This document shows, in pieces, positions 1-64,000 of a DNA stretch of 64,000 bases. Source of the stretch: Clostridiaceae bacterium. Lineage in GTDB: Bacteria; Bacillota; Clostridia; Tissierellales; Sporanaerobacteraceae. The stretch spans positions 1 through 64,000 of the forward strand of contig JAHXQP010000005.1 of assembly GCA_019391515.1 (NCBI GenBank). The letters are read 5' to 3'. How positions within the stretch are numbered: position 1 is the first letter of the stretch; each line of letters starts with the position of its first letter. The position numbers and the translations under genes are program-made. Below the pieces are notes generated by a model, which saw only the letters and a list, made by a program, of their open reading frames with translations, was not told the DNA's origin and searched no databases.

Positions 1-1
1 T

Positions 2-241
2 GGAACAGCAGCAGGAGTATTATTTGGAAAGATAATGTACAAAAAAAGTGGAGGAAAGATAAATCCACTTATTGGGGCAGCAGGAGTATCAGCAGTTCCA
101 ATGGCGGCAAGGGTAGTACAGAAAGTAGGGCAAGAAGAAAATCCAGGAAACTTTTTACTTATGCATGCAATGGGGCCTAATGTTGCAGGAGTAATAGGTT
201 CAGCAGTAGCGGCAGGGTTATTGCTTATGTTCTTTAGTTAG
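2..241 (+). CDS. Na+-translocating decarboxylase beta subunit, C-terminal part
   Basis: Only the last 79 codons are present; the gene begins before the window. The segment reads [16 protein letters not shown], then [14 protein letters not shown], then [18 protein letters not shown], which is the conserved C-terminus of the OadB/GcdB/MmdB membrane subunit. That subunit couples decarboxylation of a biotin-bound carboxyl group to Na+ export. The sequence here does not tell whether the substrate is oxaloacetate, methylmalonyl-CoA or glutaconyl-CoA. The next gene, 19 bp downstream on the same strand, is a dicarboxylate permease, consistent with a role in organic-acid metabolism. Confidence 0.9.
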
Positions 242-260
242 TCTAAGGAGGAGATTATAT

Positions 261-1493
261 ATGGAGATTATTACATTGCTAGCCTTAGTATTAGCTATAC
301 TTATAGGATTTAAAAAAGATTTAAACACAGGATTAGTAAGTATTTTAATGGCTTTTGTAGTAGGACATTTTATGTTGGGTTTAGAAGGAAAAGAAATTGT
401 ATCAGGTTGGCCGACAGATCTTTTTTTCATATTGTTGGGAATGACATTGTTATTTGGAATAGCTAAAGCAAATGGAACATTGATATTAATAACGAAAAAG
501 ATATCTAGTTTAGCTAGAGGTAATACCAAACTTTTACCAATCATATTTTTTGTACTAACAGGAGTTATAGCTGGAATAGGGCCAGGAAATATAGCGGCTG
601 TTGCTTTAATGTCACCTATAGCCATGGAACTAACCGATTCAGAAGACATTCCTGAGATACTTATGGCTACTATGATCATTTCAGGCTCATTGGCAGGGGC
701 TTTATCTCCATTAGCTCCAACAGGAATAATAGCTATAAATTTAGCAATGGAACAGGGACTAGAGGTCACTAAAAGTATATTTTTAAGTTGTATTTCTACA
801 TCAATTATAATGGGAGTATTATTCTATTTTGTATTCGGAGGGCATAAACTTAAAAAAAAGAATGTGATAATTCGCAATATTCAAAATCTTAACAAAGAAC
901 AAAAAATAACATCCCTCATAATATTACTAGTGATAATAGGGATATTAGTATTTAAAATAGATATAGGGTTAATAGCTTTTTCTGGTGCAGTAGTGCTTCT
1001 ACTATTAGGAGTGGTAGATGAAAAAGATGCTATAGATGAAGTGCCTTGGGGGACTCTAATATTAGTATCAGGGGTAGCGGTATTGGTAAATGTAGTAGGA
1101 ATAGGGGGAGGAATAGATTTTTTATCAGGTTTTCTAGCTAGGATTATGGGCGAGAAAACTGCAACATCAATTATGGCAATCACAGCGGGACTTATGTCAG
1201 CTGTTTCTAGTGCCTCTGGAGTAGTTCTTCCTACATTAATACCTACTATTCCTAAAATATCTATGGAAATAGGGGGAACCATGAATGAAATAGCATTAGT
1301 ATCTGCCATTGTTGTAGGAGCCCACACAGTTACTTTTAGTCCATTATCAACATTAGGAGCTATAGCATTGTCTTCTTCTACAGAGAAAACAGATAAACAA
1401 AAGTTTTTCGGGCAATTATTAGCAGTAGGACTTTTATCAGTACTGCTTGCTGGAATATTAGGTCTATTAGGACTGTACAATATTTGGAGTTAA
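261..1493 (+). CDS. MatC-type dicarboxylate permease
   Basis: A 410-residue protein of about 10-12 hydrophobic segments. The first ~140 residues resemble the MatC N-terminal family (dicarboxylate carrier), with the stretch SGWPTDLFFILLGMTLLFG followed by AKANGTL and GPGNIAAVALMSP. The C-terminal half has the glycine/serine-rich SSASGVVLPTLIPTIP and HTVTFSPLSTLGA stretches seen in ion-coupled carboxylate carriers. It probably imports malonate, succinate or a related diacid; the exact substrate is unknown. AAGGAGG lies just before the ATG. The position behind the decarboxylase subunit suggests uptake and decarboxylation of the same acid, by inference. Confidence 0.75.
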   Translation: MEIITLLALVLAILIGFKKDLNTGLVSILMAFVVGHFMLGLEGKEIVSGWPTDLFFILLGMTLLFGIAKANGTLILITKKISSLARGNTKLLPIIFFVLTGVIAGIGPGNIAAVALMSPIAMELTDSEDIPEILMATMIISGSLAGALSPLAPTGIIAINLAMEQGLEVTKSIFLSCISTSIIMGVLFYFVFGGHKLKKKNVIIRNIQNLNKEQKITSLIILLVIIGILVFKIDIGLIAFSGAVVLLLLGVVDEKDAIDEVPWGTLILVSGVAVLVNVVGIGGGIDFLSGFLARIMGEKTATSIMAITAGLMSAVSSASGVVLPTLIPTIPKISMEIGGTMNEIALVSAIVVGAHTVTFSPLSTLGAIALSSSTEKTDKQKFFGQLLAVGLLSVLLAGILGLLGLYNIWS

Positions 1494-1503
1494 GTGAAAT
1501 AAA

Positions 1504-1560
1504 TAAAATATTGCCAACCTTTTAATAAACAAAACTTTTAAGGGTTGGCAATATTTTTTA
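1504..1560 (+). terminator. Rho-independent terminator after the permease
   Basis: A long inverted repeat (AAATATTGCCAACC ... GGTTGGCAATATTT) with an intervening loop is followed by a T-rich run. It closes the decarboxylase/permease unit and separates it from the GntR operon. Confidence 0.85.
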
Positions 1561-1568
1561 TTTTTGTA

Positions 1569-1613
1569 TTGAAAAATACCATCTACATGTTATATAATGT
1601 ATATAACATGTAG
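1569..1613 (+). promoter_or_regulatory. Promoter overlapped by a palindromic YtrA-type operator
   Basis: TTGAAA at 1569-1574 and TATAAT at 1593-1598 are separated by 18 bp. A perfect inverted repeat covers 1583-1613: arms CTACATGTTATATA and TATATAACATGTAG, 14 bp each, with 3 bp between. The left arm contains most of the -10 element, so a bound dimer would block transcription. The GntR gene starts 15 bp downstream, so autoregulation of this operon is the simple reading. Confidence 0.8.
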
Positions 1614-1627
1614 AAAGGAAGAGACAT

Positions 1628-2032
1628 ATGATTATAAAAATAGATTTTGAATCGGAAATACCTATATATGAACAGTTAAAAAGACAAATAATTCAAGGCA
1701 TAGCAAAGGGGGATTTGGCTAAAGGGGAAGAGTTGCCATCTGTTAGACAATTGGCAGAAGATATAGGAATAAATCTTCACACTGTAAATAAATCCTACAA
1801 TCTCTTAAAAGATGAAGGCTATCTAGTTGTGGATAGAAGAAAAGGAACTAGGGTTAGTGACACTATGCCAGAGCCTAATGAAAAGTATATTGATAATTTA
1901 AAAGAAGAAATAGGATATATTTCAGCAGATGCTTATTGTAAAGGTATCAGAAAAGAAGAGTTTTTAAGTATTTGTGAAAAATATTTTGATAATTTCATTG
2001 CCAATGGAGAGGATGAATCTAATGGAAGATAA
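1628..2032 (+). CDS. GntR-family regulator, YtrA subfamily
   Basis: 134 residues: an N-terminal winged helix (IPIYEQLKRQIIQGIAKGDL, then LPSVRQLAEDIGINLHTVNKSYNLL and GYLVVDRRKGTRV) followed by a short ~50-residue tail. The small C-terminal part is typical of YtrA, which lacks the big ligand domain of other GntR proteins and generally controls neighbouring ABC transporters. It heads an operon with a membrane protein and an ABC exporter and has a strong palindrome at its own promoter. The effector is not evident; YtrA regulators often respond to cell-wall stress, so that is the best guess. Confidence 0.9.
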   Translation: MIIKIDFESEIPIYEQLKRQIIQGIAKGDLAKGEELPSVRQLAEDIGINLHTVNKSYNLLKDEGYLVVDRRKGTRVSDTMPEPNEKYIDNLKEEIGYISADAYCKGIRKEEFLSICEKYFDNFIANGEDESNGR

Positions 2033-3125
2033 GATCTATATTGTTATTATGAACTTATTTATCTATGTAGTTTTATTAATTATGCAAATTTTAACTCCTA
2101 AAATGACTAGAAAAAATATATATTTTGGAATTAGAATACCAGAAGAAGAGCTAAATAATGAAGAACTTAAAAAGATATATAAAACTTATATAATAGAAAA
2201 TATTCTTATAAGTATTCCATCTATAGCCTTACTTTCTTATTGGACTTATAATTCTAACAGTCCAATAGTTGTTACTTTAACAATCTTTATTTATATAGGT
2301 ATATTGTTTTTGGTATATTTACATGGAAATAATAAAATAAAGAAATTAAAAGAAGAAAAAGAATGGAAAGGATTTAAAGATGAGGTTGTGGTAGATTTAA
2401 AATTTAGTAAAAATAGAGCTAGTGCAGCAAGTATATCATCTTGGTGGTTTTTAATTCCAGTAGGTATAGCTTTAATCAATCTAATAGTCGGATTAAATAT
2501 ATCTTCAAATTTACCTGAAAGAATTCCAACAAATTGGGATTTCCAAGGAAATATAACAGGGTATATGGATAAAAATTTCTTCATATGGTTTATGCCTTTA
2601 GTCCAGCTAGGAATGGCAGGAACAATGTTTTTTGTTTGTAAAATTATAGGATGGTCAAAACAAGAGATAAGTGCTAAAAACCCTAAGGAATCAGTAAAGA
2701 GAAATATTATATTTAGAAGAATTTGGTCTATATATATTTTAGTTACAAATATAGTTTTAAATATCCTGTTTACTTTAGCTAGCTTTTACTCTTTTGGAAT
2801 AATAGGAGGAAGTATAAATATTATTATGGTCCTATTTTTCATATTTACAGGCCTTATTATATTATCAAGTATTATTATTTCCATAAAGGTAGGTCAAGGA
2901 GGTAGTAGACTAGAATTTGATGAACATTATGAAGAGAGAAATAGGGATGATGATAGGTTTTGGAAGCTAGGAAATTCTATATACTACAATCCAGAAGATC
3001 CAGCTTTATTTATTGAAAAAAGATTTGGAGTAGGTTGGACTGTCAATGTAGGTAGACCTTTAGGCATATTTCTCATGATCATTCCCCTTATAATTATTGT
3101 ATTTACATTATTATTAGTTTCATAG
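2022..3125 (+). CDS. DUF1648/DUF5808 membrane protein
   Basis: 367 residues if started at ATG 2022, which has GGAGAGG at 2006-2012; the gene overlaps the regulator by 11 bp, suggesting translational coupling. Multiple membrane segments. The central block with SNLPERIPTNWDFQGN is the DUF1648 signature (SdpI-like immunity/signalling proteins). The end (FWKLGNSIYYNPEDPALF, KRFGVGWTVN) is DUF5808-like. Such proteins are common beside GntR regulators and ABC exporters in Firmicutes. Its precise role is unknown; a membrane sensor or immunity role is inference. Confidence 0.75.
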   Translation: MEDKIYIVIMNLFIYVVLLIMQILTPKMTRKNIYFGIRIPEEELNNEELKKIYKTYIIENILISIPSIALLSYWTYNSNSPIVVTLTIFIYIGILFLVYLHGNNKIKKLKEEKEWKGFKDEVVVDLKFSKNRASAASISSWWFLIPVGIALINLIVGLNISSNLPERIPTNWDFQGNITGYMDKNFFIWFMPLVQLGMAGTMFFVCKIIGWSKQEISAKNPKESVKRNIIFRRIWSIYILVTNIVLNILFTLASFYSFGIIGGSINIIMVLFFIFTGLIILSSIIISIKVGQGGSRLEFDEHYEERNRDDDRFWKLGNSIYYNPEDPALFIEKRFGVGWTVNVGRPLGIFLMIIPLIIIVFTLLLVS

Positions 3126-3151
3126 TAAATAAAATTAGGAGGTGTATCTTT

Positions 3152-3877
3152 TTGTTAAAATTAGAAGGAGTATCAAAAACTTATGATAAAGGTAAAGTAA
3201 AGGCTGTAGATAATATAAATTTAGAAATAAAGTCAGGGGAGATATTTGGTTTTTTAGGTCCTAATGGTGCTGGAAAAACTACTACTATAAAAATGATAGT
3301 AGGACTTTTAAAACCTGATAGTGGAAAGATAACTATAAATGGATTAGATATATGGAAAGAACCTATATCTGCTAAAAAACAAATAAGCTATGTGCCAGAT
3401 ACTCCTGAAATTTACAACAAATTAAAAGGAATAGAGTATTTAAATTTTATTTCTGACATGTATGATATACCAAAAGGGATAAGAGAAGAAAGGATGAAAA
3501 GGTATTTAGAAATATTCAAACTAGAAAAAGCAGTAGGAGATTTAATAGAAAGTTATTCCCATGGTATGAAGCAAAAGTTGGTTCTTACCTCAGCCCTTCT
3601 ACATGATCCAGAAGTATTTATTCTTGATGAACCAATGGTAGGATTAGATCCTAAGTCTTCTTTCCAATTAAAGAAAATAATGAGGGAGAGATGTGATGAA
3701 GGGAAAACTGTATTCTTTTCTACCCATGTTTTAGAAGTAGCAGAAAAAATATGTGATAGATTGGCAATTATTAATAATGGAAAAATAATTGCTCTTGGTA
3801 CTATGGAAGAATTAAAGAGTCATGCTGAAAGCAGCCAATCATTAGAAAATATATTTTTGGAGTTGACAGAACAATGA
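3152..3877 (+). CDS. ABC transporter ATP-binding protein
   Basis: 241 residues. Walker A GPNGAGKTTT, signature SYSHGMKQKL, Walker B VFILDEP and the H-loop FFSTHVLEV are all present, so the protein should be an active ATPase. TTG start at 3152 with AGGAGG at 3137-3142. It overlaps the following permease by 4 bp (ATGA), so the two are coupled. The partner permease and the YtrA-like regulator suggest an exporter. The substrate cannot be read from the sequence. Confidence 0.9.
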   Translation: MLKLEGVSKTYDKGKVKAVDNINLEIKSGEIFGFLGPNGAGKTTTIKMIVGLLKPDSGKITINGLDIWKEPISAKKQISYVPDTPEIYNKLKGIEYLNFISDMYDIPKGIREERMKRYLEIFKLEKAVGDLIESYSHGMKQKLVLTSALLHDPEVFILDEPMVGLDPKSSFQLKKIMRERCDEGKTVFFSTHVLEVAEKICDRLAIINNGKIIALGTMEELKSHAESSQSLENIFLELTEQ

Positions 3878-5547
3878 GAAAGTTATTTTCCTTAATTAAA
3901 ACCGATTTAAATATGACTTTTGGTTTGTCTTCTTTATCTTTTAAAGCTAAAGAGAAACAGGAAAGGTGGAAATTTATTTTAATTGTAGTAGTTATGTTTT
4001 CTTTAATACCTTTTTATAGGTTATTTGTAAGCTGGTTGCTAAAAATCTATACAGGGCTAAGCATGTTGAATCAAGAAGGCTCCTTTATGTTAATAGGAAT
4101 TTTATATTCCCAATTGATAGTGTTTATTTTGGGAATAGTCCATGTAATGTCTAAATATTATTTTTCAAATGATCTAAATATTTTAGTTCCTGCGCCAATA
4201 AAATCTAGTTTTATAATTGGAAGTAAATTTATAAGCATATGTATAAGCCAATATATATCTCAATTGGTACTTACCTTACCTTTTATAATAATATATGGAA
4301 TAAAATCTCAATTAGGATTTTTATTTTGGATATATAGTTTTATAATATTTTTAACACTACCTATAATTCCTTTATCATTTTCATCTATTATAGTTATGTT
4401 TTTTATGAAATATACTAATATTAAAGGAAAGAAAGATTTAATAAGAGGAATAGGATATTTTTTATTAATAGGCATTATTGTATTTTTACAGTTAAAGATT
4501 CAATCTCTAGGAAATAATATAGAAATTGGAGGAGAACAGTATCTAAATAAACTTTTAGCAGACAATTCTATATTAATTAAGAATATTGGAAAGAGTTTTC
4601 CACCAAGTATAATAGGAACTTTTGCCTTAGTAAGAAGCAATAGCTTTAATGGATTTTTAAATTTAATATTATTTATATCAATATCAATAGGGAGCTTTAT
4701 ATTATTGTTATTTATAAGTGAAAAAATATTTTTCTCTGGACTTATTGGAAGTTCTGAAATGGCTTTTAAGAAAAGCAGTTTACAAGAGAAAACTATTAAA
4801 GATTCTTTTGCCAAATCATATCCACAATATATATCTATATTTTTAAAAGAAATAAAAATGTTGTTTAGAACACCAATCTATCTTTTTAACTCTATAGGCG
4901 GAGTGATAATAATCCCTATAGTATTAGTTATGACAACTATTATAAATGGAAAGGGGAGTTTTGGAGCAATTAGTGGAGAGATAGAAGACCAAACACATTT
5001 AATAACATTGTTTGGAATAGGTCTTATATCTTTATTAGGTATGACTAATTCTGTAGGATGTACAACTTTTTCAAGAGAAGGTAAAAACTTTTGGATATCA
5101 AGGGTAATACCTGTAAAGGTTGAACACCAGATTATTGGGAAGATATTATCTTCTTTATTTATACAGTTGATAGCTATTGCAGCTTTTATTATAAGCATAT
5201 CATTTATATTTGATCTAACTCTGACTAATATATTAGGTATAGTTTTTCTTGGATTATTAGGAAGTATTCCTATGACAGAACTAGGTATGATAGTAGATAT
5301 AATGAGACCTTTATTAGTTTGGGATAATCCACAAAAAGCTATGAAAGAAAATTTAAATGTTATCCTCGGTATGGTAGTAGGAATATTATATTTACTTGTT
5401 ATAGGAATGATAGTATTTTATTATATTACGAAATTAGAATTAAATATAATTTACTTTATAATAACTACCATATTTATTTTGTCCTCATTTCTTCTATTTG
5501 TTTGGCTTAAAAAACTTTGTATAAGTCAATTTTCAAATATAGAATAG
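3874..5547 (+). CDS. ABC exporter permease subunit
   Basis: 557 residues with about 12 hydrophobic segments and no recognisable enzymatic motif. Translation starts inside the ATPase stop codon (ATGA). It resembles the large ABC-2-like permeases of the type also seen at 56897-58552, which pairs likewise with an ATPase. Last gene of the YtrA operon, closed by a perfect palindromic terminator 1 bp after the stop. Confidence 0.75.
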   Translation: MRKLFSLIKTDLNMTFGLSSLSFKAKEKQERWKFILIVVVMFSLIPFYRLFVSWLLKIYTGLSMLNQEGSFMLIGILYSQLIVFILGIVHVMSKYYFSNDLNILVPAPIKSSFIIGSKFISICISQYISQLVLTLPFIIIYGIKSQLGFLFWIYSFIIFLTLPIIPLSFSSIIVMFFMKYTNIKGKKDLIRGIGYFLLIGIIVFLQLKIQSLGNNIEIGGEQYLNKLLADNSILIKNIGKSFPPSIIGTFALVRSNSFNGFLNLILFISISIGSFILLLFISEKIFFSGLIGSSEMAFKKSSLQEKTIKDSFAKSYPQYISIFLKEIKMLFRTPIYLFNSIGGVIIIPIVLVMTTIINGKGSFGAISGEIEDQTHLITLFGIGLISLLGMTNSVGCTTFSREGKNFWISRVIPVKVEHQIIGKILSSLFIQLIAIAAFIISISFIFDLTLTNILGIVFLGLLGSIPMTELGMIVDIMRPLLVWDNPQKAMKENLNVILGMVVGILYLLVIGMIVFYYITKLELNIIYFIITTIFILSSFLLFVWLKKLCISQFSNIE

Positions 5548-5589
5548 TACAATAAAACATCTACTAAGCTTAGTAGATGTTTTATTGTA
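5548..5589 (+). terminator. Perfect 42-bp palindrome, bidirectional terminator
   Basis: Arms of 21 nt meet at AAGCTT with no spacer; the left arm begins TACAATAAAACATC. The T/A-rich ends would give a U-tract in both directions. It directly follows the permease stop. Between here and the glycerol promoter (5590-5762) I see no gene. Confidence 0.85.
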
Positions 5590-5762
5590 TAAAAAGTTAC
5601 TATATCTCATATAAGAAGATTTTGAAGTTCATACAATATTCACTGATGCTTTTTTCATAAAATGAAAAAAGTCATAAATAAAAAACCAAAGAATATACTT
5701 AATATATACCAAACTATCCATATCTATAAATATAGTTCTACAGCATTATTTCCATGAATTAC

Positions 5763-5872
5763 TTTACAAAAGAAAATACAGTTGATATAATAAAAATAAA
5801 TAAATATTGTTGGAGACTATGAGAGAAAACATCAAAAAACCTATTAATAGTAGGTTTAATTGATGTTTTTTT
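5763..5872 (+). promoter_or_regulatory. glp promoter and GlpP-type leader terminator
   Basis: TTTACA (5763-5768), a 17-bp spacer and TATAAT (5786-5791) preceded by TG, an extended -10. The transcript would begin near 5798. A terminator follows at 5826-5872: ACATCA pairs with TGATGT, enclosing AAACCT/AGGTTT, and runs into TTTTTTT. The next gene is the glycerol-3-phosphate-dependent antiterminator GlpP, so read-through here is probably controlled by GlpP itself. In Bacillus the controlled leader lies after glpP, before glpFK. Confidence 0.75.
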
Positions 5873-5959
5873 GTTTCATGATTTAAAGATTGAGAAAATT
5901 TTAAAAAATGAAATAAATGTCATTATTATTTCATATATTTCATATTGGGGGGCCTTAAT

Positions 5960-6526
5960 ATGAGCAAAGATTTTTTTGATAGGGTAGGAATCAATCCTAT
6001 AATAGCAGCAGTGAATCACTCTAATAAATTAGACAAGGCACTTCATTCACCATGTGAAAACATTTTCTTATTAACTGGCAATATTCTAACTATAGAAGAG
6101 GTTGTAAAGAAGATTAAACTTAAGGATAAAGGTGTATATGTCCATGTAGATTTAATTGAAGGCATTTCAAAAGATATCTGGGGACTTAAGTATCTAGTTA
6201 ACAAAATAAAGCCAGATGGCATTATTACAACCAAAAATAATTTAGTTAAATTTTCTAGGGAGTTAAATATCTTTACTATTCAAAGACTCTTTATGTTAGA
6301 TTCTTTGTCACTGGATTCAGGTATTAGGTCCATAAGAGAGAGTAAGCCTAATGCAGTAGAAATACTTCCTGGAATAATGCCAAAGGTAGTAAGAGAAATA
6401 TCAAAACGGAGCAATATACCTATTATAACTGGGGGGTTGATAAGAGAGAAAGAGGATGTTATAAATAGTATTGGCTCAGGTGCAGTAGCAGTATCTACTA
6501 GCAATGAAGAAGTTTGGTATATGTAA
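5960..6526 (+). CDS. glpP: Glycerol-3-phosphate-responsive antiterminator GlpP
   Basis: 188 residues from ATG 5960, chosen because GGGGGG lies 7 nt upstream; a longer reading from TTG 5945 lacks a site. The conserved blocks VHVDLIEGI, KPDGIITTKNNL, FTIQRLFMLDS, EILPGIMPKV and IPIITGGLIRE match the GlpP family, a TIM-barrel-like RNA-binding protein that lets polymerase pass a leader terminator when glycerol-3-phosphate is bound. First gene of glpPFK, with its own terminator-containing leader upstream, so feed-forward control is likely. Confidence 0.92.
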   Translation: MSKDFFDRVGINPIIAAVNHSNKLDKALHSPCENIFLLTGNILTIEEVVKKIKLKDKGVYVHVDLIEGISKDIWGLKYLVNKIKPDGIITTKNNLVKFSRELNIFTIQRLFMLDSLSLDSGIRSIRESKPNAVEILPGIMPKVVREISKRSNIPIITGGLIREKEDVINSIGSGAVAVSTSNEEVWYM

Positions 6527-6616
6527 ATTTTAAGGAGGTGATTTTGAAAGGCATTAGGGTTATGAAATTATTTACAAAAGGGTTATTAACTACGAATTTT
6601 AAAGGAGGGATAGGCC

Positions 6617-7345
6617 ATGACAAACATGGCTATGTATTCAGCGGAATTTTTTGGGACATTAATTTTAATTTTATTAGGAGATGGCGTAGTTGCTAACGTT
6701 TCATTGAATAAATCTAAAGGAGAAGGCGGTGGATGGATAGTTGTAACAGCTGCTTGGGGACTTGCAGTAGCAGTAGCAGCCTATACTACAGGATGGGTAA
6801 GTGGAGCACATTTAAATCCAGCAGTGACAATTGGTATGGCAGTTGCAGGAAATATTGATTGGGCATTAGTTCCAGGATATATAATTTTCCAAATATTAGG
6901 TGCCATAGTAGGAGCATTCCTTGTTTATTCAACATTTAAAGATCATTTTGCAGCTACAGATGATGCAGATGTTAAACTTGGAGTATTCTGTACAGCACCA
7001 GCTATTAGAAATTATGGAAGAAACTTTATAACAGAAGTTATAGGTACAGCAGTACTTGTAGGTGGAATAATGGGAATTAACAATGCAAATAATGAAGTTG
7101 GAGCATTAAGTGCTTTATTAGCAGGATTTTTAGTTTGGGTTATAGGTTTAAGTTTAGGTGGACCAACAGGATATGCAATCAACCCAGCTAGAGATTTAGG
7201 CCCAAGAATAGCTCATGCTATTTTACCAATACCAGGAAAGAGAGATTCTGATTGGTCTTATGCACATATACCTGTTATTGGACCTATTGTAGGTGGAATA
7301 CTTGGAGCATTAATTTATATGTTCTTCTCAAATATGTGGGTATAA
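6617..7345 (+). CDS. glpF: Glycerol facilitator (aquaglyceroporin)
   Basis: 242 residues, MIP family. Both pore motifs are present: HLNPAVTIG in the first half and YAINPARDLGPR in the second; the Asp after NPAR is typical of glycerol-conducting members. Six membrane segments plus two half-helices fit the length. AAAGGAGGG precedes ATG 6617. Lies between glpP and glpK and should admit glycerol for phosphorylation. A second Shine-Dalgarno (6532-6540) in the 90-bp gap after glpP precedes a TTG frame that runs into glpF out of register. Confidence 0.93.
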   Translation: MTNMAMYSAEFFGTLILILLGDGVVANVSLNKSKGEGGGWIVVTAAWGLAVAVAAYTTGWVSGAHLNPAVTIGMAVAGNIDWALVPGYIIFQILGAIVGAFLVYSTFKDHFAATDDADVKLGVFCTAPAIRNYGRNFITEVIGTAVLVGGIMGINNANNEVGALSALLAGFLVWVIGLSLGGPTGYAINPARDLGPRIAHAILPIPGKRDSDWSYAHIPVIGPIVGGILGALIYMFFSNMWV

Positions 7346-7370
7346 GCTATATTTTATATTATAATGTTAG

Positions 7371-8903
<1,533 letters not shown>

Positions 8904-8926
8904 TATATCTTATTGATCTATAATAT

Positions 8927-8986
8927 ACTCCCTTTATGATATACAGATTAGATAAAAAATCTAAATATCATAAGGGGAGTGTTTTT
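8927..8986 (+). terminator. Terminator after glpK
   Basis: ACTCCCTTTATGATAT (8927-8942) pairs with ATATCATAAGGGGAGT (8965-8980), with one G-U, followed by GTTTTTA. It ends the glycerol operon. From 8987 to 9128 I see nothing codable. Confidence 0.85.
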
Positions 8987-9128
8987 ATGTTTAAACATAG
9001 AAGTTAAAGTTGATATATTAAAAATGCATTAATATAGATTATTTTTATAAATATCTGCCAAAGAAAGCTATTTATGTGGTATCATATTTATATAACTCCT
9101 TTCAGGTTTTGGTGGATTTGTTGCTTGA

Positions 9129-9221
9129 CACTTCAATTTTACCATAAATTTGTGAGGAGTTATATTATTTTATGAGAAAAATATCCAGTATTTATACGGG
9201 TTACGGCGTTTCATAAACGCT
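9129..9221 (+). repeat. Leader-like direct repeat, copy 1
   Basis: Matches 9992-10084 without indels (offset 863). It contains GTGAGGAG, a 14-codon frame from ATG 9172 to TAA 9216 (MRKISSIYTGYGVS), and a hairpin GGCGTTT-CAT-AAACGCT at 9205-9221 overlapping its end. A membrane-protein gene starts 34 bp later. Short peptide plus hairpin before a membrane gene resembles translation-controlled attenuators. An alternative is that it is the decayed end of a protein gene: another frame reads LQFYHKFVRSYIIL and then stops. Confidence 0.55.
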
Positions 9222-9254
9222 TAATATAATATGATGTGGAAAGGAATGAGAATA

Positions 9255-9680
9255 ATGAATAAAAGAATATGTATTATTTCAAATATATGTTTATTATTGT
9301 GGTTCTTTTTAGATATGATAGGAATGAATATTAATGGAAATATTTTAGTAACTAGATCTTACAAAGATGATGGAATATTTTTTATTATATTTTTAGCTTT
9401 GTTTATTTTGTTTATTGTAAAAGAAAGAATTGGAAAATACTTTTTAACAGCTTGGCTATTTATGTGGTTTTTAGCTCAATTTTTATCTCATTGGTACTTT
9501 ACCATATTTGGACCATCAGAAGGGAAAGTTAGCTATTTTGCCGATACTATAAAATTAATACCATCATTTAATATCTATATACCTGATTTATATCATATGA
9601 TACTTCATATATTAATTTTGATTTCCTTGGCAAATATGATAGTTTTTTGTATAGGTATTAGAAGGAAACAGAATAGTTAA
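9255..9680 (+). CDS. Hypothetical four-helix membrane protein
   Basis: 141 residues from ATG 9255, preferred because GGAAAGGAATGAG lies directly upstream; an in-frame ATG at 9231 has no site. Four hydrophobic segments (around residues 6-22, 45-60, 68-85, 115-135). No family recognised. It stands alone behind copy 1 of the leader-like repeat. Confidence 0.6.
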   Translation: MNKRICIISNICLLLWFFLDMIGMNINGNILVTRSYKDDGIFFIIFLALFILFIVKERIGKYFLTAWLFMWFLAQFLSHWYFTIFGPSEGKVSYFADTIKLIPSFNIYIPDLYHMILHILILISLANMIVFCIGIRRKQNS

Positions 9681-9712
9681 TGTAAATAGAAGTGTAAAAG
9701 TTAGTAAGTTCA

Positions 9713-9979
9713 TTGGAATCTATTGGAGAATTGGAACCATTTGCCTTTGTTACTAACATAAATACTTTAGAAAAAATACATTTAGGGGAAATGACAGATA
9801 TGGGAAGAGAATATTGGAATGATAAAACCCCATTGGATTTTATGAATCCTGAAAAGATGTCACAAAATATTAATATATTTAAATTTATCTTCAGTTACTT
9901 TATTTTAGATCAACTAAAAAAATTAAATCGGGAAAGGAACATGCCCGAATTGTTCATGGTGGATACGCTATTCCTATGA
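9713..9979 (+). CDS. Hypothetical protein or gene fragment
   Basis: 88 residues starting from TTG 9713 without a convincing ribosome site. Not recognised. After the stop, a +2 frame continues with HGGYAIPMIYYKALQFYHKS into repeat copy 2, which suggests this is a frameshifted remnant of a larger protein rather than an intact gene. Confidence 0.3.
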   Translation: MESIGELEPFAFVTNINTLEKIHLGEMTDMGREYWNDKTPLDFMNPEKMSQNINIFKFIFSYFILDQLKKLNRERNMPELFMVDTLFL

Positions 9980-9991
9980 TTTATTATAAGG

Positions 9992-10090
9992 CACTTCAAT
10001 TTTACCATAAATCTGTGAGGAGTTATATTATTTTATGAGAAAAATATCTCGTATTTGTACAGGTTATGGCGTTTTACAAACGCCTATTAT
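9992..10090 (+). repeat. Leader-like direct repeat, copy 2
   Basis: Second copy of 9129-9221. The short frame starts at ATG 10035 (MRKISRICTGYGVLQTPIIF...) and here stays open to TGA 10155-10157, just inside the ribosome site of the MFS gene. The hairpin is stronger, GGCGTTT-TAC-AAACGCC (10068-10084), and is followed by TATTATTTTTTAT, so it looks like an intrinsic attenuator. Several differences between the copies are synonymous in this frame. Confidence 0.55.
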
Positions 10091-10169
10091 TTTTTATAAT
10101 AAAAGGAGAAACAATATATTTAATTATGGATATAAATACTATAAAAATTTTACATGAAGGAGGTGTTGT

Positions 10170-11354
10170 ATGAAAACTACTAGAAATATTAAATTAATTG
10201 CTTGGGCTTCTTTTTTTTCTAATTTAATATTTGTACTAGCATTTTTAACCCCTTTTTTTATAGAGAAAGGATTGGACTCCTTTGAAATATTATCTATGCA
10301 ATCAATATACATGATTTCTATACTTTTATTAGAAATTCCATCTGGAATATTTTCAGATAAATTTGGTAGAAAGTTGACCCTTTGCATTGCTTTTTTATCT
10401 TTCATATTTGCATGGATGTCTCTTTTTTATGCAAAAGACTTCGTTTCATTTATCCCTTATCAGATACTTTTTGCTATAGGAACAAGTTTTATATCTGGCA
10501 CATATGAATCTTATATTTTTGAAGAATTAAAAATGAATGGACTTGAACATAGTTATAAAGAAATACTTGCCAATATTGAAAGTTATAAATTTATAGCGAT
10601 GGCATTGAGTGGAATTTTAGCGTCGATTATTTATAAATTTTCAAATTTTTATGTTATTTTAATATTGACTATTATATTTTCAATAATAGCTGCATTTATA
10701 ATATTTTTAATAGATAGCCATAAAAAAATAGAAGAGAAAAATGAAAGACATGAAAAGTTGTTTACTTTAAAATATAGTATCAATATAATATTTAAAGAAG
10801 AGAATATAAATTTAATTATACTTGAAAGTATAATTTTTTCATGGATAATAAGTTCTTTTTTCCATTTCAATCAAATTATGCTTAAAGAAAATGGATTTCC
10901 AGTATATCTTAATGGTATTTACATAACAAGTATCTTTCTTCTTTCCGCTGTAATTATGAAAAATTATAAAGGTATAGAAAATAAGTTTAATAATAATTAT
11001 AGCATTGTGATTTTATCCAACATAGTAATTATAATAGGATTGTTCTTGCTTCCTATAATTAATAATGGTTATATTTTAGCCTCAATCTGGATATTAATGT
11101 TTGTATTTAGATATTTAAGAAATCCTGCCATATCAAATATAATCAACAATAATCTTATTGATGAGACAAGGGCCACTATTCTTTCGTTCATATCATTAAT
11201 TGAAAATCTAGGAGGAATATTAATTTCACCAGTTTTTGGATATATCTATTCTTGCACTCATGGTGTTTATTTAGTTTCTTATTTTTCAGCAATAGTAATA
11301 ATTATAAGCACGTTCTTACTATATAGGTCGATTCTTCAAGTGTCAAAAGAATAA
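10170..11354 (+). CDS. MFS transporter
   Basis: 394 residues, 12 predicted hydrophobic segments. The loop-2 motif reads SDKFGRKLTL, matching the major facilitator motif A, and the N-terminus has EIPSGIFSDKFG. GAAGGAGGTG precedes ATG 10170. Most relatives of this compact type are drug or metabolite exporters; the substrate is unknown. The upstream leader peptide and hairpin would suit an inducible efflux pump. Terminator follows. Confidence 0.85.
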   Translation: MKTTRNIKLIAWASFFSNLIFVLAFLTPFFIEKGLDSFEILSMQSIYMISILLLEIPSGIFSDKFGRKLTLCIAFLSFIFAWMSLFYAKDFVSFIPYQILFAIGTSFISGTYESYIFEELKMNGLEHSYKEILANIESYKFIAMALSGILASIIYKFSNFYVILILTIIFSIIAAFIIFLIDSHKKIEEKNERHEKLFTLKYSINIIFKEENINLIILESIIFSWIISSFFHFNQIMLKENGFPVYLNGIYITSIFLLSAVIMKNYKGIENKFNNNYSIVILSNIVIIIGLFLLPIINNGYILASIWILMFVFRYLRNPAISNIINNNLIDETRATILSFISLIENLGGILISPVFGYIYSCTHGVYLVSYFSAIVIIISTFLLYRSILQVSKE

Positions 11355-11363
11355 AATTTAAGT

Positions 11364-11402
11364 GAAAAACCTGTCGGTCAAATGCCTAACAGGTTTTTTT
11401 GT
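11364..11402 (+). terminator. Terminator after the MFS gene
   Basis: AAAACCTGT pairs with ACAGGTTTT across a 14-nt loop, followed by a run of T. Confidence 0.85.
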
Positions 11403-11491
11403 TGTTGCTATACCAAAAATGGTATGCGTATTTTGCTATAATTATAAATAGACAAAAATAATAAATTATTTTAATATGAGGAGGGGTTTTT

Positions 11492-12319
11492 GTGAAAAAG
11501 CTTTTATTAATATTATTATCAATTACTTTAGTATTTTCATTAGTAGGTTGTGGCTCTAATGAAGCTCAAGAAGCAGATTCTAATAAAGACAGTAATGAAA
11601 AAGTAGAAAAGATTTCAAAAGAAGACCTTGAGCATCTATATGCTGATCCAGATAAATTCAAAGGAAAAGAAGTGGAATTGTATGCTAAAATATTTGTACC
11701 AGTAGAAAAGGATGAGGATGCTACATATATTCAAGCTTTTGGTGATCCAACAAATTCTGATAAAAATACTATAATTGCTATAAAAGATCCGAAAATTGAT
11801 TTAAAAGAAGGAGATATAATTCATGTAATAGGAAAAGTGAAAGGAAATTTTGATGGAGAAAATGCTTTTGGAGGTTCGATAACTGCACCGGCAATAATTG
11901 CAGATTCTATAGAAAAAACAGATTATGCTACAGCATTTGCTCCAGCAATCAAGACCGTAGAAGTAAATGAAGAAAAAGATCAACATGGTTGTAAATTAAA
12001 AATAGATAAAATAGAAATTGCAGAAGATGAAACAAGGGTATATGTTAAATTAAATAATGGAACAGATAATAAAATTGATTTTTATAGCTTCAATACTCTT
12101 ATCATACAAGGTGATAAGCAATATGAAGCAGAAGAAAACTATGAGGCAGATTATCCTGAACCTCAAAGTGAAATATCATCTGGAGTATCTACTGAAGGCA
12201 TAATTAGATTTCCAAAAATAGATTTAGAAGGAAAACAAGCAAAAATTGTATCAGAAATATATTCTGATAATTACGATATAAATATGAAACCATTTACTTT
12301 TGAAATTACATGGGATTAA
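11492..12319 (+). CDS. Lipoprotein with C-terminal DUF4352-like domain
   Basis: 275 residues, GTG start after GAGGAGGGG. Signal peptide MKKLLLILLSITLVFSLVGC with a lipobox cysteine at residue 20, followed by an acidic, flexible linker. Residues ~45-140 look like an OB-fold-type small beta domain (DPDKFKGKEVELYAKIF, GDIIHVIGKV). The last ~110 residues have the alternating pattern of DUF4352 immunoglobulin-like domains. Attached to the outer face of the membrane; function unknown. Monocistronic between terminators. Confidence 0.75.
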   Translation: MKKLLLILLSITLVFSLVGCGSNEAQEADSNKDSNEKVEKISKEDLEHLYADPDKFKGKEVELYAKIFVPVEKDEDATYIQAFGDPTNSDKNTIIAIKDPKIDLKEGDIIHVIGKVKGNFDGENAFGGSITAPAIIADSIEKTDYATAFAPAIKTVEVNEEKDQHGCKLKIDKIEIAEDETRVYVKLNNGTDNKIDFYSFNTLIIQGDKQYEAEENYEADYPEPQSEISSGVSTEGIIRFPKIDLEGKQAKIVSEIYSDNYDINMKPFTFEITWD

Positions 12320-12345
12320 GATTCAAAATTAAATTATTATAATGA

Positions 12346-12393
12346 ATAAAAAAGCTCTAAGCTTTCACTAGTGAAAGCTTAGAGCTTTTTTAT
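12346..12393 (+). terminator. Perfect palindromic terminator
   Basis: 48-bp perfect palindrome centred on ACTAGT, with arms containing AAGCTCTAAGCTTTC and A/T-rich ends; it would terminate from either side. It follows the lipoprotein gene. Confidence 0.85.
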
Positions 12394-12421
12394 AAAGTAT
12401 ATATAAATTAAAAAATTCTCC

Positions 12422-12456
12422 AAAATGCAAGTTTTTATATAAAACTTGCATTTTTT
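12422..12456 (+). terminator. Second hairpin with T-run before the citrate operon
   Basis: AAAATGCAAGTTTT, a short AT loop, AAAACTTGCATTTTTT. Either a back-up terminator or a leader attenuator of the downstream operon. From here to 12698 there is no gene; the only other structure is ATTGCAAG (12642-12649) facing CTTGCAAT (12664-12671) just before the ribosome site of the next gene, a candidate operator. Confidence 0.6.
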
Positions 12457-12698
12457 ACTTGTAAAATATAATAGCGTATGTTACAATTACTTAAAATATT
12501 ATAAAAAGCAAAAAGTAAAAAATCATAGATATAACAAGTCATACTCTTACATATATACAAATCAAACTTCGAAAAGCCTAATTTTAAATATAAATGAAAA
12601 AGAAATGAAATCCTGCAAAAACAAACAAATATGATTTTAAAATTGCAAGAATACATAATGGTACTTGCAATACAGGTGATTATAAAGGAGGAAAAATC

Positions 12699-14045
12699 AT
12701 GAATTATATTGGAGTAGACACTTTAAGGCCAAATCTTTTTAAGGAAATGTTTCCTTATTCAGAGATACCAAAGATTGTTTTTAACAATATTCAATTACCT
12801 ATGGAAATTCCAGAAGATATATGGATTACAGATACTACATTTAGGGACGGACAACAATCCATATCTTCTATGACAGTAGAGCAGATGGTCAAAATATATG
12901 ACTATTTACATAACCTTGACAATGGCTCAGGGGTTATAAGACAAACAGAGTTTTTTCTTTATTCTGAAAAGGATAGAAAAGCAGTAGAGAAATGCATTGA
13001 AAGAGGATATGAATTTCCAGAGATAACGTCATGGATTAGGGCTAATGAAGAAGATTTTAAACTAGTTAAAGAAATGGGGATAAAGGAAACAGGGATACTT
13101 ATGTCTTGTTCTGATTATCATATATTTCACAAATTAAATATGACTAGGAAGGAAGCTATGAAAAACTACCTTTCTATAGCAGAATCTGCATTAGAAAATG
13201 GTATAATTCCTAGATGCCATTTTGAAGATATAACAAGGGCAGACTTTTTTGGATTTGTTGTACCACTGGCTACAAATCTTATGAAACTTTCAAAAGAGTC
13301 TGGTATTCCAGTGAAGATAAGGGCTTGTGATACTTTAGGAGTAGGAGTTCCTCATGCTGGAGTAGAGCTTCCCAGAAGTGTACCAGCCATTATCCATGGG
13401 CTAAGATATTATTCTAATGTACCATCAGAATCTATTGAATGGCATGGACACAATGACTACCATTCAGTAGTTACAAACTCAACTGCAACTTGGCTTTATG
13501 GTGGTTCTTCTGTAAATACTACTTTATTCGGAATTGGTGAAAGGGTAGGGAACTGTCCACTAGAAGCTATGGTAATTGAATACGGACAGATAAAGGGAAA
13601 TACTAAAAATATGGATCTTAAAATAATATCTGAAATAGCAGATTACTTTGAAAGGGCACTAAAATACGAAGTACCACCTCGTACCCCTTTCGTTGGTAGT
13701 GAATTCAATGTCACTAGAGCGGGTATCCATGCAGATGGACTTTTGAAAAGTGAAGAGATATATAATAGTTTCGATACAAGGAAAATACTAGGAAGGCCTG
13801 CAGTAGTAGCAGTGAATTCCTACTCTGGAATGGCTGGTATAGCAGCTTGGATAAATGGATATTTTGATTTAGATAGTGGCGAAAAGATAGATAAAAAGGA
13901 TAGAAGACTACTTCCAATTAAAAATTGGATAGACAATGAATATGAAAATGGAAGAACTTCAAATATTAGAAATGATGAACTTAAAGAACTAACACTTAAA
14001 TATATTCCAAATATATTAGAAAATGAAGATACAAAAGCAATATAA
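12699..14045 (+). CDS. Re-type citrate synthase (homocitrate/isopropylmalate synthase family)
   Basis: 448 residues of the HMG-lyase-like TIM barrel family: DTTFRDGQQS near residue 46, RACDTLGVG and the metal-binding EWHGHNDYHSVVTNS, then GERVGNCPLEA. No LeuA-type allosteric domain is present. The gene directly precedes aconitase, isocitrate dehydrogenase and pyruvate carboxylase, so its acceptor is probably oxaloacetate. That makes it the Re-citrate synthase known from Clostridium kluyveri, which replaces the usual Si-enzyme in strict anaerobes. A homocitrate or isopropylmalate synthase role is possible from sequence alone but fits the neighbours less well. AAAGGAGG before the ATG. Confidence 0.8.
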   Translation: MNYIGVDTLRPNLFKEMFPYSEIPKIVFNNIQLPMEIPEDIWITDTTFRDGQQSISSMTVEQMVKIYDYLHNLDNGSGVIRQTEFFLYSEKDRKAVEKCIERGYEFPEITSWIRANEEDFKLVKEMGIKETGILMSCSDYHIFHKLNMTRKEAMKNYLSIAESALENGIIPRCHFEDITRADFFGFVVPLATNLMKLSKESGIPVKIRACDTLGVGVPHAGVELPRSVPAIIHGLRYYSNVPSESIEWHGHNDYHSVVTNSTATWLYGGSSVNTTLFGIGERVGNCPLEAMVIEYGQIKGNTKNMDLKIISEIADYFERALKYEVPPRTPFVGSEFNVTRAGIHADGLLKSEEIYNSFDTRKILGRPAVVAVNSYSGMAGIAAWINGYFDLDSGEKIDKKDRRLLPIKNWIDNEYENGRTSNIRNDELKELTLKYIPNILENEDTKAI

Positions 14046-14068
14046 GTAGAAGAATTGGAGGAGAAAAA

Positions 14069-15994
14069 ATGAATCTTACAGTAACGGAAAAAATAATAAA
14101 AAATCATTTAAAAATTGGAGAGTTGAAAACTGGAAAAGAAATAGGTTTAAAAATAGATCAAACCTTAACTCAAGACTCTACTGGTACCATGGCTTATTTA
14201 CAATTTGAAGCCATGGGGGTAGATAGGGTGAAGACTAAAAAATCTGTGGCCTATATTGATCACAATATGTTGCAAGCAGGTCCAGAAAATGCAGATGACC
14301 ACCTATATATACAGACAGTAGCTAAAAAACATGGTATATATTTTTCAAAACCAGGCAATGGAATTTGTCATCAAGTCCATTTAGAAAGATTTGGAGTACC
14401 TGGTCAGATCCTTCTAGGTTCAGATAGCCATACTCCAACTGGTGGAGGTATAGGAATGCTGGCCATAGGAGCAGGGGGGCTGGATGTAGCAGTAGCCATG
14501 GCTGGAGGAGAATATTTTATAACTATGCCTGAAATAGTGAAAGTGGAGTTAAGGGGAAAATTAAAGGTTGGTGTATCAGCTAAAGATATAATATTGGAAG
14601 TTTTGAGAAGGTATAAAGTTAAAGGTGGTATAAATAAAATATTTGAATACTGTGGAGAAGGAATCAAATATTTAACAGTGCCAGAAAGGGCAACTATAAC
14701 TAATATGGGAGCAGAGCTTGGAGCTACTACATCTATATTTCCTTCTGATGAAAACACTTATGAATTTTTAAAGGCTCAAGGGAGGGAAGAAGATTTTACA
14801 GAAATAGTTGCAGATAAAGGTGCATATTATCACGAAGAAATAATTATAGATCTTGATAAGTTAGAACCATTGATAGCTTGTCCCCATAGCCCAGACAATG
14901 TAGTACCTATATCTAGCATGGAGAATATAAATGTAAATCAAGTAGCCATAGGAAGTTGTACAAATTCTTCCTATATGGATTTAATGAAGGTAGCAGAAAT
15001 ATTAGATGGAAAAACTATAGCAGAAAATATATCGTTAGTAATTTCCCCAGGTTCAAAACAAGTACTGAACATGCTTGCAAACAGTGGAGCCTTAGGAAAA
15101 CTTATAGCAGCAGGGGCTAGGATACTAGAATGTGGCTGTGGCCCTTGTATAGGCATGGGACAGGCTCCAAATACTGATGGTATTTCACTAAGGACTTTCA
15201 ATAGGAACTTTAAAGGTAGATCTGGAACTGTTTCAGCCAATATATATCTAGTAAGTCCTGAAGTAGCAGCAGTTTCAGCACTAACAGGATATATTACAAA
15301 CCCAGAAGACTATATAGGTGATTTGAATATGAATATGCCAGAGAAGTTTAATATAAATGATAATTTAATAGTAGAACCAGCAAAAGAGGATAATGATATT
15401 GAAATATTAAGAGGACCAAATATTAAACCATTTCCTAAAAACAATCCATTAGGAAAAGAAATAATAGGTAAAGTACTTATAAAAGTTGAAGACAATATAA
15501 CAACAGATCATATAATGCCTTCAAATGCAAAACTATTGCCTTATAGATCCAATATTCCATATCTAGCAGATCATTGTTTGACCCCTTGTGATCCAGAGTT
15601 TCCAAAAAGAGCGAAAGAATATGGTGGAGGAATCATCCTAGGAGGCCATAATTATGGTCAAGGTTCAAGTCGTGAACATGCAGCATTGGCACCATTGTAT
15701 CTAGGAGTCAAAACTGTTATAGCAAAATCCTTTGCAAGAATACACAAACAAAACTTAATTAATAATGGAATATTTCCACTTGTTTTCCAAAATGAAAAGG
15801 ACTATGAAGATATAGATGTGCTAGATGAGTTGATTATAGAAAATATTTTAGATCAAATAAATGGAGATACAATAACCATAAAGAATAACACTAAAGGTAA
15901 AGAATACAAGCTTCTACTAGAAATAGAAGAAAGACAGAGGGAAATGTTAGAGGCAGGAGGATTGTTAAATCTAATAAAAGCTAAAAATAGATAA
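14069..15994 (+). CDS. Aconitate hydratase
   Basis: 641 residues, the short bacterial aconitase type. [4Fe-4S] ligands are visible: Cys in GSCTNSS (about residue 297) and two in [10 protein letters not shown] (about 357-361). The C-terminal swivel domain carries [14 protein letters not shown] and [14 protein letters not shown]. It interconverts citrate and isocitrate. 23 bp after the citrate synthase stop with GGAGGAG, 34 bp before isocitrate dehydrogenase. Confidence 0.93.
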
Positions 15995-16028
15995 AATAAT
16001 ACTAATTTTACTTGAAAGGAGAATTCAA

Positions 16029-17024
16029 ATGGCGTATAATATAACATTAATTCCAGGAGACGGTATAGGGCCAGAAGTAATAGGAGCAGCAAGAAAGGTA
16101 ATAGATGCATCAGGAGTAGATATTAGTTGGGAAGTAGTAGAAGCTGGTGCTATTGCCAATAAAAATCTTAGAACTCCCCTGCCTAATTATGTTATAAATA
16201 GTATAAAGAAAAATAAAATAGCGCTAAAAGGTCCAGTAACAACCCCTATTGGAGAAGGATTTAAAAGCGTCAATGTAACTTTAAGACAAAATCTAAATCT
16301 CTTTGCCAATATAAGGCCTATAAAGTCCTATGAAGGTATAGAAAGTATCCATAAAAATGTTGACTTCGTAGTTGTAAGGGAAAATACTGAAGACCTATAT
16401 ACTGGTATAGAGCATATGGTAGGAAAAGATGCTGCAGAAAGTATCAAGATTATAACTAAAGATGCAAGTGAAAGAATATGTAGATTTGCCTTTGAATTGG
16501 CAAGAAAAGAAGGAAGGAAAAAAGTGACTCTAGTACACAAGGCAAATATTATGAAGCTTTCTGATGGGCTTTTTTTAAAATGTGGAAAAGAAATTGCAAG
16601 GGAATATACAGATATAGAATTTGAAGATATAATAGTAGATGCAATGAGTATGAAATTAGTCCAAAATCCTCAAAACTATGATGTTATTGTAGCTCCAAAT
16701 CTATATGGAGATATATTATCAGATTTATCAGCAGGATTGGTAGGAGGACTAGGTTTAGCACCAGGAGCCAATATAGGAGAAGATATAGCTGTATTCGAAT
16801 CGGTTCATGGTTCAGCCCCAGATATAGCTGGAAAAAATATTGCAAATCCTACTTCAGCCATACTTTCGGGAATAATGATGTTAAAATATATAGGGGAAGA
16901 GATGGTAGCCAAGAAAATAGAAAATGCATTGGCTGAAACCCTTAAAGACAAGGGAACAATTGATTTAGGAGGAAATCTTGGAACTGAAGAATTTGCACAA
17001 CAAGTCATTAAAAATCTAAAATGA
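16029..17024 (+). CDS. NAD-dependent isocitrate dehydrogenase
   Basis: 331 residues. Begins with [11 protein letters not shown]; the substrate loop is [18 protein letters not shown], and [17 protein letters not shown] and NLYGDILSD follow in the usual order. The coenzyme motif reads [15 protein letters not shown]; the Asp-Ile pair, instead of Lys-Tyr, points to NAD rather than NADP. Isopropylmalate or homoisocitrate dehydrogenase are close relatives, but the aconitase and citrate synthase neighbours favour isocitrate. Product: 2-oxoglutarate for glutamate. Confidence 0.88.
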
Positions 17025-17060
17025 TACTAATATTTAGTCCTTTTAAATGGAGGTATATTT

Positions 17061-20000
17061 ATGAAGAGAAAATTTAAAAAAGTTTTAGTTGCCAATAGAG
17101 GAGAAATTGCCATAAGAATATTTAGGGCTTGTAGTGAGTTAGGGATAAGAACTGTAGCCATATATTCTAATGAAGACAAAAACTCCCTCTTTAGAACAAA
17201 AGCTGATGAATCCTATTTGATAGGAAAAAACAGAAGCCCTATAGATGCCTATTTAAATATTAATGAAATAATCAAACTTGCATTGAGTAAAGGGGTAGAC
17301 GCAATACACCCTGGCTATGGTTTTTTATCTGAAAACCCAGAGTTTGCAAAGAAATGTGAAGAAGTAGGTATTGAATTTATAGGTCCTAGATATAAAACTA
17401 TGGAAAAGTTAGGAGATAAGATTCAATCTAAACTAGTAGCAAATAGTGTTGGAGTACCCACCATTCCAGGAGTAGAAAAAGCCGTAACTTCTGAAGAAGA
17501 AGCTGTTGAATTTGCCAACTATTGTGGATACCCTGTTATTTTAAAGGCTTCTGCTGGTGGCGGTGGAAGAGGTATGAGGGTAGTAGAAAATGAAAGTAAT
17601 TTATTAAAAGAATATTATAGTGCTAAAAATGAAGCTAAAAAAGCTTTTGGTATAGATGATATTTTCATAGAAAAATATTTAGAAAAACCAAAACATATAG
17701 AAGTTCAAATACTAGGAGATAAATATGGAAATATTGTTCATCTTCATGAAAGAGATTGTTCAATTCAAAGAAGGCATCAAAAGGTAATTGAATATACTCC
17801 AGCCTTTTCTATTAAAGAAGAGGAAAGAGAAAGAATATGTAATGATGCAATAAAAATAGCTAAGTCTGTTGATTATAGAGGTGTAGGAACTGTTGAGTTC
17901 TTGCTAGACAAATATGGAAACCACTATTTTATTGAAGTAAATCCAAGACTCCAAGTTGAACATACCGTTACTGAAATGGTAACGGGAATAGATATAGTAC
18001 AAAGCCAAATATTAGTAGCAGAAGGATATAGTCTTGATTCCGAAGAAATAGGTATCAAAAGCCAAGATGATATAGAAGTAAGAGGTTATGCTATCCAGTG
18101 TAGGATAACTACAGAAGACCCACTAAATAATTTTGCACCAGATACAGGAACTATAGATATATATAGAACAGGATCTGGATTTGGTATAAGGTTAGACGGA
18201 GGCAATGGGTTTACAGGAGCTACTATAAGCCCATATTATGACAGCCTTTTAGTTAAAATAACAGCTTGGTCCAGAACCTTTGAAGATGCTACAAGAAAGG
18301 TAAGTAGAGCTTTAAGAGAACAAAAGATAAGGGGAGTAAAGACAAATATACCATTTTTAATAAATGTATTGAATCATGAAGACTTTATAAATGGTAAATG
18401 TGATACTGGATTTATTTCAGACAATCCAGAACTATTCGATATAAGGACAAAGAAAGATAAAGAACTTAAAGTACTCACATATTTAGGGGAAAAAGTTATA
18501 AATGAAACTAAAGGTCAAAAACCAGATTTAGATATACCTAAAGTTCCCCATGTAAATAGGCCAGAAAAACTATATGGAACTAAACAAATATTAGATGAAA
18601 AGGGTCCAGAAGGCCTTGTAGATTGGATAAAAGGAAGAAATAATTTACTCCTTACAGATACAACTATGAGGGATGCTCATCAATCCCTAATGGCTACTAG
18701 AATGAGAACTATCGACATGATGAGAATAGCAGAAGCTACATCTATATTAGGAAAAGATCTATTTTCATTAGAAATGTGGGGAGGAGCTACTTTTGATGTA
18801 TCCTATAGATTCTTAAAAGAATCTCCATGGGAAAGATTAGAACTATTGAGAAAAGAAATACCGAATGTACTGTTCCAAATGCTAATTAGAGGGGCTAATG
18901 GTGTTGGTTACAAGAACTATCCAGACAATGTTATTAGAAAATTTGTAAAAGAATCTGCTGAAAGTGGAATAGATGTCTTTAGAGTATTCGACTCATTGAA
19001 CTGGATAAAAGGAATGGAAGTAGCTATAGATGAAGTATTGAAAGCTGGAAAAGTAGCAGAGGCTTGTATCTGTTATACAGGGGATATATTAGATGAAACT
19101 AGGGACAAATATACTCTAGACTACTATGTAAAGACTGCCAAGGAAATTGAAAAAACAGGTGCCCATATCTTAGGAATAAAAGATATGTCATCCCTTTTAA
19201 AACCACAAGCAGCTTATAAGTTAATAAAGGCATTGAAAAATGAAATAAGTATTCCGATCCATCTTCATACCCATGATACTAGTGGAAATGGTATAGCTAC
19301 AGTCCTTATGGCTACAATGGCAGGAGTAGATATAGTAGATACAGCCTTCAATAGCATGGCAGGACTAACTAGCCAACCAGCACTAAACTCCGTAGTTGCG
19401 GCACTAGAGCATACAGATAGAAGTACAGGATTAGAATTAGACGATTTACAAAAGGTTTCCGACTACTGGGCAACTATAAGACCAATATATAGCCAGTTTG
19501 AATCAGAACTAAAATCTGGTACTACAGAAATATATAAATATGAAATACCAGGTGGACAGTATTCAAACCTTAAGCCTCAAGTCGAAAGCTTTGGACTAGG
19601 CCATAGATTTGAAGATGTAAAGGAAATGTATAAAACAGTAAATGAAATGCTTGGAGATATAGTGAAGGTAACGCCTTCTTCCAAAGTTGTAGGTGATATG
19701 GCTATATTTATGGTTCAAAATGATTTGACCCCTGAAAATATATATGAAAAAGGAAAGAACATGGCTTTCCCAGATTCAGTAGTTTCATATTTCCAAGGCA
19801 TGATGGGGCAACCTATGGGAGGATTTCCCGAAAAACTTCAAAAATTAGTTCTAAAAGGAGAAAAACCTATTACTTGCAGACCAGGAGAACTATTGGAACC
19901 TGAAGACTTTGGAAAAATTGAAGAGCATTTAAGGGAAAACTTTAAAATAGAACCTACTAATAAGGATATTTTATCCTATGCACTATATCCAAAGGTATTC

Positions 20001-20492
20001 GAAGACTATCTAAAATATATTGAAGAACATGGTGACTTTAGTAGGATGGATAGTGATATATTCTTCCATGGTATAAAAGAAGGGGAAACTTGTGAAGTAG
20101 AAATAGCAGAAGGGAAAATATTAGTTATAAAACTTCTTGAAATAGGAAGATTAGATGAAGAAGGTAATAGAACATTATACTTTGAAGTAAATGATAGCAG
20201 AAGAGCCATAAAGATCCATGATGAAGCAAGTGTAGTAACAAATGAAGCAGTTTATACTCAAATGGCAGATCCAGAAAATAAAAAAGAAATTGGTGCAAGT
20301 ATCCCAGGTACTGCAGCCAAGATATTGGTAGAACCTGGAGCTAAAGTAAAGGCAAAAGAAACTGTAGCTATTATAGAAGCTATGAAAATGGAGACAAATG
20401 TAACTAGCCCTATAGATGGCACAGTTAAATCAATAGTTGTAAAAGAGGGACAGAATGTAGAAAGTGGAGAATTATTAATAAGATTAGACTAA
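17061..20492 (+). CDS. pyc: Pyruvate carboxylase
   Basis: 1143 residues, full length. Biotin carboxylase domain at ~1-450 (KVLVANRGEIAIRIFRAC, the Gly-rich KASAGGGGRGMRVV, HLHERDCSIQRRHQKVIE). Carboxyltransferase barrel at ~530-830 (LLTDTTMRDAHQSLMATRMR, HLHTHDTSGNG). C-terminal biotinyl domain with EAMKMETN at about residue 1107. It makes oxaloacetate from pyruvate, feeding the citrate synthase three genes upstream. The terminator hairpin begins within the last codons. Confidence 0.97.
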   Translation: MKRKFKKVLVANRGEIAIRIFRACSELGIRTVAIYSNEDKNSLFRTKADESYLIGKNRSPIDAYLNINEIIKLALSKGVDAIHPGYGFLSENPEFAKKCEEVGIEFIGPRYKTMEKLGDKIQSKLVANSVGVPTIPGVEKAVTSEEEAVEFANYCGYPVILKASAGGGGRGMRVVENESNLLKEYYSAKNEAKKAFGIDDIFIEKYLEKPKHIEVQILGDKYGNIVHLHERDCSIQRRHQKVIEYTPAFSIKEEERERICNDAIKIAKSVDYRGVGTVEFLLDKYGNHYFIEVNPRLQVEHTVTEMVTGIDIVQSQILVAEGYSLDSEEIGIKSQDDIEVRGYAIQCRITTEDPLNNFAPDTGTIDIYRTGSGFGIRLDGGNGFTGATISPYYDSLLVKITAWSRTFEDATRKVSRALREQKIRGVKTNIPFLINVLNHEDFINGKCDTGFISDNPELFDIRTKKDKELKVLTYLGEKVINETKGQKPDLDIPKVPHVNRPEKLYGTKQILDEKGPEGLVDWIKGRNNLLLTDTTMRDAHQSLMATRMRTIDMMRIAEATSILGKDLFSLEMWGGATFDVSYRFLKESPWERLELLRKEIPNVLFQMLIRGANGVGYKNYPDNVIRKFVKESAESGIDVFRVFDSLNWIKGMEVAIDEVLKAGKVAEACICYTGDILDETRDKYTLDYYVKTAKEIEKTGAHILGIKDMSSLLKPQAAYKLIKALKNEISIPIHLHTHDTSGNGIATVLMATMAGVDIVDTAFNSMAGLTSQPALNSVVAALEHTDRSTGLELDDLQKVSDYWATIRPIYSQFESELKSGTTEIYKYEIPGGQYSNLKPQVESFGLGHRFEDVKEMYKTVNEMLGDIVKVTPSSKVVGDMAIFMVQNDLTPENIYEKGKNMAFPDSVVSYFQGMMGQPMGGFPEKLQKLVLKGEKPITCRPGELLEPEDFGKIEEHLRENFKIEPTNKDILSYALYPKVFEDYLKYIEEHGDFSRMDSDIFFHGIKEGETCEVEIAEGKILVIKLLEIGRLDEEGNRTLYFEVNDSRRAIKIHDEASVVTNEAVYTQMADPENKKEIGASIPGTAAKILVEPGAKVKAKETVAIIEAMKMETNVTSPIDGTVKSIVVKEGQNVESGELLIRLD

Positions 20493-20520
20493 AAGGAGCT
20501 AAAAGGCTCCTTTTTAGTCA
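20486..20520 (+). terminator. Terminator of the citrate operon
   Basis: GACTAAAAGGAGC and GGCTCCTTTTTAGTC form a stem; the first arm overlaps the pyc stop codon. The T-run is inside the second arm. Confidence 0.8.
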
Positions 20521-20644
20521 TTTAGATACAAAATAAAACATAAAAAAGATGCAAGTATTTATATAAATGATATAATTAATCTATCTAAAGATTTTATCGG
20601 TAATATTTGATCTTTAAAATAATAACATGGAGGAAATTAAACTT

Positions 20645-22474
20645 ATGAAGGGGAACAAAAGATTTGATAAAAAGAAAGGGCTCTTATACTATCTATTAAT
20701 TATGTTGACAATAAATTTCATATTTAATGGATATCTTAAGCAGAAGTTTGTTCAAAATGTTAGTTATAGTGAGTTTGTAAGGCTTGGTGAAGAAGGAAAG
20801 ATTGTTTCGGTAGAAGTAGATAATGATGAAATTATATTTGTAGTAAAATCAGAAAATAAAAAATCGGGAAAATTATATAAGGCCAATAATATGAAGGACC
20901 CAGATCTTGTAGGAAAATTAGAAGAATGGGGAGTTAAAGAATACACAGCTAAAAGTCAGAAAGTATCTATGGCTCAATACTTTCTAACATCTTGGGTTAT
21001 ACCGATTATATTTATAATGATGATATGGAATTTTATATCCAGAAGTATCAGTAAGCGTATGGGCGGTAATGTTATGAATTTTGGTGAAAAAGTTGGGACA
21101 ATTTATGCAGAAAATGAAGCCAATGTTACTTTTGATGACGTGGCAGGTCAAGATGAAGCGAAAGAATCATTGCAGGAAATTGTAGACTTTATAAAAAATC
21201 AAGAAAAGTATACAAAAATAGGTGCAAAACTTCCAAAAGGAGCTCTACTTGTAGGACCACCTGGAACTGGTAAGACATTATTAGCTAAAGCTATTGCAGG
21301 AGAAGCTAAAGTTCCTTTCTTTTCTATTTCTGGTTCGGAATTTGTTCAAATGTTTGTAGGAATGGGAGCTTCAAGAGTAAGGGACTTGTTTAAACAAGCT
21401 CAGGAAAAATCTCCATGTATAGTATTCATCGATGAAATAGATGCTATAGGTAAAAAACGTGATAGTGGAGGTATAGGTGGAAATGATGAAAGGGAACAGA
21501 CTTTAAATCAACTTTTAACAGAGATGGATGGTTTTGATTCGTCTAGTGGTGTGGTTATTTTAGCTGCTACCAATAGACCAGAGGTGCTCGATCCAGCTTT
21601 ATTAAGGCCAGGTAGATTTGATAGAAGGATTATTGTTGATATACCAGATCTTAAGGGAAGGATAAAGATACTTGAAGTACATTCTAAGGATATAAAATTA
21701 GGGCCAGATGTAAATTTAGAGGATATTGCAAAGGCTACTCCTGGAGCTGCAGGTTCAGATTTGGCTAATATGGTTAACGAGGCAGCACTTAGGGCAGTTA
21801 GATTTGGAAGAAATGAAGTTATGCAAGAGGATTTAATGGAATCTATTGAAACTGTAATTGCAGGAGCTGAGAAAAAGGATCGCATCATGTCTCAAAAGGA
21901 AAAAGAAGCAGTAGCATATCATGAAGCTGGCCATGCAGTAGTAGCGGCAATGCTTGAAGGTACAGATCCAGTAGCGAAAATAACCATTGTTCCAAGAACT
22001 ATGGGATCTCTTGGATATACATTACAACTGCCAGAAAAAGAAAAGTATCTTATTTCAAAAGAAGACCTTCAAAACGAGTTAGGTATTTTATTCGGGGGAA
22101 GATCAGCAGAAGAGGTAAAGTTTAATCTAGTATCAACAGGAGCCTCTAATGATATAGAGAAGGCTACTGAAATAGCACGTAATATGGTTACAAGATATGG
22201 TATGAGTGAAAAATTTGGAATGATGGGACTAGAAACTGCAAGTGGACAATATTTAGATGGTGGCACAAATAAAAACTATAGTGAAACAACTGGCAAAGAA
22301 ATAGATGATGAGGTACTGAAATTAATCAAAAATGGCCATGAAACAGCGAAAAAAATATTAAAAGATAATATCGAACTTTTAGACTCGGTGGCAAGAAAAC
22401 TTCTTGAAGTTGAAACAATCAGTGGAGAAGAATTCAATGCTATGGTAGAAGAATATAAATTTAAAAATATATAG
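20645..22474 (+). CDS. ftsH: ATP-dependent zinc metalloprotease FtsH
   Basis: 609 residues from ATG 20645, preferred because GGAGG lies 11 nt upstream; an ATG at 20627 overlaps that site and has none of its own. Two membrane segments (~12-30 and ~112-132) flank a small extracytoplasmic domain. AAA domain: Walker A GPPGTGKT (~203), Walker [31 protein letters not shown]. Zinc site HEAGH (~425). Degrades damaged membrane and regulatory proteins as a hexamer. Monocistronic. Confidence 0.96.
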
Positions 22475-22485
22475 ATAAAAGTTAA

Positions 22486-22511
22486 ATAGGCACTCAATAT
22501 TGAGTGCCTAT
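22486..22511 (+). terminator. Perfect hairpin after ftsH
   Basis: 26-bp perfect palindrome with GGCACTCAAT/ATTGAGTGCC arms. It is not followed by a clear T-run, so it may be a weak terminator or a 3-prime stabiliser. Confidence 0.55.
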
Positions 22512-22628
22512 AATAATTGTTGGGTATAGTTAATTTGAAAAAGATTCTATTATATAATAAGTGTTTTGGGAAAGATATATTTAATATATAATAATATAGA
22601 AGTATAAAAGGAAAGTAGGCGATATAAT

Positions 22629-23291
22629 ATGTTACCCCTTAGGGATACTATACAAAGTCGAAGGATTTCGATAGCCACATGGCTAATAATTATTATAAAT
22701 GTTTTAGTATTCTTTCATCAAATAACATTACCAGATGATGAAGCCTTAAATATGATATATGAATATGCCTTTATACCATCAAGATTTGTTAGAGGAATAT
22801 TCAATCCCAGATCCTATATACCACTATTTACAAGTATGTTCATGCACGGAAGTTTCTTACATCTCATTAGTAATATGTGGTCATTGTGGTTATTTGGAGA
22901 TAATGTAGAAGACAATATGGGACCTTTCAGATTCATTCTTTTTTATATACTAACTGGTTTAATAGCAGGATTTGCCCATTTCATTTCCAGTCCAATGTCT
23001 AATATACCAACAGTAGGAGCCTCAGGGGCTATTGCTGGAATAATGGGAGCCTATTTTATGATGTTTCCTCATTCTAGAATTGTAACCTTAATTCCAATCA
23101 TTCCATTTTTCATCCGTGTACCAGCCCCTATTTTTCTATTTATATGGTTTGTAGCTCAGCTTCGTTCAGGAATTCACGGCAATGCCATAGGTGGAGTAGC
23201 ATGGTGGGCCCATATTTTTGGATTTTTAGGAGGGGTATTTTTATATAAGAAATTCATAAAAAAGAGATATAGAAGGGCATATAGGAGTTAA
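22629..23291 (+). CDS. Rhomboid family intramembrane serine protease
   Basis: 220 residues, six membrane segments. Catalytic serine in GASGAIAG (about residue 130) and catalytic histidine in WWAHIFGFLGG (about 194); the TM2 motif HLISNMWSLWLFG is also present. The loop before TM1 includes the bacterial FTSMFMHGSFLH. It should cleave within the membrane; substrates are not predictable. Confidence 0.93.
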   Translation: MLPLRDTIQSRRISIATWLIIIINVLVFFHQITLPDDEALNMIYEYAFIPSRFVRGIFNPRSYIPLFTSMFMHGSFLHLISNMWSLWLFGDNVEDNMGPFRFILFYILTGLIAGFAHFISSPMSNIPTVGASGAIAGIMGAYFMMFPHSRIVTLIPIIPFFIRVPAPIFLFIWFVAQLRSGIHGNAIGGVAWWAHIFGFLGGVFLYKKFIKKRYRRAYRS

Positions 23292-23309
23292 AAAGTGAGG
23301 TGAATACTG

Positions 23310-23546
23310 TTGCATAAAAATGGTTTGGAATTGGCTGTTCTAAAAACAGTTAAAAATAACTATGAATTAAACTTAATAAAAGACTTATTAGATCAACATA
23401 AAATTCCATATATTATAAAAGATCGTGAAAGTGGTGGATATATGAAAATATATAGTGGGTTTTCAATATATGGAACTGATATTTTAGTAGAAAAATCACT
23501 ATTAAAAAAAGCAAAGGATATTCTTGATGAGTTTACTTCTAAATAA
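23310..23546 (+). CDS. DUF2007-type small signal-transducing protein
   Basis: 78 residues, TTG start with GTGAGGTG upstream, 18 bp after the rhomboid gene. The pattern of a helix that selects, then YIIKDRE...GFSIYGTDILVEKSLLKKAKDIL, matches the DUF2007 ferredoxin-like fold (putative prokaryotic signal-transducing protein). Probably co-transcribed with the rhomboid. Confidence 0.65.
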   Translation: MHKNGLELAVLKTVKNNYELNLIKDLLDQHKIPYIIKDRESGGYMKIYSGFSIYGTDILVEKSLLKKAKDILDEFTSK

Positions 23547-23621
23547 TAGTTTATAAATAGGAGATAATTAAATATATACAATATATATTCAATTATATAA
23601 GGAAGGAGTAGGCTACAATAT

Positions 23622-24143
23622 ATGTATATAAAAGATAAGAAAATATTTAAATGGGAAGTAGCAGGGGTTTTTTGGATAATCATAGTAGGTTCTCTTTTAC
23701 ATTTTGTATATGAATGGTCAAATAACTCTCCAATAGTAGGAATATTTTCTCCAATAAATGAAAGTGTTTGGGAACATTTAAAATTAGGTTATTGGTCTAC
23801 GATATTGTTTATGCTTATTGAATACTGGTTTCTTCGAAGATATGTAAGTGGATTTTTTCTTGGAAAAGCACTAGGTATTATTACATTAGAATTGACAATA
23901 CTTATTATTTTCTATAGTTATACAGCTATAACAAAAGAACCTATACTATGGATAGATATAGGTTCATACATAGTTGGAGCTATACTTTGCCAATTAGTAA
24001 GTTGTAGAATATTTAAAAAGCCTATTTCAGAAAAAAGTGAAAAACTAGGTCTTGCAATACTTATTGTCTTTGGAATCATACTAGGACTTTTTACCTTTTA
24101 TCCTCCTGATTTGCCAATATTCAAAGATCCTACTAAGTCATGA
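23622..24143 (+). CDS. DUF6512-type membrane protein
   Basis: 173 residues with five hydrophobic segments. The conserved LLHFVYEWS and PINESVWEHLKLGYWS blocks are those I associate with the clostridial DUF6512 family. Role unknown. GGAAGGAG precedes the ATG. Confidence 0.65.
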   Translation: MYIKDKKIFKWEVAGVFWIIIVGSLLHFVYEWSNNSPIVGIFSPINESVWEHLKLGYWSTILFMLIEYWFLRRYVSGFFLGKALGIITLELTILIIFYSYTAITKEPILWIDIGSYIVGAILCQLVSCRIFKKPISEKSEKLGLAILIVFGIILGLFTFYPPDLPIFKDPTKS

Positions 24144-24179
24144 TTAGATAGGCAAGCTTATATAAAAGGAGTCAAAGTA

Positions 24180-24224
24180 ATGAATAAAAAAATTTTATCT
24201 GCAAAGCCTAAATATAGAAACTAA
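24180..24224 (+). CDS. Possible 14-residue peptide
   Basis: ATG 24180 after AAAAGGAG encodes MKNN-like basic peptide MNKKILSAKPKYRN, stop at 24222-24224, 14 bp before the coat-protein gene. Good spacing and site, but so short that chance is a fair explanation. Confidence 0.25.
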   Translation: MNKKILSAKPKYRN

Positions 24225-24238
24225 TTGGAGGTGGTAAT

Positions 24239-24700
24239 TTGCAGATAAAACTATCACAAAAGGAAAGAATGCTCTTAGAAGATGGAAAGAAGCAAGAAGA
24301 ACTATGTGTGAAAAAATATCAAGGATATGCAAATCAAGTTCAAGATGTACAACTTAAAAATCTACTAACAGAAATAGCCCAAGAAGAACAACATCATCAT
24401 GACATGATTGACCAGATGTTACAAGGAATGGAACCAAATATGTCCCATAGTGGAATGTCAGCAACTCCACAAAACGATAATACATTTCAAGAACCAGGTA
24501 GTAATGTAAATGATCAGTTATTGTTAGAAGATTTATTAGCTACTGAAAAATACGTATCTGGTTTTTATGATACAACAGTATTTGAAGCAGCAAATCCTAA
24601 AGTTCGTCAAGCTATTCAGCATATACAAAAAGATGAACAAGGTCATGGAGAAAAACTATTTAACTATATGAATAGCCATGGAATGTACGATGTAAAATAA
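24239..24700 (+). CDS. CotF-type spore coat protein
   Basis: 153 residues, TTG start with GGAGGTGG. Two ferritin-like helical pairs: KKQEELCVKKYQGYANQ...EIAQEEQHHHDMI and LLEDLLATEKYVSGFYD...HIQKDEQGHGEKLFNYM, the pattern of the CotF/YhcQ family. A coat or spore-associated structural role is expected. Met/Gln/His-rich linker between the halves. Confidence 0.8.
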   Translation: MQIKLSQKERMLLEDGKKQEELCVKKYQGYANQVQDVQLKNLLTEIAQEEQHHHDMIDQMLQGMEPNMSHSGMSATPQNDNTFQEPGSNVNDQLLLEDLLATEKYVSGFYDTTVFEAANPKVRQAIQHIQKDEQGHGEKLFNYMNSHGMYDVK

Positions 24701-24703
24701 AAT

Positions 24704-24741
24704 TCGCCCTATTTTATCTCAGGATAAAATAGGGGTGTTTT
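24704..24741 (+). terminator. Terminator after the coat gene
   Basis: CGCCCTATTTTATC pairs with GATAAAATAGGGGTG around TCAG, followed by TTTTTT. Confidence 0.85.
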
Positions 24742-24819
24742 TTATGTAAAAAAGTATTGCAAAACAGTTTTTCTGGTAGTAAAATTATTTTGTTATTCTT
24801 TATAAGGTGGTGGAAAATC

Positions 24820-25626
24820 ATGTTAATTACTTTTGATCCCTTTAGAACAATAGGGATACCAAATGTAACCTATATTAAACCAGAAAACATGTTTAAAGAA
24901 ATAGATAAGATAAAAAATGCAGAGTATATATTGTTTCCAGAATATTGGCAGATAAATTCCTTAGTTTATGGACTTAAAAAGAAGATATTTCCCAACATTA
25001 GCACTTACCAATTAGGTCATAATAAGATTGAAACTACTAGGGCACTATGGGCCACTTTTCCAAAGAATACACCTTATACTCAAATACTAAATAGAGATCA
25101 TATAGATATAGGGGCAATTGAAGAAGAATTTGGCTATCCACTAGTGGCTAAGGAAATTAAAAATTCCATGGGAAGAGGGGTCTTCCTCATAAAAAATAGA
25201 CAGGAATTAGAAGAATATATAGATAAAAATTCTATCCTATATATACAACAAAAACTTCCTATAGATAGGGATTTAAGAATAGTATATGTAGGGAATAAGG
25301 TTATAGGATCATATTGGCGAATAGCTAAGGAAGGAGAATTTCATAACAATATTGCAAAAGGGGCTAGTTATGATTATCATAATATTCCTTCAGAAGCTAT
25401 AGAAATAGTAAAAACAGTGGCAACAACACTAGATATAAATCATGCCGGATTTGATATAGCAGTAGTAGATAACAACTTTTATATATTGGAGTACAATGTA
25501 ATGTTTGGAAATGAAGGATTAAGAAATATGGGAATTAAAGTAGAAGAATATATTTATGAATATATATCAAAAGATTTTAACAATCCAAACAATCCCAATA
25601 CTCCTAGGTATTTCAAAGTATCATAG
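24820..25626 (+). CDS. RimK-like ATP-grasp enzyme
   Basis: 268 residues from ATG 24820 (AAGGTGG upstream). ATP-grasp elements: YPLVAKEIKNSMGRGVFLI (glycine loop), ILYIQQKLP, DLRIVYVGNKVIGSYWR, and the metal-binding HAGFDIAVVDNNFYILEYNVMFGN near the end. Such enzymes ligate an amino acid to a carboxylate, e.g. glutamate addition by RimK. Substrate unknown. Confidence 0.75.
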   Translation: MLITFDPFRTIGIPNVTYIKPENMFKEIDKIKNAEYILFPEYWQINSLVYGLKKKIFPNISTYQLGHNKIETTRALWATFPKNTPYTQILNRDHIDIGAIEEEFGYPLVAKEIKNSMGRGVFLIKNRQELEEYIDKNSILYIQQKLPIDRDLRIVYVGNKVIGSYWRIAKEGEFHNNIAKGASYDYHNIPSEAIEIVKTVATTLDINHAGFDIAVVDNNFYILEYNVMFGNEGLRNMGIKVEEYIYEYISKDFNNPNNPNTPRYFKVS

Positions 25627-25628
25627 TA

Positions 25629-25690
25629 AAATAACCCTTTGATTTAGAGTTTTGTCTTAGTAAACTCGTTAGATCAAAGGGTTACTTATT
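25629..25690 (+). terminator. Terminator after the ATP-grasp gene
   Basis: TAACCCTTTGAT and ATCAAAGGGTTA form the stem with a ~30-nt loop, then TTATTTTTA. Confidence 0.75.
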
Positions 25691-25781
25691 TTTATGCAAA
25701 AATTGAAAATATGAATACACTAGTCATATAATATACCCTATATATAAATATAATCCTATTGACATATCTTATAAAGTGCTG

Positions 25782-25856
25782 ATGGAAGAAGATATAAGAC
25801 AACTTAAAATGGCTAAAGATACAATTGTATCTTTAGAGTCCCAACTATTGAAGTAA
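25782..25856 (+). pseudogene. Remnant of a small helical T7SS partner protein
   Basis: 24 codons (MEEDIRQLKMAKDTIVSLES...). The open frame continues upstream without a start as NPIDISYKVL. A small helical frame directly before an LXG gene resembles the ~90-residue WXG100-like partners encoded with LXG toxins; here only the end survives. Confidence 0.35.
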
Positions 25857-25868
25857 AAGGGGGTAGCT

Positions 25869-27376
25869 ATAGGATACTATGTTAAATATGAAGAGTTGCA
25901 ATCTGTTCAACAAAGTATTTTATCTCAAATAGCTAACTGGAATGAACAACTTGAAGATATTTCAAAAAAACTAATAGATATTGCTGAAATGGAAGAGATG
26001 GAAGGAAAAACTGCAAATAGTATACGAAATTACATATATGAAGTGCATATAACCTTAATAGGATGCTTAAGCCAGCTTTTAAAAGAATATGAAACAAGGT
26101 TAATACTATATGCAAATGGATACTATGAATTAGATGCAGATACTAGTGCAAAGATTAGCCAAGATGAATTGGAAGAACAGATGATACAATTAGAAAATGA
26201 AAAAGGAGAATTTATAAACATAGATGAATCTTTAAAGAAAACATTAAATAGCATATTAGATATAATATCTTTAACACCTCCTTCTGCTTATAGGGTAGAA
26301 AGTAATTATACAGGATTATATAATGATACTAGGAACTTAAGGGCTACAATAGGTGAATATGAAGAAAATCATTTTAATTCAGACTTTGATACAATAGAAG
26401 AAATGATATCTGGTCTATCCCAAATAATTAAAGAGCAAACAAGGAAAGAAGATATTACAATAACCAACTATAAAGTAGGAGCTATTGCCAAAATACCTGC
26501 CTATAAAACATTGTTAGATATCTATACTAAACAACAGTCTTATCTAAATGAAAGTAGTGAAGAACTGACGAAAGCCATAGCCAACTATAACAAACTCCAA
26601 CAAATTATAGAAGAAGAAATGTCTATAAAACAACGTAAAATAGAAGGTAGTTTGCAAACTATAGGGGGAATTGTATAGGAATAATAATAGGAGGAGTTAC
26701 TTATAGAGGGTTGGGAAAAGTAGATAAAGTTGTAAGTAAGGTGAGGAATATTGGTAAACTTGAAGTAAAGATGGTTGAAGCAATATCTATAGATAAAGCA
26801 ATATCTATAGATAGAAATGAAACTTATTATGGTGATTTAATGGTATAGGAAGAAAAAGCTAGGTATAGTAACTATTGGAGAGAGCGGGGAATAGGTTCAG
26901 ATAATACATGGGAAGCATTTTGGGAGGCCAATCCTAGTGGGAGAGCAGACGATTATTTTAAACTAATTAAAGACCAATCGCCTTGGCCACAAGGATATAA
27001 TCCGATGGACAATATAATAACAATGAAGGAAGGTAATACATTCAAAATGGTATTAGATAATGAACAACCATTGACTAAACCAGGAGGATTTGGAATACTA
27101 GAGGATGTGCCAAATGTAGAGTTTGCAAGAAATGATATGGCAATTAAGTCTAATTGGAAAGTAGATTGTGGGAAAGTTGTTACTTACAGAGTAAAACAAG
27201 GTGTTGAATTAAATGTTCCATCGGGTCCAATAGGACCACAAATCGATTTAAAAACTGACAAATATTTGCCAGGTAATAGTTCGATTACACAATTAGATTT
27301 ATTTAATGGTTTAGGTAATGTAGATAGAAATAATTATATAGAGTATGTTCCTAGTAGTTTAAGAAAACTTAATTAG
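25869..27376 (+). pseudogene. Broken LXG-type polymorphic toxin
   Basis: The N-terminal frame reads GYYVKYEELQSVQQSILSQI, typical of LXG domains secreted by type VII systems. AAAAGGGGG precedes codon ATA 25869 where ATG would be expected; the first ordinary start is TTG 25896. The ~260-residue helical domain ends in SLQTIGGIV and a stop at 26676-26678; shifting frame there continues as GIIIGGVTYRGLGKVDKVVS to a TAG at 26846-26848. Beyond that TAG the same frame is open to 27376 and encodes a globular C-terminal toxin domain (SPWPQGYNPMDN, TKPGGFGILEDVP, VPSGPIGPQI) whose activity I do not recognise. One frameshift and one nonsense codon, so full-length toxin is unlikely. Confidence 0.7.
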
Positions 27377-27386
27377 GAGGAAAGAA

Positions 27387-27917
27387 ATGAGAATTGATTA
27401 CAATGAATTTGAAGTATCGTGGGTTTATAATAATAATAACATAAAATATGTCTCTGAAGGGATTCAATTTGCAACTGAAAGCAATGGATTGATATACATT
27501 GAGCTATTCAATGATAACATTTATGAACGTCAATATGTAACTTTTGAAGGGGATCTTATTTTAGCACATAATGTAGATAATGGGGAAATAAAGATATCAA
27601 CACAGGGTGGGCAATTGAAAACTATTAAAATACCTTCACTTAAAAGTGTTTCATTAAGTAATAATCAAAAAATATATATATTATCTGGTGAAGGTCCTAG
27701 CTCAAGGTTACGTGAATATACATTAGAAGGAATATTACTTAAAGATTTATCACCACCACAAGGATATAGTTTTTATCGCTTAGGTCAAATGAATGAAGGA
27801 ATTAATGTTGTTTGTAGAGGTTATCAAGACAAGGCTGATCAATATGGCAGAAATGATTGGAACTTTTATTTTGATGTGCAAAAAGGTGAATGGATAAAAG
27901 AGTCTTTGGCATATTAG
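27387..27917 (+). CDS. Putative immunity protein for the LXG toxin
   Basis: 176 residues, intact, 10 bp after the toxin frame with GGAGGAAAG. Beta-rich, with WD/propeller-like repeats of the form GLIYIELFN, GDLILAHNV, GEIKIST. No family recognised. Position immediately after a polymorphic toxin C-terminus is the reason for the call. It remains open although the toxin is broken. Confidence 0.5.
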   Translation: MRIDYNEFEVSWVYNNNNIKYVSEGIQFATESNGLIYIELFNDNIYERQYVTFEGDLILAHNVDNGEIKISTQGGQLKTIKIPSLKSVSLSNNQKIYILSGEGPSSRLREYTLEGILLKDLSPPQGYSFYRLGQMNEGINVVCRGYQDKADQYGRNDWNFYFDVQKGEWIKESLAY

Positions 27918-27933
27918 AATCAATAAGAGAATA

Positions 27934-28027
27934 AGGGATTACTAAAGAAAATATAACTTTATTATCTACAAATAAAGAAATTAAAGAACATATAAAAGAA
28001 TATTTTAAGAATGAAGTTCCAATGTAG
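27934..28027 (+). pseudogene. Small C-terminal gene fragment
   Basis: A frame without start reads KEIKEHIKEYFKNEVPM then stop. It looks like the end of a helical protein, possibly a second immunity gene. The 27918-28299 gap otherwise holds only two hairpins. Confidence 0.3.
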
Positions 28028-28068
28028 GAGATAAAATATAAAATTTAGGGACTAAAAAATATTAGTTT

Positions 28069-28107
28069 CAAAGGCCATGACATATAGAAAATAGTTATGG
28101 CCTTCTT
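28069..28107 (+). terminator. Terminator-like hairpin
   Basis: AAGGCCATGAC and AGTTATGGCCTT pair, followed by CTTTAC. It closes the toxin/immunity remnant region. Confidence 0.6.
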
Positions 28108-28216
28108 TACAATTTATATTATATTTTGAAAATTAAATTATAATATAGATAATGATTATTTCTGGTTTAACAGGCTTTAAAGTACCATAATAATATTTTA
28201 TATAAGAATAGGTAGA

Positions 28217-28250
28217 AAAGTCCTTATCATTTTAAGATAAGGGCTTTTCG
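28217..28250. terminator. Bidirectional terminator between converging units
   Basis: AAAAGTCCTTATC and GATAAGGGCTTTT form a stem with A/T-rich flanks on both sides. It lies between the plus-strand toxin region and the minus-strand amidase. Confidence 0.75.
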
Positions 28251-28299
28251 TTGGTATATTTAGTAACAAGAATAAATTAGTTTTATATAAATATTTATA

Positions 28300-29217
28300 T
28301 TATAGATTTATGTTTAATTGTCTTAAAATATATGTTGGAATAGCCATTCTAGCAGTTTTTAAAGGATCTACAACCTGGCTAATTTGTAGATCAGCACATA
28401 ATCCACAGATAAAACCTGCATCATAAAAATCTATATCTCCATTTTTTGTTATAAAATCAACCATTTTTACCATCGCTTTTTTTAATGATTTATGAACTTC
28501 TTTTTCAGATGCTATCGAAGCAAAGATATCATCTGATTTAACAAAAGGTATATCTATTTTTAAATCTCTTCTAATTTTCACTTCTATTTCTACTTCTCCT
28601 GATACTTCTAAACCTGTGAAAAAAGATTCTCCATCACCCATTGCAGCATGCAGATCTCCAAGAGCTAGTAATCCACCATCTACAAATACAGGTAGAAATA
28701 TTGTTGAGCCTTCTTTTATTAAAGTTGTATCAATATTTCCTCCATGATCTCCAGGTGTATTGGTTGGAATAGAACCTTCAGCTGGTGCAACTCCTATAAC
28801 ACCAATCATAGGTTTTAAATCTACCTTAGTATTATCAATTTCTATTTTCTCATTATCAAAATTATAGAATTTTGTAATAGGTTTTTTTATCATGTCGCCA
28901 AGAAGTCCTTCTTTTGGAACACACATAGTAAAACCTGGAGAATTACATTTGATTTTTTTTATTTTAACTTCTAAAACATCTCCTGGCTTAACATTATTAA
29001 AATATATAGGGCCGGTAGATGGGTTCAAAGTACTATAGTCTACTTCCGCCATTGTATCTTTTTCTGTCTTAATGTCTCCAGAGAAACAATCTTTAGTTTC
29101 TAAAATTAGGGTAGCAGGAAGAGTAACATGTTTTGATGGATTGAGTCCTTTTTCAAAACTATAAATAACATTATCGCTTGATACATAAATAGCATGATTA
29201 TTTGAAATACCAGTCAT
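28300..29217 (-). CDS. Acetamidase/formamidase
   Basis: 305 residues of the FmdA/AmdA family: LPATLILETKDCFSGDI, STGPIYFNNVKPGDVLEV, GVIGVAPAEGSIPTNTPGDHGGNID and LGDLHAAMGDGE are family hallmarks. It hydrolyses short amides such as formamide to ammonia and the acid. Last gene of a reverse-strand set with an APC permease, an isochorismatase-like hydrolase and an XRE regulator, suggesting uptake and stepwise breakdown of an amide- or carbamoyl-containing compound. Confidence 0.88.
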   Translation of the reverse strand: MTGISNNHAIYVSSDNVIYSFEKGLNPSKHVTLPATLILETKDCFSGDIKTEKDTMAEVDYSTLNPSTGPIYFNNVKPGDVLEVKIKKIKCNSPGFTMCVPKEGLLGDMIKKPITKFYNFDNEKIEIDNTKVDLKPMIGVIGVAPAEGSIPTNTPGDHGGNIDTTLIKEGSTIFLPVFVDGGLLALGDLHAAMGDGESFFTGLEVSGEVEIEVKIRRDLKIDIPFVKSDDIFASIASEKEVHKSLKKAMVKMVDFITKNGDIDFYDAGFICGLCADLQISQVVDPLKTARMAIPTYILRQLNINL

Positions 29218-29298
29218 TTTTTATTCCTCCTTTAGATCGGTTTATTGTCTGTGCATTTCGAATTTTGCGGTTATTATAATTTAATAATATTTAGATTT

Positions 29299-30663
29299 TT
29301 AAATATCCTCTAAAGATTTTTTAATACTTTTAGTTGCCATAAATTTATAATATATTGCTAATGCTCCTATCCAAATAAGACTCGCTAAAAGTGAATGAAT
29401 ACTATTTTTAAATGTAAAATATACAACCATTATAACTCCTAATATTCCAAGTATAGGAAACAGTGGAAATAAGGGCTGTTTCCAGCCAGCTTCTTTAATT
29501 TCTTCAGGATATTTTTTATGATAAATAATTGCAGCAACTAGAGCAAGTCCCCATGAAAGCGACCATGCAAATGTCATTTGATAAGAAAGTGTAACGTAAA
29601 CAAAATCGGGATTTTTAATACCAATTAAAATTAAAAATATAGAAGCTAAATATACAATAAGAATTCCACCAATTGGAGTTCTAGTTTTTGGATTAATGTA
29701 GGCAAAAACCTTAGGTAAATAGCCATTTTTGGCATTTTGGTAAAATATACGTGAAGAAGCATATATTGTCCCCATAAGTATTGAAGTTGCTGAGGCTATC
29801 CATGCAGCAAAATTAAGAATAAAACCACCAGCTTGTCCAAAGATTTTTACTGCAGCTGCCGTAAATGGAGAAACATCCATAGTTACTTCATGCCAAGGAA
29901 TAATTCCCTCAACAACAAATTGATCGATTGAATACACTGCTAGGAAAGTAATACTTGCCCATACCATTGCTTTAGGTAAATGTCTAGGATCTTTGCATTC
30001 ACTGCCAGTAGTAGCTAAAGTTACTGCACCCATATATGCATAAGTACCTAAAGGTATTGTAGCTAAAAATCCATTCCAACCATGAGGCATAAATGGCTTA
30101 TAATAATCCATATTTACTTTGCCTATTCCTAATATTCCAAACATCACCATTATTGAAATTAAGATGATAACTAAAATTAATTGTGTACGTGCTGCAATAG
30201 CTGTTCCAAGTATATTGAGAAGTGCAAATAAGCTTAAGAAAATAAATGCAAATATTATTGTCCATTTATTCACATCGAGAGATGGAAAAAACCAGCATGT
30301 TAGACGTCCTAAAGCAATCCCAGTAGTTCCTCCTGTAATTACCCAACCAAGAGCAAATGAGAATCCAGAAAGGAATCCCCACCATTTTCCCATGAACCTT
30401 TCTACCCATAATGACATAGCTCCAGCATTTGGCATTCCAACTGCTAATTCTCCTAATCCTATCATCATAAACATTTGTAGAATTCCTGCTATGAGAAAAG
30501 CGAGAAAAGCACTAGGTCCAGAATATGCTATTCCCTCTCCAAGTAATAGGAAAATTCCATCGCCTACTACTGAACCTACGCCACATGCCCATATAGTCCA
30601 AAAACCCATATTTCTTATAGGTTTAGCTTCAGCCATTTCTATTTGGTCTGTTGAATTAGACAT
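29299..30663 (-). CDS. APC family amino acid/amine permease
   Basis: 454 residues, 12 membrane segments. TM1 carries GVGSVVGDGIFLLLGEG, the unwound substrate-binding helix of APC carriers. SGPSAFLAFLIAG and GMPNAGAMSLWVERFMG follow. AAGGAGATG upstream of the ATG. Located between two hydrolases; it probably imports their substrate. Confidence 0.85.
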   Translation of the reverse strand: MSNSTDQIEMAEAKPIRNMGFWTIWACGVGSVVGDGIFLLLGEGIAYSGPSAFLAFLIAGILQMFMMIGLGELAVGMPNAGAMSLWVERFMGKWWGFLSGFSFALGWVITGGTTGIALGRLTCWFFPSLDVNKWTIIFAFIFLSLFALLNILGTAIAARTQLILVIILISIMVMFGILGIGKVNMDYYKPFMPHGWNGFLATIPLGTYAYMGAVTLATTGSECKDPRHLPKAMVWASITFLAVYSIDQFVVEGIIPWHEVTMDVSPFTAAAVKIFGQAGGFILNFAAWIASATSILMGTIYASSRIFYQNAKNGYLPKVFAYINPKTRTPIGGILIVYLASIFLILIGIKNPDFVYVTLSYQMTFAWSLSWGLALVAAIIYHKKYPEEIKEAGWKQPLFPLFPILGILGVIMVVYFTFKNSIHSLLASLIWIGALAIYYKFMATKSIKKSLEDI

Positions 30664-30686
30664 TTAATAAGCATCTCCTTCTATTT

Positions 30687-31394
30687 TTATTTTTTTAACT
30701 CTTTTTTAATCAATCCAATGACTTCATCAGTATTCATTACATAGCAATATATTATATTTAGTATTTTTAGCTCTGTTTCGTGTAATTCTTGACTAGCAGC
30801 AGCACAACAATTTTCAACAACAATAACTTCAAATCCTTCATCTGCCAAGCTTCTTACCGTTGAAGAAATACATTGATCTGTTACTATTTCTGTAACGACT
30901 ACAGTTTTAACACCCATATTTTTTAATAATATGGAATAATTTGTACCACTAACTACGCTATCAGTTGTTTTATTGACAACGATTTCATCTTTTATAGGTT
31001 TTAATTCATCAACTATTTGAGCAGCAAAAGAGTTTATATGCATTAACATTTCATTCCATCCTGGTTTTTTTTGTACTAAACATCTATCATTACCATTCTC
31101 TTTCAAACAAGCAATTCTTCCATGGGTTACTTCCAAATTATTTTTTCTGAAAAAATCCATCAATTTTTTAATATTAGGTATAACTACATCATGTAATCGA
31201 TTAAAATAAGGAGTCCATCTGTCATATTCTCCTCTTTCTTTGAATTCAGCTGCTTCTCCAAAATCCTTTAAGACAAATTCATTTTGCATATCTACCACTA
31301 ATAAAGCAGTAGTACTAGGGTCTAGATTTATACTTTCAGGGATACCTGCAGTTTCATAATAGAATGAAACATATTTATCCATTGTCCTTGTCAT
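30687..31394 (-). CDS. Isochorismatase-like cysteine hydrolase
   Basis: 235 residues. The catalytic triad of the family is visible: Asp35 in LLVVDMQNEF, Lys142 in VVNKTTDS and Cys175 in VTDQCISSTV. The cis-peptide region before the cysteine is also typical. Such enzymes hydrolyse carbamoyl or amide groups (ureidoacrylate, N-carbamoylsarcosine, nicotinamide). With the formamidase it may release ammonia in two steps. Confidence 0.85.
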   Translation of the reverse strand: MTRTMDKYVSFYYETAGIPESINLDPSTTALLVVDMQNEFVLKDFGEAAEFKERGEYDRWTPYFNRLHDVVIPNIKKLMDFFRKNNLEVTHGRIACLKENGNDRCLVQKKPGWNEMLMHINSFAAQIVDELKPIKDEIVVNKTTDSVVSGTNYSILLKNMGVKTVVVTEIVTDQCISSTVRSLADEGFEVIVVENCCAAASQELHETELKILNIIYCYVMNTDEVIGLIKKELKK

Positions 31395-31442
31395 TAAAAT
31401 CTCTCCTTTTTTAAAAAAATAAATTTAAAATATTCTGTCTTT

Positions 31443-31646
31443 TTAAAAATCAAAAAATTCATTATTTGGAATATTAAGTGCGTACATTAGTTTAAATAAA
31501 TTTTCATATGAAGGTCTACTTATGTTTTTCTCGATATCTACTAAAAAATCTAAAGATAAATCAATCATTTCTGCTACTTCTTTTAATGTGTAACCACGTT
31601 TTTTTCTGTATTTTTTTATAATATTTCCAATTTCTATTTTTTCCAT
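31443..31646 (-). CDS. XRE-family transcription regulator
   Basis: 67 residues, a bare helix-turn-helix domain (IGNIIKKYRKKRGYTLKEVAEMIDLSLDFLVDIEK). First gene of the reverse-strand amide operon, 48 bp before the hydrolase; AAAGGAGG upstream. Probable local regulator. Confidence 0.8.
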   Translation of the reverse strand: MEKIEIGNIIKKYRKKRGYTLKEVAEMIDLSLDFLVDIEKNISRPSYENLFKLMYALNIPNNEFFDF

Positions 31647-31734
31647 ATAAAAATCCTCCTTTTAAAAGTTACTGTCAGAATAAATTTTTGATAATTATTC
31701 ACAGTTGTATTGATATAAAAAATTTGGTAAAATA

Positions 31735-31770
31735 TTATCATAAAGCTTGTGGGGGCAAACTTTATGATAA
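31735..31770 (+). other. Hairpin in the divergent intergenic region
   Basis: TTATCATAAAG and CTTTATGATAA, 11-bp perfect arms around a G-rich loop (TGTGGGGGC). No gene follows at once; with the terminator at 31802-31835 it could delimit a small RNA. Speculative. Confidence 0.3.
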
Positions 31771-31801
31771 CTTACTAAGTACTTTAAACTATTAAGTTTT
31801 T

Positions 31802-31835
31802 ATAGCTGTTTCAATGGGGAAGAACAGCTATTTTG
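31802..31835 (+). terminator. Orphan terminator
   Basis: ATAGCTGTT and AACAGCTAT followed by TTTT. No ORF ends before it on this strand; it may terminate a short non-coding transcript. Confidence 0.45.
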
Positions 31836-31889
31836 GTAATTAATTTAATTAGTAGATGTTTTTGTCACCACCTTTTTATAAAAAATGAT

Positions 31890-31938
31890 AACGCATTATG
31901 CGTTGGTACTTATATAATACATCGCGTTATGCGTTAAG
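31890..31938 (+). promoter_or_regulatory. Promoter with paired XRE operators
   Basis: AACGCATTATGCGTT (31890-31904) is a near-perfect palindrome; TTATGCGTTAA recurs at 31928-31938. TATAAT (31913-31918) lies between them. Two related sites bracketing the -10 before a small repressor gene is a phage-repressor-like autoregulatory layout. Confidence 0.7.
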
Positions 31939-31953
31939 TCAAGGGGTTTTTTT

Positions 31954-32187
31954 ATGTTTTCAAAAAAAGTTTTTTCTAAACGTGTTAAAATGCTTCGAAT
32001 ATCTCATAATCTTAGCCAAGCTGATCTTGCCAAAATTGTTGGATTTTCATATAGTAGTGCTATTGGAGATATTGAAAGAGGTAGGAGAACAACTCCTATA
32101 GATAAAATTGTTGCTTTAGCGGATTATTTTGAAGTATCTGTTGATTATTTAGTTGGTAGAACAGATAATCCAGAAATTAATAAGTAG
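31954..32187 (+). CDS. XRE-family repressor
   Basis: 77 residues: HTH KRVKMLRISHNLSQADLAKIVGFSYSSAIGDIERGR, then the LADYFEVSVDYLVGRTD tail common in phage and conjugative-element repressors. AAGGGG before the ATG. Preceded by paired operators and followed by its own terminator. Confidence 0.88.
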   Translation: MFSKKVFSKRVKMLRISHNLSQADLAKIVGFSYSSAIGDIERGRRTTPIDKIVALADYFEVSVDYLVGRTDNPEINK

Positions 32188-32207
32188 ATAATTATTTTAA
32201 AGTGTAT

Positions 32208-32250
32208 AAGAAAGGATATTATTTTGAAAAATAATATCCTTTCTTAATAT
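32208..32250 (+). terminator. Terminator after the XRE repressor
   Basis: 18-bp arms AAGAAAGGATATTATTTT/AAAATAATATCCTTTCTT with almost no loop. Confidence 0.75.
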
Positions 32251-32383
32251 TTCTAATTTGAAAATATTTTTTATTACAGTGTGTTTACTTTATATGTATA
32301 ATATAGAAACTATGTTGATAACGAAAAGATAAGGTATTTATAAAAAATGAAAATATATTAATTCTAAAGGGGGTATTATATTT

Positions 32384-32887
32384 ATGAAAAACTTATCATT
32401 TAGTTTAAAACAAAATATTAATTACAAAAATAATAAGTTTTTTAAGCTTTATTTGTTTATTTTTTCTTTACTTAATTTAATATATGTATGTTTAGAAATA
32501 TATAATTTCAAATTAAGAGAATCATTTTCTTCATTAGGAAACTCACTATCATTAATCAAAGAAAAATATCCTTCAGAGTTTATTATGAGTACCAATATAT
32601 CTAAAGTTAATAATATTATAGTATATCTAATTTTTTTTATTAATTTATTTTGTTTTATTATTCTTATAAAAAAGAAATTTAATGTAAAAGGAAAACAATT
32701 TTTGACAATCCATACTATTTTTCTTTTTGTAAATTCTCTTATTAGCTATATACTTGCAGCTATTTTTTCAGTTCCTATTGGAAACCTAATTGAGCAACTT
32801 TTCATATCATACCTGATAACATTTATAGTTTTAATGTATTTTATTGTAAAAATTATATATCGAAAAGTTAAATTATTTATTAATTGA
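32384..32887 (+). CDS. Hypothetical four-helix membrane protein
   Basis: 167 residues, AAAGGGGG upstream. Hydrophobic segments near residues 23-40, 78-95, 107-125 and 135-155. Basic and Asn-rich; no family recognised. Single gene between two terminators. Confidence 0.6.
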   Translation: MKNLSFSLKQNINYKNNKFFKLYLFIFSLLNLIYVCLEIYNFKLRESFSSLGNSLSLIKEKYPSEFIMSTNISKVNNIIVYLIFFINLFCFIILIKKKFNVKGKQFLTIHTIFLFVNSLISYILAAIFSVPIGNLIEQLFISYLITFIVLMYFIVKIIYRKVKLFIN

Positions 32888-32928
32888 ATCGAGATAATGG
32901 GTAACTTATAATATAAAAAATAATAGTA

Positions 32929-32985
32929 AGATTCCTCCTGTTTTTCTATATAAGAAGTAGATAGGAAAATAAGAGGAATTTTTAT
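32929..32985 (+). terminator. Terminator-like hairpin
   Basis: GATTCCTC and GAGGAATT separated by ~30 nt, then TTTTA. The second arm also provides the GAGGAA before the ATG of the following remnant. Confidence 0.5.
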
Positions 32986-33285
32986 GTCTAAATTATTCCA
33001 TATACATTAGACAAAGATATAGCAACAGCATTAGGGCTAAATGAAGCAATAGTACTTCAACAAGTACATTATTGGATAGAGATAAATAAAAAGCATAAGA
33101 GGAATTGTCATAAATGTATAAATAAGCTAAACTTCTTCACTATTGAACATGCAGTAAATAAATTTAAAGAAGCGAGCAAAGCTATGAGAATTAGGAATCC
33201 TATAGCCTATTTAAAGGTGTGCATATACAACTCAATAAATGAAATGGCAGTGGATACAGACTCGGATATTTCAATATTCATATAA
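32984..33285 (+). pseudogene. Deleted phage-type replication protein gene
   Basis: ATG 32984 is followed by a stop after eight codons. From 33007 another frame reads LDKDIATALGLNEAIVLQQV then HYWIEINKKHKRN, the usual N-terminus of prophage replication-initiation proteins, and ends with RNPIAYLKVCIYNSINEM, a typical C-terminus. The centre is missing, so this is a frameshifted internal-deletion remnant of a prophage or integrated element. Confidence 0.65.
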
Positions 33286-33841
33286 TGGCAAAGTTATTCT
33301 AGTATTGAATCCATGATTTTCAATGCTATTAAATTTAACGGAGCCTTGGTGTAGTTCAATAATTTGTTTCACAATCAGTAAACCTAATCCATGGGATTTT
33401 TCTTTCTTATTATTTTCTTTAATATGTTCTGATAAAGGAGAATTCAGAAAGATTAATTGACTTTCTGGTGCACCAATGCCATTGTCAGAAATATCAATAT
33501 TAATATTTCTAGTATCCATAGTAATTTCTATCTGAATTTGGCATCCCTTTGGATTATGTTTCATAGAATTTAAAATAAGATTTCGAAAAGCTCGTTCTAA
33601 CAGTTTTATATCCCCGTGTACCATAGTAGAGGAAGGAATGGTGTCAGAAATAAAATTGAAGTCATATAGTTCATTGTATATTTCATGATTCATATAATCC
33701 ACAATAATTTCCCTCAGGATTTTCACAATAGAAATCTTTTTTCTTTCCATAGGGACTAGATTATATTCTAATCTAGATGTTAAGTTTAAATTGCTAACTA
33801 AGCTTTGAATTTGAGCGCTATTACTCTGAATTGGTGAGAGT
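33271..33841 (-). pseudogene. Histidine kinase C-terminal fragment
   Basis: About 190 codons: end of the dimerisation helix (SLVSNLNLTSRLEY), N-box FRNLILNSMKHNP, D-box DISDNGIG and G-box HGLGLLIVKQI. The phosphorylated histidine and sensor region are absent. The apparent start runs into hsdS DNA on the other strand, so the 5-prime part was removed when the hsdS segment arrived. Confidence 0.75.
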
Positions 33842-34454
33842 ATGAAAAATGACAAATTAATACCTAAAAGACGATTTAAAGAGTTTAAAAATGATGAAGC
33901 TATGGGAACAGCGTAAGCTGGGAGAGCTCACAGATGTTTATGATGGAACGCATCAAACTCCAAATTATACCGACAAGGGAATAATGTTTCTTTCCGTGGA
34001 AAATATTAAAACTTTACGGTCAGAAAAATATATTTCGGAAGAAGATTTTAAAAAAGATTTTAAGGTCTTTCCCGAAAAAGGAGATATTTTAATGACACGT
34101 ATTGGAGATATTGGAACAGCAAATGTAGTCGAGTCAAATGAGCCTAAGGCTTACTATGTGAGCCTTGCATTACTTAAGTATAAAGAATTAAATCCATATT
34201 TTTTAAAAGAGAGTATAGCTTCGGAAACAGTAAAAAATGAGTTATGGCATAGAACTCTACATATTGCATTTCCAAAGAAAATTAATAAGAATGAAATTGG
34301 TAATATTTCTATACTATACCCAAAATCAAAAGAAGAGCAAACTAAAATAGGGGAGTTTTTTGCCAACCTGGACAACCTTATCACCCTTCATCAGCGTATG
34401 TTATTTCTAATAAAAGTGGGAGGGAAAATTAATGAAGATAATAAGAAAAGATGA
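33842..34454 (+). pseudogene. Type I restriction specificity subunit hsdS, broken
   Basis: ATG 33842 opens MKNDKLIPKRRFKEFKND, but an extra base near 33900 shifts the frame; the rest reads WEQRKLGELTDVYDGTHQTP through one complete target-recognition domain to EEQTKIGEFFANLDNLITLHQR. It then ends abruptly, so the second recognition domain is missing. No hsdM or hsdR nearby. A fused recombinase gene overlaps its end. The last conserved codons coincide with an inverted repeat. Confidence 0.8.
34383..34404 (+). repeat. 22-bp inverted repeat, left arm (hsdS inversion site)
   Basis: Begins ACCCTTCATCAGCG and is the exact reverse complement of 35306-35327. It lies in the codons for the conserved TLHQR of hsdS, the usual place for recombination sites in phase-variable type I systems. 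Confidence 0.85.
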
Positions 34455-35296
34455 TTTATTTTTTTTATATTATGAGCAGTGGATAAAAGTTTATAAAGAG
34501 GGTGCTGTCAGGGAAATTACAATAGCAAAATATAGAATGACTTTAAAATGGGTGAAGGAATTGGCATCAACACCCAAGGTTTATGAATTAAATAGAACAA
34601 CATACGAGCAATTATTAAATGAATATGCCCTATATCATGAAAGACAAACAACCATGGATTTTCATCATCAATTAAAAGGAGCTATACTTGATGCTGTCGA
34701 TGATGAGTTAATAGAGAGAGATCCTACAAGAAAGGCAATTATAAAAGGTAAACCACCGAAAGAAAAGAAACCTAAGTTTCTAAATCAATTTGAACTGAAT
34801 ACATTGATTAGGAATTTGGATTTATCAGATGAAATCAATTGGGATTGGTTAATTCTTTTGATTGCAAAGACGGGGATGAGATTTTCTGAAGCCCTGGGAT
34901 TATAAGGGAAATGGTGGGTTTTTACCAACAAAGAATAAATCTTCAGTAAGGAAAATACAAATTGATTGGCAAACAACAAGTCAATTTGCTAGATTAGTCA
35001 AGGGTATGAATGAAAATGAACCAATTTTTGTTAATGGGAAGGTATATAATTCAACTGTTAATAATATTCTTGCTAGGCATTGCAAACAACTAGGAATACC
35101 AATAATATCAATCCATGATTTAAGACATACACATGCATCTTTACTTTTATTTGCAGGGGTCTCAATGGCTGGTGTTGCACGTAGGTTAGGGCATTCAAGT
35201 ATGACAACAACTCAGAAGACCTATTTGCATATTATTCATGAGTTGGAGAATCAAGATACAGATTTAATTATTAGATCAATATCGCAGCTAGTATAA
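34432..35296 (+). pseudogene. hsdS-associated tyrosine recombinase, broken
   Basis: First part (157 codons) has the SAM-like core domain: TIAKYRMTLKWVKELA, HERQTTMDFHHQLKGAI, DPTRKAIIKG, then the first catalytic block AKTGMRFSEAL with Arg. A short deletion then shifts the frame; it resumes with DYKGNGGFLPTKNKSSVRKI and carries HDLRHTHASLLLFAG, RRLGHSSMTTTQKTYLHI with the remaining catalytic His/Arg/His/Tyr. The family is that of the recombinases found beside invertible hsdS genes. A missing ~25 residues between the blocks makes it inactive as one chain. Confidence 0.8.
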
Positions 35297-35305
35297 AACT
35301 ATAAT

Positions 35306-35327
35306 ATAACATACGCTGATGAAGGGT
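35306..35327 (+). repeat. 22-bp inverted repeat, right arm
   Basis: Exact reverse complement of 34383-34404, 10 bp after the recombinase stop. No hsdS coding sequence follows on the reverse strand, so the partner cassette has been lost. Confidence 0.85.
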
Positions 35328-35414
35328 TCAATCAGAAAAAATCAATAAATTGTTAAGCTAGATCAGGCACAATTTTTGTAAGCTTAAGCAAGTTAGGGAA
35401 AGCACAAGAATATC

Positions 35415-35540
35415 TTGGGGATTCTTTCAACCATAACTTTCATAGGCATAATATTATGTATATTATATAGTTTTGGTTTATTTTTTGTAATAGCTATTGC
35501 TCTTATTGTATGGATAATCTTAAGAATCAAAAACAAATAG
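35415..35540 (+). CDS. Small membrane ORF or gene fragment
   Basis: 41 codons from TTG 35415: two hydrophobic stretches and a basic end (RIKNK). The frame is open upstream too, so it may be the end of a decayed protein. Otherwise the 35328-35700 gap shows only the terminator at 35615. Confidence 0.3.
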   Translation: MGILSTITFIGIILCILYSFGLFFVIAIALIVWIILRIKNK

Positions 35541-35614
35541 GGAAATAGCTATAGTTAAATCTTTGAAATCAATTAATGTTTTAGGACATAATCTATATTA
35601 TAAAAAGATTGATT

Positions 35615-35652
35615 AAAGACTGAGAGTGGTTCACTGCTCTCAGTCTTTCTAT
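35615..35652 (+). terminator. Terminator
   Basis: AAAGACTGAGAG and CTCTCAGTCTTT, perfect 12-bp arms, then TCTATTT. Confidence 0.8.
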
Positions 35653-35707
35653 TTATATTACATTTAAAAGAATTGACTTACAAAGCCAAGGAATATAAAA
35701 TTATAAA

Positions 35708-35795
35708 TACAAAGATAAAAACACGGCCTGGTTGGTAGTCCAGGCGTAGCATATCGCTATCAGTAACCTGCCTCCTTGGTTGTCCATTCTTTGTT
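35708..35795 (+). ncRNA. Probable yjdF riboswitch
   Basis: A structured-looking leader before the yjdF-family gene: GCCTGG (35726-35731) can pair with CCAGGC, then AGCATATCGCT forms a small hairpin, followed by TAACCTGCCTCC and GGTTGTCC. yjdF genes in Firmicutes are commonly preceded by the yjdF-motif RNA, which binds azaaromatic compounds and activates translation. Assigned from position and partial structure; the ribosome site AAGGAGG lies downstream at 35808-35814. Confidence 0.7.
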
Positions 35796-35820
35796 TATAT
35801 TATTTTAAGGAGGAATTAAT

Positions 35821-36240
35821 ATGAACAAAGTAGCATCAACATTAACGGTTTATTTTGATGGACAATTTTGGATAGGGGTATACGAACGTTTATCTGATGG
35901 AAAATTAGAAGTTAGCAAAACTACTTTTGGATCAGAACCAAAGGATTATGAGGTTTATAGCTTTATTCTTGAAAACTGGAGATATTTAAGATTTAGTCCA
36001 GCTATTAAAGATAATACTAAGGCTAATACAAAAATAAATCCTAAAAGGATGCAAAGGGAAATTAATAAACAATTAAAAAGTAAAGGTATGGGAACGAAAT
36101 ATCAAAAGGCATTAAAATTGCAACATGAACAAAATAAACTTGAGAGAAAGTCTTCAAGTAAAAAGAGAAAAGAAGAGAAAAAGAAAATTCAGTTTAAATT
36201 AAGGCAGCAAAAGAAAAAGGCTAAACACCGGGGTAAATAA
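35821..36240 (+). CDS. yjdF: YjdF family protein (DUF2992)
   Basis: 139 residues. N-terminal STLTVYFDGQFWIGVYER and WRYLRFSP are the YjdF signature; the last ~65 residues are strongly basic and helical (KRKEEKKKIQFKLRQQKKKAK), a feature of this family. Function is not established; association with a riboswitch for azaaromatics suggests a role in coping with such toxins. Confidence 0.9.
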   Translation: MNKVASTLTVYFDGQFWIGVYERLSDGKLEVSKTTFGSEPKDYEVYSFILENWRYLRFSPAIKDNTKANTKINPKRMQREINKQLKSKGMGTKYQKALKLQHEQNKLERKSSSKKRKEEKKKIQFKLRQQKKKAKHRGK

Positions 36241-36317
36241 ATTCTAAAAGAGCATAATCCAGATTATAGCAGATGGTATGAATTGGAGAAAGAAAATATT
36301 ATATAGGGGATGATTAT

Positions 36318-36794
36318 TTGAAAAAACTAATTATAGCAATATTTATTATATCTACTTTATTTTTAAATGGTTGCAATAAAAATGATATAAATGATAATGA
36401 AGGGAAGAATCTATATAATGATAATGAAAAAATAGTTCAGGATTATGATAATTTCAACTATTATTTTAGAAATAGTAAAGGGGAAAAGTCTAAGTTCGAA
36501 ATGAGTTTCAAGGTATTTTCAGGTACAGATACTCTTATGAAAATTAATGCTAATGATGGAGAAAAGTTAAATCTTAATTACAATATAAAACTAAAAAAAG
36601 GTAATTTTAAATTAGTATTAATTTCTCCAGATAATGAACTGAATATAATATCTGAAGGTGATGGGGATGGAACATATGAATCTATATTGAAAGATGGGGA
36701 ATATAGAATTAAAGCAGTAGGAAACAACGCTAAGGGAAGCATAAAGATTAAGGCTGATACTAATGCAAAGGTTAAAGTAATAGGGAGTAATTAG
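36318..36794 (+). CDS. Small lipoprotein
   Basis: 158 residues from TTG 36318. Signal peptide with lipobox FLNGC (Cys19), Asn/Asp-rich linker, then a beta-rich domain (LNYNIKLKKGNFKLVLISP, YESILKDGEYRIKAVG) that resembles an extracellular immunoglobulin-like fold. Unknown function. AGGGGATGA upstream. Confidence 0.65.
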   Translation: MKKLIIAIFIISTLFLNGCNKNDINDNEGKNLYNDNEKIVQDYDNFNYYFRNSKGEKSKFEMSFKVFSGTDTLMKINANDGEKLNLNYNIKLKKGNFKLVLISPDNELNIISEGDGDGTYESILKDGEYRIKAVGNNAKGSIKIKADTNAKVKVIGSN

Positions 36795-36877
36795 TTTAAA
36801 AAGAGTCTATAAAAGGGTTAAAAGTATTTCAATATTTTATCATTTACTTGAGTAACTATATTACCACTACACTTACA

Positions 36878-36928
36878 TTGACACAACAAAACTGTATCTA
36901 TATAATATATATGTAAGGATACAGTTTT
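36878..36928 (+). promoter_or_regulatory. Consensus promoter with flanking inverted repeat
   Basis: TTGACA (36878-36883), 17 bp, TATAAT (36901-36906): a perfect housekeeping promoter. AAAACTGTATC (36888-36898) and GATACAGTTTT (36918-36928) form 11-bp arms around the -10, so a repressor site is likely. Serves the aminotransferase gene. Confidence 0.8.
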
Positions 36929-36973
36929 AAACAAGTGGTACAAAGTCAAAGTAAAATATAGGGGGTATAGGAT

Positions 36974-38107
36974 ATGAAAAAGCCATTACTAATGACACCA
37001 GGTCCTACACAGGTTCATGAAGATGTGAGGCAGGCTATGGCAAAGAATATTACAAATCCAGATTTAGACCAAGATTTTTTTGAATATTATAAAGAGACTT
37101 CCAATAAATTAAAAAAGATCTTTAAAACAGAAAATGAAATTTTAATATTGTCTGGAGAGGGAATATTAGGTTTGGAAGCAGCTTGTACATCCCTTATTGA
37201 ACCAGGTGATAGAGTACTCTGTATAGCAAATGGTATATTTGGAAGAGGATTTAAAGATTTTGCTGAAATATATGGTGCAGAAGTAGTATATTTTGAAGGT
37301 GATCTTAGAAAAGCTATTGATGTAAAAGAATTAAAAGAATTTTTAGAGAAAGACAATGATTTCAAACTAGCTACATTAGTCCATTGTGAAACACCTTCAG
37401 GTATAACCAATCCTGTAGATGAGATATGTCTACTGCTTAAGGAATACAATATTTTAAGTGTAGTAGATTCAGTTTCAGCTATTGGTGGAGAACCTATAGA
37501 AGTGGATAAATGGCAAATGGATATAGTTCTATGTGGAAGTCAAAAATGTATTTCTGCATCTCCAGGTCTAACATTTTTAAGTATAAGTGAAGCAGCTTGG
37601 AATATTATGAAAAACAGGAAAACTCCTATTGCTTCATTTTATTGTGATTTAGCATTGTGGGAAAATTGGTATGAAGAGAAATGGTTCCCTTATACCCAAT
37701 CAATAAGCGATATTTACGGATTAAATTGTGCAGTAGATAGAATTTTACAAGGAGATAATTACATAGAAAGACATAGAAAAAATGGTGAAGCAGTTAGAAA
37801 AGCAATAACTAAAGCTGGATTGGAACTATATCCTTTGAGTGGGTTTTCCAATACAGTTACAACAATGATTGTCCCAGAAGGAACTACATTTAAGGAAATA
37901 AATAATCATATGCTAAAAGAACATAATATAATGATAGCTGGTGCCTTTGACTATTTGAAGGATAAAGTTATCAGGATAGGGCATATGGGAGAAAATTGTT
38001 ATGAAGAAAAGCTATACATCACATTAAAAGCATTAGATGAAACGTTTAAAACTTTTGGTGTAGAAATAAAAGGGAGTTTACATAAACACTTTGTAGATGA
38101 AATATAG
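36974..38107 (+). CDS. Class V aminotransferase (alanine-glyoxylate/serine type)
   Basis: 377 residues. Starts LLMTPGPTQVHEDV; LSGEGILGLEAA, DSVSAIGGEPIEVDKW and the PLP lysine in CGSQKCISASPG (about residue 190) define the family. Possible reactions include serine-pyruvate, alanine-glyoxylate or 2-aminoethylphosphonate-type transamination; the sequence does not decide. Monocistronic between its own promoter and terminator. Confidence 0.85.
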   Translation: MKKPLLMTPGPTQVHEDVRQAMAKNITNPDLDQDFFEYYKETSNKLKKIFKTENEILILSGEGILGLEAACTSLIEPGDRVLCIANGIFGRGFKDFAEIYGAEVVYFEGDLRKAIDVKELKEFLEKDNDFKLATLVHCETPSGITNPVDEICLLLKEYNILSVVDSVSAIGGEPIEVDKWQMDIVLCGSQKCISASPGLTFLSISEAAWNIMKNRKTPIASFYCDLALWENWYEEKWFPYTQSISDIYGLNCAVDRILQGDNYIERHRKNGEAVRKAITKAGLELYPLSGFSNTVTTMIVPEGTTFKEINNHMLKEHNIMIAGAFDYLKDKVIRIGHMGENCYEEKLYITLKALDETFKTFGVEIKGSLHKHFVDEI

Positions 38108-38135
38108 AGGCTAAGGCTTTAGAAATCTGGCAGTA

Positions 38136-38169
38136 AAAACAGGGTGATCCTTAAGGACCGCCCTGTTTT
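38136..38169 (+). terminator. Terminator after the aminotransferase
   Basis: AAAACAGGG and CCCTGTTTT, with inner GGTGATCC..GGACCG pairing. Confidence 0.85.
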
Positions 38170-38291
38170 CCTATAAAAAGTGAGAAAATATGGAGTAAAA
38201 CCTCTTATATTTGCTATAAAGGGTTAAGGTGTTCAATGGCATATGCTCTTACTAAATGGCTTTATACATAAGGATTTTTAAAAAAATATGG

Positions 38292-38957
38292 TTATTTTTC
38301 AAATAATCCTAATGCTTTATTCACATCTAGGACAAAGATGATACCTTTTCCAGGATGATTAATATTCAGTTTTTCTTTAATAGAATTTATTATTGATTCC
38401 GTTTTTTCAATTGTAGATAGGATTAGTACAATTTCTTTTTCTGGTTCTATTTCAATATTAAATAATCTTGCATTTTCTTTTGTTCCAGATCCTCTTCCAT
38501 GAATAACCGTACCACCTGTTGAACCAGCAGATTTAGCTGCTTCTAATACTTTATCTGACAACCCTTTATCAGTGATTGTAAATATTGCTTCATACTGCAT
38601 ATTATTCACACCTCGCTTTTTAGGATTTGGTATATATCTAAAGTTTTTAAGCCCTATACAACTTTTAATTGGCATAGAAAAAGATATACCATGGTTAGGT
38701 TTGTTAAATGAAAATTTTCTATTTAATTCATCAAAGATTGTATCTTCTAATTCTTTGTTAATAATCATCATAAGAATCTCTTTTCTAATTTCATTAAGCC
38801 CCAATATATCAAGCAAGTAATTATCAACTGTTCCCTTCCCTAAAAAGAAGGTTCCGCCAGTTACACCTAATTTTTTCGCCTCTTTTAAAATTTTGCTTCC
38901 ATTTTCAAAATCTACTATTATACAAAGTAACGAGTACTTTTCATCTATTAGATTCAT
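38292..38957 (-). CDS. Tandem PII-like protein
   Basis: 221 residues from ATG 38957. Two PII-like domains: residues ~8-105 (LLCIIVDFENGSKILKEAKKLGVTGGT) and ~120-220 (YEAIFTITDKGLSDKVLEAA, GSTGGTVIHGRGSGT). Each has the ferredoxin-like pattern with a TGGT turn, but the T-loop is atypical. The start lies inside the DUF1538 gene (17-bp overlap), so the two are translated together. Probably a nucleotide- or ligand-responsive regulator of that membrane protein. Confidence 0.8.
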   Translation of the reverse strand: MNLIDEKYSLLCIIVDFENGSKILKEAKKLGVTGGTFFLGKGTVDNYLLDILGLNEIRKEILMMIINKELEDTIFDELNRKFSFNKPNHGISFSMPIKSCIGLKNFRYIPNPKKRGVNNMQYEAIFTITDKGLSDKVLEAAKSAGSTGGTVIHGRGSGTKENARLFNIEIEPEKEIVLILSTIEKTESIINSIKEKLNINHPGKGIIFVLDVNKALGLFEK

Positions 38958-40434
38958 CAATACCAGCACCGCCTTTGTCTGTTTTAATTTTAAATAAAAG
39001 ACCAAGGATTTGTATAGCGACTAATGGAGTCATGGCAACCATTGCGATAACACCAAATCCATCTATTAATCCATTTGTCGTCGGAATTGCATTGGCAGCT
39101 CCTTGAGCAAAGGCTAAAATAAAAGTAGCTGTCATTGGACCGGAGGCAACACCACCAGAATCATAGGCTATTCCTACAAAGATAGGTGGCACTATATAAC
39201 TTAAAAAAGTAGCAAGCCCAAACCCTGGGAGTAAAAAATGCCATAATTTTAATTTAGGTATCATTATTCTTAGCATAGATATTGTTACTGCAAAGGCAAT
39301 TCCAATAGATAATGTTCCTAATATCATATTTTTTTTAATATGACCTGAAGTTACTTCTTCCACTTGTTCTGTAAGTACATATACTGCTGGTTCTGCAAGT
39401 ACAACTACCATACCTAATATAAATCCAATAGTTGGAAGCATCCAAGAAGATTCAAGACTTGCAATACCTCGACCCATAACTCTGCCAACTTCCATAAATC
39501 CTGCATTAACTCCTGATAAAAACAATACTAGTCCAATATATGTATAGCTGAGTCCCTTTAGAATTCTATTCCTATTTTTTTTACTGAGTTTAAATTTAGT
39601 TGCGTTAAAAATTAAAAACAATATAAGTATTGGAAGTATTGTTACAATTGATTCTCTCATTAACTTTGGAAGTTCCCGTAGATATGGAGTAAATACTCCT
39701 GTATATGAAACAAATTCTTCTGCTTGACCTTGTATATTATTTGTGCCAGTTATTATATTCATTATCATAATGGCAAGAATTGGTCCAGTTGATGCAATAC
39801 CCACTAGTCCAAAACTATCTTCTTCCGATGTTTTTCCGCCCTTTAATTGAGAAACACCAAGTCCTAAGGCCAATATAAATGGAGTAGTCATAGCTCCAGT
39901 GGTGGCTCCTGATGCATCTACAGATATAGCTAGAAATTCTTCAGAAACACAAACAGCTAATAGTAATAGAATAGAATATATAATTGTAAATAATTTATTT
40001 AATGGATTTTCATATAGTATTCTAAGCAGTCCTATTGCTACCATGACCCCTACTCCTATAGAAACAATAATAAGAATTAAAGAGCCAGATACAATTCCCC
40101 CAGTTGCATTATTTACCTGATGGGCAAGTATTTGAAGATCGGGTTCTGCTATTGTAACAAGGAAACCTAAGATAAAACCTAAAAGGCCTACTAAATATGA
40201 CTTATTAGTTTTTGCAATTGTCTCCCCCATAAGACTTCCTATGGGTCCAATGCTAATTTCAGCTCCAAATAGGAAGACTCCCAATCCAAGAATAACAAAT
40301 ATTGCACCTATTATAAATCTAATAAGCATTTCTTGTTCAATGGGTACTACCGTAAAGTTTAGTATAATTACTATTAAGGTTATGGGTAGGACAGATAAAG
40401 ATACTTCTTTAAATTTATTGATTAATATACTCAA
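38941..40434 (-). CDS. DUF1538 family membrane protein
   Basis: 497 residues, TTG start at 40434 with GAAGGTGA 7 nt upstream. Two homologous halves: GVFLFGAEISIGPIGSLMGE / LGFILGFLVTIAEPDLQIL in the first, INAGFMEVGRVMG-like / FILGMVVVLAEPAVYVLTEQV in the second, each with AEP(D/A). About 12 membrane segments. A putative transporter of unknown substrate. Coupled to a tandem PII protein, which by analogy with GlnK-AmtB suggests ligand-gated transport. Confidence 0.8.
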   Translation of the reverse strand: MSILINKFKEVSLSVLPITLIVIILNFTVVPIEQEMLIRFIIGAIFVILGLGVFLFGAEISIGPIGSLMGETIAKTNKSYLVGLLGFILGFLVTIAEPDLQILAHQVNNATGGIVSGSLILIIVSIGVGVMVAIGLLRILYENPLNKLFTIIYSILLLLAVCVSEEFLAISVDASGATTGAMTTPFILALGLGVSQLKGGKTSEEDSFGLVGIASTGPILAIMIMNIITGTNNIQGQAEEFVSYTGVFTPYLRELPKLMRESIVTILPILILFLIFNATKFKLSKKNRNRILKGLSYTYIGLVLFLSGVNAGFMEVGRVMGRGIASLESSWMLPTIGFILGMVVVLAEPAVYVLTEQVEEVTSGHIKKNMILGTLSIGIAFAVTISMLRIMIPKLKLWHFLLPGFGLATFLSYIVPPIFVGIAYDSGGVASGPMTATFILAFAQGAANAIPTTNGLIDGFGVIAMVAMTPLVAIQILGLLFKIKTDKGGAGIDESNR

Positions 40435-40632
40435 GCTTTATCACCTTCATTCTTTAATATTTTATGATTTTTCTAATTAAACTATATTTTGATAATATAA
40501 CACAATCTTATCATTTATACCCCATAGTGTAAAAGAGAAAACACTAAAATGTCATTAATATGTTAAATTTTTTAGAAAGTGGAATAATTCATTAATATAT
40601 TAGAACTTAAAAATTTTATAAGGGAGGTTTAC

Positions 40633-40674
40633 ATGAAATTTTATGAAGAGGATAGATTGGAGTTTTATAAATAG
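40633..40674 (+). other. Tiny ORF in a 360-bp gap
   Basis: AAGGGAGG then ATG 40633 encodes MKFYEEDRLEFYK and stops. One frame over, the text continues NRINIFHEGVIKSIEIKYIS, so it may be a frameshifted remnant. A terminator follows at 40750. Upstream (40435-40630) would hold the DUF1538 promoter; I cannot fix its elements. Confidence 0.3.
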
Positions 40675-40749
40675 AATTAATATATTTCATGAAGGTGTAA
40701 TAAAAAGCATAGAAATAAAATATATAAGTTAAAATTATAATATTATTTT

Positions 40750-40783
40750 AGTGGGCAAGAACAGCTTTCTTGCCCACTTTTTC
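40750..40783 (+). terminator. Terminator
   Basis: AGTGGGCAAGA and TCTTGCCCACT, 11-bp arms, then TTTTTCATT. It faces the end of the cupin gene on the other strand. Confidence 0.8.
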
Positions 40784-40796
40784 ATTTCTTATTTAT

Positions 40797-41292
40797 CTAG
40801 CAGTGGTTGTGATGCATTTCAGCATCTTCTTTAGTTTTATGGACTGTACCATGGGGATGCTCAGGAGGGGCATATATAGAATATAGTTTAATTGGTTCAG
40901 AACCTGTATTGATTATATTATGCCATGTACCTGCCGGTATAAATATAGCATAGTCATAATAGAAGTTTGTTTGGAAATCCAACCGATCAACACTACTTCC
41001 CATTCTAACAATTCCTTGACCTTGTTCAATACGGATAAATTGATCCACGTCTGGATGCATTTCTAAGCCAATATCATCACCAACATTAATACTCATTAAT
41101 GTAAGCTGTAGGTATTTTCCTGTCCATAATGCTATACGGAAATAGTTATTTTGTTTTGTAGCTTCCTCGATATTAGTTACAAAGGGGCAGGGACCATAGT
41201 CTTTTAATCTTATGGGATCACTCCAATGATTTGGATAGTTAATTGGTCTATTACAGTAAGGACATTGATATGATCTATAATTATTAGACATA
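40797..41292 (-). CDS. Cupin domain protein
   Basis: 164 residues from ATG 41292 (GAAAGGAGTG upstream; a longer reading from 41315 starts on that site). An N-terminal CPYC pair, then a double-stranded beta-helix: GLEMHPDVDQFIRIEQGQG and IFIPAGTWHNIINTGSEPIKLYSIYAPPEHPHG, with metal-ligand His/Glu. Resembles small mannose-6-phosphate-isomerase-like cupins. Substrate unknown. Confidence 0.85.
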
Positions 41293-41435
41293 ATATTCAC
41301 TCCTTTCATAGTCATACAATATTATATGTTTTATATTGACAATGGGTTCTTTAGATAAAATTAACTGAATAGAAAGAAAATAATAAGTATTTTAAAAATA
41401 TTGCCGATAATAGGGTTATAAGGGAGGGGTTTTGT

Positions 41436-43436
41436 ATGAAATTAAAAAATAAAATGATATTGTTCACCGTATTAGTGTGTATAGTAAGTATTTTATCTAT
41501 ATCTATAATTAATTATATGGTATCAATAAAGAAGCTAGAAAGTGAAGTAGGTGAAAAAGTTCAGTTAGAAGCTACAAGTATAGCTAAAGATATAGATAAA
41601 TGGATGGCTATACAAAAGGATTCTCTATATGAAGTTATAGAAAGTATGGTTATAAATAATAATTTTGAATATGATTTTGCTTATAATTATTTAAAAGAAG
41701 CTAGTGAAAGAAATCCAGGAAATCTATATTGCATGGCTTTTTCCGATAAGTATTTTATAGATGGATCTGGTTGGATACCTGAAAGTAGCTATGATCCTAC
41801 ATCTAGAGACTGGTATGTAGAAGCTATTGACAGTGATGATTTTTACATATCTGAGCCTTATGTAGATGCAATGACAGGAGATATGGTTATTACTATTTCA
41901 AAAGCTTTTAAAGCCCTTGATGGGAAAAAAGGCGTTATATCTACTGATATTCAAATTGACTATTTAGTAGACTTAGTATCTTCTGTAAATTTAGGAAAAG
42001 GTTCTTATGCATTTTTAATTGATGAGAAAGGGAATATTGTAACCCATTTAAATGAAGAGTTTAAACCACAGGAAGATAAATCCTTTAATATTGGAGATAT
42101 AGTAAATGGTAAGTTGAAAAATATAGTTGAAAAAGAGAAACTAGATATAAAAAATAGGAAAGTTAAAGATTATGATGGAATTGATAGATTTTTCTTCTTT
42201 GAAAATGTAGAAGAATCAAACTGGAAAGTAGGAGTAGGGGTTGCTACTAATTATGTTTTAGGAAATATAAATCAGGCTATTAAATATACTATAATAGCAG
42301 CTTTAATTGTATTAATAATATCTATAGCCATATCTACATATATATCAAATTCTATTACGCAACCTATAATTAATACAGTGACAATTGCAGAAAACATAGG
42401 GAATTTAGAGTTATTGGATAAAATAGATGAAAAAGAACTTAATAGAAAAGATGAAATAGGGGAGATGTATAATTCTTTCCAAAATATAATTACAAAGTTG
42501 AAAATATTCATGAAGGATATGGAAGATTCTATTCATAAAAATCATCAAGTATATGAAGAAACTATGGATAAACTAAACTTTTTAGTGAATCAAGCAGAAG
42601 ACACCTCAGCTACTACAGAAGAATTATCAGCAGGTATGGAAGAGACCTCATCTTCTGCAATATCTATAAATGAATCTATTAGCGAAGTAGATAAAGCTAT
42701 ATCAAGTTTTGCAGAAAATGTAGAAGAAGGGGCTTCTACTGCAGATGAAATAAGTACAAAAGCTGAAACATTGCATAATCAATTTGTACAAGCTAAAAAC
42801 AGTACTATGAATCTATACGCAAATACAAAAGAAGAAATAAAAGAAGCTATAGAATCTTCTAAAGAAGTAGAAAAGATAAATATATTATCTAATTCTATAT
42901 TAGAAATATCAGAACAAACTGGTCTCCTATCCTTAAATGCAGCTATTGAAGCAGCTAGAGCAGGAGAGTCTGGAAGAGGGTTTGCAGTTGTAGCTGAAGA
43001 AATAGGGAAACTAGCAGAAAATTCTAATGGAACTGTAGAAGAGATACAAATTGTTACCAAAAACATAACTAAAGCTGTTAGCAAACTAATAAAAAACACA
43101 ACTAATTTAATAGACTTTTTAGAAAAAGACATAATGGGTGATTATGAAATGATGGTAGAAGCAGTGGAGGAATATAAAAATGATGGTTCTTCATTAAATA
43201 ATATAATTTCAGATTTATCTGCTACTTCAGAAGAGTTATCAGCAACTATAAGTGAAATATCTACTTCTATAAAAGAAATATCCACTACAGTAGAAGAGTC
43301 CACTATATCTACTACTAATATAGCCAATATGAATGTAAATATAGTTGAAGCTATACAAAATATTAATGATATAATGGAAAAAAATAAAGAAGTATCAAAT
43401 AAATTAGAAGAGATAGTTTCTCAGGTTAAGTTATAA
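41436..43436 (+). CDS. Methyl-accepting chemotaxis protein with dCache amino-acid sensor
   Basis: 666 residues. TM1 at ~8-30, extracellular dCache domain to ~280, TM2 at ~285-305, HAMP, then the signalling domain with the conserved hairpin [20 protein letters not shown]. In the sensor, Tyr119, Arg124, Trp126, Tyr127, Tyr142 and Asp171 lie at the spacing of the amino-acid-binding motif described for dCache_1 receptors. Probably detects free amino acids. GGGAGGGG before ATG. Confidence 0.9.
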
Positions 43437-43568
43437 GTATTTTCTAAAGTTTTAGTATATATGATAGAAGAAATAATCTTTGATTTGAAAGTTTTAGATT
43501 GATACAATGATAGCGTATTTATAAGATGTTTCGGGAATATAAAATTTTTGAATTAATAAGGAGAGTTT

Positions 43569-44444
43569 ATGAATATATTAGAGAAAATTCAAAAAGAATT
43601 AGATAGGTTTGGCATATCATATAAGCATGTTCATTTACAAGAAATTCAAAATAAAGATGGAATTTATGTATTTAGAGTTTTATATAAAAATAATTATTAT
43701 GTACTCAAGTATTTTTTGAATGATGAATATACAAGGGAAATAAAAAATTATCTTATATTGAAGGCGTTAGATATACCAACAATTAAAGTATTTGGGTATA
43801 CAGATAGATCTTTATTACTTGAGGATTTAGAAAAAAGCAAAGATTACAGATTAGGAAAAAAATCAGATTTAACGGATATTCAAGTAGCAAAAGCACTTGC
43901 TATATGGTATAGTGATTTGCATAATAAGGGCAAAAAATATGTATTTGAAAAAGGTAATAATTTATATAGACAAAATGATGTCATTACAGAACAAAATATT
44001 AATTTAATTAAAAATAAATCTAATACTAGAGATAACAAAATTTGGAAACTAATACTTGATAATTATGATTTAATTTTTAATAAAGTCAGAAATCTTGAGG
44101 AAACTCTAAATTATAATGATTTTTATTGGACTAATCTCGCAGTTAGTAATAATAAAAAAGAAGCAATAATGTTTGACTACAATTTGTTAGGGATAGGTTT
44201 TAGGTACAATGATATTAGAAATGTATGTTCATCATTATCAGAAGAGTCTGGAAAAGTATTTATTGAAGAATATGGAGATATTAATGAAAACGAGAAGATA
44301 ATTGACGATGGTATATCCCCTCTAGTTACTCTTATATTTGCATATAGTCATTCTAAATTTCCTAATTGGGCGAAAGAATCATTGGCTACTATTTATAATG
44401 GTGAGTTGGAAAAGGCTATTGAAAAAATATTAGATTTAAATTGA
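43569..44444 (+). CDS. Aminoglycoside-phosphotransferase-like kinase
   Basis: 291 residues. Kinase-like fold: FRVLYKNNYYVLKYF with the ATP-binding Lys47, LLLEDLE hinge, catalytic loop LNYNDFYWTNLA with Asp184 and Asn189, and MFDYNLLG for the metal Asp. The usual HGD is YND here. The substrate may be an antibiotic or a small metabolite; not assignable. Start of a run of single small enzyme genes. Confidence 0.75.
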   Translation: MNILEKIQKELDRFGISYKHVHLQEIQNKDGIYVFRVLYKNNYYVLKYFLNDEYTREIKNYLILKALDIPTIKVFGYTDRSLLLEDLEKSKDYRLGKKSDLTDIQVAKALAIWYSDLHNKGKKYVFEKGNNLYRQNDVITEQNINLIKNKSNTRDNKIWKLILDNYDLIFNKVRNLEETLNYNDFYWTNLAVSNNKKEAIMFDYNLLGIGFRYNDIRNVCSSLSEESGKVFIEEYGDINENEKIIDDGISPLVTLIFAYSHSKFPNWAKESLATIYNGELEKAIEKILDLN

Positions 44445-44467
44445 GTTATGAGAAGGAAGCTATTTAA

Positions 44468-44620
44468 GAAGTTTACTATGATATAGATAAATACAATAGA
44501 TATGAGTCAGAAGTCAGATTTTCAAAAGAGGTAAAACAACAGAGAGGCCAAGCATTTATCTTTAACTATATAAAGAATAAATGTTACGAATATTTAGAAA
44601 ACAAACGAAATTGTTATTAA
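44468..44620 (+). pseudogene. Unrecognised gene remnant
   Basis: Fifty codons without a start (EVYYDIDKYNRYESEVRF...FIFNYIKNKCYEYLENKR), preceded in frame by YEKEAI and a TAA. Looks like a real protein C-terminus but I do not recognise the family. Confidence 0.35.
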
Positions 44621-44672
44621 GATAAAAATTAAATATAAAGAAATTTTTTATTATCAAAGGGGTGAGATAACT

Positions 44673-44763
44673 ATGTTAAAAAAAACTAAATATATTACTT
44701 AATGAAAAAAGCAACGATAATGAATTTAGTGGTGTTGTATTAATAAAAAGAGGAGTGATTATT
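44673..44763 (+). pseudogene. Remnant of a beta-lactamase-like serine hydrolase N-terminus
   Basis: AAAGGGGTGAG precedes ATG 44673; after a one-base slip the frame reads NILLNEKSNDNEFSGVVLIK then RG and runs into the next gene. FSGVVLIK-RG is the usual first strand of class C beta-lactamase-like hydrolases. Everything downstream of this, including the catalytic SxxK, is gone. Confidence 0.5.
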
Positions 44764-44764
44764 A

Positions 44765-45301
44765 ATGAAGTTTGTACATGATAATCCGTACAATGGATTA
44801 ATTGCATTACCTTCTTTTCCAGTTGTTTTTGTTACAGTAGAAAGCAATATTATGGTTGCAGCAGCTTTTCATTTTTATTCTTTTGAACCTCCATCAGTAA
44901 TGGTAGGAATTAAACCTGAGAAATATACTTATGAATTGATTACATCAAGTAAAGAGTTCTCAATAAATATTCCAACTAAGGAACAGCTAGACAAAATACA
45001 TATTTGCGGTTCTATCTCAGGACGACATGTAGATAAATATAAGGAAGCATCCTTATCGCCAAGAAAAGGGAATAAGATAAATAGTTTTTTGATAGAAGAG
45101 TGTCCAGTAAATATTGAATGCCAAGTTGTACATCAGATTGATTATGAAGGTAGTCATAAATGGTTCATTGGAGAGATAAGAGAAGTTCATATAGATGAAA
45201 ATTATATTCGTGATGATGCGTTAATGTTTTGGCTTGGACAGTTTAGAACAGTAGGAGAGATAATTGAAGGTGCACGTAATGAGGAAATTTTAAAGAGATG
45301 A
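44765..45301 (+). CDS. Flavin reductase-like protein
   Basis: 178 residues, ATG after AGAGGAGTG. FMN-binding split-barrel family: PSFPVVFVTVESN, FHFYSFEPPSVMVGIKPEKYTYELI, EFSINIPTKEQLDKIHICGSISGRHVDK. Likely binds FMN and transfers reducing equivalents; partner unknown. The ATGA at its end is shared with a broken protease gene. Confidence 0.85.
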   Translation: MKFVHDNPYNGLIALPSFPVVFVTVESNIMVAAAFHFYSFEPPSVMVGIKPEKYTYELITSSKEFSINIPTKEQLDKIHICGSISGRHVDKYKEASLSPRKGNKINSFLIEECPVNIECQVVHQIDYEGSHKWFIGEIREVHIDENYIRDDALMFWLGQFRTVGEIIEGARNEEILKR

Positions 45302-45867
45302 TTATAACTGTTATTAATAAATTAATTATATATATTGCAGTATGTGGATTACCTCCTTTAGTCATTAACAAGACTTTTTTAATAATTTAGATAAAAAAGT
45401 TTCAGAATCTTTATATTTAGTCATTATTATTATTTTAAATACAGTATATATACATCATCTAACAACAGTCTACAATGTTAAGCTATTTAATAACATTACT
45501 CTCTGTTTTACTTGACAAAAATTTAGATCCTTTATTAGATAAATCGTTTATTTCAAGTGCAGGGAAATATAATAAAAATATTGAAGAACTTTTTCAATAT
45601 CCTGTTATAATGTTTATTCGAGTTTGTTTAGTTGCTCCAATAGCAGAAGAAAATTTAATTAGAGGGTTTATTTTAGATTCCTTAATGAATTCTTATACCA
45701 CAATTATTTCTCTTGTTGTTTCAACAATACTATTTGCCATATTACATTTTAATTTTGTTCAGACATTATCAGCTATGATCTGTGGATTTATATTAGGCTT
45801 AATTTATATTAAGACAGATTTTTTGTTTTGCTGTATTCTTACACATTCCCTATATAATATTATCTAG
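45298..45867 (+). pseudogene. CPBP-family membrane protease, frameshifted
   Basis: ATG 45298 overlaps the flavin reductase stop; the frame reads INKLIIYIAVCGLPPL and stops, the next frame continues LDKKVSESLYLVIIIILNTV, and a third (45475 on) carries the domain VAPIAEENLIRGFI and ILHFNFVQTLSAMICGFILG with the glutamate pair and histidine of CPBP (CAAX-like) proteases. Two frameshifts disrupt it. Confidence 0.7.
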
Positions 45868-45979
45868 TATATATCATTATCATCAACAATTAAGATAAAT
45901 GCTTAGCTTTATTAATACTTGCTACAAACTAAATTAATCTAATTAAAATTAAAAAAATAATATAAGAAGGAGATAGATA

Positions 45980-46450
45980 ATGGAAGATTATGTTTTGAAA
46001 TCCTTATCTGAAGATTATGCAAAGGAAATATGTAGTTGGAAGTATGAAGGTGAATATTCCATATATAATTTCTCAGATTGGGATGTTGTGGTAAAAAACA
46101 AATGGGGTTTATTGATAAAAGAAAAAAGGGAATTAGAGTTTATAGCAATACTTTTAAATAGTGAATTAGTTGCTTATGGTAGGATAAGTGAAAAAGAAGA
46201 TAAAGCCGTCATTGGTATTGGATTAAAACCGTCTTTTTGTGGTAAGGGCTATGGAAAAGATATCGTGAAATTATTAGTTCAAGAATGTATAAGAAGATTC
46301 CCTAAATATCCAATAACACTTGAAGTAAGAAGTTTTAATAAAAGAGCTATTAATTGTTATAAAAGTATAGGCTTTGAAATCAAAGATAAATATATGGAAA
46401 ATACTTTTGATGGTGCTGTAGATGAATTTTATTATATGGAATATGATTGA
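45980..46450 (+). CDS. GNAT acetyltransferase
   Basis: 156 residues, AGAAGGAG upstream. Acetyl-CoA loop VIGIGLKPSFCGKGYGKDIV (Gx-x-GKG) followed by RSFNKRAINCYKSIGFE. The N-terminal ICSWKYEGEYSIYNFSDWD is typical of a subgroup of unknown substrate. Confidence 0.88.
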   Translation: MEDYVLKSLSEDYAKEICSWKYEGEYSIYNFSDWDVVVKNKWGLLIKEKRELEFIAILLNSELVAYGRISEKEDKAVIGIGLKPSFCGKGYGKDIVKLLVQECIRRFPKYPITLEVRSFNKRAINCYKSIGFEIKDKYMENTFDGAVDEFYYMEYD

Positions 46451-46495
46451 CAAAAGTAATAATATATAATTTATTAATTTAGTTGGAGGAATAGT

Positions 46496-47398
46496 ATGGG
46501 AAATAATATTTGGTCAAAAAATGTACAAGGTATTTTAATGCTTGATTTAAGTAGAGAAATAAGATTTAGAGATGACAGAAAAGATTTATTTTTAAACATA
46601 CTTGGACTTAAAGAAGGAATGACTGTAGTTGATGTTGGATGTGGCCCTGGAGCAATTACAAGAAAATTATCGAATTGGTTAGGAGATAAAACTAAAATAA
46701 TAGGTATAGATAGAGATACAACATTTATAAATTATGCAAAAGAAAAGGCTAAAGAACAAAATATGTACAATATAAGCTATTTAGAAGGTGATGCACTAAA
46801 ACTCCCATTAGAAGATAATTCAGTAGATGCTTGTATGTCCCATACTGTAATAGAACATGTTCCAAACAAGGAATTCTTATTAGAACAAAAAAGAGTATGT
46901 AAGCCTAATGGACGAGTTTCTGTAATGTGTGCAAGACCCAATAAATATATTAAAACTGAACCTAAGTTATTACCAAAACAAAGTGAACGTGAAAAAAAGT
47001 TATTGGACAAGTTGTTCAAAGGAACAGATGAAATTTTTAAAAAATATAATGTAGGGAAATATTCGGTTGACCCTGTAGAATTACCTACATTGTTTGATGA
47101 ACTTGGTTTTAAAGACATTCAAGTTGATGGAATTGCTATTCCCGTAGCTATTGATGATGCAAGAAATAGCTATAAAGAAAAAGTTATAATAGTTGAGACA
47201 CAAAAAGAGCAACTATTGGAAGTTGTAAGTATGGGTTTATATCAAAATAAAAGTGGACTATCAGATAAAGAAGAAAAAGAATTAAAACAATTGATTGAAG
47301 AGAGATTTCATAAAAGATTGGAATTGATAAAAGATAGAAAGTATATTTGGGATTATACTATTTTCTTATTACAAGTGGTATCTGGAATGGTTGATTAG
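46496..47398 (+). CDS. SAM-dependent methyltransferase
   Basis: 300 residues, GGAGGAA before ATG. Rossmann motifs: MTVVDVGCGPGAITRKL (motif I), IIGIDRDTTFINYA, LEGDALKLPLEDNSVDACMS (motif II/III), VIEHVPNKEFLLEQKRVCKPNGRV. The C-terminal ~130 residues are less usual. Substrate unknown. Confidence 0.88.
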   Translation: MGNNIWSKNVQGILMLDLSREIRFRDDRKDLFLNILGLKEGMTVVDVGCGPGAITRKLSNWLGDKTKIIGIDRDTTFINYAKEKAKEQNMYNISYLEGDALKLPLEDNSVDACMSHTVIEHVPNKEFLLEQKRVCKPNGRVSVMCARPNKYIKTEPKLLPKQSEREKKLLDKLFKGTDEIFKKYNVGKYSVDPVELPTLFDELGFKDIQVDGIAIPVAIDDARNSYKEKVIIVETQKEQLLEVVSMGLYQNKSGLSDKEEKELKQLIEERFHKRLELIKDRKYIWDYTIFLLQVVSGMVD

Positions 47399-47454
47399 AA
47401 TATTAAATTATAATAAGATTAATATTCATTTATATAAAATAAAATTAAGGGAAA

Positions 47455-47589
47455 GTGGAAAGTAGAGATAAGAAGAATCCTATCTATACATCTAGATAAT
47501 ACATTGAAAGTCCTAATGCTCAAATTCGTAAATTAAATAATGATGAAGTCAAAAATTATTTTAAAGAGCAAAAGCAATTTTTGAAATAA
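47455..47589 (+). pseudogene. Small interrupted ORF
   Basis: GTG 47455 after AAGGGA reads VESRDKKNPIYTSR, then TAA at 47497-47499, then in the same frame YIESPNAQIRKLNNDEVKN to a stop at 47587. Looks like a short gene or C-terminal fragment with one nonsense codon. Family not recognised. Confidence 0.35.
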
Positions 47590-47637
47590 TTAGTATTAAC
47601 TTAGCTTTGTAAGATATTAGAAAGGAATGATGTATAT

Positions 47638-48078
47638 ATGAAATATCCTGAACCTACTGTTGGAGCTATTATTTTTAATCCAGATAATAAAATACTTCTA
47701 TGTAAGTCTCATAAATGGAATAACAAATATGTAATACCTGGTGGACATATTGAATTAGGTGAAAAAATGGAAGATGCTTTAAAAAGAGAGATATTTGAAG
47801 AAACTGGTTTGGATATATATGATATTAGATTAATAAGCTTAAAAGAAAGCGTTTTTAGCGATACTTTTCACATGGGGAAACATTTTATATTTATTGACTA
47901 TATATGCAGAACAAATTCATATGATGTTACTTTAAATGATGAAGCTGAAGAATATGAATGGGTAGATTTAAGAGAGATTAATAATTATAAATTAGGCGGT
48001 TTTGTTGAATCATTGTTAATGGAATTACGGAATAGTAAAGAATCTCGGAATAAGATAGAGGTTTTTTATGGTTATTAA
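47638..48078 (+). CDS. NUDIX hydrolase
   Basis: 146 residues. The Nudix box is complete, GGHIELGEKMEDALKREIFEETGL, with REIFEE. N-terminal TVGAIIFNPDNKILLCKSH; C-terminal DEAEEYEWVDLREI. Hydrolyses a nucleoside-diphosphate-linked substrate; which one is open. Its 3-prime third is part of a 206-bp direct repeat. Confidence 0.92.
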   Translation: MKYPEPTVGAIIFNPDNKILLCKSHKWNNKYVIPGGHIELGEKMEDALKREIFEETGLDIYDIRLISLKESVFSDTFHMGKHFIFIDYICRTNSYDVTLNDEAEEYEWVDLREINNYKLGGFVESLLMELRNSKESRNKIEVFYGY

Positions 48079-48158
48079 CAAGGAGAGATATAATGATTGA
48101 AAGATGTATAATGATTTTTCCAGAGTTCAGTAATATAGAGGTTATTGATGAAATAAGA
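47953..48158 (+). repeat. 206-bp direct repeat, copy A
   Basis: Covers the last ~125 bp of the NUDIX gene and the start of a 2H phosphoesterase gene. Matches 48815-49020 with no indel (offset 862). The first third differs at several positions; the last ~130 bp are nearly identical. Confidence 0.9.
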
Positions 48159-48167
48159 AATATGTAA
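48093..48167 (+). pseudogene. Truncated 2H phosphoesterase start
   Basis: 24 codons identical but for a few positions to the start of the intact gene at 48955 (MIERCIMIFPEFSNIEVIDE), then a stop at the repeat edge. Confidence 0.75.
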
Positions 48168-48193
48168 AATTAGTATTTGGAGGAAGGGTTAAA

Positions 48194-48754
48194 ATGAAAA
48201 CATGTATATACTTTGTTCGGCATGCTCAATCAGATTTTTCTATTAAGGATGATTTGACACGTCCTTTGACAGAGAAAGGAGTTACAGATGCAAAAAAGGT
48301 TATGAATGCATTGATGAATAGGGATATTACCAGTATATATTCTAGTCCATATGAAAGAGCTATTGATACGATAAAAGATTTTGCAGAAAATAGTGAACTT
48401 GAAATAATAACTAACAATAATTTTTGTGAACGTAAAATTGGTGAATGGGTAGAAGATTTTAAAGGTTTTTCTAAAAAACAGTGGCAAGATTTTGATTTTA
48501 AACTTATTGGTGGGGAATCCTTGAGAGAAGTTCAAGAACGCAATATCGCTGCACTTTTTAATGTAATAAGAAATAATTTTGGAAAAAATGTAGTTATTGG
48601 AACCCATGGTACTGCATTAAGTACAATTATAAATTATTTTAATCCTGATTTTGAACATGATGATTTTTGGAGAATTGTTGATAAAATGCCATATATATTA
48701 TGTTTTGTATTCAATGATATGAAGCTTGAGAGTATTGAAGAGGTTGAATTCTAG
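48194..48754 (+). CDS. Histidine phosphatase (phosphoglycerate mutase-like)
   Basis: 186 residues. Catalytic RHA at residues 9-11 in YFVRHAQSDFS, IYSSPYERAIDTI, acid motif ERKIGEWVEDF and the second histidine in IGTHGTALSTII. GGAGGAAG before ATG. It occupies the interval between the two copies of the 206-bp repeat, so it was inserted between NUDIX and 2H genes. Confidence 0.9.
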   Translation: MKTCIYFVRHAQSDFSIKDDLTRPLTEKGVTDAKKVMNALMNRDITSIYSSPYERAIDTIKDFAENSELEIITNNNFCERKIGEWVEDFKGFSKKQWQDFDFKLIGGESLREVQERNIAALFNVIRNNFGKNVVIGTHGTALSTIINYFNPDFEHDDFWRIVDKMPYILCFVFNDMKLESIEEVEF

Positions 48755-48814
48755 TGTGAAATAAAAGTTTAGTTATTTTCACTTTATGAAATCAAATATT
48801 CCAGTAAATTTTTC

Positions 48815-49020
48815 TATGAATGGGTAGATTTAAGTGAGATAAATAATTATGAATTAGGTGGTTTTGTTAAACCATTGTTGATGGAATTACGGAATAGTAA
48901 AGAATCTCGGAATAAGATAGAGGTTTTTTATGGTTATTAACAAGGAGAGATATAATGATTGAAAGATGTATAATAATTTTTCCAGAGTTCAGTAATATAG
49001 AGGTTATTGATGAAATAAGA
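48815..49020 (+). repeat. 206-bp direct repeat, copy B
   Basis: Second copy: a NUDIX 3-prime end without the rest of that gene, followed by the functional 2H phosphoesterase start. See copy A at 47953-48158. Confidence 0.9.
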
Positions 49021-49479
49021 GAAAGGTATGACCCGTTAGCATGTCATGTTAGACCACATATAACACTTGTATTTCCATTTGAAAGTAATATAGATTATAT
49101 TCAACTTAAAAGTCATCTAGAAGAAGTTTTATCATCAGTAAATTCATTTCCTCTCAAACTTAAAAGTATTACACCAGTTAATTCTTTTGGAAATTATCTT
49201 TTTCTAAACATTGAGAAAGGTAAAGAGGAAATAGTTGAAATTCATAAAAAACTATATACGGGAATATTAGAACAATATTTTCCTCAATGGTTAAAAACAG
49301 GTGAATATAATCCTCACATGACTGTTGGCAAGATAGAAAGTGAAGAAAAGTATAAATTAGCAATTGAAAAAACAAAAGAAGTAACTGATTTATTTAAAAC
49401 TATTGTCAATAAGATAAGTGTTGAGATCATTGATGACAATGAGGATTCAATAATAGAAATGGATATAGGATTAAAATAA
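48955..49479 (+). CDS. 2H phosphoesterase (2-5 RNA ligase-like)
   Basis: 174 residues. The two catalytic motifs HxTx are present: RPHITLVFPF near residue 36 and NPHMTVGKI near 122. The family hydrolyses cyclic phosphates or 2-5 linkages in RNA or nucleotides. AAGGAGAG before ATG. A truncated twin lies 862 bp upstream. Confidence 0.85.
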   Translation: MIERCIIIFPEFSNIEVIDEIRERYDPLACHVRPHITLVFPFESNIDYIQLKSHLEEVLSSVNSFPLKLKSITPVNSFGNYLFLNIEKGKEEIVEIHKKLYTGILEQYFPQWLKTGEYNPHMTVGKIESEEKYKLAIEKTKEVTDLFKTIVNKISVEIIDDNEDSIIEMDIGLK

Positions 49480-49550
49480 TTGTATTTATCAAAAATAATA
49501 CAATATATAAACAAGTATCAGAATATTATTTATAAAGGAGGCATTGTTAA

Positions 49551-50069
49551 ATGTATTATGGAGAAAAAGTTTGCTTGAGAGCTTATAGAGAAGAAGACAT
49601 ACCAATAGCAACATCGTTTGTAAATGATGAAGAACTTAAAAAATTTTTGGTTACCGATATTCCTTTTCCTATGACTTTATGGGAAGAGGAAAAATGGATA
49701 AAATCTCAGAAAAGCAATCAAAATGGTAGTTATAATTTTGCTATAGAAGATATAGAAACAAAAAAATATATTGGCGGCTGTGGTATTCAAGAAGTAAATT
49801 GGTTATCTCGTGTTGCAACAGTTGGAATAATGATTGGAGACAAAGAATATTGGGGAAAAGGATATGGTACCGATGCAATGAAGGTGCTAATGGATTTTAT
49901 TTTCAATAAGATGAATATTCGAAAGATAAGATTAAGTACATTTTCATTTAATATAAGGGCTAAAAAAAGCTACGAAAAATGCGGATTTCAGGTAGAAGGG
50001 ATTTTAAAAGATGAAATATTTAAAGATGGAAAATACTATGATGAAATAATAATGTCAGCTTTTAATTGA
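49551..50069 (+). CDS. RimJ/RimL-type acetyltransferase
   Basis: 172 residues; starts VCLRAYREEDIP, then ATVGIMIGDKEYWGKGYGTDAM with the acetyl-CoA loop and IRKIRLSTFSFNIRAKKSYEKCGFQVEG. Probably acetylates an amino group of a protein or small molecule. AAAGGAGG upstream. Confidence 0.9.
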   Translation: MYYGEKVCLRAYREEDIPIATSFVNDEELKKFLVTDIPFPMTLWEEEKWIKSQKSNQNGSYNFAIEDIETKKYIGGCGIQEVNWLSRVATVGIMIGDKEYWGKGYGTDAMKVLMDFIFNKMNIRKIRLSTFSFNIRAKKSYEKCGFQVEGILKDEIFKDGKYYDEIIMSAFN

Positions 50070-50104
50070 GGATCTTATCAAGATATTTAGCACTATAATA
50101 ATTA

Positions 50105-50146
50105 TTGCCCAGCTATAAGGTCAATATAAACCTTATAACTGGGCAA
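50105..50146. terminator. Bidirectional terminator
   Basis: TTGCCCAGCTATAAGGT and ACCTTATAACTGGGCAA, one G-U, ends in T-rich (plus) or A-rich sequence. Shared by the acetyltransferase and prxU, which converge here. Confidence 0.8.
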
Positions 50147-50155
50147 ATTATTTTA

Positions 50156-50764
50156 TTAATCGTCTACTTGATCTACACTCCATTCTTTCCATACCTTACC
50201 TACTAATTCAGGGCCTGGTTTTAATGTTTTCTTACCTGGTTTCCAACCTGCAGGTGTAACTTGAGCACCTTTTGTCTCTCTTACTAATTGAAAAGCTTTA
50301 ATTTGTCTTATTGTTTCATTTATATTTCTTCCTACTGGAGGAGTAAGAACTTCAAATCCTTGAACTATTCCATCTGGATCGATTATAAATCTACCTCTTG
50401 TTTCTACTCCACTATCTTCATCATAGATTCCATATTTTCTGCCTACTGATCCATCTTGGTCAGAACCCATTAGGAACGGAATATCTCTATCTATCATTTT
50501 AGATAATTCATGTTCGTTCCACATTTTGTGAACAAATGGACTGTCGACACTAATGGATATAACTTCAACCCCTAATTTTTGTAATTCTTCATATTTGTCA
50601 GCAACTGCTGAAATTTCAGTAGCTCAGACAAAAGTGAAGTCCCCTGGATAGAAACATAATAGTACCCATTTTCCCTTAAATTCTGAAAGGCTTAAATTAA
50701 CAAACTCACCTTTGTGAAAAGCTGGTATAGTAAAATCTGGTGCTGGCTTTCCAACTTTAATCAT
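50156..50764 (-). CDS. prxU: Selenocysteine-containing peroxiredoxin PrxU
   Basis: 203 codons including an in-frame TGA at 50624-50626 (codon 47). It falls exactly at the peroxidatic cysteine: FYPGDFTFV-U-ATEIS, where AhpC-type proteins read FTFVCPTE. Sequence on both sides is uninterrupted and typical: KVGKPAPDFTIPAF, VISISVDSPFVHKMWNEHE, GSVGRKYGIYDED, RGRFIIDPDGIVQG. ATG 50764 has AAAGGAGGAA upstream. The C-terminal QVTPAGWKPG has Thr where 2-Cys enzymes have the resolving Cys. Reduces peroxides. An in-frame extension from 50872 is possible. Confidence 0.92.
50594..50632 (-). promoter_or_regulatory. Candidate bacterial SECIS hairpin around the UGA
   Basis: On the minus strand TTTGTC pairs with GACAAA, enclosing the UGA, and inside it GCTACTG pairs with CAGTTGC (one U-U mismatch) around a 9-nt loop AAATTTCAG. 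A stem immediately after the UGA with a small loop is the expected layout of a bacterial selenocysteine insertion element. Confidence 0.7.
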
Positions 50765-50872
50765 ACTTAATTCCTCCTTTTGAGTGGTTTTATTTTCTTC
50801 TGGTTTGCTTTCTTCTACTTTATCTTTTTTAATTTCTGGTCTTTGGCAGCCTGCATTAAATTTTTCTGGCAT
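50765..50872 (-). other. Alternative N-terminal extension or leader of prxU
   Basis: ATG 50872 with AGGAGG reads in frame into prxU and adds 36 residues (MPEKFNAGCQRPEIKKD then a Glu/Lys-rich stretch). Both this ATG and 50764 have good ribosome sites. The same peptide start is repeated at 52228-52302, where it stops on its own. Confidence 0.55.
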
Positions 50873-51026
50873 AAAAAAACCTCCTATTCCCATATAGATA
50901 AAATCTATAGTGCTTAGAAACCTTATAAAAAGGGCCTATAAGACTTTTACCCTTTAGTAAATATTATTAATCATAATTATTGAAACTTTCTTCATGTTAT
51001 AATAGTTGTAAATACTGTACATCTTA
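50822..51026 (-). repeat. 205-bp promoter duplication, prxU copy, with PerR-box-like site
   Basis: Matches 52252-52456 without indel (offset 1430). Contains the extension start, its ribosome site, a conserved leader and, at 50997-51011, TTACAACTATTATAA (minus strand), close to the PerR consensus TTATAATNATTATAA (two mismatches). Confidence 0.8.
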
Positions 51027-51050
51027 ATTTTTATCATTTTGCCCAAGAAT

Positions 51051-51083
51051 ACACCCACTTCTTAAATTAGCGAAAGTGGGTGT
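51051..51083. terminator. Terminator after splB
   Basis: ACACCCACTT and AAGTGGGTGT form a stem; it follows the splB stop on the minus strand and precedes the prxU promoter. Confidence 0.7.
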
Positions 51084-51109
51084 GTCTAATGAATCAAATC
51101 CTGATTAAA

Positions 51110-52150
51110 TTATATAAAATATTCAATCTTTGCTCCTGGGAAGAATTGTTCTGTTTTATTTAAGAAAAATTCTTTCAATTCATTTATTTCATCAGGATTA
51201 TAAATATATTTGCCATATCCAAATTGTCCATATTTAAACTTCCGTTCTGTTTCCTCCATGGGAAGTTTGCTTTTAGGGAAGACATTAAGTATATTGGATT
51301 TAGCCTTAAGGGTATAACGATGAGATATAAATTCAAAACTTAGATCTTTAGGAGACCAATCTGGAGGCGTATTTTCATATAAATATTTTTCTAATAAAAC
51401 AAATAGTTCAGTGTATTCATCCTGCCAATTTTCAAATCTAAATATTGGTGCAATAATAAAACCTATAGGATAATTTGCTTTTAGCATTTTTGACGCTGCT
51501 ATGACCCTGTCTAAAAGCTGAGGGGTTTTATGTTCAAAATTTTTAATTATATATTGGCAGTTTAAGCTAAATCTAAAGCGTGTATGGTTATTATGTTCTA
51601 CATTTAAAAGACTATCTATATCAGTAAATTTAGTAACAAATCGGAAACGGCCTAAAGGTTCTTGACCAAAGAACTCTATGGTTCTTTTAAGGCTTCCAGT
51701 ATATTTTTCTACAGGTATAGGGTCAGATGTAGCAGCACCTTCAAAGACAGTTATTTCTGGTGCTCTAGATTCAATTATGTTTTTAGTTGTATCTAATATT
51801 TCTTCAATATTAACATATATCCTTAGATAAGGTTTTGGTCCTAATGTAGTAGATAGGTAACAATATTCACACATACCAGGGCAAGAAGTAGCCAATGGAA
51901 GCTGGTAGTGGGCAGAGGGTTTACATGTTTGGAAGGTTTTACTTCTCCTAACTCCGATAACTAAAGTATGTTTTGCTTCCTTATAGGCTTCTTGGGGAGT
52001 ATCTCCAGCTATACCAACAACTCTATTATGAGAAGTGGTAGGTTTCATTGGTATATTTATATTTTGGAAGTAATCTACTAGTTTTTTCCCAAGGGGATAG
52101 TTTAAAGCATCGGGTTCATAAAATACTTGTTTAGGTATAAAATCTATCAA
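51110..52150 (-). CDS. splB: Spore photoproduct lyase
   Basis: 346 residues from TTG 52150, chosen because GGAGGTG lies 6 nt upstream; it puts the radical-SAM cysteines of CPGMCEYC at 90, 94 and 97, as in Bacillus. Full-length agreement: TTSHNRVVGI, HYQLPLATSCPG, YLRIYVNIEEILD, RFRFVTKF, RFRFSLNCQYIIKNFE, and the terminal FFPGAKIEYF. Repairs the thymine dimer of UV-irradiated spores on germination. The stretch FEGAATSD has Ala where the Bacillus hydrogen-donor Cys141 (FEASCTSD) is expected. Transcribed from a copy of the prxU promoter. Confidence 0.95.
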   Translation of the reverse strand: MIDFIPKQVFYEPDALNYPLGKKLVDYFQNINIPMKPTTSHNRVVGIAGDTPQEAYKEAKHTLVIGVRRSKTFQTCKPSAHYQLPLATSCPGMCEYCYLSTTLGPKPYLRIYVNIEEILDTTKNIIESRAPEITVFEGAATSDPIPVEKYTGSLKRTIEFFGQEPLGRFRFVTKFTDIDSLLNVEHNNHTRFRFSLNCQYIIKNFEHKTPQLLDRVIAASKMLKANYPIGFIIAPIFRFENWQDEYTELFVLLEKYLYENTPPDWSPKDLSFEFISHRYTLKAKSNILNVFPKSKLPMEETERKFKYGQFGYGKYIYNPDEINELKEFFLNKTEQFFPGAKIEYFI

Positions 52151-52227
52151 AACTTTCACCTCCAAAGTTTAGAATTCCCTAAAAATTTAATATTACACCA
52201 TATAATCATTGTGATAATTGAGATTCA

Positions 52228-52302
52228 TTATAATGTTGATGATTTTGCAAAATCTTTTTTAATTTCTGGTCTTTGACATCCTGCTTTAAATTTTTCTGGC
52301 AT
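52228..52302 (-). CDS. 24-residue peptide in the splB leader
   Basis: ATG 52302 with AGGAGG encodes MPEKFKAGCQRPEIKKDFAK plus four residues. It is the duplicated start of the prxU extension, cut off at the end of the 205-bp repeat. Translation is likely given the site; a function is not evident. Confidence 0.5.
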   Translation of the reverse strand: MPEKFKAGCQRPEIKKDFAKSSTL

Positions 52303-52456
52303 AAAAAAACCTCCTATCCTCATATAGATAAAATCTATATGATTTAGAAATCTTATAAGAACTACCTATAATTTTTTCACCCTTTAATAAATATTATTGA
52401 TCATAATTATTAAAACTTTCTTCATGTTATAATAATTGTAAATACTGTACATCTTA
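52252..52456 (-). repeat. 205-bp promoter duplication, splB copy, with PerR-box-like site
   Basis: Second copy of 50822-51026. At 52427-52441 the minus strand reads TTACAATTATTATAA, one mismatch from the PerR consensus. It should drive splB. The rest of the gap to 52575 shows only the AT-rich upstream region of the response regulator. Confidence 0.8.
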
Positions 52457-52575
52457 TTTATAGTTAACACCAATGAGAAATGAAATATCTAAATAGGGGA
52501 TTTAAGTTGATAATGTTTAGCATTAAAATAAAACTATATTAGTTTATATAAAAAATGTAAAAAGAAGGTGGTATC

Positions 52576-53280
52576 TTGAAACAAAAAATTTTAGTTATAG
52601 ATGATGATATTGATCTTTCTGGTCTTATTAAAAAATATCTTGAAATAGATGGATATGATGTAACTATTAAGCATAATGGTGAAGATGGCCTTGCAGAAGC
52701 CTTAACCAATCCCTATCAGCTCATTGTGCTTGATGTCATGCTTCCTCAGAAAAATGGCTTTGATGTTCTAACTGATTTGCGTAAAACAAGTAGCGTGCCG
52801 GTACTTATGCTTACTGCAAAGGATAGTGAAATAGATAAAGTTTTGGGACTTCGACTTGGTGCAGATGACTATCTTACAAAACCATTTAGTATGAATGAGT
52901 TTGTAGCAAGGGTACAGTCAATTATTCGGCGCTATACTTCTTTGGGTGGTGAGAGTTCAATGGAAGTCTCTACGCTTACATTTGATAATATTTCAATTAC
53001 ACCTGATACAAGAGAAGTTTTAGTTTCTGGAGTTCCTGTTGAACTTACAGCTAAGGAATTTGATTTACTCTATTTCCTTGCTAAGAATAAGGGGAAGGTT
53101 TTTACTAAAAAGCAGATATATCATGCTGTATGGAATGATGAATATGCATTTGATGATAATAATATTATGGTGCATATTCGTAGACTACGTAAGAAAATAG
53201 AGTTAAATCCTGAACAGCCAAAGTTTATACAGACTGTATGGGGTGTTGGATATAAATTTAATGGCAGGGATAGAATATGA
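52576..53280 (+). CDS. OmpR/PhoB-type response regulator
   Basis: 234 residues, TTG start after AGAAGGTGG. Receiver: DDDID acidic cluster, phospho-acceptor Asp53 in LIVLDVMLP, TAKDSE and the Lys of YLTKPF. Winged helix: VELTAKEFDLLYFLAKNKG and HIRRLRKKIE...QTVWGVGYKF. Overlaps the kinase by 4 bp. Probably activates the adjacent bacitracin-type cassette. Confidence 0.93.
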   Translation: MKQKILVIDDDIDLSGLIKKYLEIDGYDVTIKHNGEDGLAEALTNPYQLIVLDVMLPQKNGFDVLTDLRKTSSVPVLMLTAKDSEIDKVLGLRLGADDYLTKPFSMNEFVARVQSIIRRYTSLGGESSMEVSTLTFDNISITPDTREVLVSGVPVELTAKEFDLLYFLAKNKGKVFTKKQIYHAVWNDEYAFDDNNIMVHIRRLRKKIELNPEQPKFIQTVWGVGYKFNGRDRI

Positions 53281-54185
53281 AGGTGTTTATTATAGTTATA
53301 CTAGTCTTGGTTTGTACTATTAGTATATTTTTATTTATTAGGCAGAGAAAACAACTAAGAAAAATGCTTGATGTTTTAGTGAAGACTAGAAATGGAGAAA
53401 ATAAAAAGATATTTGTGAAAGATAATGGAGTTATTTCGGAAATAGGTTTTGAAATTAATGACCTAATGGCTACCCATAATAAAGAATTGTCAAGACAGAA
53501 AAAGCTAGAGCAAGCTAACAAAGAATTACTTACAAGTCTTTCCCATGATGTTAGGACTCCACTTACATCTCTCCTTGGTTATTTGGATGCACTTGAAAGT
53601 AATATAGTTGATGGCGCTGAAAAAGAGGAATACATAAAAATAGCAAGAAAAAAAGCTTATAACTTAAAGGAACTTGTAGATACGTTGTTTGATTGGTTTA
53701 AGATAGATTCTAAAGAAATGAAGTTGTCTATGCAAGCCGTTGATATTTGCGAATTGACCAAAGGAATAATTATTGATTGGTTGCCTACATTTGAACAAAA
53801 CGAAATAATTCCAGAAATTGAAATTCCAGATGAGGAGTGGATTGTGGAACTTGATTTGGCTGCATATGGGCGAATGATATCAAATCTTATTCATAATGCT
53901 GTAGAGCATAGTGATTGTAGCCGTTTGAAGGTTGTTGTAAGACAAAATAATGACGTGATCCGCATAATAGTAAAAGACAATGGAATTGGTATATCCAAAG
54001 ATGAGCTATCTAATATTTTTGAAAGATTGTATAAAGGTGATAGAGCGAGAAGTAGACAAAGTAGTGGCCTTGGTCTTTGTATTGTCAAAGAACTTACGGA
54101 GATGCAGGGCGGAATGTTGACTGTACAGAGTAATTTAGGAGAATATACAGAATTTATAATTGAGATGCCAATATCCAGGAGATGA
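53277..54185 (+). CDS. Sensor histidine kinase
   Basis: 302 residues with a single N-terminal membrane helix (~3-20) and no large sensor domain, an intramembrane-sensing-like layout. H-box SLSHDVRTPLTSLLG with His90; N-box RMISNLIHNAVEHS; VKDNGIGIS; SSGLGLCIVKEL. Pairs with the regulator upstream; may be informed by the ABC transporter, as in Bce-like systems (inference). Confidence 0.92.
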   Translation: MKVFIIVILVLVCTISIFLFIRQRKQLRKMLDVLVKTRNGENKKIFVKDNGVISEIGFEINDLMATHNKELSRQKKLEQANKELLTSLSHDVRTPLTSLLGYLDALESNIVDGAEKEEYIKIARKKAYNLKELVDTLFDWFKIDSKEMKLSMQAVDICELTKGIIIDWLPTFEQNEIIPEIEIPDEEWIVELDLAAYGRMISNLIHNAVEHSDCSRLKVVVRQNNDVIRIIVKDNGIGISKDELSNIFERLYKGDRARSRQSSGLGLCIVKELTEMQGGMLTVQSNLGEYTEFIIEMPISRR

Positions 54186-54212
54186 TTTTGATTATCATCT
54201 CTTTTTTATTTA
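54177..54212 (+). terminator. Terminator after the kinase
   Basis: GAGATGAT and ATCATCTC then TTTTTTATTT; overlaps the kinase stop. It separates constitutive regulator genes from the inducible transporter genes. Confidence 0.75.
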
Positions 54213-54267
54213 AGTAAGAGAAAAGTAAGATTTACTTAAGAGTAGTGTCAGTATTACCTGATACAAT
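54212..54267 (+). promoter_or_regulatory. Response-regulator sites and promoter of bcrAB-uppP
   Basis: AAGTAAGA occurs at 54212-54219 and 54223-54230, spaced 11 bp start to start, as OmpR-type dimers prefer; TTTACTT follows. TACAAT at 54262-54267 may be the -10, with no good -35, as for an activated promoter. Confidence 0.5.
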
Positions 54268-54292
54268 AAGTAATTGTAAGGAGGATATAAAT

Positions 54293-55216
54293 ATGGATGA
54301 ATATATAATCAAAACAACTAATCTGACAAAAAAGTTCCAAGAACAAATAGCTGTAGACTGTGTTAATATAAATGTTCCACAAGGTAAAATTTATGGCTTG
54401 CTTGGTAGAAATGGTGCAGGCAAAACTACGACTATGCGGATGCTATTAAATCTTGCTACTCCTACCAGTGGAGAAATTTTATTATTTGGAGAGAATCGTA
54501 GAAAGAACCCAAAAGAAATCTACCGCCGCATTGGTTCTATGATTGAAACGCCTGGTTTCTATGAAAATTTAACAGGCAGAGAAAATTTACAGATTTTTGC
54601 TCGTTTAAGAGGACAACAGCAAAAAAACAGTGTGCAAAATGCACTTAAAGTAGTTGGTCTTCATAATGAAACAAAAAAGACATTTGGCAATTACTCTCTT
54701 GGTATGAAGCAACGCCTTGGGATAGCAGCGGCAATTATGCATGAACCTGAGCTACTTATATTGGATGAACCTATTAATGGACTCGATCCTGTAGGAATAC
54801 AAGAGGTGCGGAAATATCTTGAAAGGCTCTGTTTTGAAAAAGGTGTAACAATTCTTATTTCAAGCCATATTTTAAGCGAGATTGAACAAATTGCAGATAT
54901 TATTGGAGTTATGCATGAAGGTAGACTTATTGAGGAAGTAGCCATGAAAGAACTTCATCAGAGGAACAGGCGGTATGTTGAATTTGTGGTATCGAATGAA
55001 AACAAAGCTTGTCTTTTACTTGAACAAAAGTTTGGACTTACTGATTATAGTGTACATGAAAATGGTAGTATTCGCATTTATAATAATTTAGAGATGAGAT
55101 CAAAGATTAATCAGCGTTTTGTAGAAAAAGGAATTTCAGTATCAAAAATTAATATTAGCGAAGAAAAGCTGGAAGATTATTTTTCAAGTTTGATTGGGGG
55201 TGGAGGCCTTGGCTAA
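54293..55216 (+). CDS. bcrA: BcrA-like bacitracin ABC transporter ATPase
   Basis: 307 residues from ATG 54293 (AAGGAGG 8 nt upstream; an earlier GTG has none). Walker A GRNGAGKTTT, signature NYSLGMKQRL, Walker B LLILDEPINGLDP, H-loop ISSHILSEI; the C-terminal ~80 residues match the BcrA extension. With the next two genes it forms the bcrABD-type bacitracin-resistance set known from enterococci and C. perfringens. The permease overlaps its end. Confidence 0.82.
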   Translation: MDEYIIKTTNLTKKFQEQIAVDCVNINVPQGKIYGLLGRNGAGKTTTMRMLLNLATPTSGEILLFGENRRKNPKEIYRRIGSMIETPGFYENLTGRENLQIFARLRGQQQKNSVQNALKVVGLHNETKKTFGNYSLGMKQRLGIAAAIMHEPELLILDEPINGLDPVGIQEVRKYLERLCFEKGVTILISSHILSEIEQIADIIGVMHEGRLIEEVAMKELHQRNRRYVEFVVSNENKACLLLEQKFGLTDYSVHENGSIRIYNNLEMRSKINQRFVEKGISVSKINISEEKLEDYFSSLIGGGGLG

Positions 55217-55946
55217 TTTGCTTTACTGTGAATTTTTAAAACTAAAACGCTCAAAGATGTTTTTTATTAGTGTTTTAGGTGCAATGGTAGCGCCAGTTAT
55301 GGTTTTTGCTGGACTGATAAAAGCTAAAATCACTGAACCTAATAAGGTTATCACTTATTGGGATATGCTAGAACAGACAAACTTATATGTACTTCTTTTA
55401 TTTGGTGTCATTGTTTATGGAGTGATAGCTGCATACCTTTTTAGCCGTGAGTACACTGAAAATACTCTAAAGTCAGTACTTACTATTCCCATTTCAAAAG
55501 GTGCTTTTTTGACATCAAAATTTCTTATGCTTTTTGCATGGATAATGATATTAACAGCAGTAGCATGGGTATCTACACTGTTTTTAAGTATTGTAGGTAA
55601 TGCTGCTGAGTTTAGTTTTGATGTTATTATACAATCACTTAAAGAATATTTTCTAGGCGCTTTTTTATTGTATTTTACAATGTCACCTTTTGTATTTATA
55701 ACCCTTTGGCTTAAGAACTTAGTTACCCCTATTATTGCTACTGCAACAGTGGTTCTTGGTAATGTTGCTCTTGCTAATGAAGATTTAGCAGTATTGTTCC
55801 CATGGACATCTCCATATTTGATTGCAAGCGGAGATATTGAAAAATATAAATATTCAATCGAAATAGCTATTGCTATTATATTCATTATTTTCTTTATTGG
55901 GGTTTTTACAAGTTTTATTTATTTTAAAAAACAGGATATTAAATAG
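55194..55946 (+). CDS. bcrB: BcrB-like ABC permease
   Basis: About 245-250 residues; start uncertain between TTG 55194, GTG 55200 and TTG 55209, all overlapping bcrA. Begins [18 protein letters not shown], the usual start of BcrB/ABC-2 permeases, with six hydrophobic segments and [19 protein letters not shown] after TM2. Partner of the preceding ATPase. Confidence 0.8.
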
Positions 55947-55956
55947 GAGGACTATT

Positions 55957-56784
55957 ATGGATATTATAGAATTAATAAAAGTTATAATTATAGGAATTGT
56001 TGAAGGTATTACTGAGTGGCTGCCTATTAGCAGTACAGGGCATATGTTACTTGTCGATGAGTTTTTGCAGCTAAATATGAGTGAAGACTTTAAGGAAATG
56101 TTCTTCGTAGTAATACAACTTGGTGCAATTTTAGCTGTTGTGGTTATATTTTGGAGAAAGATGTTTCCATTTGATTTTAGAGAAAAGTCAATGATAAAAA
56201 AAGACATTTTTTCCATTTGGTTTAAGGTGCTAGTAGCTTGTATTCCATCGGGAATTATGGGTGTTCTATTTGATGATTTTTTAGAAGCCTATTTAGGTAC
56301 CCCTGTTGTGATTGCCATAATGCTTATACTTTATGGAGTAGTGTTTATTGTTATTGAGAACTGGAATAGAAAGCGTAAACCAAGAGTAAATAAATTAGCA
56401 GAAATTAATTATAAAACAGCTTTTATCATTGGAATGTTTCAAGTGTTGTCTCTTATTCCTGGAACGTCACGTTCAGGCGCAACTATTATAGGTGCACTTA
56501 TTATTGGCATATCCAGAGTAGCAGCAGCAGAGTTCAGTTTTTTTCTTGCTATACCTACAATGTTTGGTGCAAGTGCATTTAAACTGTTAAAGTTTGGCTT
56601 CCATTTTACAGGTACTGAGCTTCTTATCCTTGTATTTGGCATGGTAGTTGCTTTTTTAGTATCGATACTTGCTATAAAATTTCTAATGTCATACATTAAA
56701 AAACATGATTTCAAGGCATTTGGTTGGTATAGAATTATACTTGGAATTATAGTACTGTTGTATTTTGGAATTGGTATGATCTAG
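55957..56784 (+). CDS. uppP: Undecaprenyl-diphosphatase (BacA/UppP, BcrD-type)
   Basis: 275 residues from ATG 55957 (GGAGG upstream; a longer frame starts inside bcrB). Both active-site blocks are intact: [16 protein letters not shown] and [12 protein letters not shown]. It recycles the lipid carrier bacitracin traps. Only 10 bp after bcrB, so transporter and target-relief enzyme are co-expressed. Confidence 0.95.
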
Positions 56785-56879
56785 ACAGTTTACATTTTTT
56801 AGCCAGTTTATGGAAGTTTCATCTTAAAATTTTGAAGAAACTTTAGTTAATAGTGTTTTAGGGCTGATATTTAATATTA

Positions 56880-56912
56880 CATAACCCCCAGTAAGATTAC
56901 TGAGGGTTATGA
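56880..56912. terminator. Bidirectional terminator
   Basis: ATAACCC(CC)AGTAA and ACTGAGGGTTAT with GATT loop, between converging uppP and the reverse ABC permease. Confidence 0.75.
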
Positions 56913-58552
56913 TTTCCTTCAATTTTAACATTAAATGCTTTTTTCCATATAAATAGGTTTACAATGGCTAATATAAACAAATATATATACTTACCATAGT
57001 TGAATTTTGTAGCAATATAGTGTATACCGACTAAGGCTATTAGTATTAAAAACATTGGTATGATGGAAAATTTCCCACCTTCGTTATTTACTCCAAAGGG
57101 TTCGGAAAAGGGTAAAGTTTTATCTAACATCATAAAACAAATTGCAGTAAAGAATATTATGCTCATAAATATAACGATCAAATCTAAACCTATTCTACCC
57201 TTAAATATAATCATAGAAACTATACTTTCAAATATATACATAGGAATAAAAAGGTTTATTATAAATGCTTTTATAGTTCCTTTAAATATGGCAGATGTAT
57301 CTTTAAATGGGAGCATTTTATAAATCCAAGCTCCTTTATATTTGCTAGAATAACCTATCATCATAAGTACATTTGGTATCATAAAGGCAATAAAATATAT
57401 ATTAAGATATAATTTGCTATTAGCTATATATTCCCATCCTTCATTTTTGAAGTCTGATAACAAGAATATGAATGGAAACACTAAAGAAAGTCCCAAAGAC
57501 GGATATACTTTAAGTTTAAAATCCCTCTCTTTTTTCATCATATTAGTTGCAAATCTAAAGAAGGTTTTTTCTTCTCTGGTTCTACAGGCTAGCTGTGATA
57601 AATAATAATTAAATCCTTTATTTTTAGCTTTAACAACTCCGCTACTGTTGTTTAGTTTTTGCAAATTATCTTCAAAAGTAGGTGTAAGCTTTACATATAT
57701 AGCTATTGCAAGTATAGGTACTACCAATGCCAAAGTTGAGAATAGTATAATATGAAAATCATAATTTTTATTGAATAAAAGGTCAAAAATTCCCCCAAAC
57801 CACATGGAAGGAAGTAAATACTGCCACCATTTTGGAACAAAACCAATATTCATAATATCACTAAAATCAAAGAGTCTACCTATAAGCTGATAACCTACAG
57901 ATAATGTTATACTTAAAGCTATTTGAACATAGTTGATAATATCTTTTAGTTTTTCACCGTCAAAGAATTTAAGTATTAATAGATATAGTAGTGCAGTTAA
58001 TGCTACTATCAATAAATCCATTAGAACGATTGATAATAAAAATATTATGAAGAATAAAAATCCATTTCTAAATAATGATACAATCAATGATGGTCCTGTA
58101 AAGGAAAAAGTTATAAAGAACATATATATCATTATATGTACAGTTTTTGCTGCACTTAAAGTTTTACCATCTACTGGTTTTGATAGAATTATATCTTTGT
58201 CTCTTAAATCCAATAATACTGAGGAAAAATCTGAAATCAGAACTGTCATCATCATAAACATCAATATTCCAAATAGGAAACTCATCTGAAATAAATAGTT
58301 TTGATTTGAAATGACAAATGGAACCAATACCAGTCCCAATAATATATAAAATGCCAAGGATTTTATAAAACTATTTCCTTCTTTTTTATTTTTCTTAGAA
58401 GAATTATTGTTATTCATAACTGTGGGAACTTTTCTCCCGTCTAAGGTAAGTTTCATTTGGAGTATTTTTCTCATAGTATTATAATCAATACCGAAACTTT
58501 TAAATAGACCTTGAAATTTATCCATGAATTTTAATATTTTAAAATCTTTCAT
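56897..58552 (-). CDS. ABC exporter permease
   Basis: 551 residues, about 12 hydrophobic segments, with a soluble N-terminus (FGIDYNTMRKILQMKLTLDG) seen in two-gene ABC exporters of Firmicutes. Follows its ATPase by 3 bp. General architecture is like the permease at 3874-5547. Substrate unknown. Confidence 0.75.
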   Translation of the reverse strand: MKDFKILKFMDKFQGLFKSFGIDYNTMRKILQMKLTLDGRKVPTVMNNNNSSKKNKKEGNSFIKSLAFYILLGLVLVPFVISNQNYLFQMSFLFGILMFMMMTVLISDFSSVLLDLRDKDIILSKPVDGKTLSAAKTVHIMIYMFFITFSFTGPSLIVSLFRNGFLFFIIFLLSIVLMDLLIVALTALLYLLILKFFDGEKLKDIINYVQIALSITLSVGYQLIGRLFDFSDIMNIGFVPKWWQYLLPSMWFGGIFDLLFNKNYDFHIILFSTLALVVPILAIAIYVKLTPTFEDNLQKLNNSSGVVKAKNKGFNYYLSQLACRTREEKTFFRFATNMMKKERDFKLKVYPSLGLSLVFPFIFLLSDFKNEGWEYIANSKLYLNIYFIAFMIPNVLMMIGYSSKYKGAWIYKMLPFKDTSAIFKGTIKAFIINLFIPMYIFESIVSMIIFKGRIGLDLIVIFMSIIFFTAICFMMLDKTLPFSEPFGVNNEGGKFSIIPMFLILIALVGIHYIATKFNYGKYIYLFILAIVNLFIWKKAFNVKIEGNHNPQ

Positions 58553-58555
58553 TTC

Positions 58556-59344
58556 CTACACCCCTTGGACTATGGATACAATTTCTTCTGCAATTTCTCT
58601 ATGTTCCTTGAACCCAGTAAGGTTATTGAATATTTCTTCCAAAGAACCTTCCATAGACTTTTCTTTTAATTTATCAAAGCTTCCATCGGCAACAATTTTT
58701 CCATCATTTATCAATATTATTCTGTTGCTTATTTTTTCAACCACCTCCATTATATGGGAGGAATAGAATATAGTTTTTCCTTGGGAAGCTAATTCAGCTA
58801 ATACTTCTTTAAAAACCATAACACTATTTGCATCCATTCCGCTTAAGGGTTCATCTAAAAATAGAATATCAGGATTGTTCAACAAACTTGATATTATGAC
58901 TACCTTTTGTCGCATACCCTTTGAATAGGAAGAGATTCTTGAGTCATATACTTTTTCCAAATTGAATAGTTCCATCAATTTTTTTGCCTTTTCATCGGCG
59001 ACATCATAATCAAGGCCATATAGTTCTCCTATAAAGGTTAGATATTCTCTTCCAGTTAAACTATCATATATTTCTGCTACTTCTGGAACATATCCTATTT
59101 TCTTTTTGTACTCTACATTTCCGCTGGATATATCTTCGCCAAAAATTTTTATTTCACCAACATATTCATTGATTAGTCCTAGCATTATTTTAACAGTAGT
59201 ACTTTTTCCAGCTCCATTTGGACCTATATATCCTATGATCTGTCCCTTTTCAACATCTAGATTAATTCCTTTCAATACCTCTTTAGTGCCAAAACTTTTT
59301 TCAAGTCCTCTTATTGTTATAATTGGCTCATCATTTTGGTTCAT
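58556..59344 (-). CDS. ABC transporter ATP-binding protein
   Basis: 262 residues: Walker A GPNGAGKST, signature SYSKGMRQKV, Walker B ILFLDEPLSGMD, H-loop YSSHIMEV. AAAGGGAGTG upstream. First gene of a two-gene exporter operon on the minus strand, divergent from the PHP gene. Confidence 0.92.
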   Translation of the reverse strand: MNQNDEPIITIRGLEKSFGTKEVLKGINLDVEKGQIIGYIGPNGAGKSTTVKIMLGLINEYVGEIKIFGEDISSGNVEYKKKIGYVPEVAEIYDSLTGREYLTFIGELYGLDYDVADEKAKKLMELFNLEKVYDSRISSYSKGMRQKVVIISSLLNNPDILFLDEPLSGMDANSVMVFKEVLAELASQGKTIFYSSHIMEVVEKISNRIILINDGKIVADGSFDKLKEKSMEGSLEEIFNNLTGFKEHREIAEEIVSIVQGV

Positions 59345-59463
59345 ATATTCACTCCCTTTTATAATTTATAGATTTAATCAATAACAATTTTACCACATTA
59401 TAAATAGAAAATCTTTAGATATGTTATAATTATATTTATTGATATAGAAAGGAGCAAGATTCG

Positions 59464-60189
59464 ATGAAATTATTATTAGACGTGCACAATCATACTGTGT
59501 CAAGTGGCCATGCATATAGCACTGTTCAAGAAATAGCTTTAGAAGCCTATAAAAAAGGTTTAAAATATGTGGGGATAACAGATCATGGACCTGAGATGCT
59601 AGGAGGACCTCATATTTTTCATATAGGTAATTTAAATGTTATACCAGATAAAATAAATGGAGTAGAGATACTTAAAGGTGTAGAAGCAAATATTTTAAAC
59701 AAAGATGGAGAACTAGATATACCAGAAAAACTATTGAAAGGATTAGATATAGTTATTGCTTCACTCCATGATGTATGTATAGAGCCATCTAATATAGAAG
59801 AACATACAAAAGCTCTTTTAAATGCTATGGAAAATAAAGATGTGGATATACTAGGTCATCCAGGAAATCCATCTTTTCCGATAGACAAAGAAAAAGTTGT
59901 ATTGGCTGCTAAAAAAACCAATACTTTAATTGAGATTAATAATAGTTCTTTTTCAAAGAGTAGGAAAGGTAGCTATGAAAATTGTCGTGAAATAGCTTTA
60001 TTATGTAAAAAGCATAGAGTGCCAGTAATTGTAAATAGTGATAGCCATATTTCTTTCGATGTTGGAGTATTTGATGAAGCAATAAAGCTATTGGAAGATA
60101 TTGAAATGCCAGAAGAACTAATTATAAATACTTCTACCGATAGATTTGTAGAATATCTAAAAAACAAAGGCAAAGCTAGATTTATTTAG
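59464..60189 (+). CDS. PHP-domain phosphoesterase (YcdX-like)
   Basis: 241 residues. Metal ligands in order: DVHNHT (residues 6-10), TDHGPEM, GVEANIL, ASLHD, LGHPGNP, NSDSH. This is the trinuclear-zinc YcdX subfamily of PHP phosphatases. Substrate unassigned. AAAGGAGC before ATG; single gene. Confidence 0.9.
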   Translation: MKLLLDVHNHTVSSGHAYSTVQEIALEAYKKGLKYVGITDHGPEMLGGPHIFHIGNLNVIPDKINGVEILKGVEANILNKDGELDIPEKLLKGLDIVIASLHDVCIEPSNIEEHTKALLNAMENKDVDILGHPGNPSFPIDKEKVVLAAKKTNTLIEINNSSFSKSRKGSYENCREIALLCKKHRVPVIVNSDSHISFDVGVFDEAIKLLEDIEMPEELIINTSTDRFVEYLKNKGKARFI

Positions 60190-60245
60190 ATAAATAGTTT
60201 CTCAAGTTAAGTTTTAAACTTGATCATCTAACAAAATATTTATGC

Positions 60246-60288
60246 AAAAAAAGCTAATAAGAACTTTGAAATTCTTATTAGCTTTTTT
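60246..60288. terminator. Bidirectional terminator
   Basis: AAAAAAGCTAATAAGAA and TTCTTATTAGCTTTTTT around CTTTGAAA; between converging PHP and arginase genes. Confidence 0.85.
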
Positions 60289-60401
60289 ATTTTTATAATA
60301 CATTAATCTTCATTATACTGTATTTCATAGTGATATTATAAAATGATATACTATGTATAATTATTTAGTGATCGTATTTTTATACATTTTAGGGCAAAAA
60401 A

Positions 60402-61301
60402 TTACTTTAATACTTTAAATATATAGTCTATTAGTTCTATACAAAGCTTAGATGTCATATCTTTATTATCAAGAAGTGGATTTAATTCAACAAAGTCCAT
60501 TGATTTTATAAGACCTGTACTTAAAAATTCTTTGAGAAGTTTTTTTCCTTCTTCTAAACTAAAACCATGGCTAACTGGAGTTCCTGTTCCAGGTACTAAA
60601 CTTTTATCTAAGGCATCTATATCAAAACTTAGGTGAATTCCATCGATGTTACTAGATTTTATTTTATTTAGGACTTCTTCTAAAACTGTACTTATTCCCA
60701 TTTCTCTAACAGTATCCATAGTGTATAGATTTAGATTTAAATCTTTGGCAAGTTTAACTTCTCCCTCATCTAAATCTCTAGCTCCAATAATATATACATT
60801 TTCAGGTTTAACTTTTGGACCATCATAGTATACATTTGTTAATTCTGGTCCTCCAACTCCTAGTGCTGCAGCTAGTGGCATACCATGACTATTGCCAGAC
60901 GGTGATGTTTCAGGAGTATTTATATCTCCATGAGCATCTATCCATATTACAGCTAAGTTTTCAAAATGTTTACTAGCACCTGAGATGCTACCTAAACCTA
61001 AGGAATGATCTCCACCAACTACAAAAGGAAAGCTTTCTGAACATAGTGAGCTATATACTAAATGAGCAAGGTTATTATTTGTTTCTGCTACAGGTTTTAA
61101 ATATTTGATATGTTCATGGTCAGCATATTTTTCTGATTCTGGAACATCAGGTATGAATAAATTGCCAAAATCATAAACTACATGATTTTGCTTCCTTATT
61201 ACTTCTACTAATTTTTTTTCTCTTAAGATTTTTGGCCCATATTGAGCACCGTTACGATCACAACCATACATAATAGGTACTGCTAACAGGTTTATATTCA
61301 T
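60402..61301 (-). CDS. rocF: Arginase
   Basis: 299 residues, the arginase length. Mn-binding motifs: GGDHSLGLG, WIDAHGDIN with SGNSHGMPLA, LSFDIDALD, and the terminal DFVELNP. The GNSHGMP and VPGTGTPV context favours arginase over agmatinase. Converts arginine to ornithine and urea. Divergent from yjiH with ARG-box-like sites between. Confidence 0.93.
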   Translation of the reverse strand: MNINLLAVPIMYGCDRNGAQYGPKILREKKLVEVIRKQNHVVYDFGNLFIPDVPESEKYADHEHIKYLKPVAETNNNLAHLVYSSLCSESFPFVVGGDHSLGLGSISGASKHFENLAVIWIDAHGDINTPETSPSGNSHGMPLAAALGVGGPELTNVYYDGPKVKPENVYIIGARDLDEGEVKLAKDLNLNLYTMDTVREMGISTVLEEVLNKIKSSNIDGIHLSFDIDALDKSLVPGTGTPVSHGFSLEEGKKLLKEFLSTGLIKSMDFVELNPLLDNKDMTSKLCIELIDYIFKVLK

Positions 61302-61403
61302 TTTTATTCAAAAACCCCTTTCTGAAAATTGTTAATAAATATAATACTTTCGTATATTTCATTATATCATCTAAAATTATAAGGTAAAAGTAATAATATG
61401 GAA

Positions 61404-61631
61404 AGTGTTTTTACTCATTTATTTAACAATTAATTTTTATGCAATTAGTGAAAGTTTATACAAACTATTTTAATATACAAAGAACCTATTTATATTTTAG
61501 TTAGTTCTAAATCTATGTGTCTCATAAATTTTTAATCAACACATATTTCATATTCATCTGTTTAAAATTTTAAGATTTAATTAATAAATATTAAAATAAA
61601 TGAGTAAAAATACTCAATAATATGCTATAAT
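61404..61631 (+). promoter_or_regulatory. Two ARG-box-like sites in the rocF-yjiH divergent region
   Basis: AATGAGTAAAAATACTCA around 61599-61616 and its near copy in reverse, AGTGTTTTTACTCAT at 61404-61418. Both match the AhrC/ArgR pattern ATGA-TAAAAAT. The first lies where the -35 of the TATAAT at 61626-61631 should be. The rest of this 428-bp gap shows no gene. Confidence 0.6.
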
Positions 61632-61729
61632 AGAATGGCTATTTGATTGTGAACATGAAACATGCTAGGCTTATTAAGTAAGAGTATTCTGTATTTTCAA
61701 AAAAATAAAATATTTAGGAGGATTGGATA

Positions 61730-63088
61730 ATGGATACAGAGTTTAAAGATAGGTTTTCGATTGGAGACTATTTAAGATTTATTATACCGTCAATCATAGG
61801 TATATTATTATTTATGTTTCCATTTAAACATGAAGGTGAAACTACAATTGCAGTAGCTTTTTTTGCAAGTCTTCTTTCTGATTTAATAAAAGACCAAATA
61901 CCATTGATTGTAACAACTATAATTTCCATAACAGCAATAGGTTCTATAATTTATAAAGTTTTCAAACCATCTTTTATAAAGGACAACAAAACATTAAAAG
62001 GTATTTTTGATGTAAATATGTTTTGGCTTATTACTAGAATAGTAGGTATGGCATTTGCTATAATAGTGTTTTTCAATGTAGGTCCTAAATGGATTACATC
62101 TGAAGATATTGGCGGACTAATATTATATGATCTTTTAATTACATTGTTTACAATATTTTTATTTGCTGGATTTCTTCTTCCATTCCTAACCGACTTTGGA
62201 CTTTTAGAGTTTGTTGGAACCCTTGTAACCAAGTTTATGAGACCTATATTTTTATTGCCTGGTCGTTCTTCTATTGACTGTATAGCTTCATGGGTAGGGG
62301 ATGGAACTATTGGAGTAACTCTTACAAATAAGCAATATGAAGAAGGATATTATACTCAAAGAGAGGCTTCAGTAGTAGCTACAACTTTTTCAGCTGTATC
62401 TATTACATTTTCTTTAGTGGTACTTTCTCAGGTAGGTTTGGGACATTTATTTGGACATTATTATTTAACTGTCATAATAATAGGGATAGTTGCTGGTATT
62501 GTTGTTCCACGTATTCCACCCCTATCTAAAAAACCTGATTCTTATTATGGTGGAGTTGAAGAAAAATCAACGGAAGAAATTCCTGAGGGCTATACTCCAG
62601 TTAGTTGGGGGACTAATTTAGCTCTTATTAAGGCTAAAGAGAGTGGAGACGTAAAGCAATTTATTAAGAATGGTATGGCAACTGTATTGGATATGTGGTT
62701 AGGCGTTATGCCTGTAATAATGGCTTTTGGTACAGTGGCCTTAATAATAGCTGAAACAACCCCTATATTCCAATGGTTAGGTATACCATTTATACCTCTA
62801 TTAAAACTTTTTAAAATTCCATATGCAGTGGAAGCATCTCAAACTATGATTATTGGATTTGCCGATATGTTTTTATCTTCTGTTATTGGAGCAAGTATTC
62901 CTAGTGATTTAACTAGGTTTGTTATAGCTGGTGTTTCAGTATCTCAACTTATCTATCTATCAGAAGTAGGTGCTGTAATATTGGGTTCAAAAATACCGGT
63001 ATCCTTAGGTGAAATGTTCATTATATTTATAGAAAGAACATTAATAGCCCTGCCCATAATGGCAATTGCAGGCCATATTTTATTTTAA
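61730..63088 (+). CDS. YjiH family membrane protein (Gate domain)
   Basis: 452 residues, about ten membrane segments. The Gate-like nucleoside-recognition pattern is seen in RPIFLLPGRSSIDCIASWVGDG near the middle and MIIGFADMFLSSVIGASIPSD near the end. YjiH proteins occur beside arginine or basic-amino-acid genes; here next to arginase and an NhaC-type antiporter, so a transport or gating role for that pathway is inferred. TTTAGGAGG before ATG. Confidence 0.85.
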   Translation: MDTEFKDRFSIGDYLRFIIPSIIGILLFMFPFKHEGETTIAVAFFASLLSDLIKDQIPLIVTTIISITAIGSIIYKVFKPSFIKDNKTLKGIFDVNMFWLITRIVGMAFAIIVFFNVGPKWITSEDIGGLILYDLLITLFTIFLFAGFLLPFLTDFGLLEFVGTLVTKFMRPIFLLPGRSSIDCIASWVGDGTIGVTLTNKQYEEGYYTQREASVVATTFSAVSITFSLVVLSQVGLGHLFGHYYLTVIIIGIVAGIVVPRIPPLSKKPDSYYGGVEEKSTEEIPEGYTPVSWGTNLALIKAKESGDVKQFIKNGMATVLDMWLGVMPVIMAFGTVALIIAETTPIFQWLGIPFIPLLKLFKIPYAVEASQTMIIGFADMFLSSVIGASIPSDLTRFVIAGVSVSQLIYLSEVGAVILGSKIPVSLGEMFIIFIERTLIALPIMAIAGHILF

Positions 63089-63116
63089 GTATATATAAAT
63101 AGATATATTTTTATAT

Positions 63117-63155
63117 AAAAGTATCTGATTCAAAATAAATCAGGTACTTTTATAT
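63117..63155 (+). terminator. Terminator after yjiH
   Basis: AAAAGTATCTGATT and AATCAGGTACTTTT, one G-U; T-rich end. Confidence 0.75.
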
Positions 63156-63261
63156 TTATAGATTTTACTATAAAATGATTATTAAATTACAAAGTTGAAT
63201 AAATAATAGATATAGAATACAATTACAATGTGAAAAAAACATATTATATGGAGGGACATAG

Positions 63262-64000
63262 ATGGGTGAATCGAAATCAAAAAGCAGTGGTAAAGCACTT
63301 ATTCCTTTTCTGAGTTTTGTAGTGATTTATTTAGCAAGTGGTATAATTCTTCAGGCTAAAGGGGTAGAGATGGCTTTTTATCAATTACCCGGACCAGTAG
63401 CAGTACTGGTAGGGATAATTATAGCATTTATTATGTTTAAGGGTTCTGTTGATGAAAAATTCGAAACCTTGGTACAAGGTTGTGGCGATGAAAATATAAT
63501 TATTATGTGTATTATTTATTTATTGGCTGGAGCTTTTTCATCAGTTTCTGAGGCAATAGGCGGAGTAGATGCTACAGTAAATTTAGGACTTACACTTATT
63601 CCAGCTAAATATGCTACAGCAGGTATTTTTATAATTGCAGGTTTTATATCTATATCTACGGGAACTTCTGTAGGAACTATAGTAGCTATAGGGCCAATTG
63701 CAGTAGGATTGGCTGAAAAAGCAGGTCTGAATTTATCATTAGTTATAGCTGCTCTTGTAGGAGGAGCTATGTTTGGTGATAATTTATCGATAATATCTGA
63801 CACAACTATAGCAGCAACAAGAACTCAAGGTGTTGAGATGAAGGATAAATTTAGATTAAATATTAGAATTGCAATGCCAGCAGCTGTAATTACAATAATT
63901 TTATTGTTAGTTTTTGGACAACCAACTACTATCTCAGAAGTTGGAGATTATTCATTTAATATAATTAAGGTATTGCCATATTTATTTGTATTAGTGACAG
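63262..64000 (+). CDS. NhaC-family Na+/H+ antiporter, N-terminal part
   Basis: 246 codons to the window edge; the gene continues. GGAGGG before ATG. Features of NhaC-like carriers: CGDENIIIMCIIYLLAGAFS, TGTSVGTIVAIGPIAVGLA, GGAMFGDNLSIISDTTIAATRTQG. Could exchange Na+/H+ or act as an amino-acid-related antiporter (malate/lactate or arginine/ornithine types are relatives). Confidence 0.88.
   Translation, partial: MGESKSKSSGKALIPFLSFVVIYLASGIILQAKGVEMAFYQLPGPVAVLVGIIIAFIMFKGSVDEKFETLVQGCGDENIIIMCIIYLLAGAFSSVSEAIGGVDATVNLGLTLIPAKYATAGIFIIAGFISISTGTSVGTIVAIGPIAVGLAEKAGLNLSLVIAALVGGAMFGDNLSIISDTTIAATRTQGVEMKDKFRLNIRIAMPAAVITIILLLVFGQPTTISEVGDYSFNIIKVLPYLFVLVT

Follow-up and report, generated by a model that had tools for sequence, protein, structure and literature searches.

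In classical Prx1 enzymes, the oxidised active site forms a disulfide with the C-terminal Cys of the partner subunit. The closest described relative of the gene studied here is PrxU, the selenocysteine (Sec) peroxiredoxin of Peptoclostridium (= Eubacterium) acidaminophilum. We take the PrxU family of the literature to be a 203-aa, U47 protein that begins at the inner of the two starts described below, and native P. acidaminophilum PrxU to be a protein of ~22 kDa and 203 residues, which would directly support the short form. A second point of comparison is genes with nested in-frame starts, of which IF2 is one. According to excerpts of two papers, such starts give N-terminal proteoforms in bacterial and archaeal genes (PMC11005335) and Cas11b inside a Cascade gene (PMC11899642). 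A literature search at the level of titles and abstract openings found no nested-start peroxiredoxin or selenoprotein.

We analysed a 64,000-nt stretch of DNA (the window) from a Clostridiaceae bacterium. Its reverse strand carries a gene whose product shares the fold and the active-site frame PxxxTxx(C/U) with AhpC and other typical 2-Cys peroxiredoxins (Prx1 type), but differs from them in having Sec for Cys, Thr for the C-terminal resolving Cys, and a TIGR03137 score below the cut-off. It is closer to P. acidaminophilum PrxU (NZ_CP007453.1, WP_084481301.1). The earlier note had called for this comparison, which gave 71.5% identity over residues 1-200 and the same Sec site. The P. acidaminophilum protein also has a 37-residue tail with GCARP, and its gene the same kind of inner Shine-Dalgarno (SD) sequence; it differs from the window gene in lying on an 809-kb plasmid record (locus L092) and at 5 of the first 12 tail residues. 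Like the nested-start genes, prxU has one frame and two ribosome sites, with two nested proteins predicted from sequence.

Identification of prxU in the window

Positions 50764-50156 (reverse strand) encode one 202-aa AhpC-type protein when TGA is read as a residue. The frame contains a single TGA, codon 47, and it occupies the peroxidatic position (FTFV-U-ATE). The earlier note had proposed that two reverse-strand frames are one gene with TGA codon 47 at the peroxidatic site; the frame and the family comparison agree, and the position of the codon, 50624-50626, was confirmed in the sequence. This codon is predicted to specify Sec47 of a short form and Sec83 of a long form. The gene need not, as that note suggested, be hidden and called a pseudogene: translation with table 11 does split the frame into two ORFs (upstream piece, 50624-50893), but the NCBIfam model NF040737 covers PrxU, and RefSeq gives the P. 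acidaminophilum orthologue as one CDS. The gene limits proposed in that note, 50156-50764, are those of the short form, PrxU-S (202 aa, inner textbook start, Sec47); however, the same frame has a second predicted start 36 codons further upstream (50872), preceded by a separate ribosome site, and the added segment contains a conserved Cys motif. The candidate long form, PrxU-L, spans 50156-50872 (reverse strand; 238 aa, Sec83, 36-aa N-terminal Cys tail), as the open frame and the family-model match indicate.

The short form contains the Pfam domains AhpC-TSA, Redoxin and 1-cysPrx_C. It scored 386.2 bits against NF040737 (peroxi_PrxU, equivalog; cut-off 270) and 197.9 bits against the AhpC equivalog TIGR03137, under its cut-off of 272. 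The genomic match to NF040737 extended over 50171-50854 (398.8 bits; model positions 2-232 of 233). In the tree, 133 PrxU rows formed one clade apart from AhpC (SH-aLRT 100, quick search), with the window gene beside L012. The enzyme body had a pN/pS of 0.14 (224 overlapping pairs of equal tail length). The AlphaFold2 model had a mean pLDDT of 87.4 and a Prx1/AhpC fold, and the top Foldseek matches were PrxA, AhpC and Prx2 (E 1.9e-23 to 5zte). Judged by frame, family model and tree, the window gene is prxU, a PrxU-family selenoprotein gene and a new member of a known family. A stem-loop resembling an intrinsic terminator lies 3′ of it (50105-50146, reverse strand), and prxU is apparently transcribed alone.

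The genome (2.84 Mb, 99.5% complete) was searched for the Sec machinery, on which the earlier note had made its reading depend. selA, selB, selD and tRNA-Sec are all present: selD, selA and selB adjoin one another on contig C29, and the tRNA-Sec gene (anticodon TCA) lies 3 kb beyond this cluster. The assignment to the PrxU-type Sec peroxiredoxins of amino-acid-fermenting clostridia is borne out by the PrxU score, and the same genome has homologues of grdA (with TGA) and grdB. Among near relatives, selA was found in all 24 genomes with a PrxU match and in 56 of 60 overall. The selD gene (G000:C29:55072-55995) has one in-frame TGA, and selenophosphate synthase is probably a selenoprotein itself. 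In another peroxiredoxin gene (G000:C2:184405-184794; L180 1264-1929, minus strand), the peroxidatic codon is likewise an in-frame TGA (HPGDFTPV-U-TTEF); from this motif we take it to be of the Prx6 type and the second Sec peroxiredoxin of the genome.

Conservation of the TGA codon and the SECIS hairpin

TGA was found at the aligned site in 75 of the best 80 related loci of the genome collection. The other five comprised four Cys-type AhpC genes and one locus cut off before the active site. Because the same-site TGA recurs in these 75 loci, the TGA in the window is not a sequencing slip. Among 398 genomes from the phylum of the window, 49 scored above the PrxU cut-off, and every match contained one TGA or more; in the 48 over-cut-off loci compared (all but G286), the TGA fell exactly at the active site without exception. 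The cut-off was also exceeded in 23 of 60 near relatives, where the site is TGA in 22 and Cys in the remaining one (L153). P. acidaminophilum prxU has TGA at the same site.

For the family statistics, 12 of 154 loci were dropped before counting on account of identical proteins or frames of <150 residues; the short frames were L015 and L144 (further stop), L173 (cut by the contig end), and L151, L152 and L172 (misanchored by the script). Three more were dropped as unmatched by the active-site pattern: L083 and L087, truncated where their contigs stop, and L044, with FYT for FYP. Counts of Sec loci refer to n = 132. L153 (genome G412) is the sole member of the PrxU clade in the tree with Cys for Sec; it is tailless, has no C-terminal Cys, and its genome retains selA. 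In L015 (Anaerosalibacter massiliensis ND1) and L144 (same genus), a TAA follows soon after the Sec codon of prxU, which points in these close relatives to either a disrupted gene or an assembly error.

A SECIS hairpin with the core UCAGC-AGUU-GCUGA lies at 50598-50611 (reverse strand), its loop beginning after 17 nt from the UGA. The geometry used in the folding test is one we take to be of the bacterial type. Folded alone, the window's 50 nt did no better than shuffles (z -0.35), and the p value against its own synonymous shuffles was 0.15. Across the family, the fold was stronger than the mean of the locus's own synonymous shuffles in 131/132 loci (mean -7.1 vs -2.4 kcal/mol) and individually at p ≤ 0.05 in 59/132; these statistics are across related sequences and are not independent trials. 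The loop was AGUU in 92 loci and GGUC in 27. Three stem pairs were paired in 123, 108 and 107 of 132 loci, compared with 88, 74 and 52 after partner shuffling (reached in 0/2000 shuffles). The sixth pair occurs as U-A, G-C, A-U and C-G across the family, and is mismatched in the window. Compensatory changes have preserved the hairpin across the family; it is the family, not the window sequence alone, that shows this.

An N-terminal Cys tail

The prxU frame is open upstream to the ATG at 50872, which is preceded by AGGAGG, and the extension adds MPEKFNAGCQRPEIKKDKVEESKPEENKTTQKEELS. This tail (50765-50872, reverse strand) has Cys9 (codon 50848-50846) in GCQRP, followed by a variable hydrophilic linker. 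An in-frame upstream Cys is kept in 101 of the 132 Sec loci under a loose rule that is blind to ribosome sites (in-frame Cys 24-42 codons upstream, no intervening stop; L064 and L155 are doubtful members). Around the Cys in these 101 loci, G precedes it in 87, R or K stands at +2 in 87, and P at +3 in 97. C9 and P12 were at least 90% conserved among 95 aligned tailed proteins; L051 and L130, whose tails have odd lengths, were omitted from alignments A1 and A2, which covered 95 and 94, respectively, of the 97 loci with tails. Tail length varied from 34 to 53 codons, mostly 35-38, always in frame. pN/pS was 0.28 in the first 16 tail codons and 0.85 in the linker (224 overlapping pairs of equal tail length). 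The head of the tail is under coding constraint and very likely translated as protein.

The tail state changed at least nine times on the tree. No motif of the G-C-x-R/K-P type was present in any frame of the 31 tailless loci within the upstream 400 nt, or less at contig ends (<200 nt in L057, L081 and L170). A separate upstream peptide as the source of the tail was rejected on this absence from the upstream sequence covered. NF040737 includes the tail, residue 1 of the short form corresponding to model position 35. In the C. sticklandii genome paper, the Sec of the listed peroxiredoxin is residue 84 of 240, a position consistent with the long form (PMC3091704). The open-licence literature, which lacks the original PrxU papers, yielded no text on a PrxU tail.

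Two predicted in-frame starts with ribosome sites

The outer SD of the window gene, AGGAGG, lies at 50880-50885 (reverse strand; -10.9 kcal/mol). The inner SD, AAAGGAGG, lies within the tail codons at 50773-50780 (reverse strand; -11.6 kcal/mol), and in the family it is kept beyond synonymous shuffles. Energies were calculated against the usual anti-SD sequence.

Median SD energy in the 97 tailed loci was -11.5 kcal/mol for the outer site, a figure that is circular because an outer SD of ≤ -5 kcal/mol was itself the criterion for the set, and -11.3 kcal/mol for the inner site. With the outer-SD rule lifted, the nearest start had an SD of ≤ -5 kcal/mol in 88 of the 100 loci with a start codon among the 101 Cys-tail loci. 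ATG, GTG or TTG was present within four codons of the inner site in 97/97 tailed loci, and an inner start codon with an SD of ≤ -5 kcal/mol in 96/97. Among the tailless loci, 30/31 had a start with such an SD within four codons of the inner site (median -11.5 kcal/mol).

In the synonymous-shuffle test, amino acids were fixed and codons redrawn from each gene's own usage. With the inner start defined as the best start codon within four codons, the inner SD averaged -10.5 kcal/mol, compared with -5.0 kcal/mol expected; it was better than expectation in 96/97 loci and individually at p ≤ 0.05 in 35/97. In 78/97 loci a start codon lay exactly at aligned residue 1, with an SD of ≤ -5 kcal/mol in 78/78, and this aligned-start test, which involves no choice of site, gave -10.6 vs -4.9 kcal/mol (better in 77/78). 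The ratio of GAG to GAA was 110:45 at the inner SD site and 440:974 in the prxU body. The excess persisted when one representative was retained per cluster at 85%, 75% or 68% identity (48/48, 19/19 and 7/7, respectively). A second in-frame start with an SD of ≤ -8 kcal/mol, 20-60 codons into the gene, occurred in 73/83 prxU genes vs 5/209 other ORFs of the same loci; the latter were collected automatically, and some of them may not be real genes. For a nested pair of starts, the inner site stands out against synonymous shuffles, and the outer by its SD energy alone. These findings indicate that the inner ribosome site is kept in the family by selection beyond that on the amino acids.

Neighbourhood of prxU

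Pfam scans of 18 prxU neighbours in 13 of 15 relative loci, and of the window's two neighbours, revealed no shared redox partner; the sole shared neighbour was spore photoproduct lyase, which accompanies prxU in both the window and L012 (genus Anaerosalibacter). A 208-nt stretch upstream of the window's spore photoproduct lyase gene (52252-52459) is 89% identical to 50822-51029, which covers the prxU leader and the first tail codons. Translated, the copy gives a shortened tail of 24 aa that ends at a stop of its own, and it may supply splB with a promoter like that of prxU. BLAST gave one leader match each in 7/10 relative loci and none in 3/10. A PerR-type operator upstream of prxU is not claimed, the best 15-mer having beaten resampled sequence at p ≤ 0.05 in only 17/129 loci scanned with the usual PerR consensus. 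Elsewhere in the window, an azaaromatic (yjdF) riboswitch was found at 35705-35803 (forward strand, 94 bits).

Resolving Cys and proposed mechanism

At the position that we take to be that of the C-terminal resolving Cys in AhpC, Cys was absent in 126 and present in 6 of the 132 Sec loci. The window protein has Thr at this site (VTPAGW). Because the usual resolving Cys is gone, the tail Cys is proposed as the resolving residue of PrxU-L; we put this forward tentatively, as a hypothesis only. A strict swap between tail Cys and C-terminal Cys was not supported, given ~30 loci with neither and 5 with both: 30/31 tailless Sec loci lack the two residues (among these, L057 is truncated where its contig stops), and 5 of the 6 loci that retain the C-terminal Cys have the tail. 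Since the C-terminal Cys is missing from these 30 tailless loci too, a PrxU can evidently exist without the tail Cys. Cys37, ten residues before Sec, may matter too, because it is found in 129/132 Sec loci and in 0/6 AhpC-type outgroup rows. The ~30 Sec peroxiredoxins without tail or C-terminal Cys (L034, L039, L128, L164 and the UPTE-type tailless loci) form a natural 1-Sec set, and L164 has no other Cys at all. In the AlphaFold2 model, confidence in the tail was low to medium (block means of 68 and 53 for window residues 1-20; linker <50), and two orthologues differed as to which tail residues form a bridge.

In the mechanism proposed here, SelB would insert Sec at the UGA, helped by the hairpin just downstream. 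Ribosomes would start at two sites of one frame, at 50872 to give PrxU-L with its tethered tail Cys, and at 50764 to give PrxU-S with no tail. Both forms would reduce peroxide through Sec, peroxide oxidising Sec47. In PrxU-L, the tail Cys might then close an Se-S bond with the oxidised Sec, to be reopened by thioredoxin; PrxU-S would work as a 1-Sec enzyme, using external thiols or the nearly universal Cys37. The 30 loci with neither Cys (the tail region being cut off in one) would likewise encode 1-Sec enzymes. A further-reaching model, which we regard as rather doubtful, makes PrxU a two-isoform selenoenzyme in which tailed Sec/Cys forms and untailed 1-Sec forms would be mixed in one assembly; the tail Cys would resolve from an N-terminal place unused by classical Prx1-type enzymes, and the start-site ratio would set the internal resolution of Sec.

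Discussion

It is likely, from the sequence comparisons, that both starts of prxU are used, so that one frame yields PrxU-L (238 aa) with PrxU-S (202 aa) nested inside it. The masses computed for the short and long forms are 22.7 and 26.9 kDa in the window and 22.4 and 26.6 kDa in P. acidaminophilum, a difference of about 4.2 kDa. A gene broken by a nonsense mutation would also appear as two ORFs under the standard code, but the same TGA in 75/80 and 48/48 loci, the covariation of the SECIS hairpin, the Sec machinery and the body pN/pS of 0.14 leave that reading next to no probability, and the family TGA, the SECIS hairpin and the coding constraint rule it out. It is unlikely that only the outer start is real, with the 238-aa protein as the sole product and the inner SD a relic or a pause site. 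The NCBI model and the RefSeq P. acidaminophilum CDS do use the long form, and the C. sticklandii paper places Sec at 84 of 240 (PMC3091704). However, an inner start codon is present in all 97 tailed loci and an SD in 96, kept against synonymous drift in divergent representatives, and 30/31 tailless relatives start with an SD at the same place. Use of the inner start alone, the upstream frame being untranslated, is more improbable still. It would agree with the literature form, taken here as 203 aa and U47, and with an inner SD as strong as that of the tailless genes (medians -11.3 vs -11.5 kcal/mol), but not with the tail-head pN/pS of 0.28, the Cys and Pro at least 90% conserved in aligned tails, the strong outer SD, or tail lengths that vary yet stay in frame.

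The function of the tail is a separate matter from the use of both starts. Two forms may be made with the tail serving as a binding or sorting element (for a partner, a metal or a stability signal) and not as a resolving arm, a reading to which we give appreciable weight, though short of an even chance. What the tail conserves is a short motif, carried by a linker that varies, and loci with neither tail nor C-terminal Cys exist; yet the 18 neighbours in 13 relative loci suggested no partner, and redox chemistry would be a fitting role for a Cys that ranks among the best-conserved residues of the tail in a Sec peroxidase. The explanation as a whole, in which prxU has two starts and yields Sec peroxidases, with resolution by the tail Cys proposed, is in our judgement probable. 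We have not seen a family organisation with two starts and a Cys tail in place and the C-terminal resolving Cys missing described previously, as far as our searches went.

PrxU is the reference bacterial selenoperoxiredoxin. Databases use its long form, and the literature presumably the short one. Probably both starts are genuine and have been maintained by selection in several phyla, as judged from the record titles. In that event, recombinant studies confined to the short form would have covered half of the system, and the tail Cys would be a natural candidate for the resolving cysteine that PrxU lacks. PrxU would then stand as a conserved example of one selenoprotein gene giving two nested isoforms.
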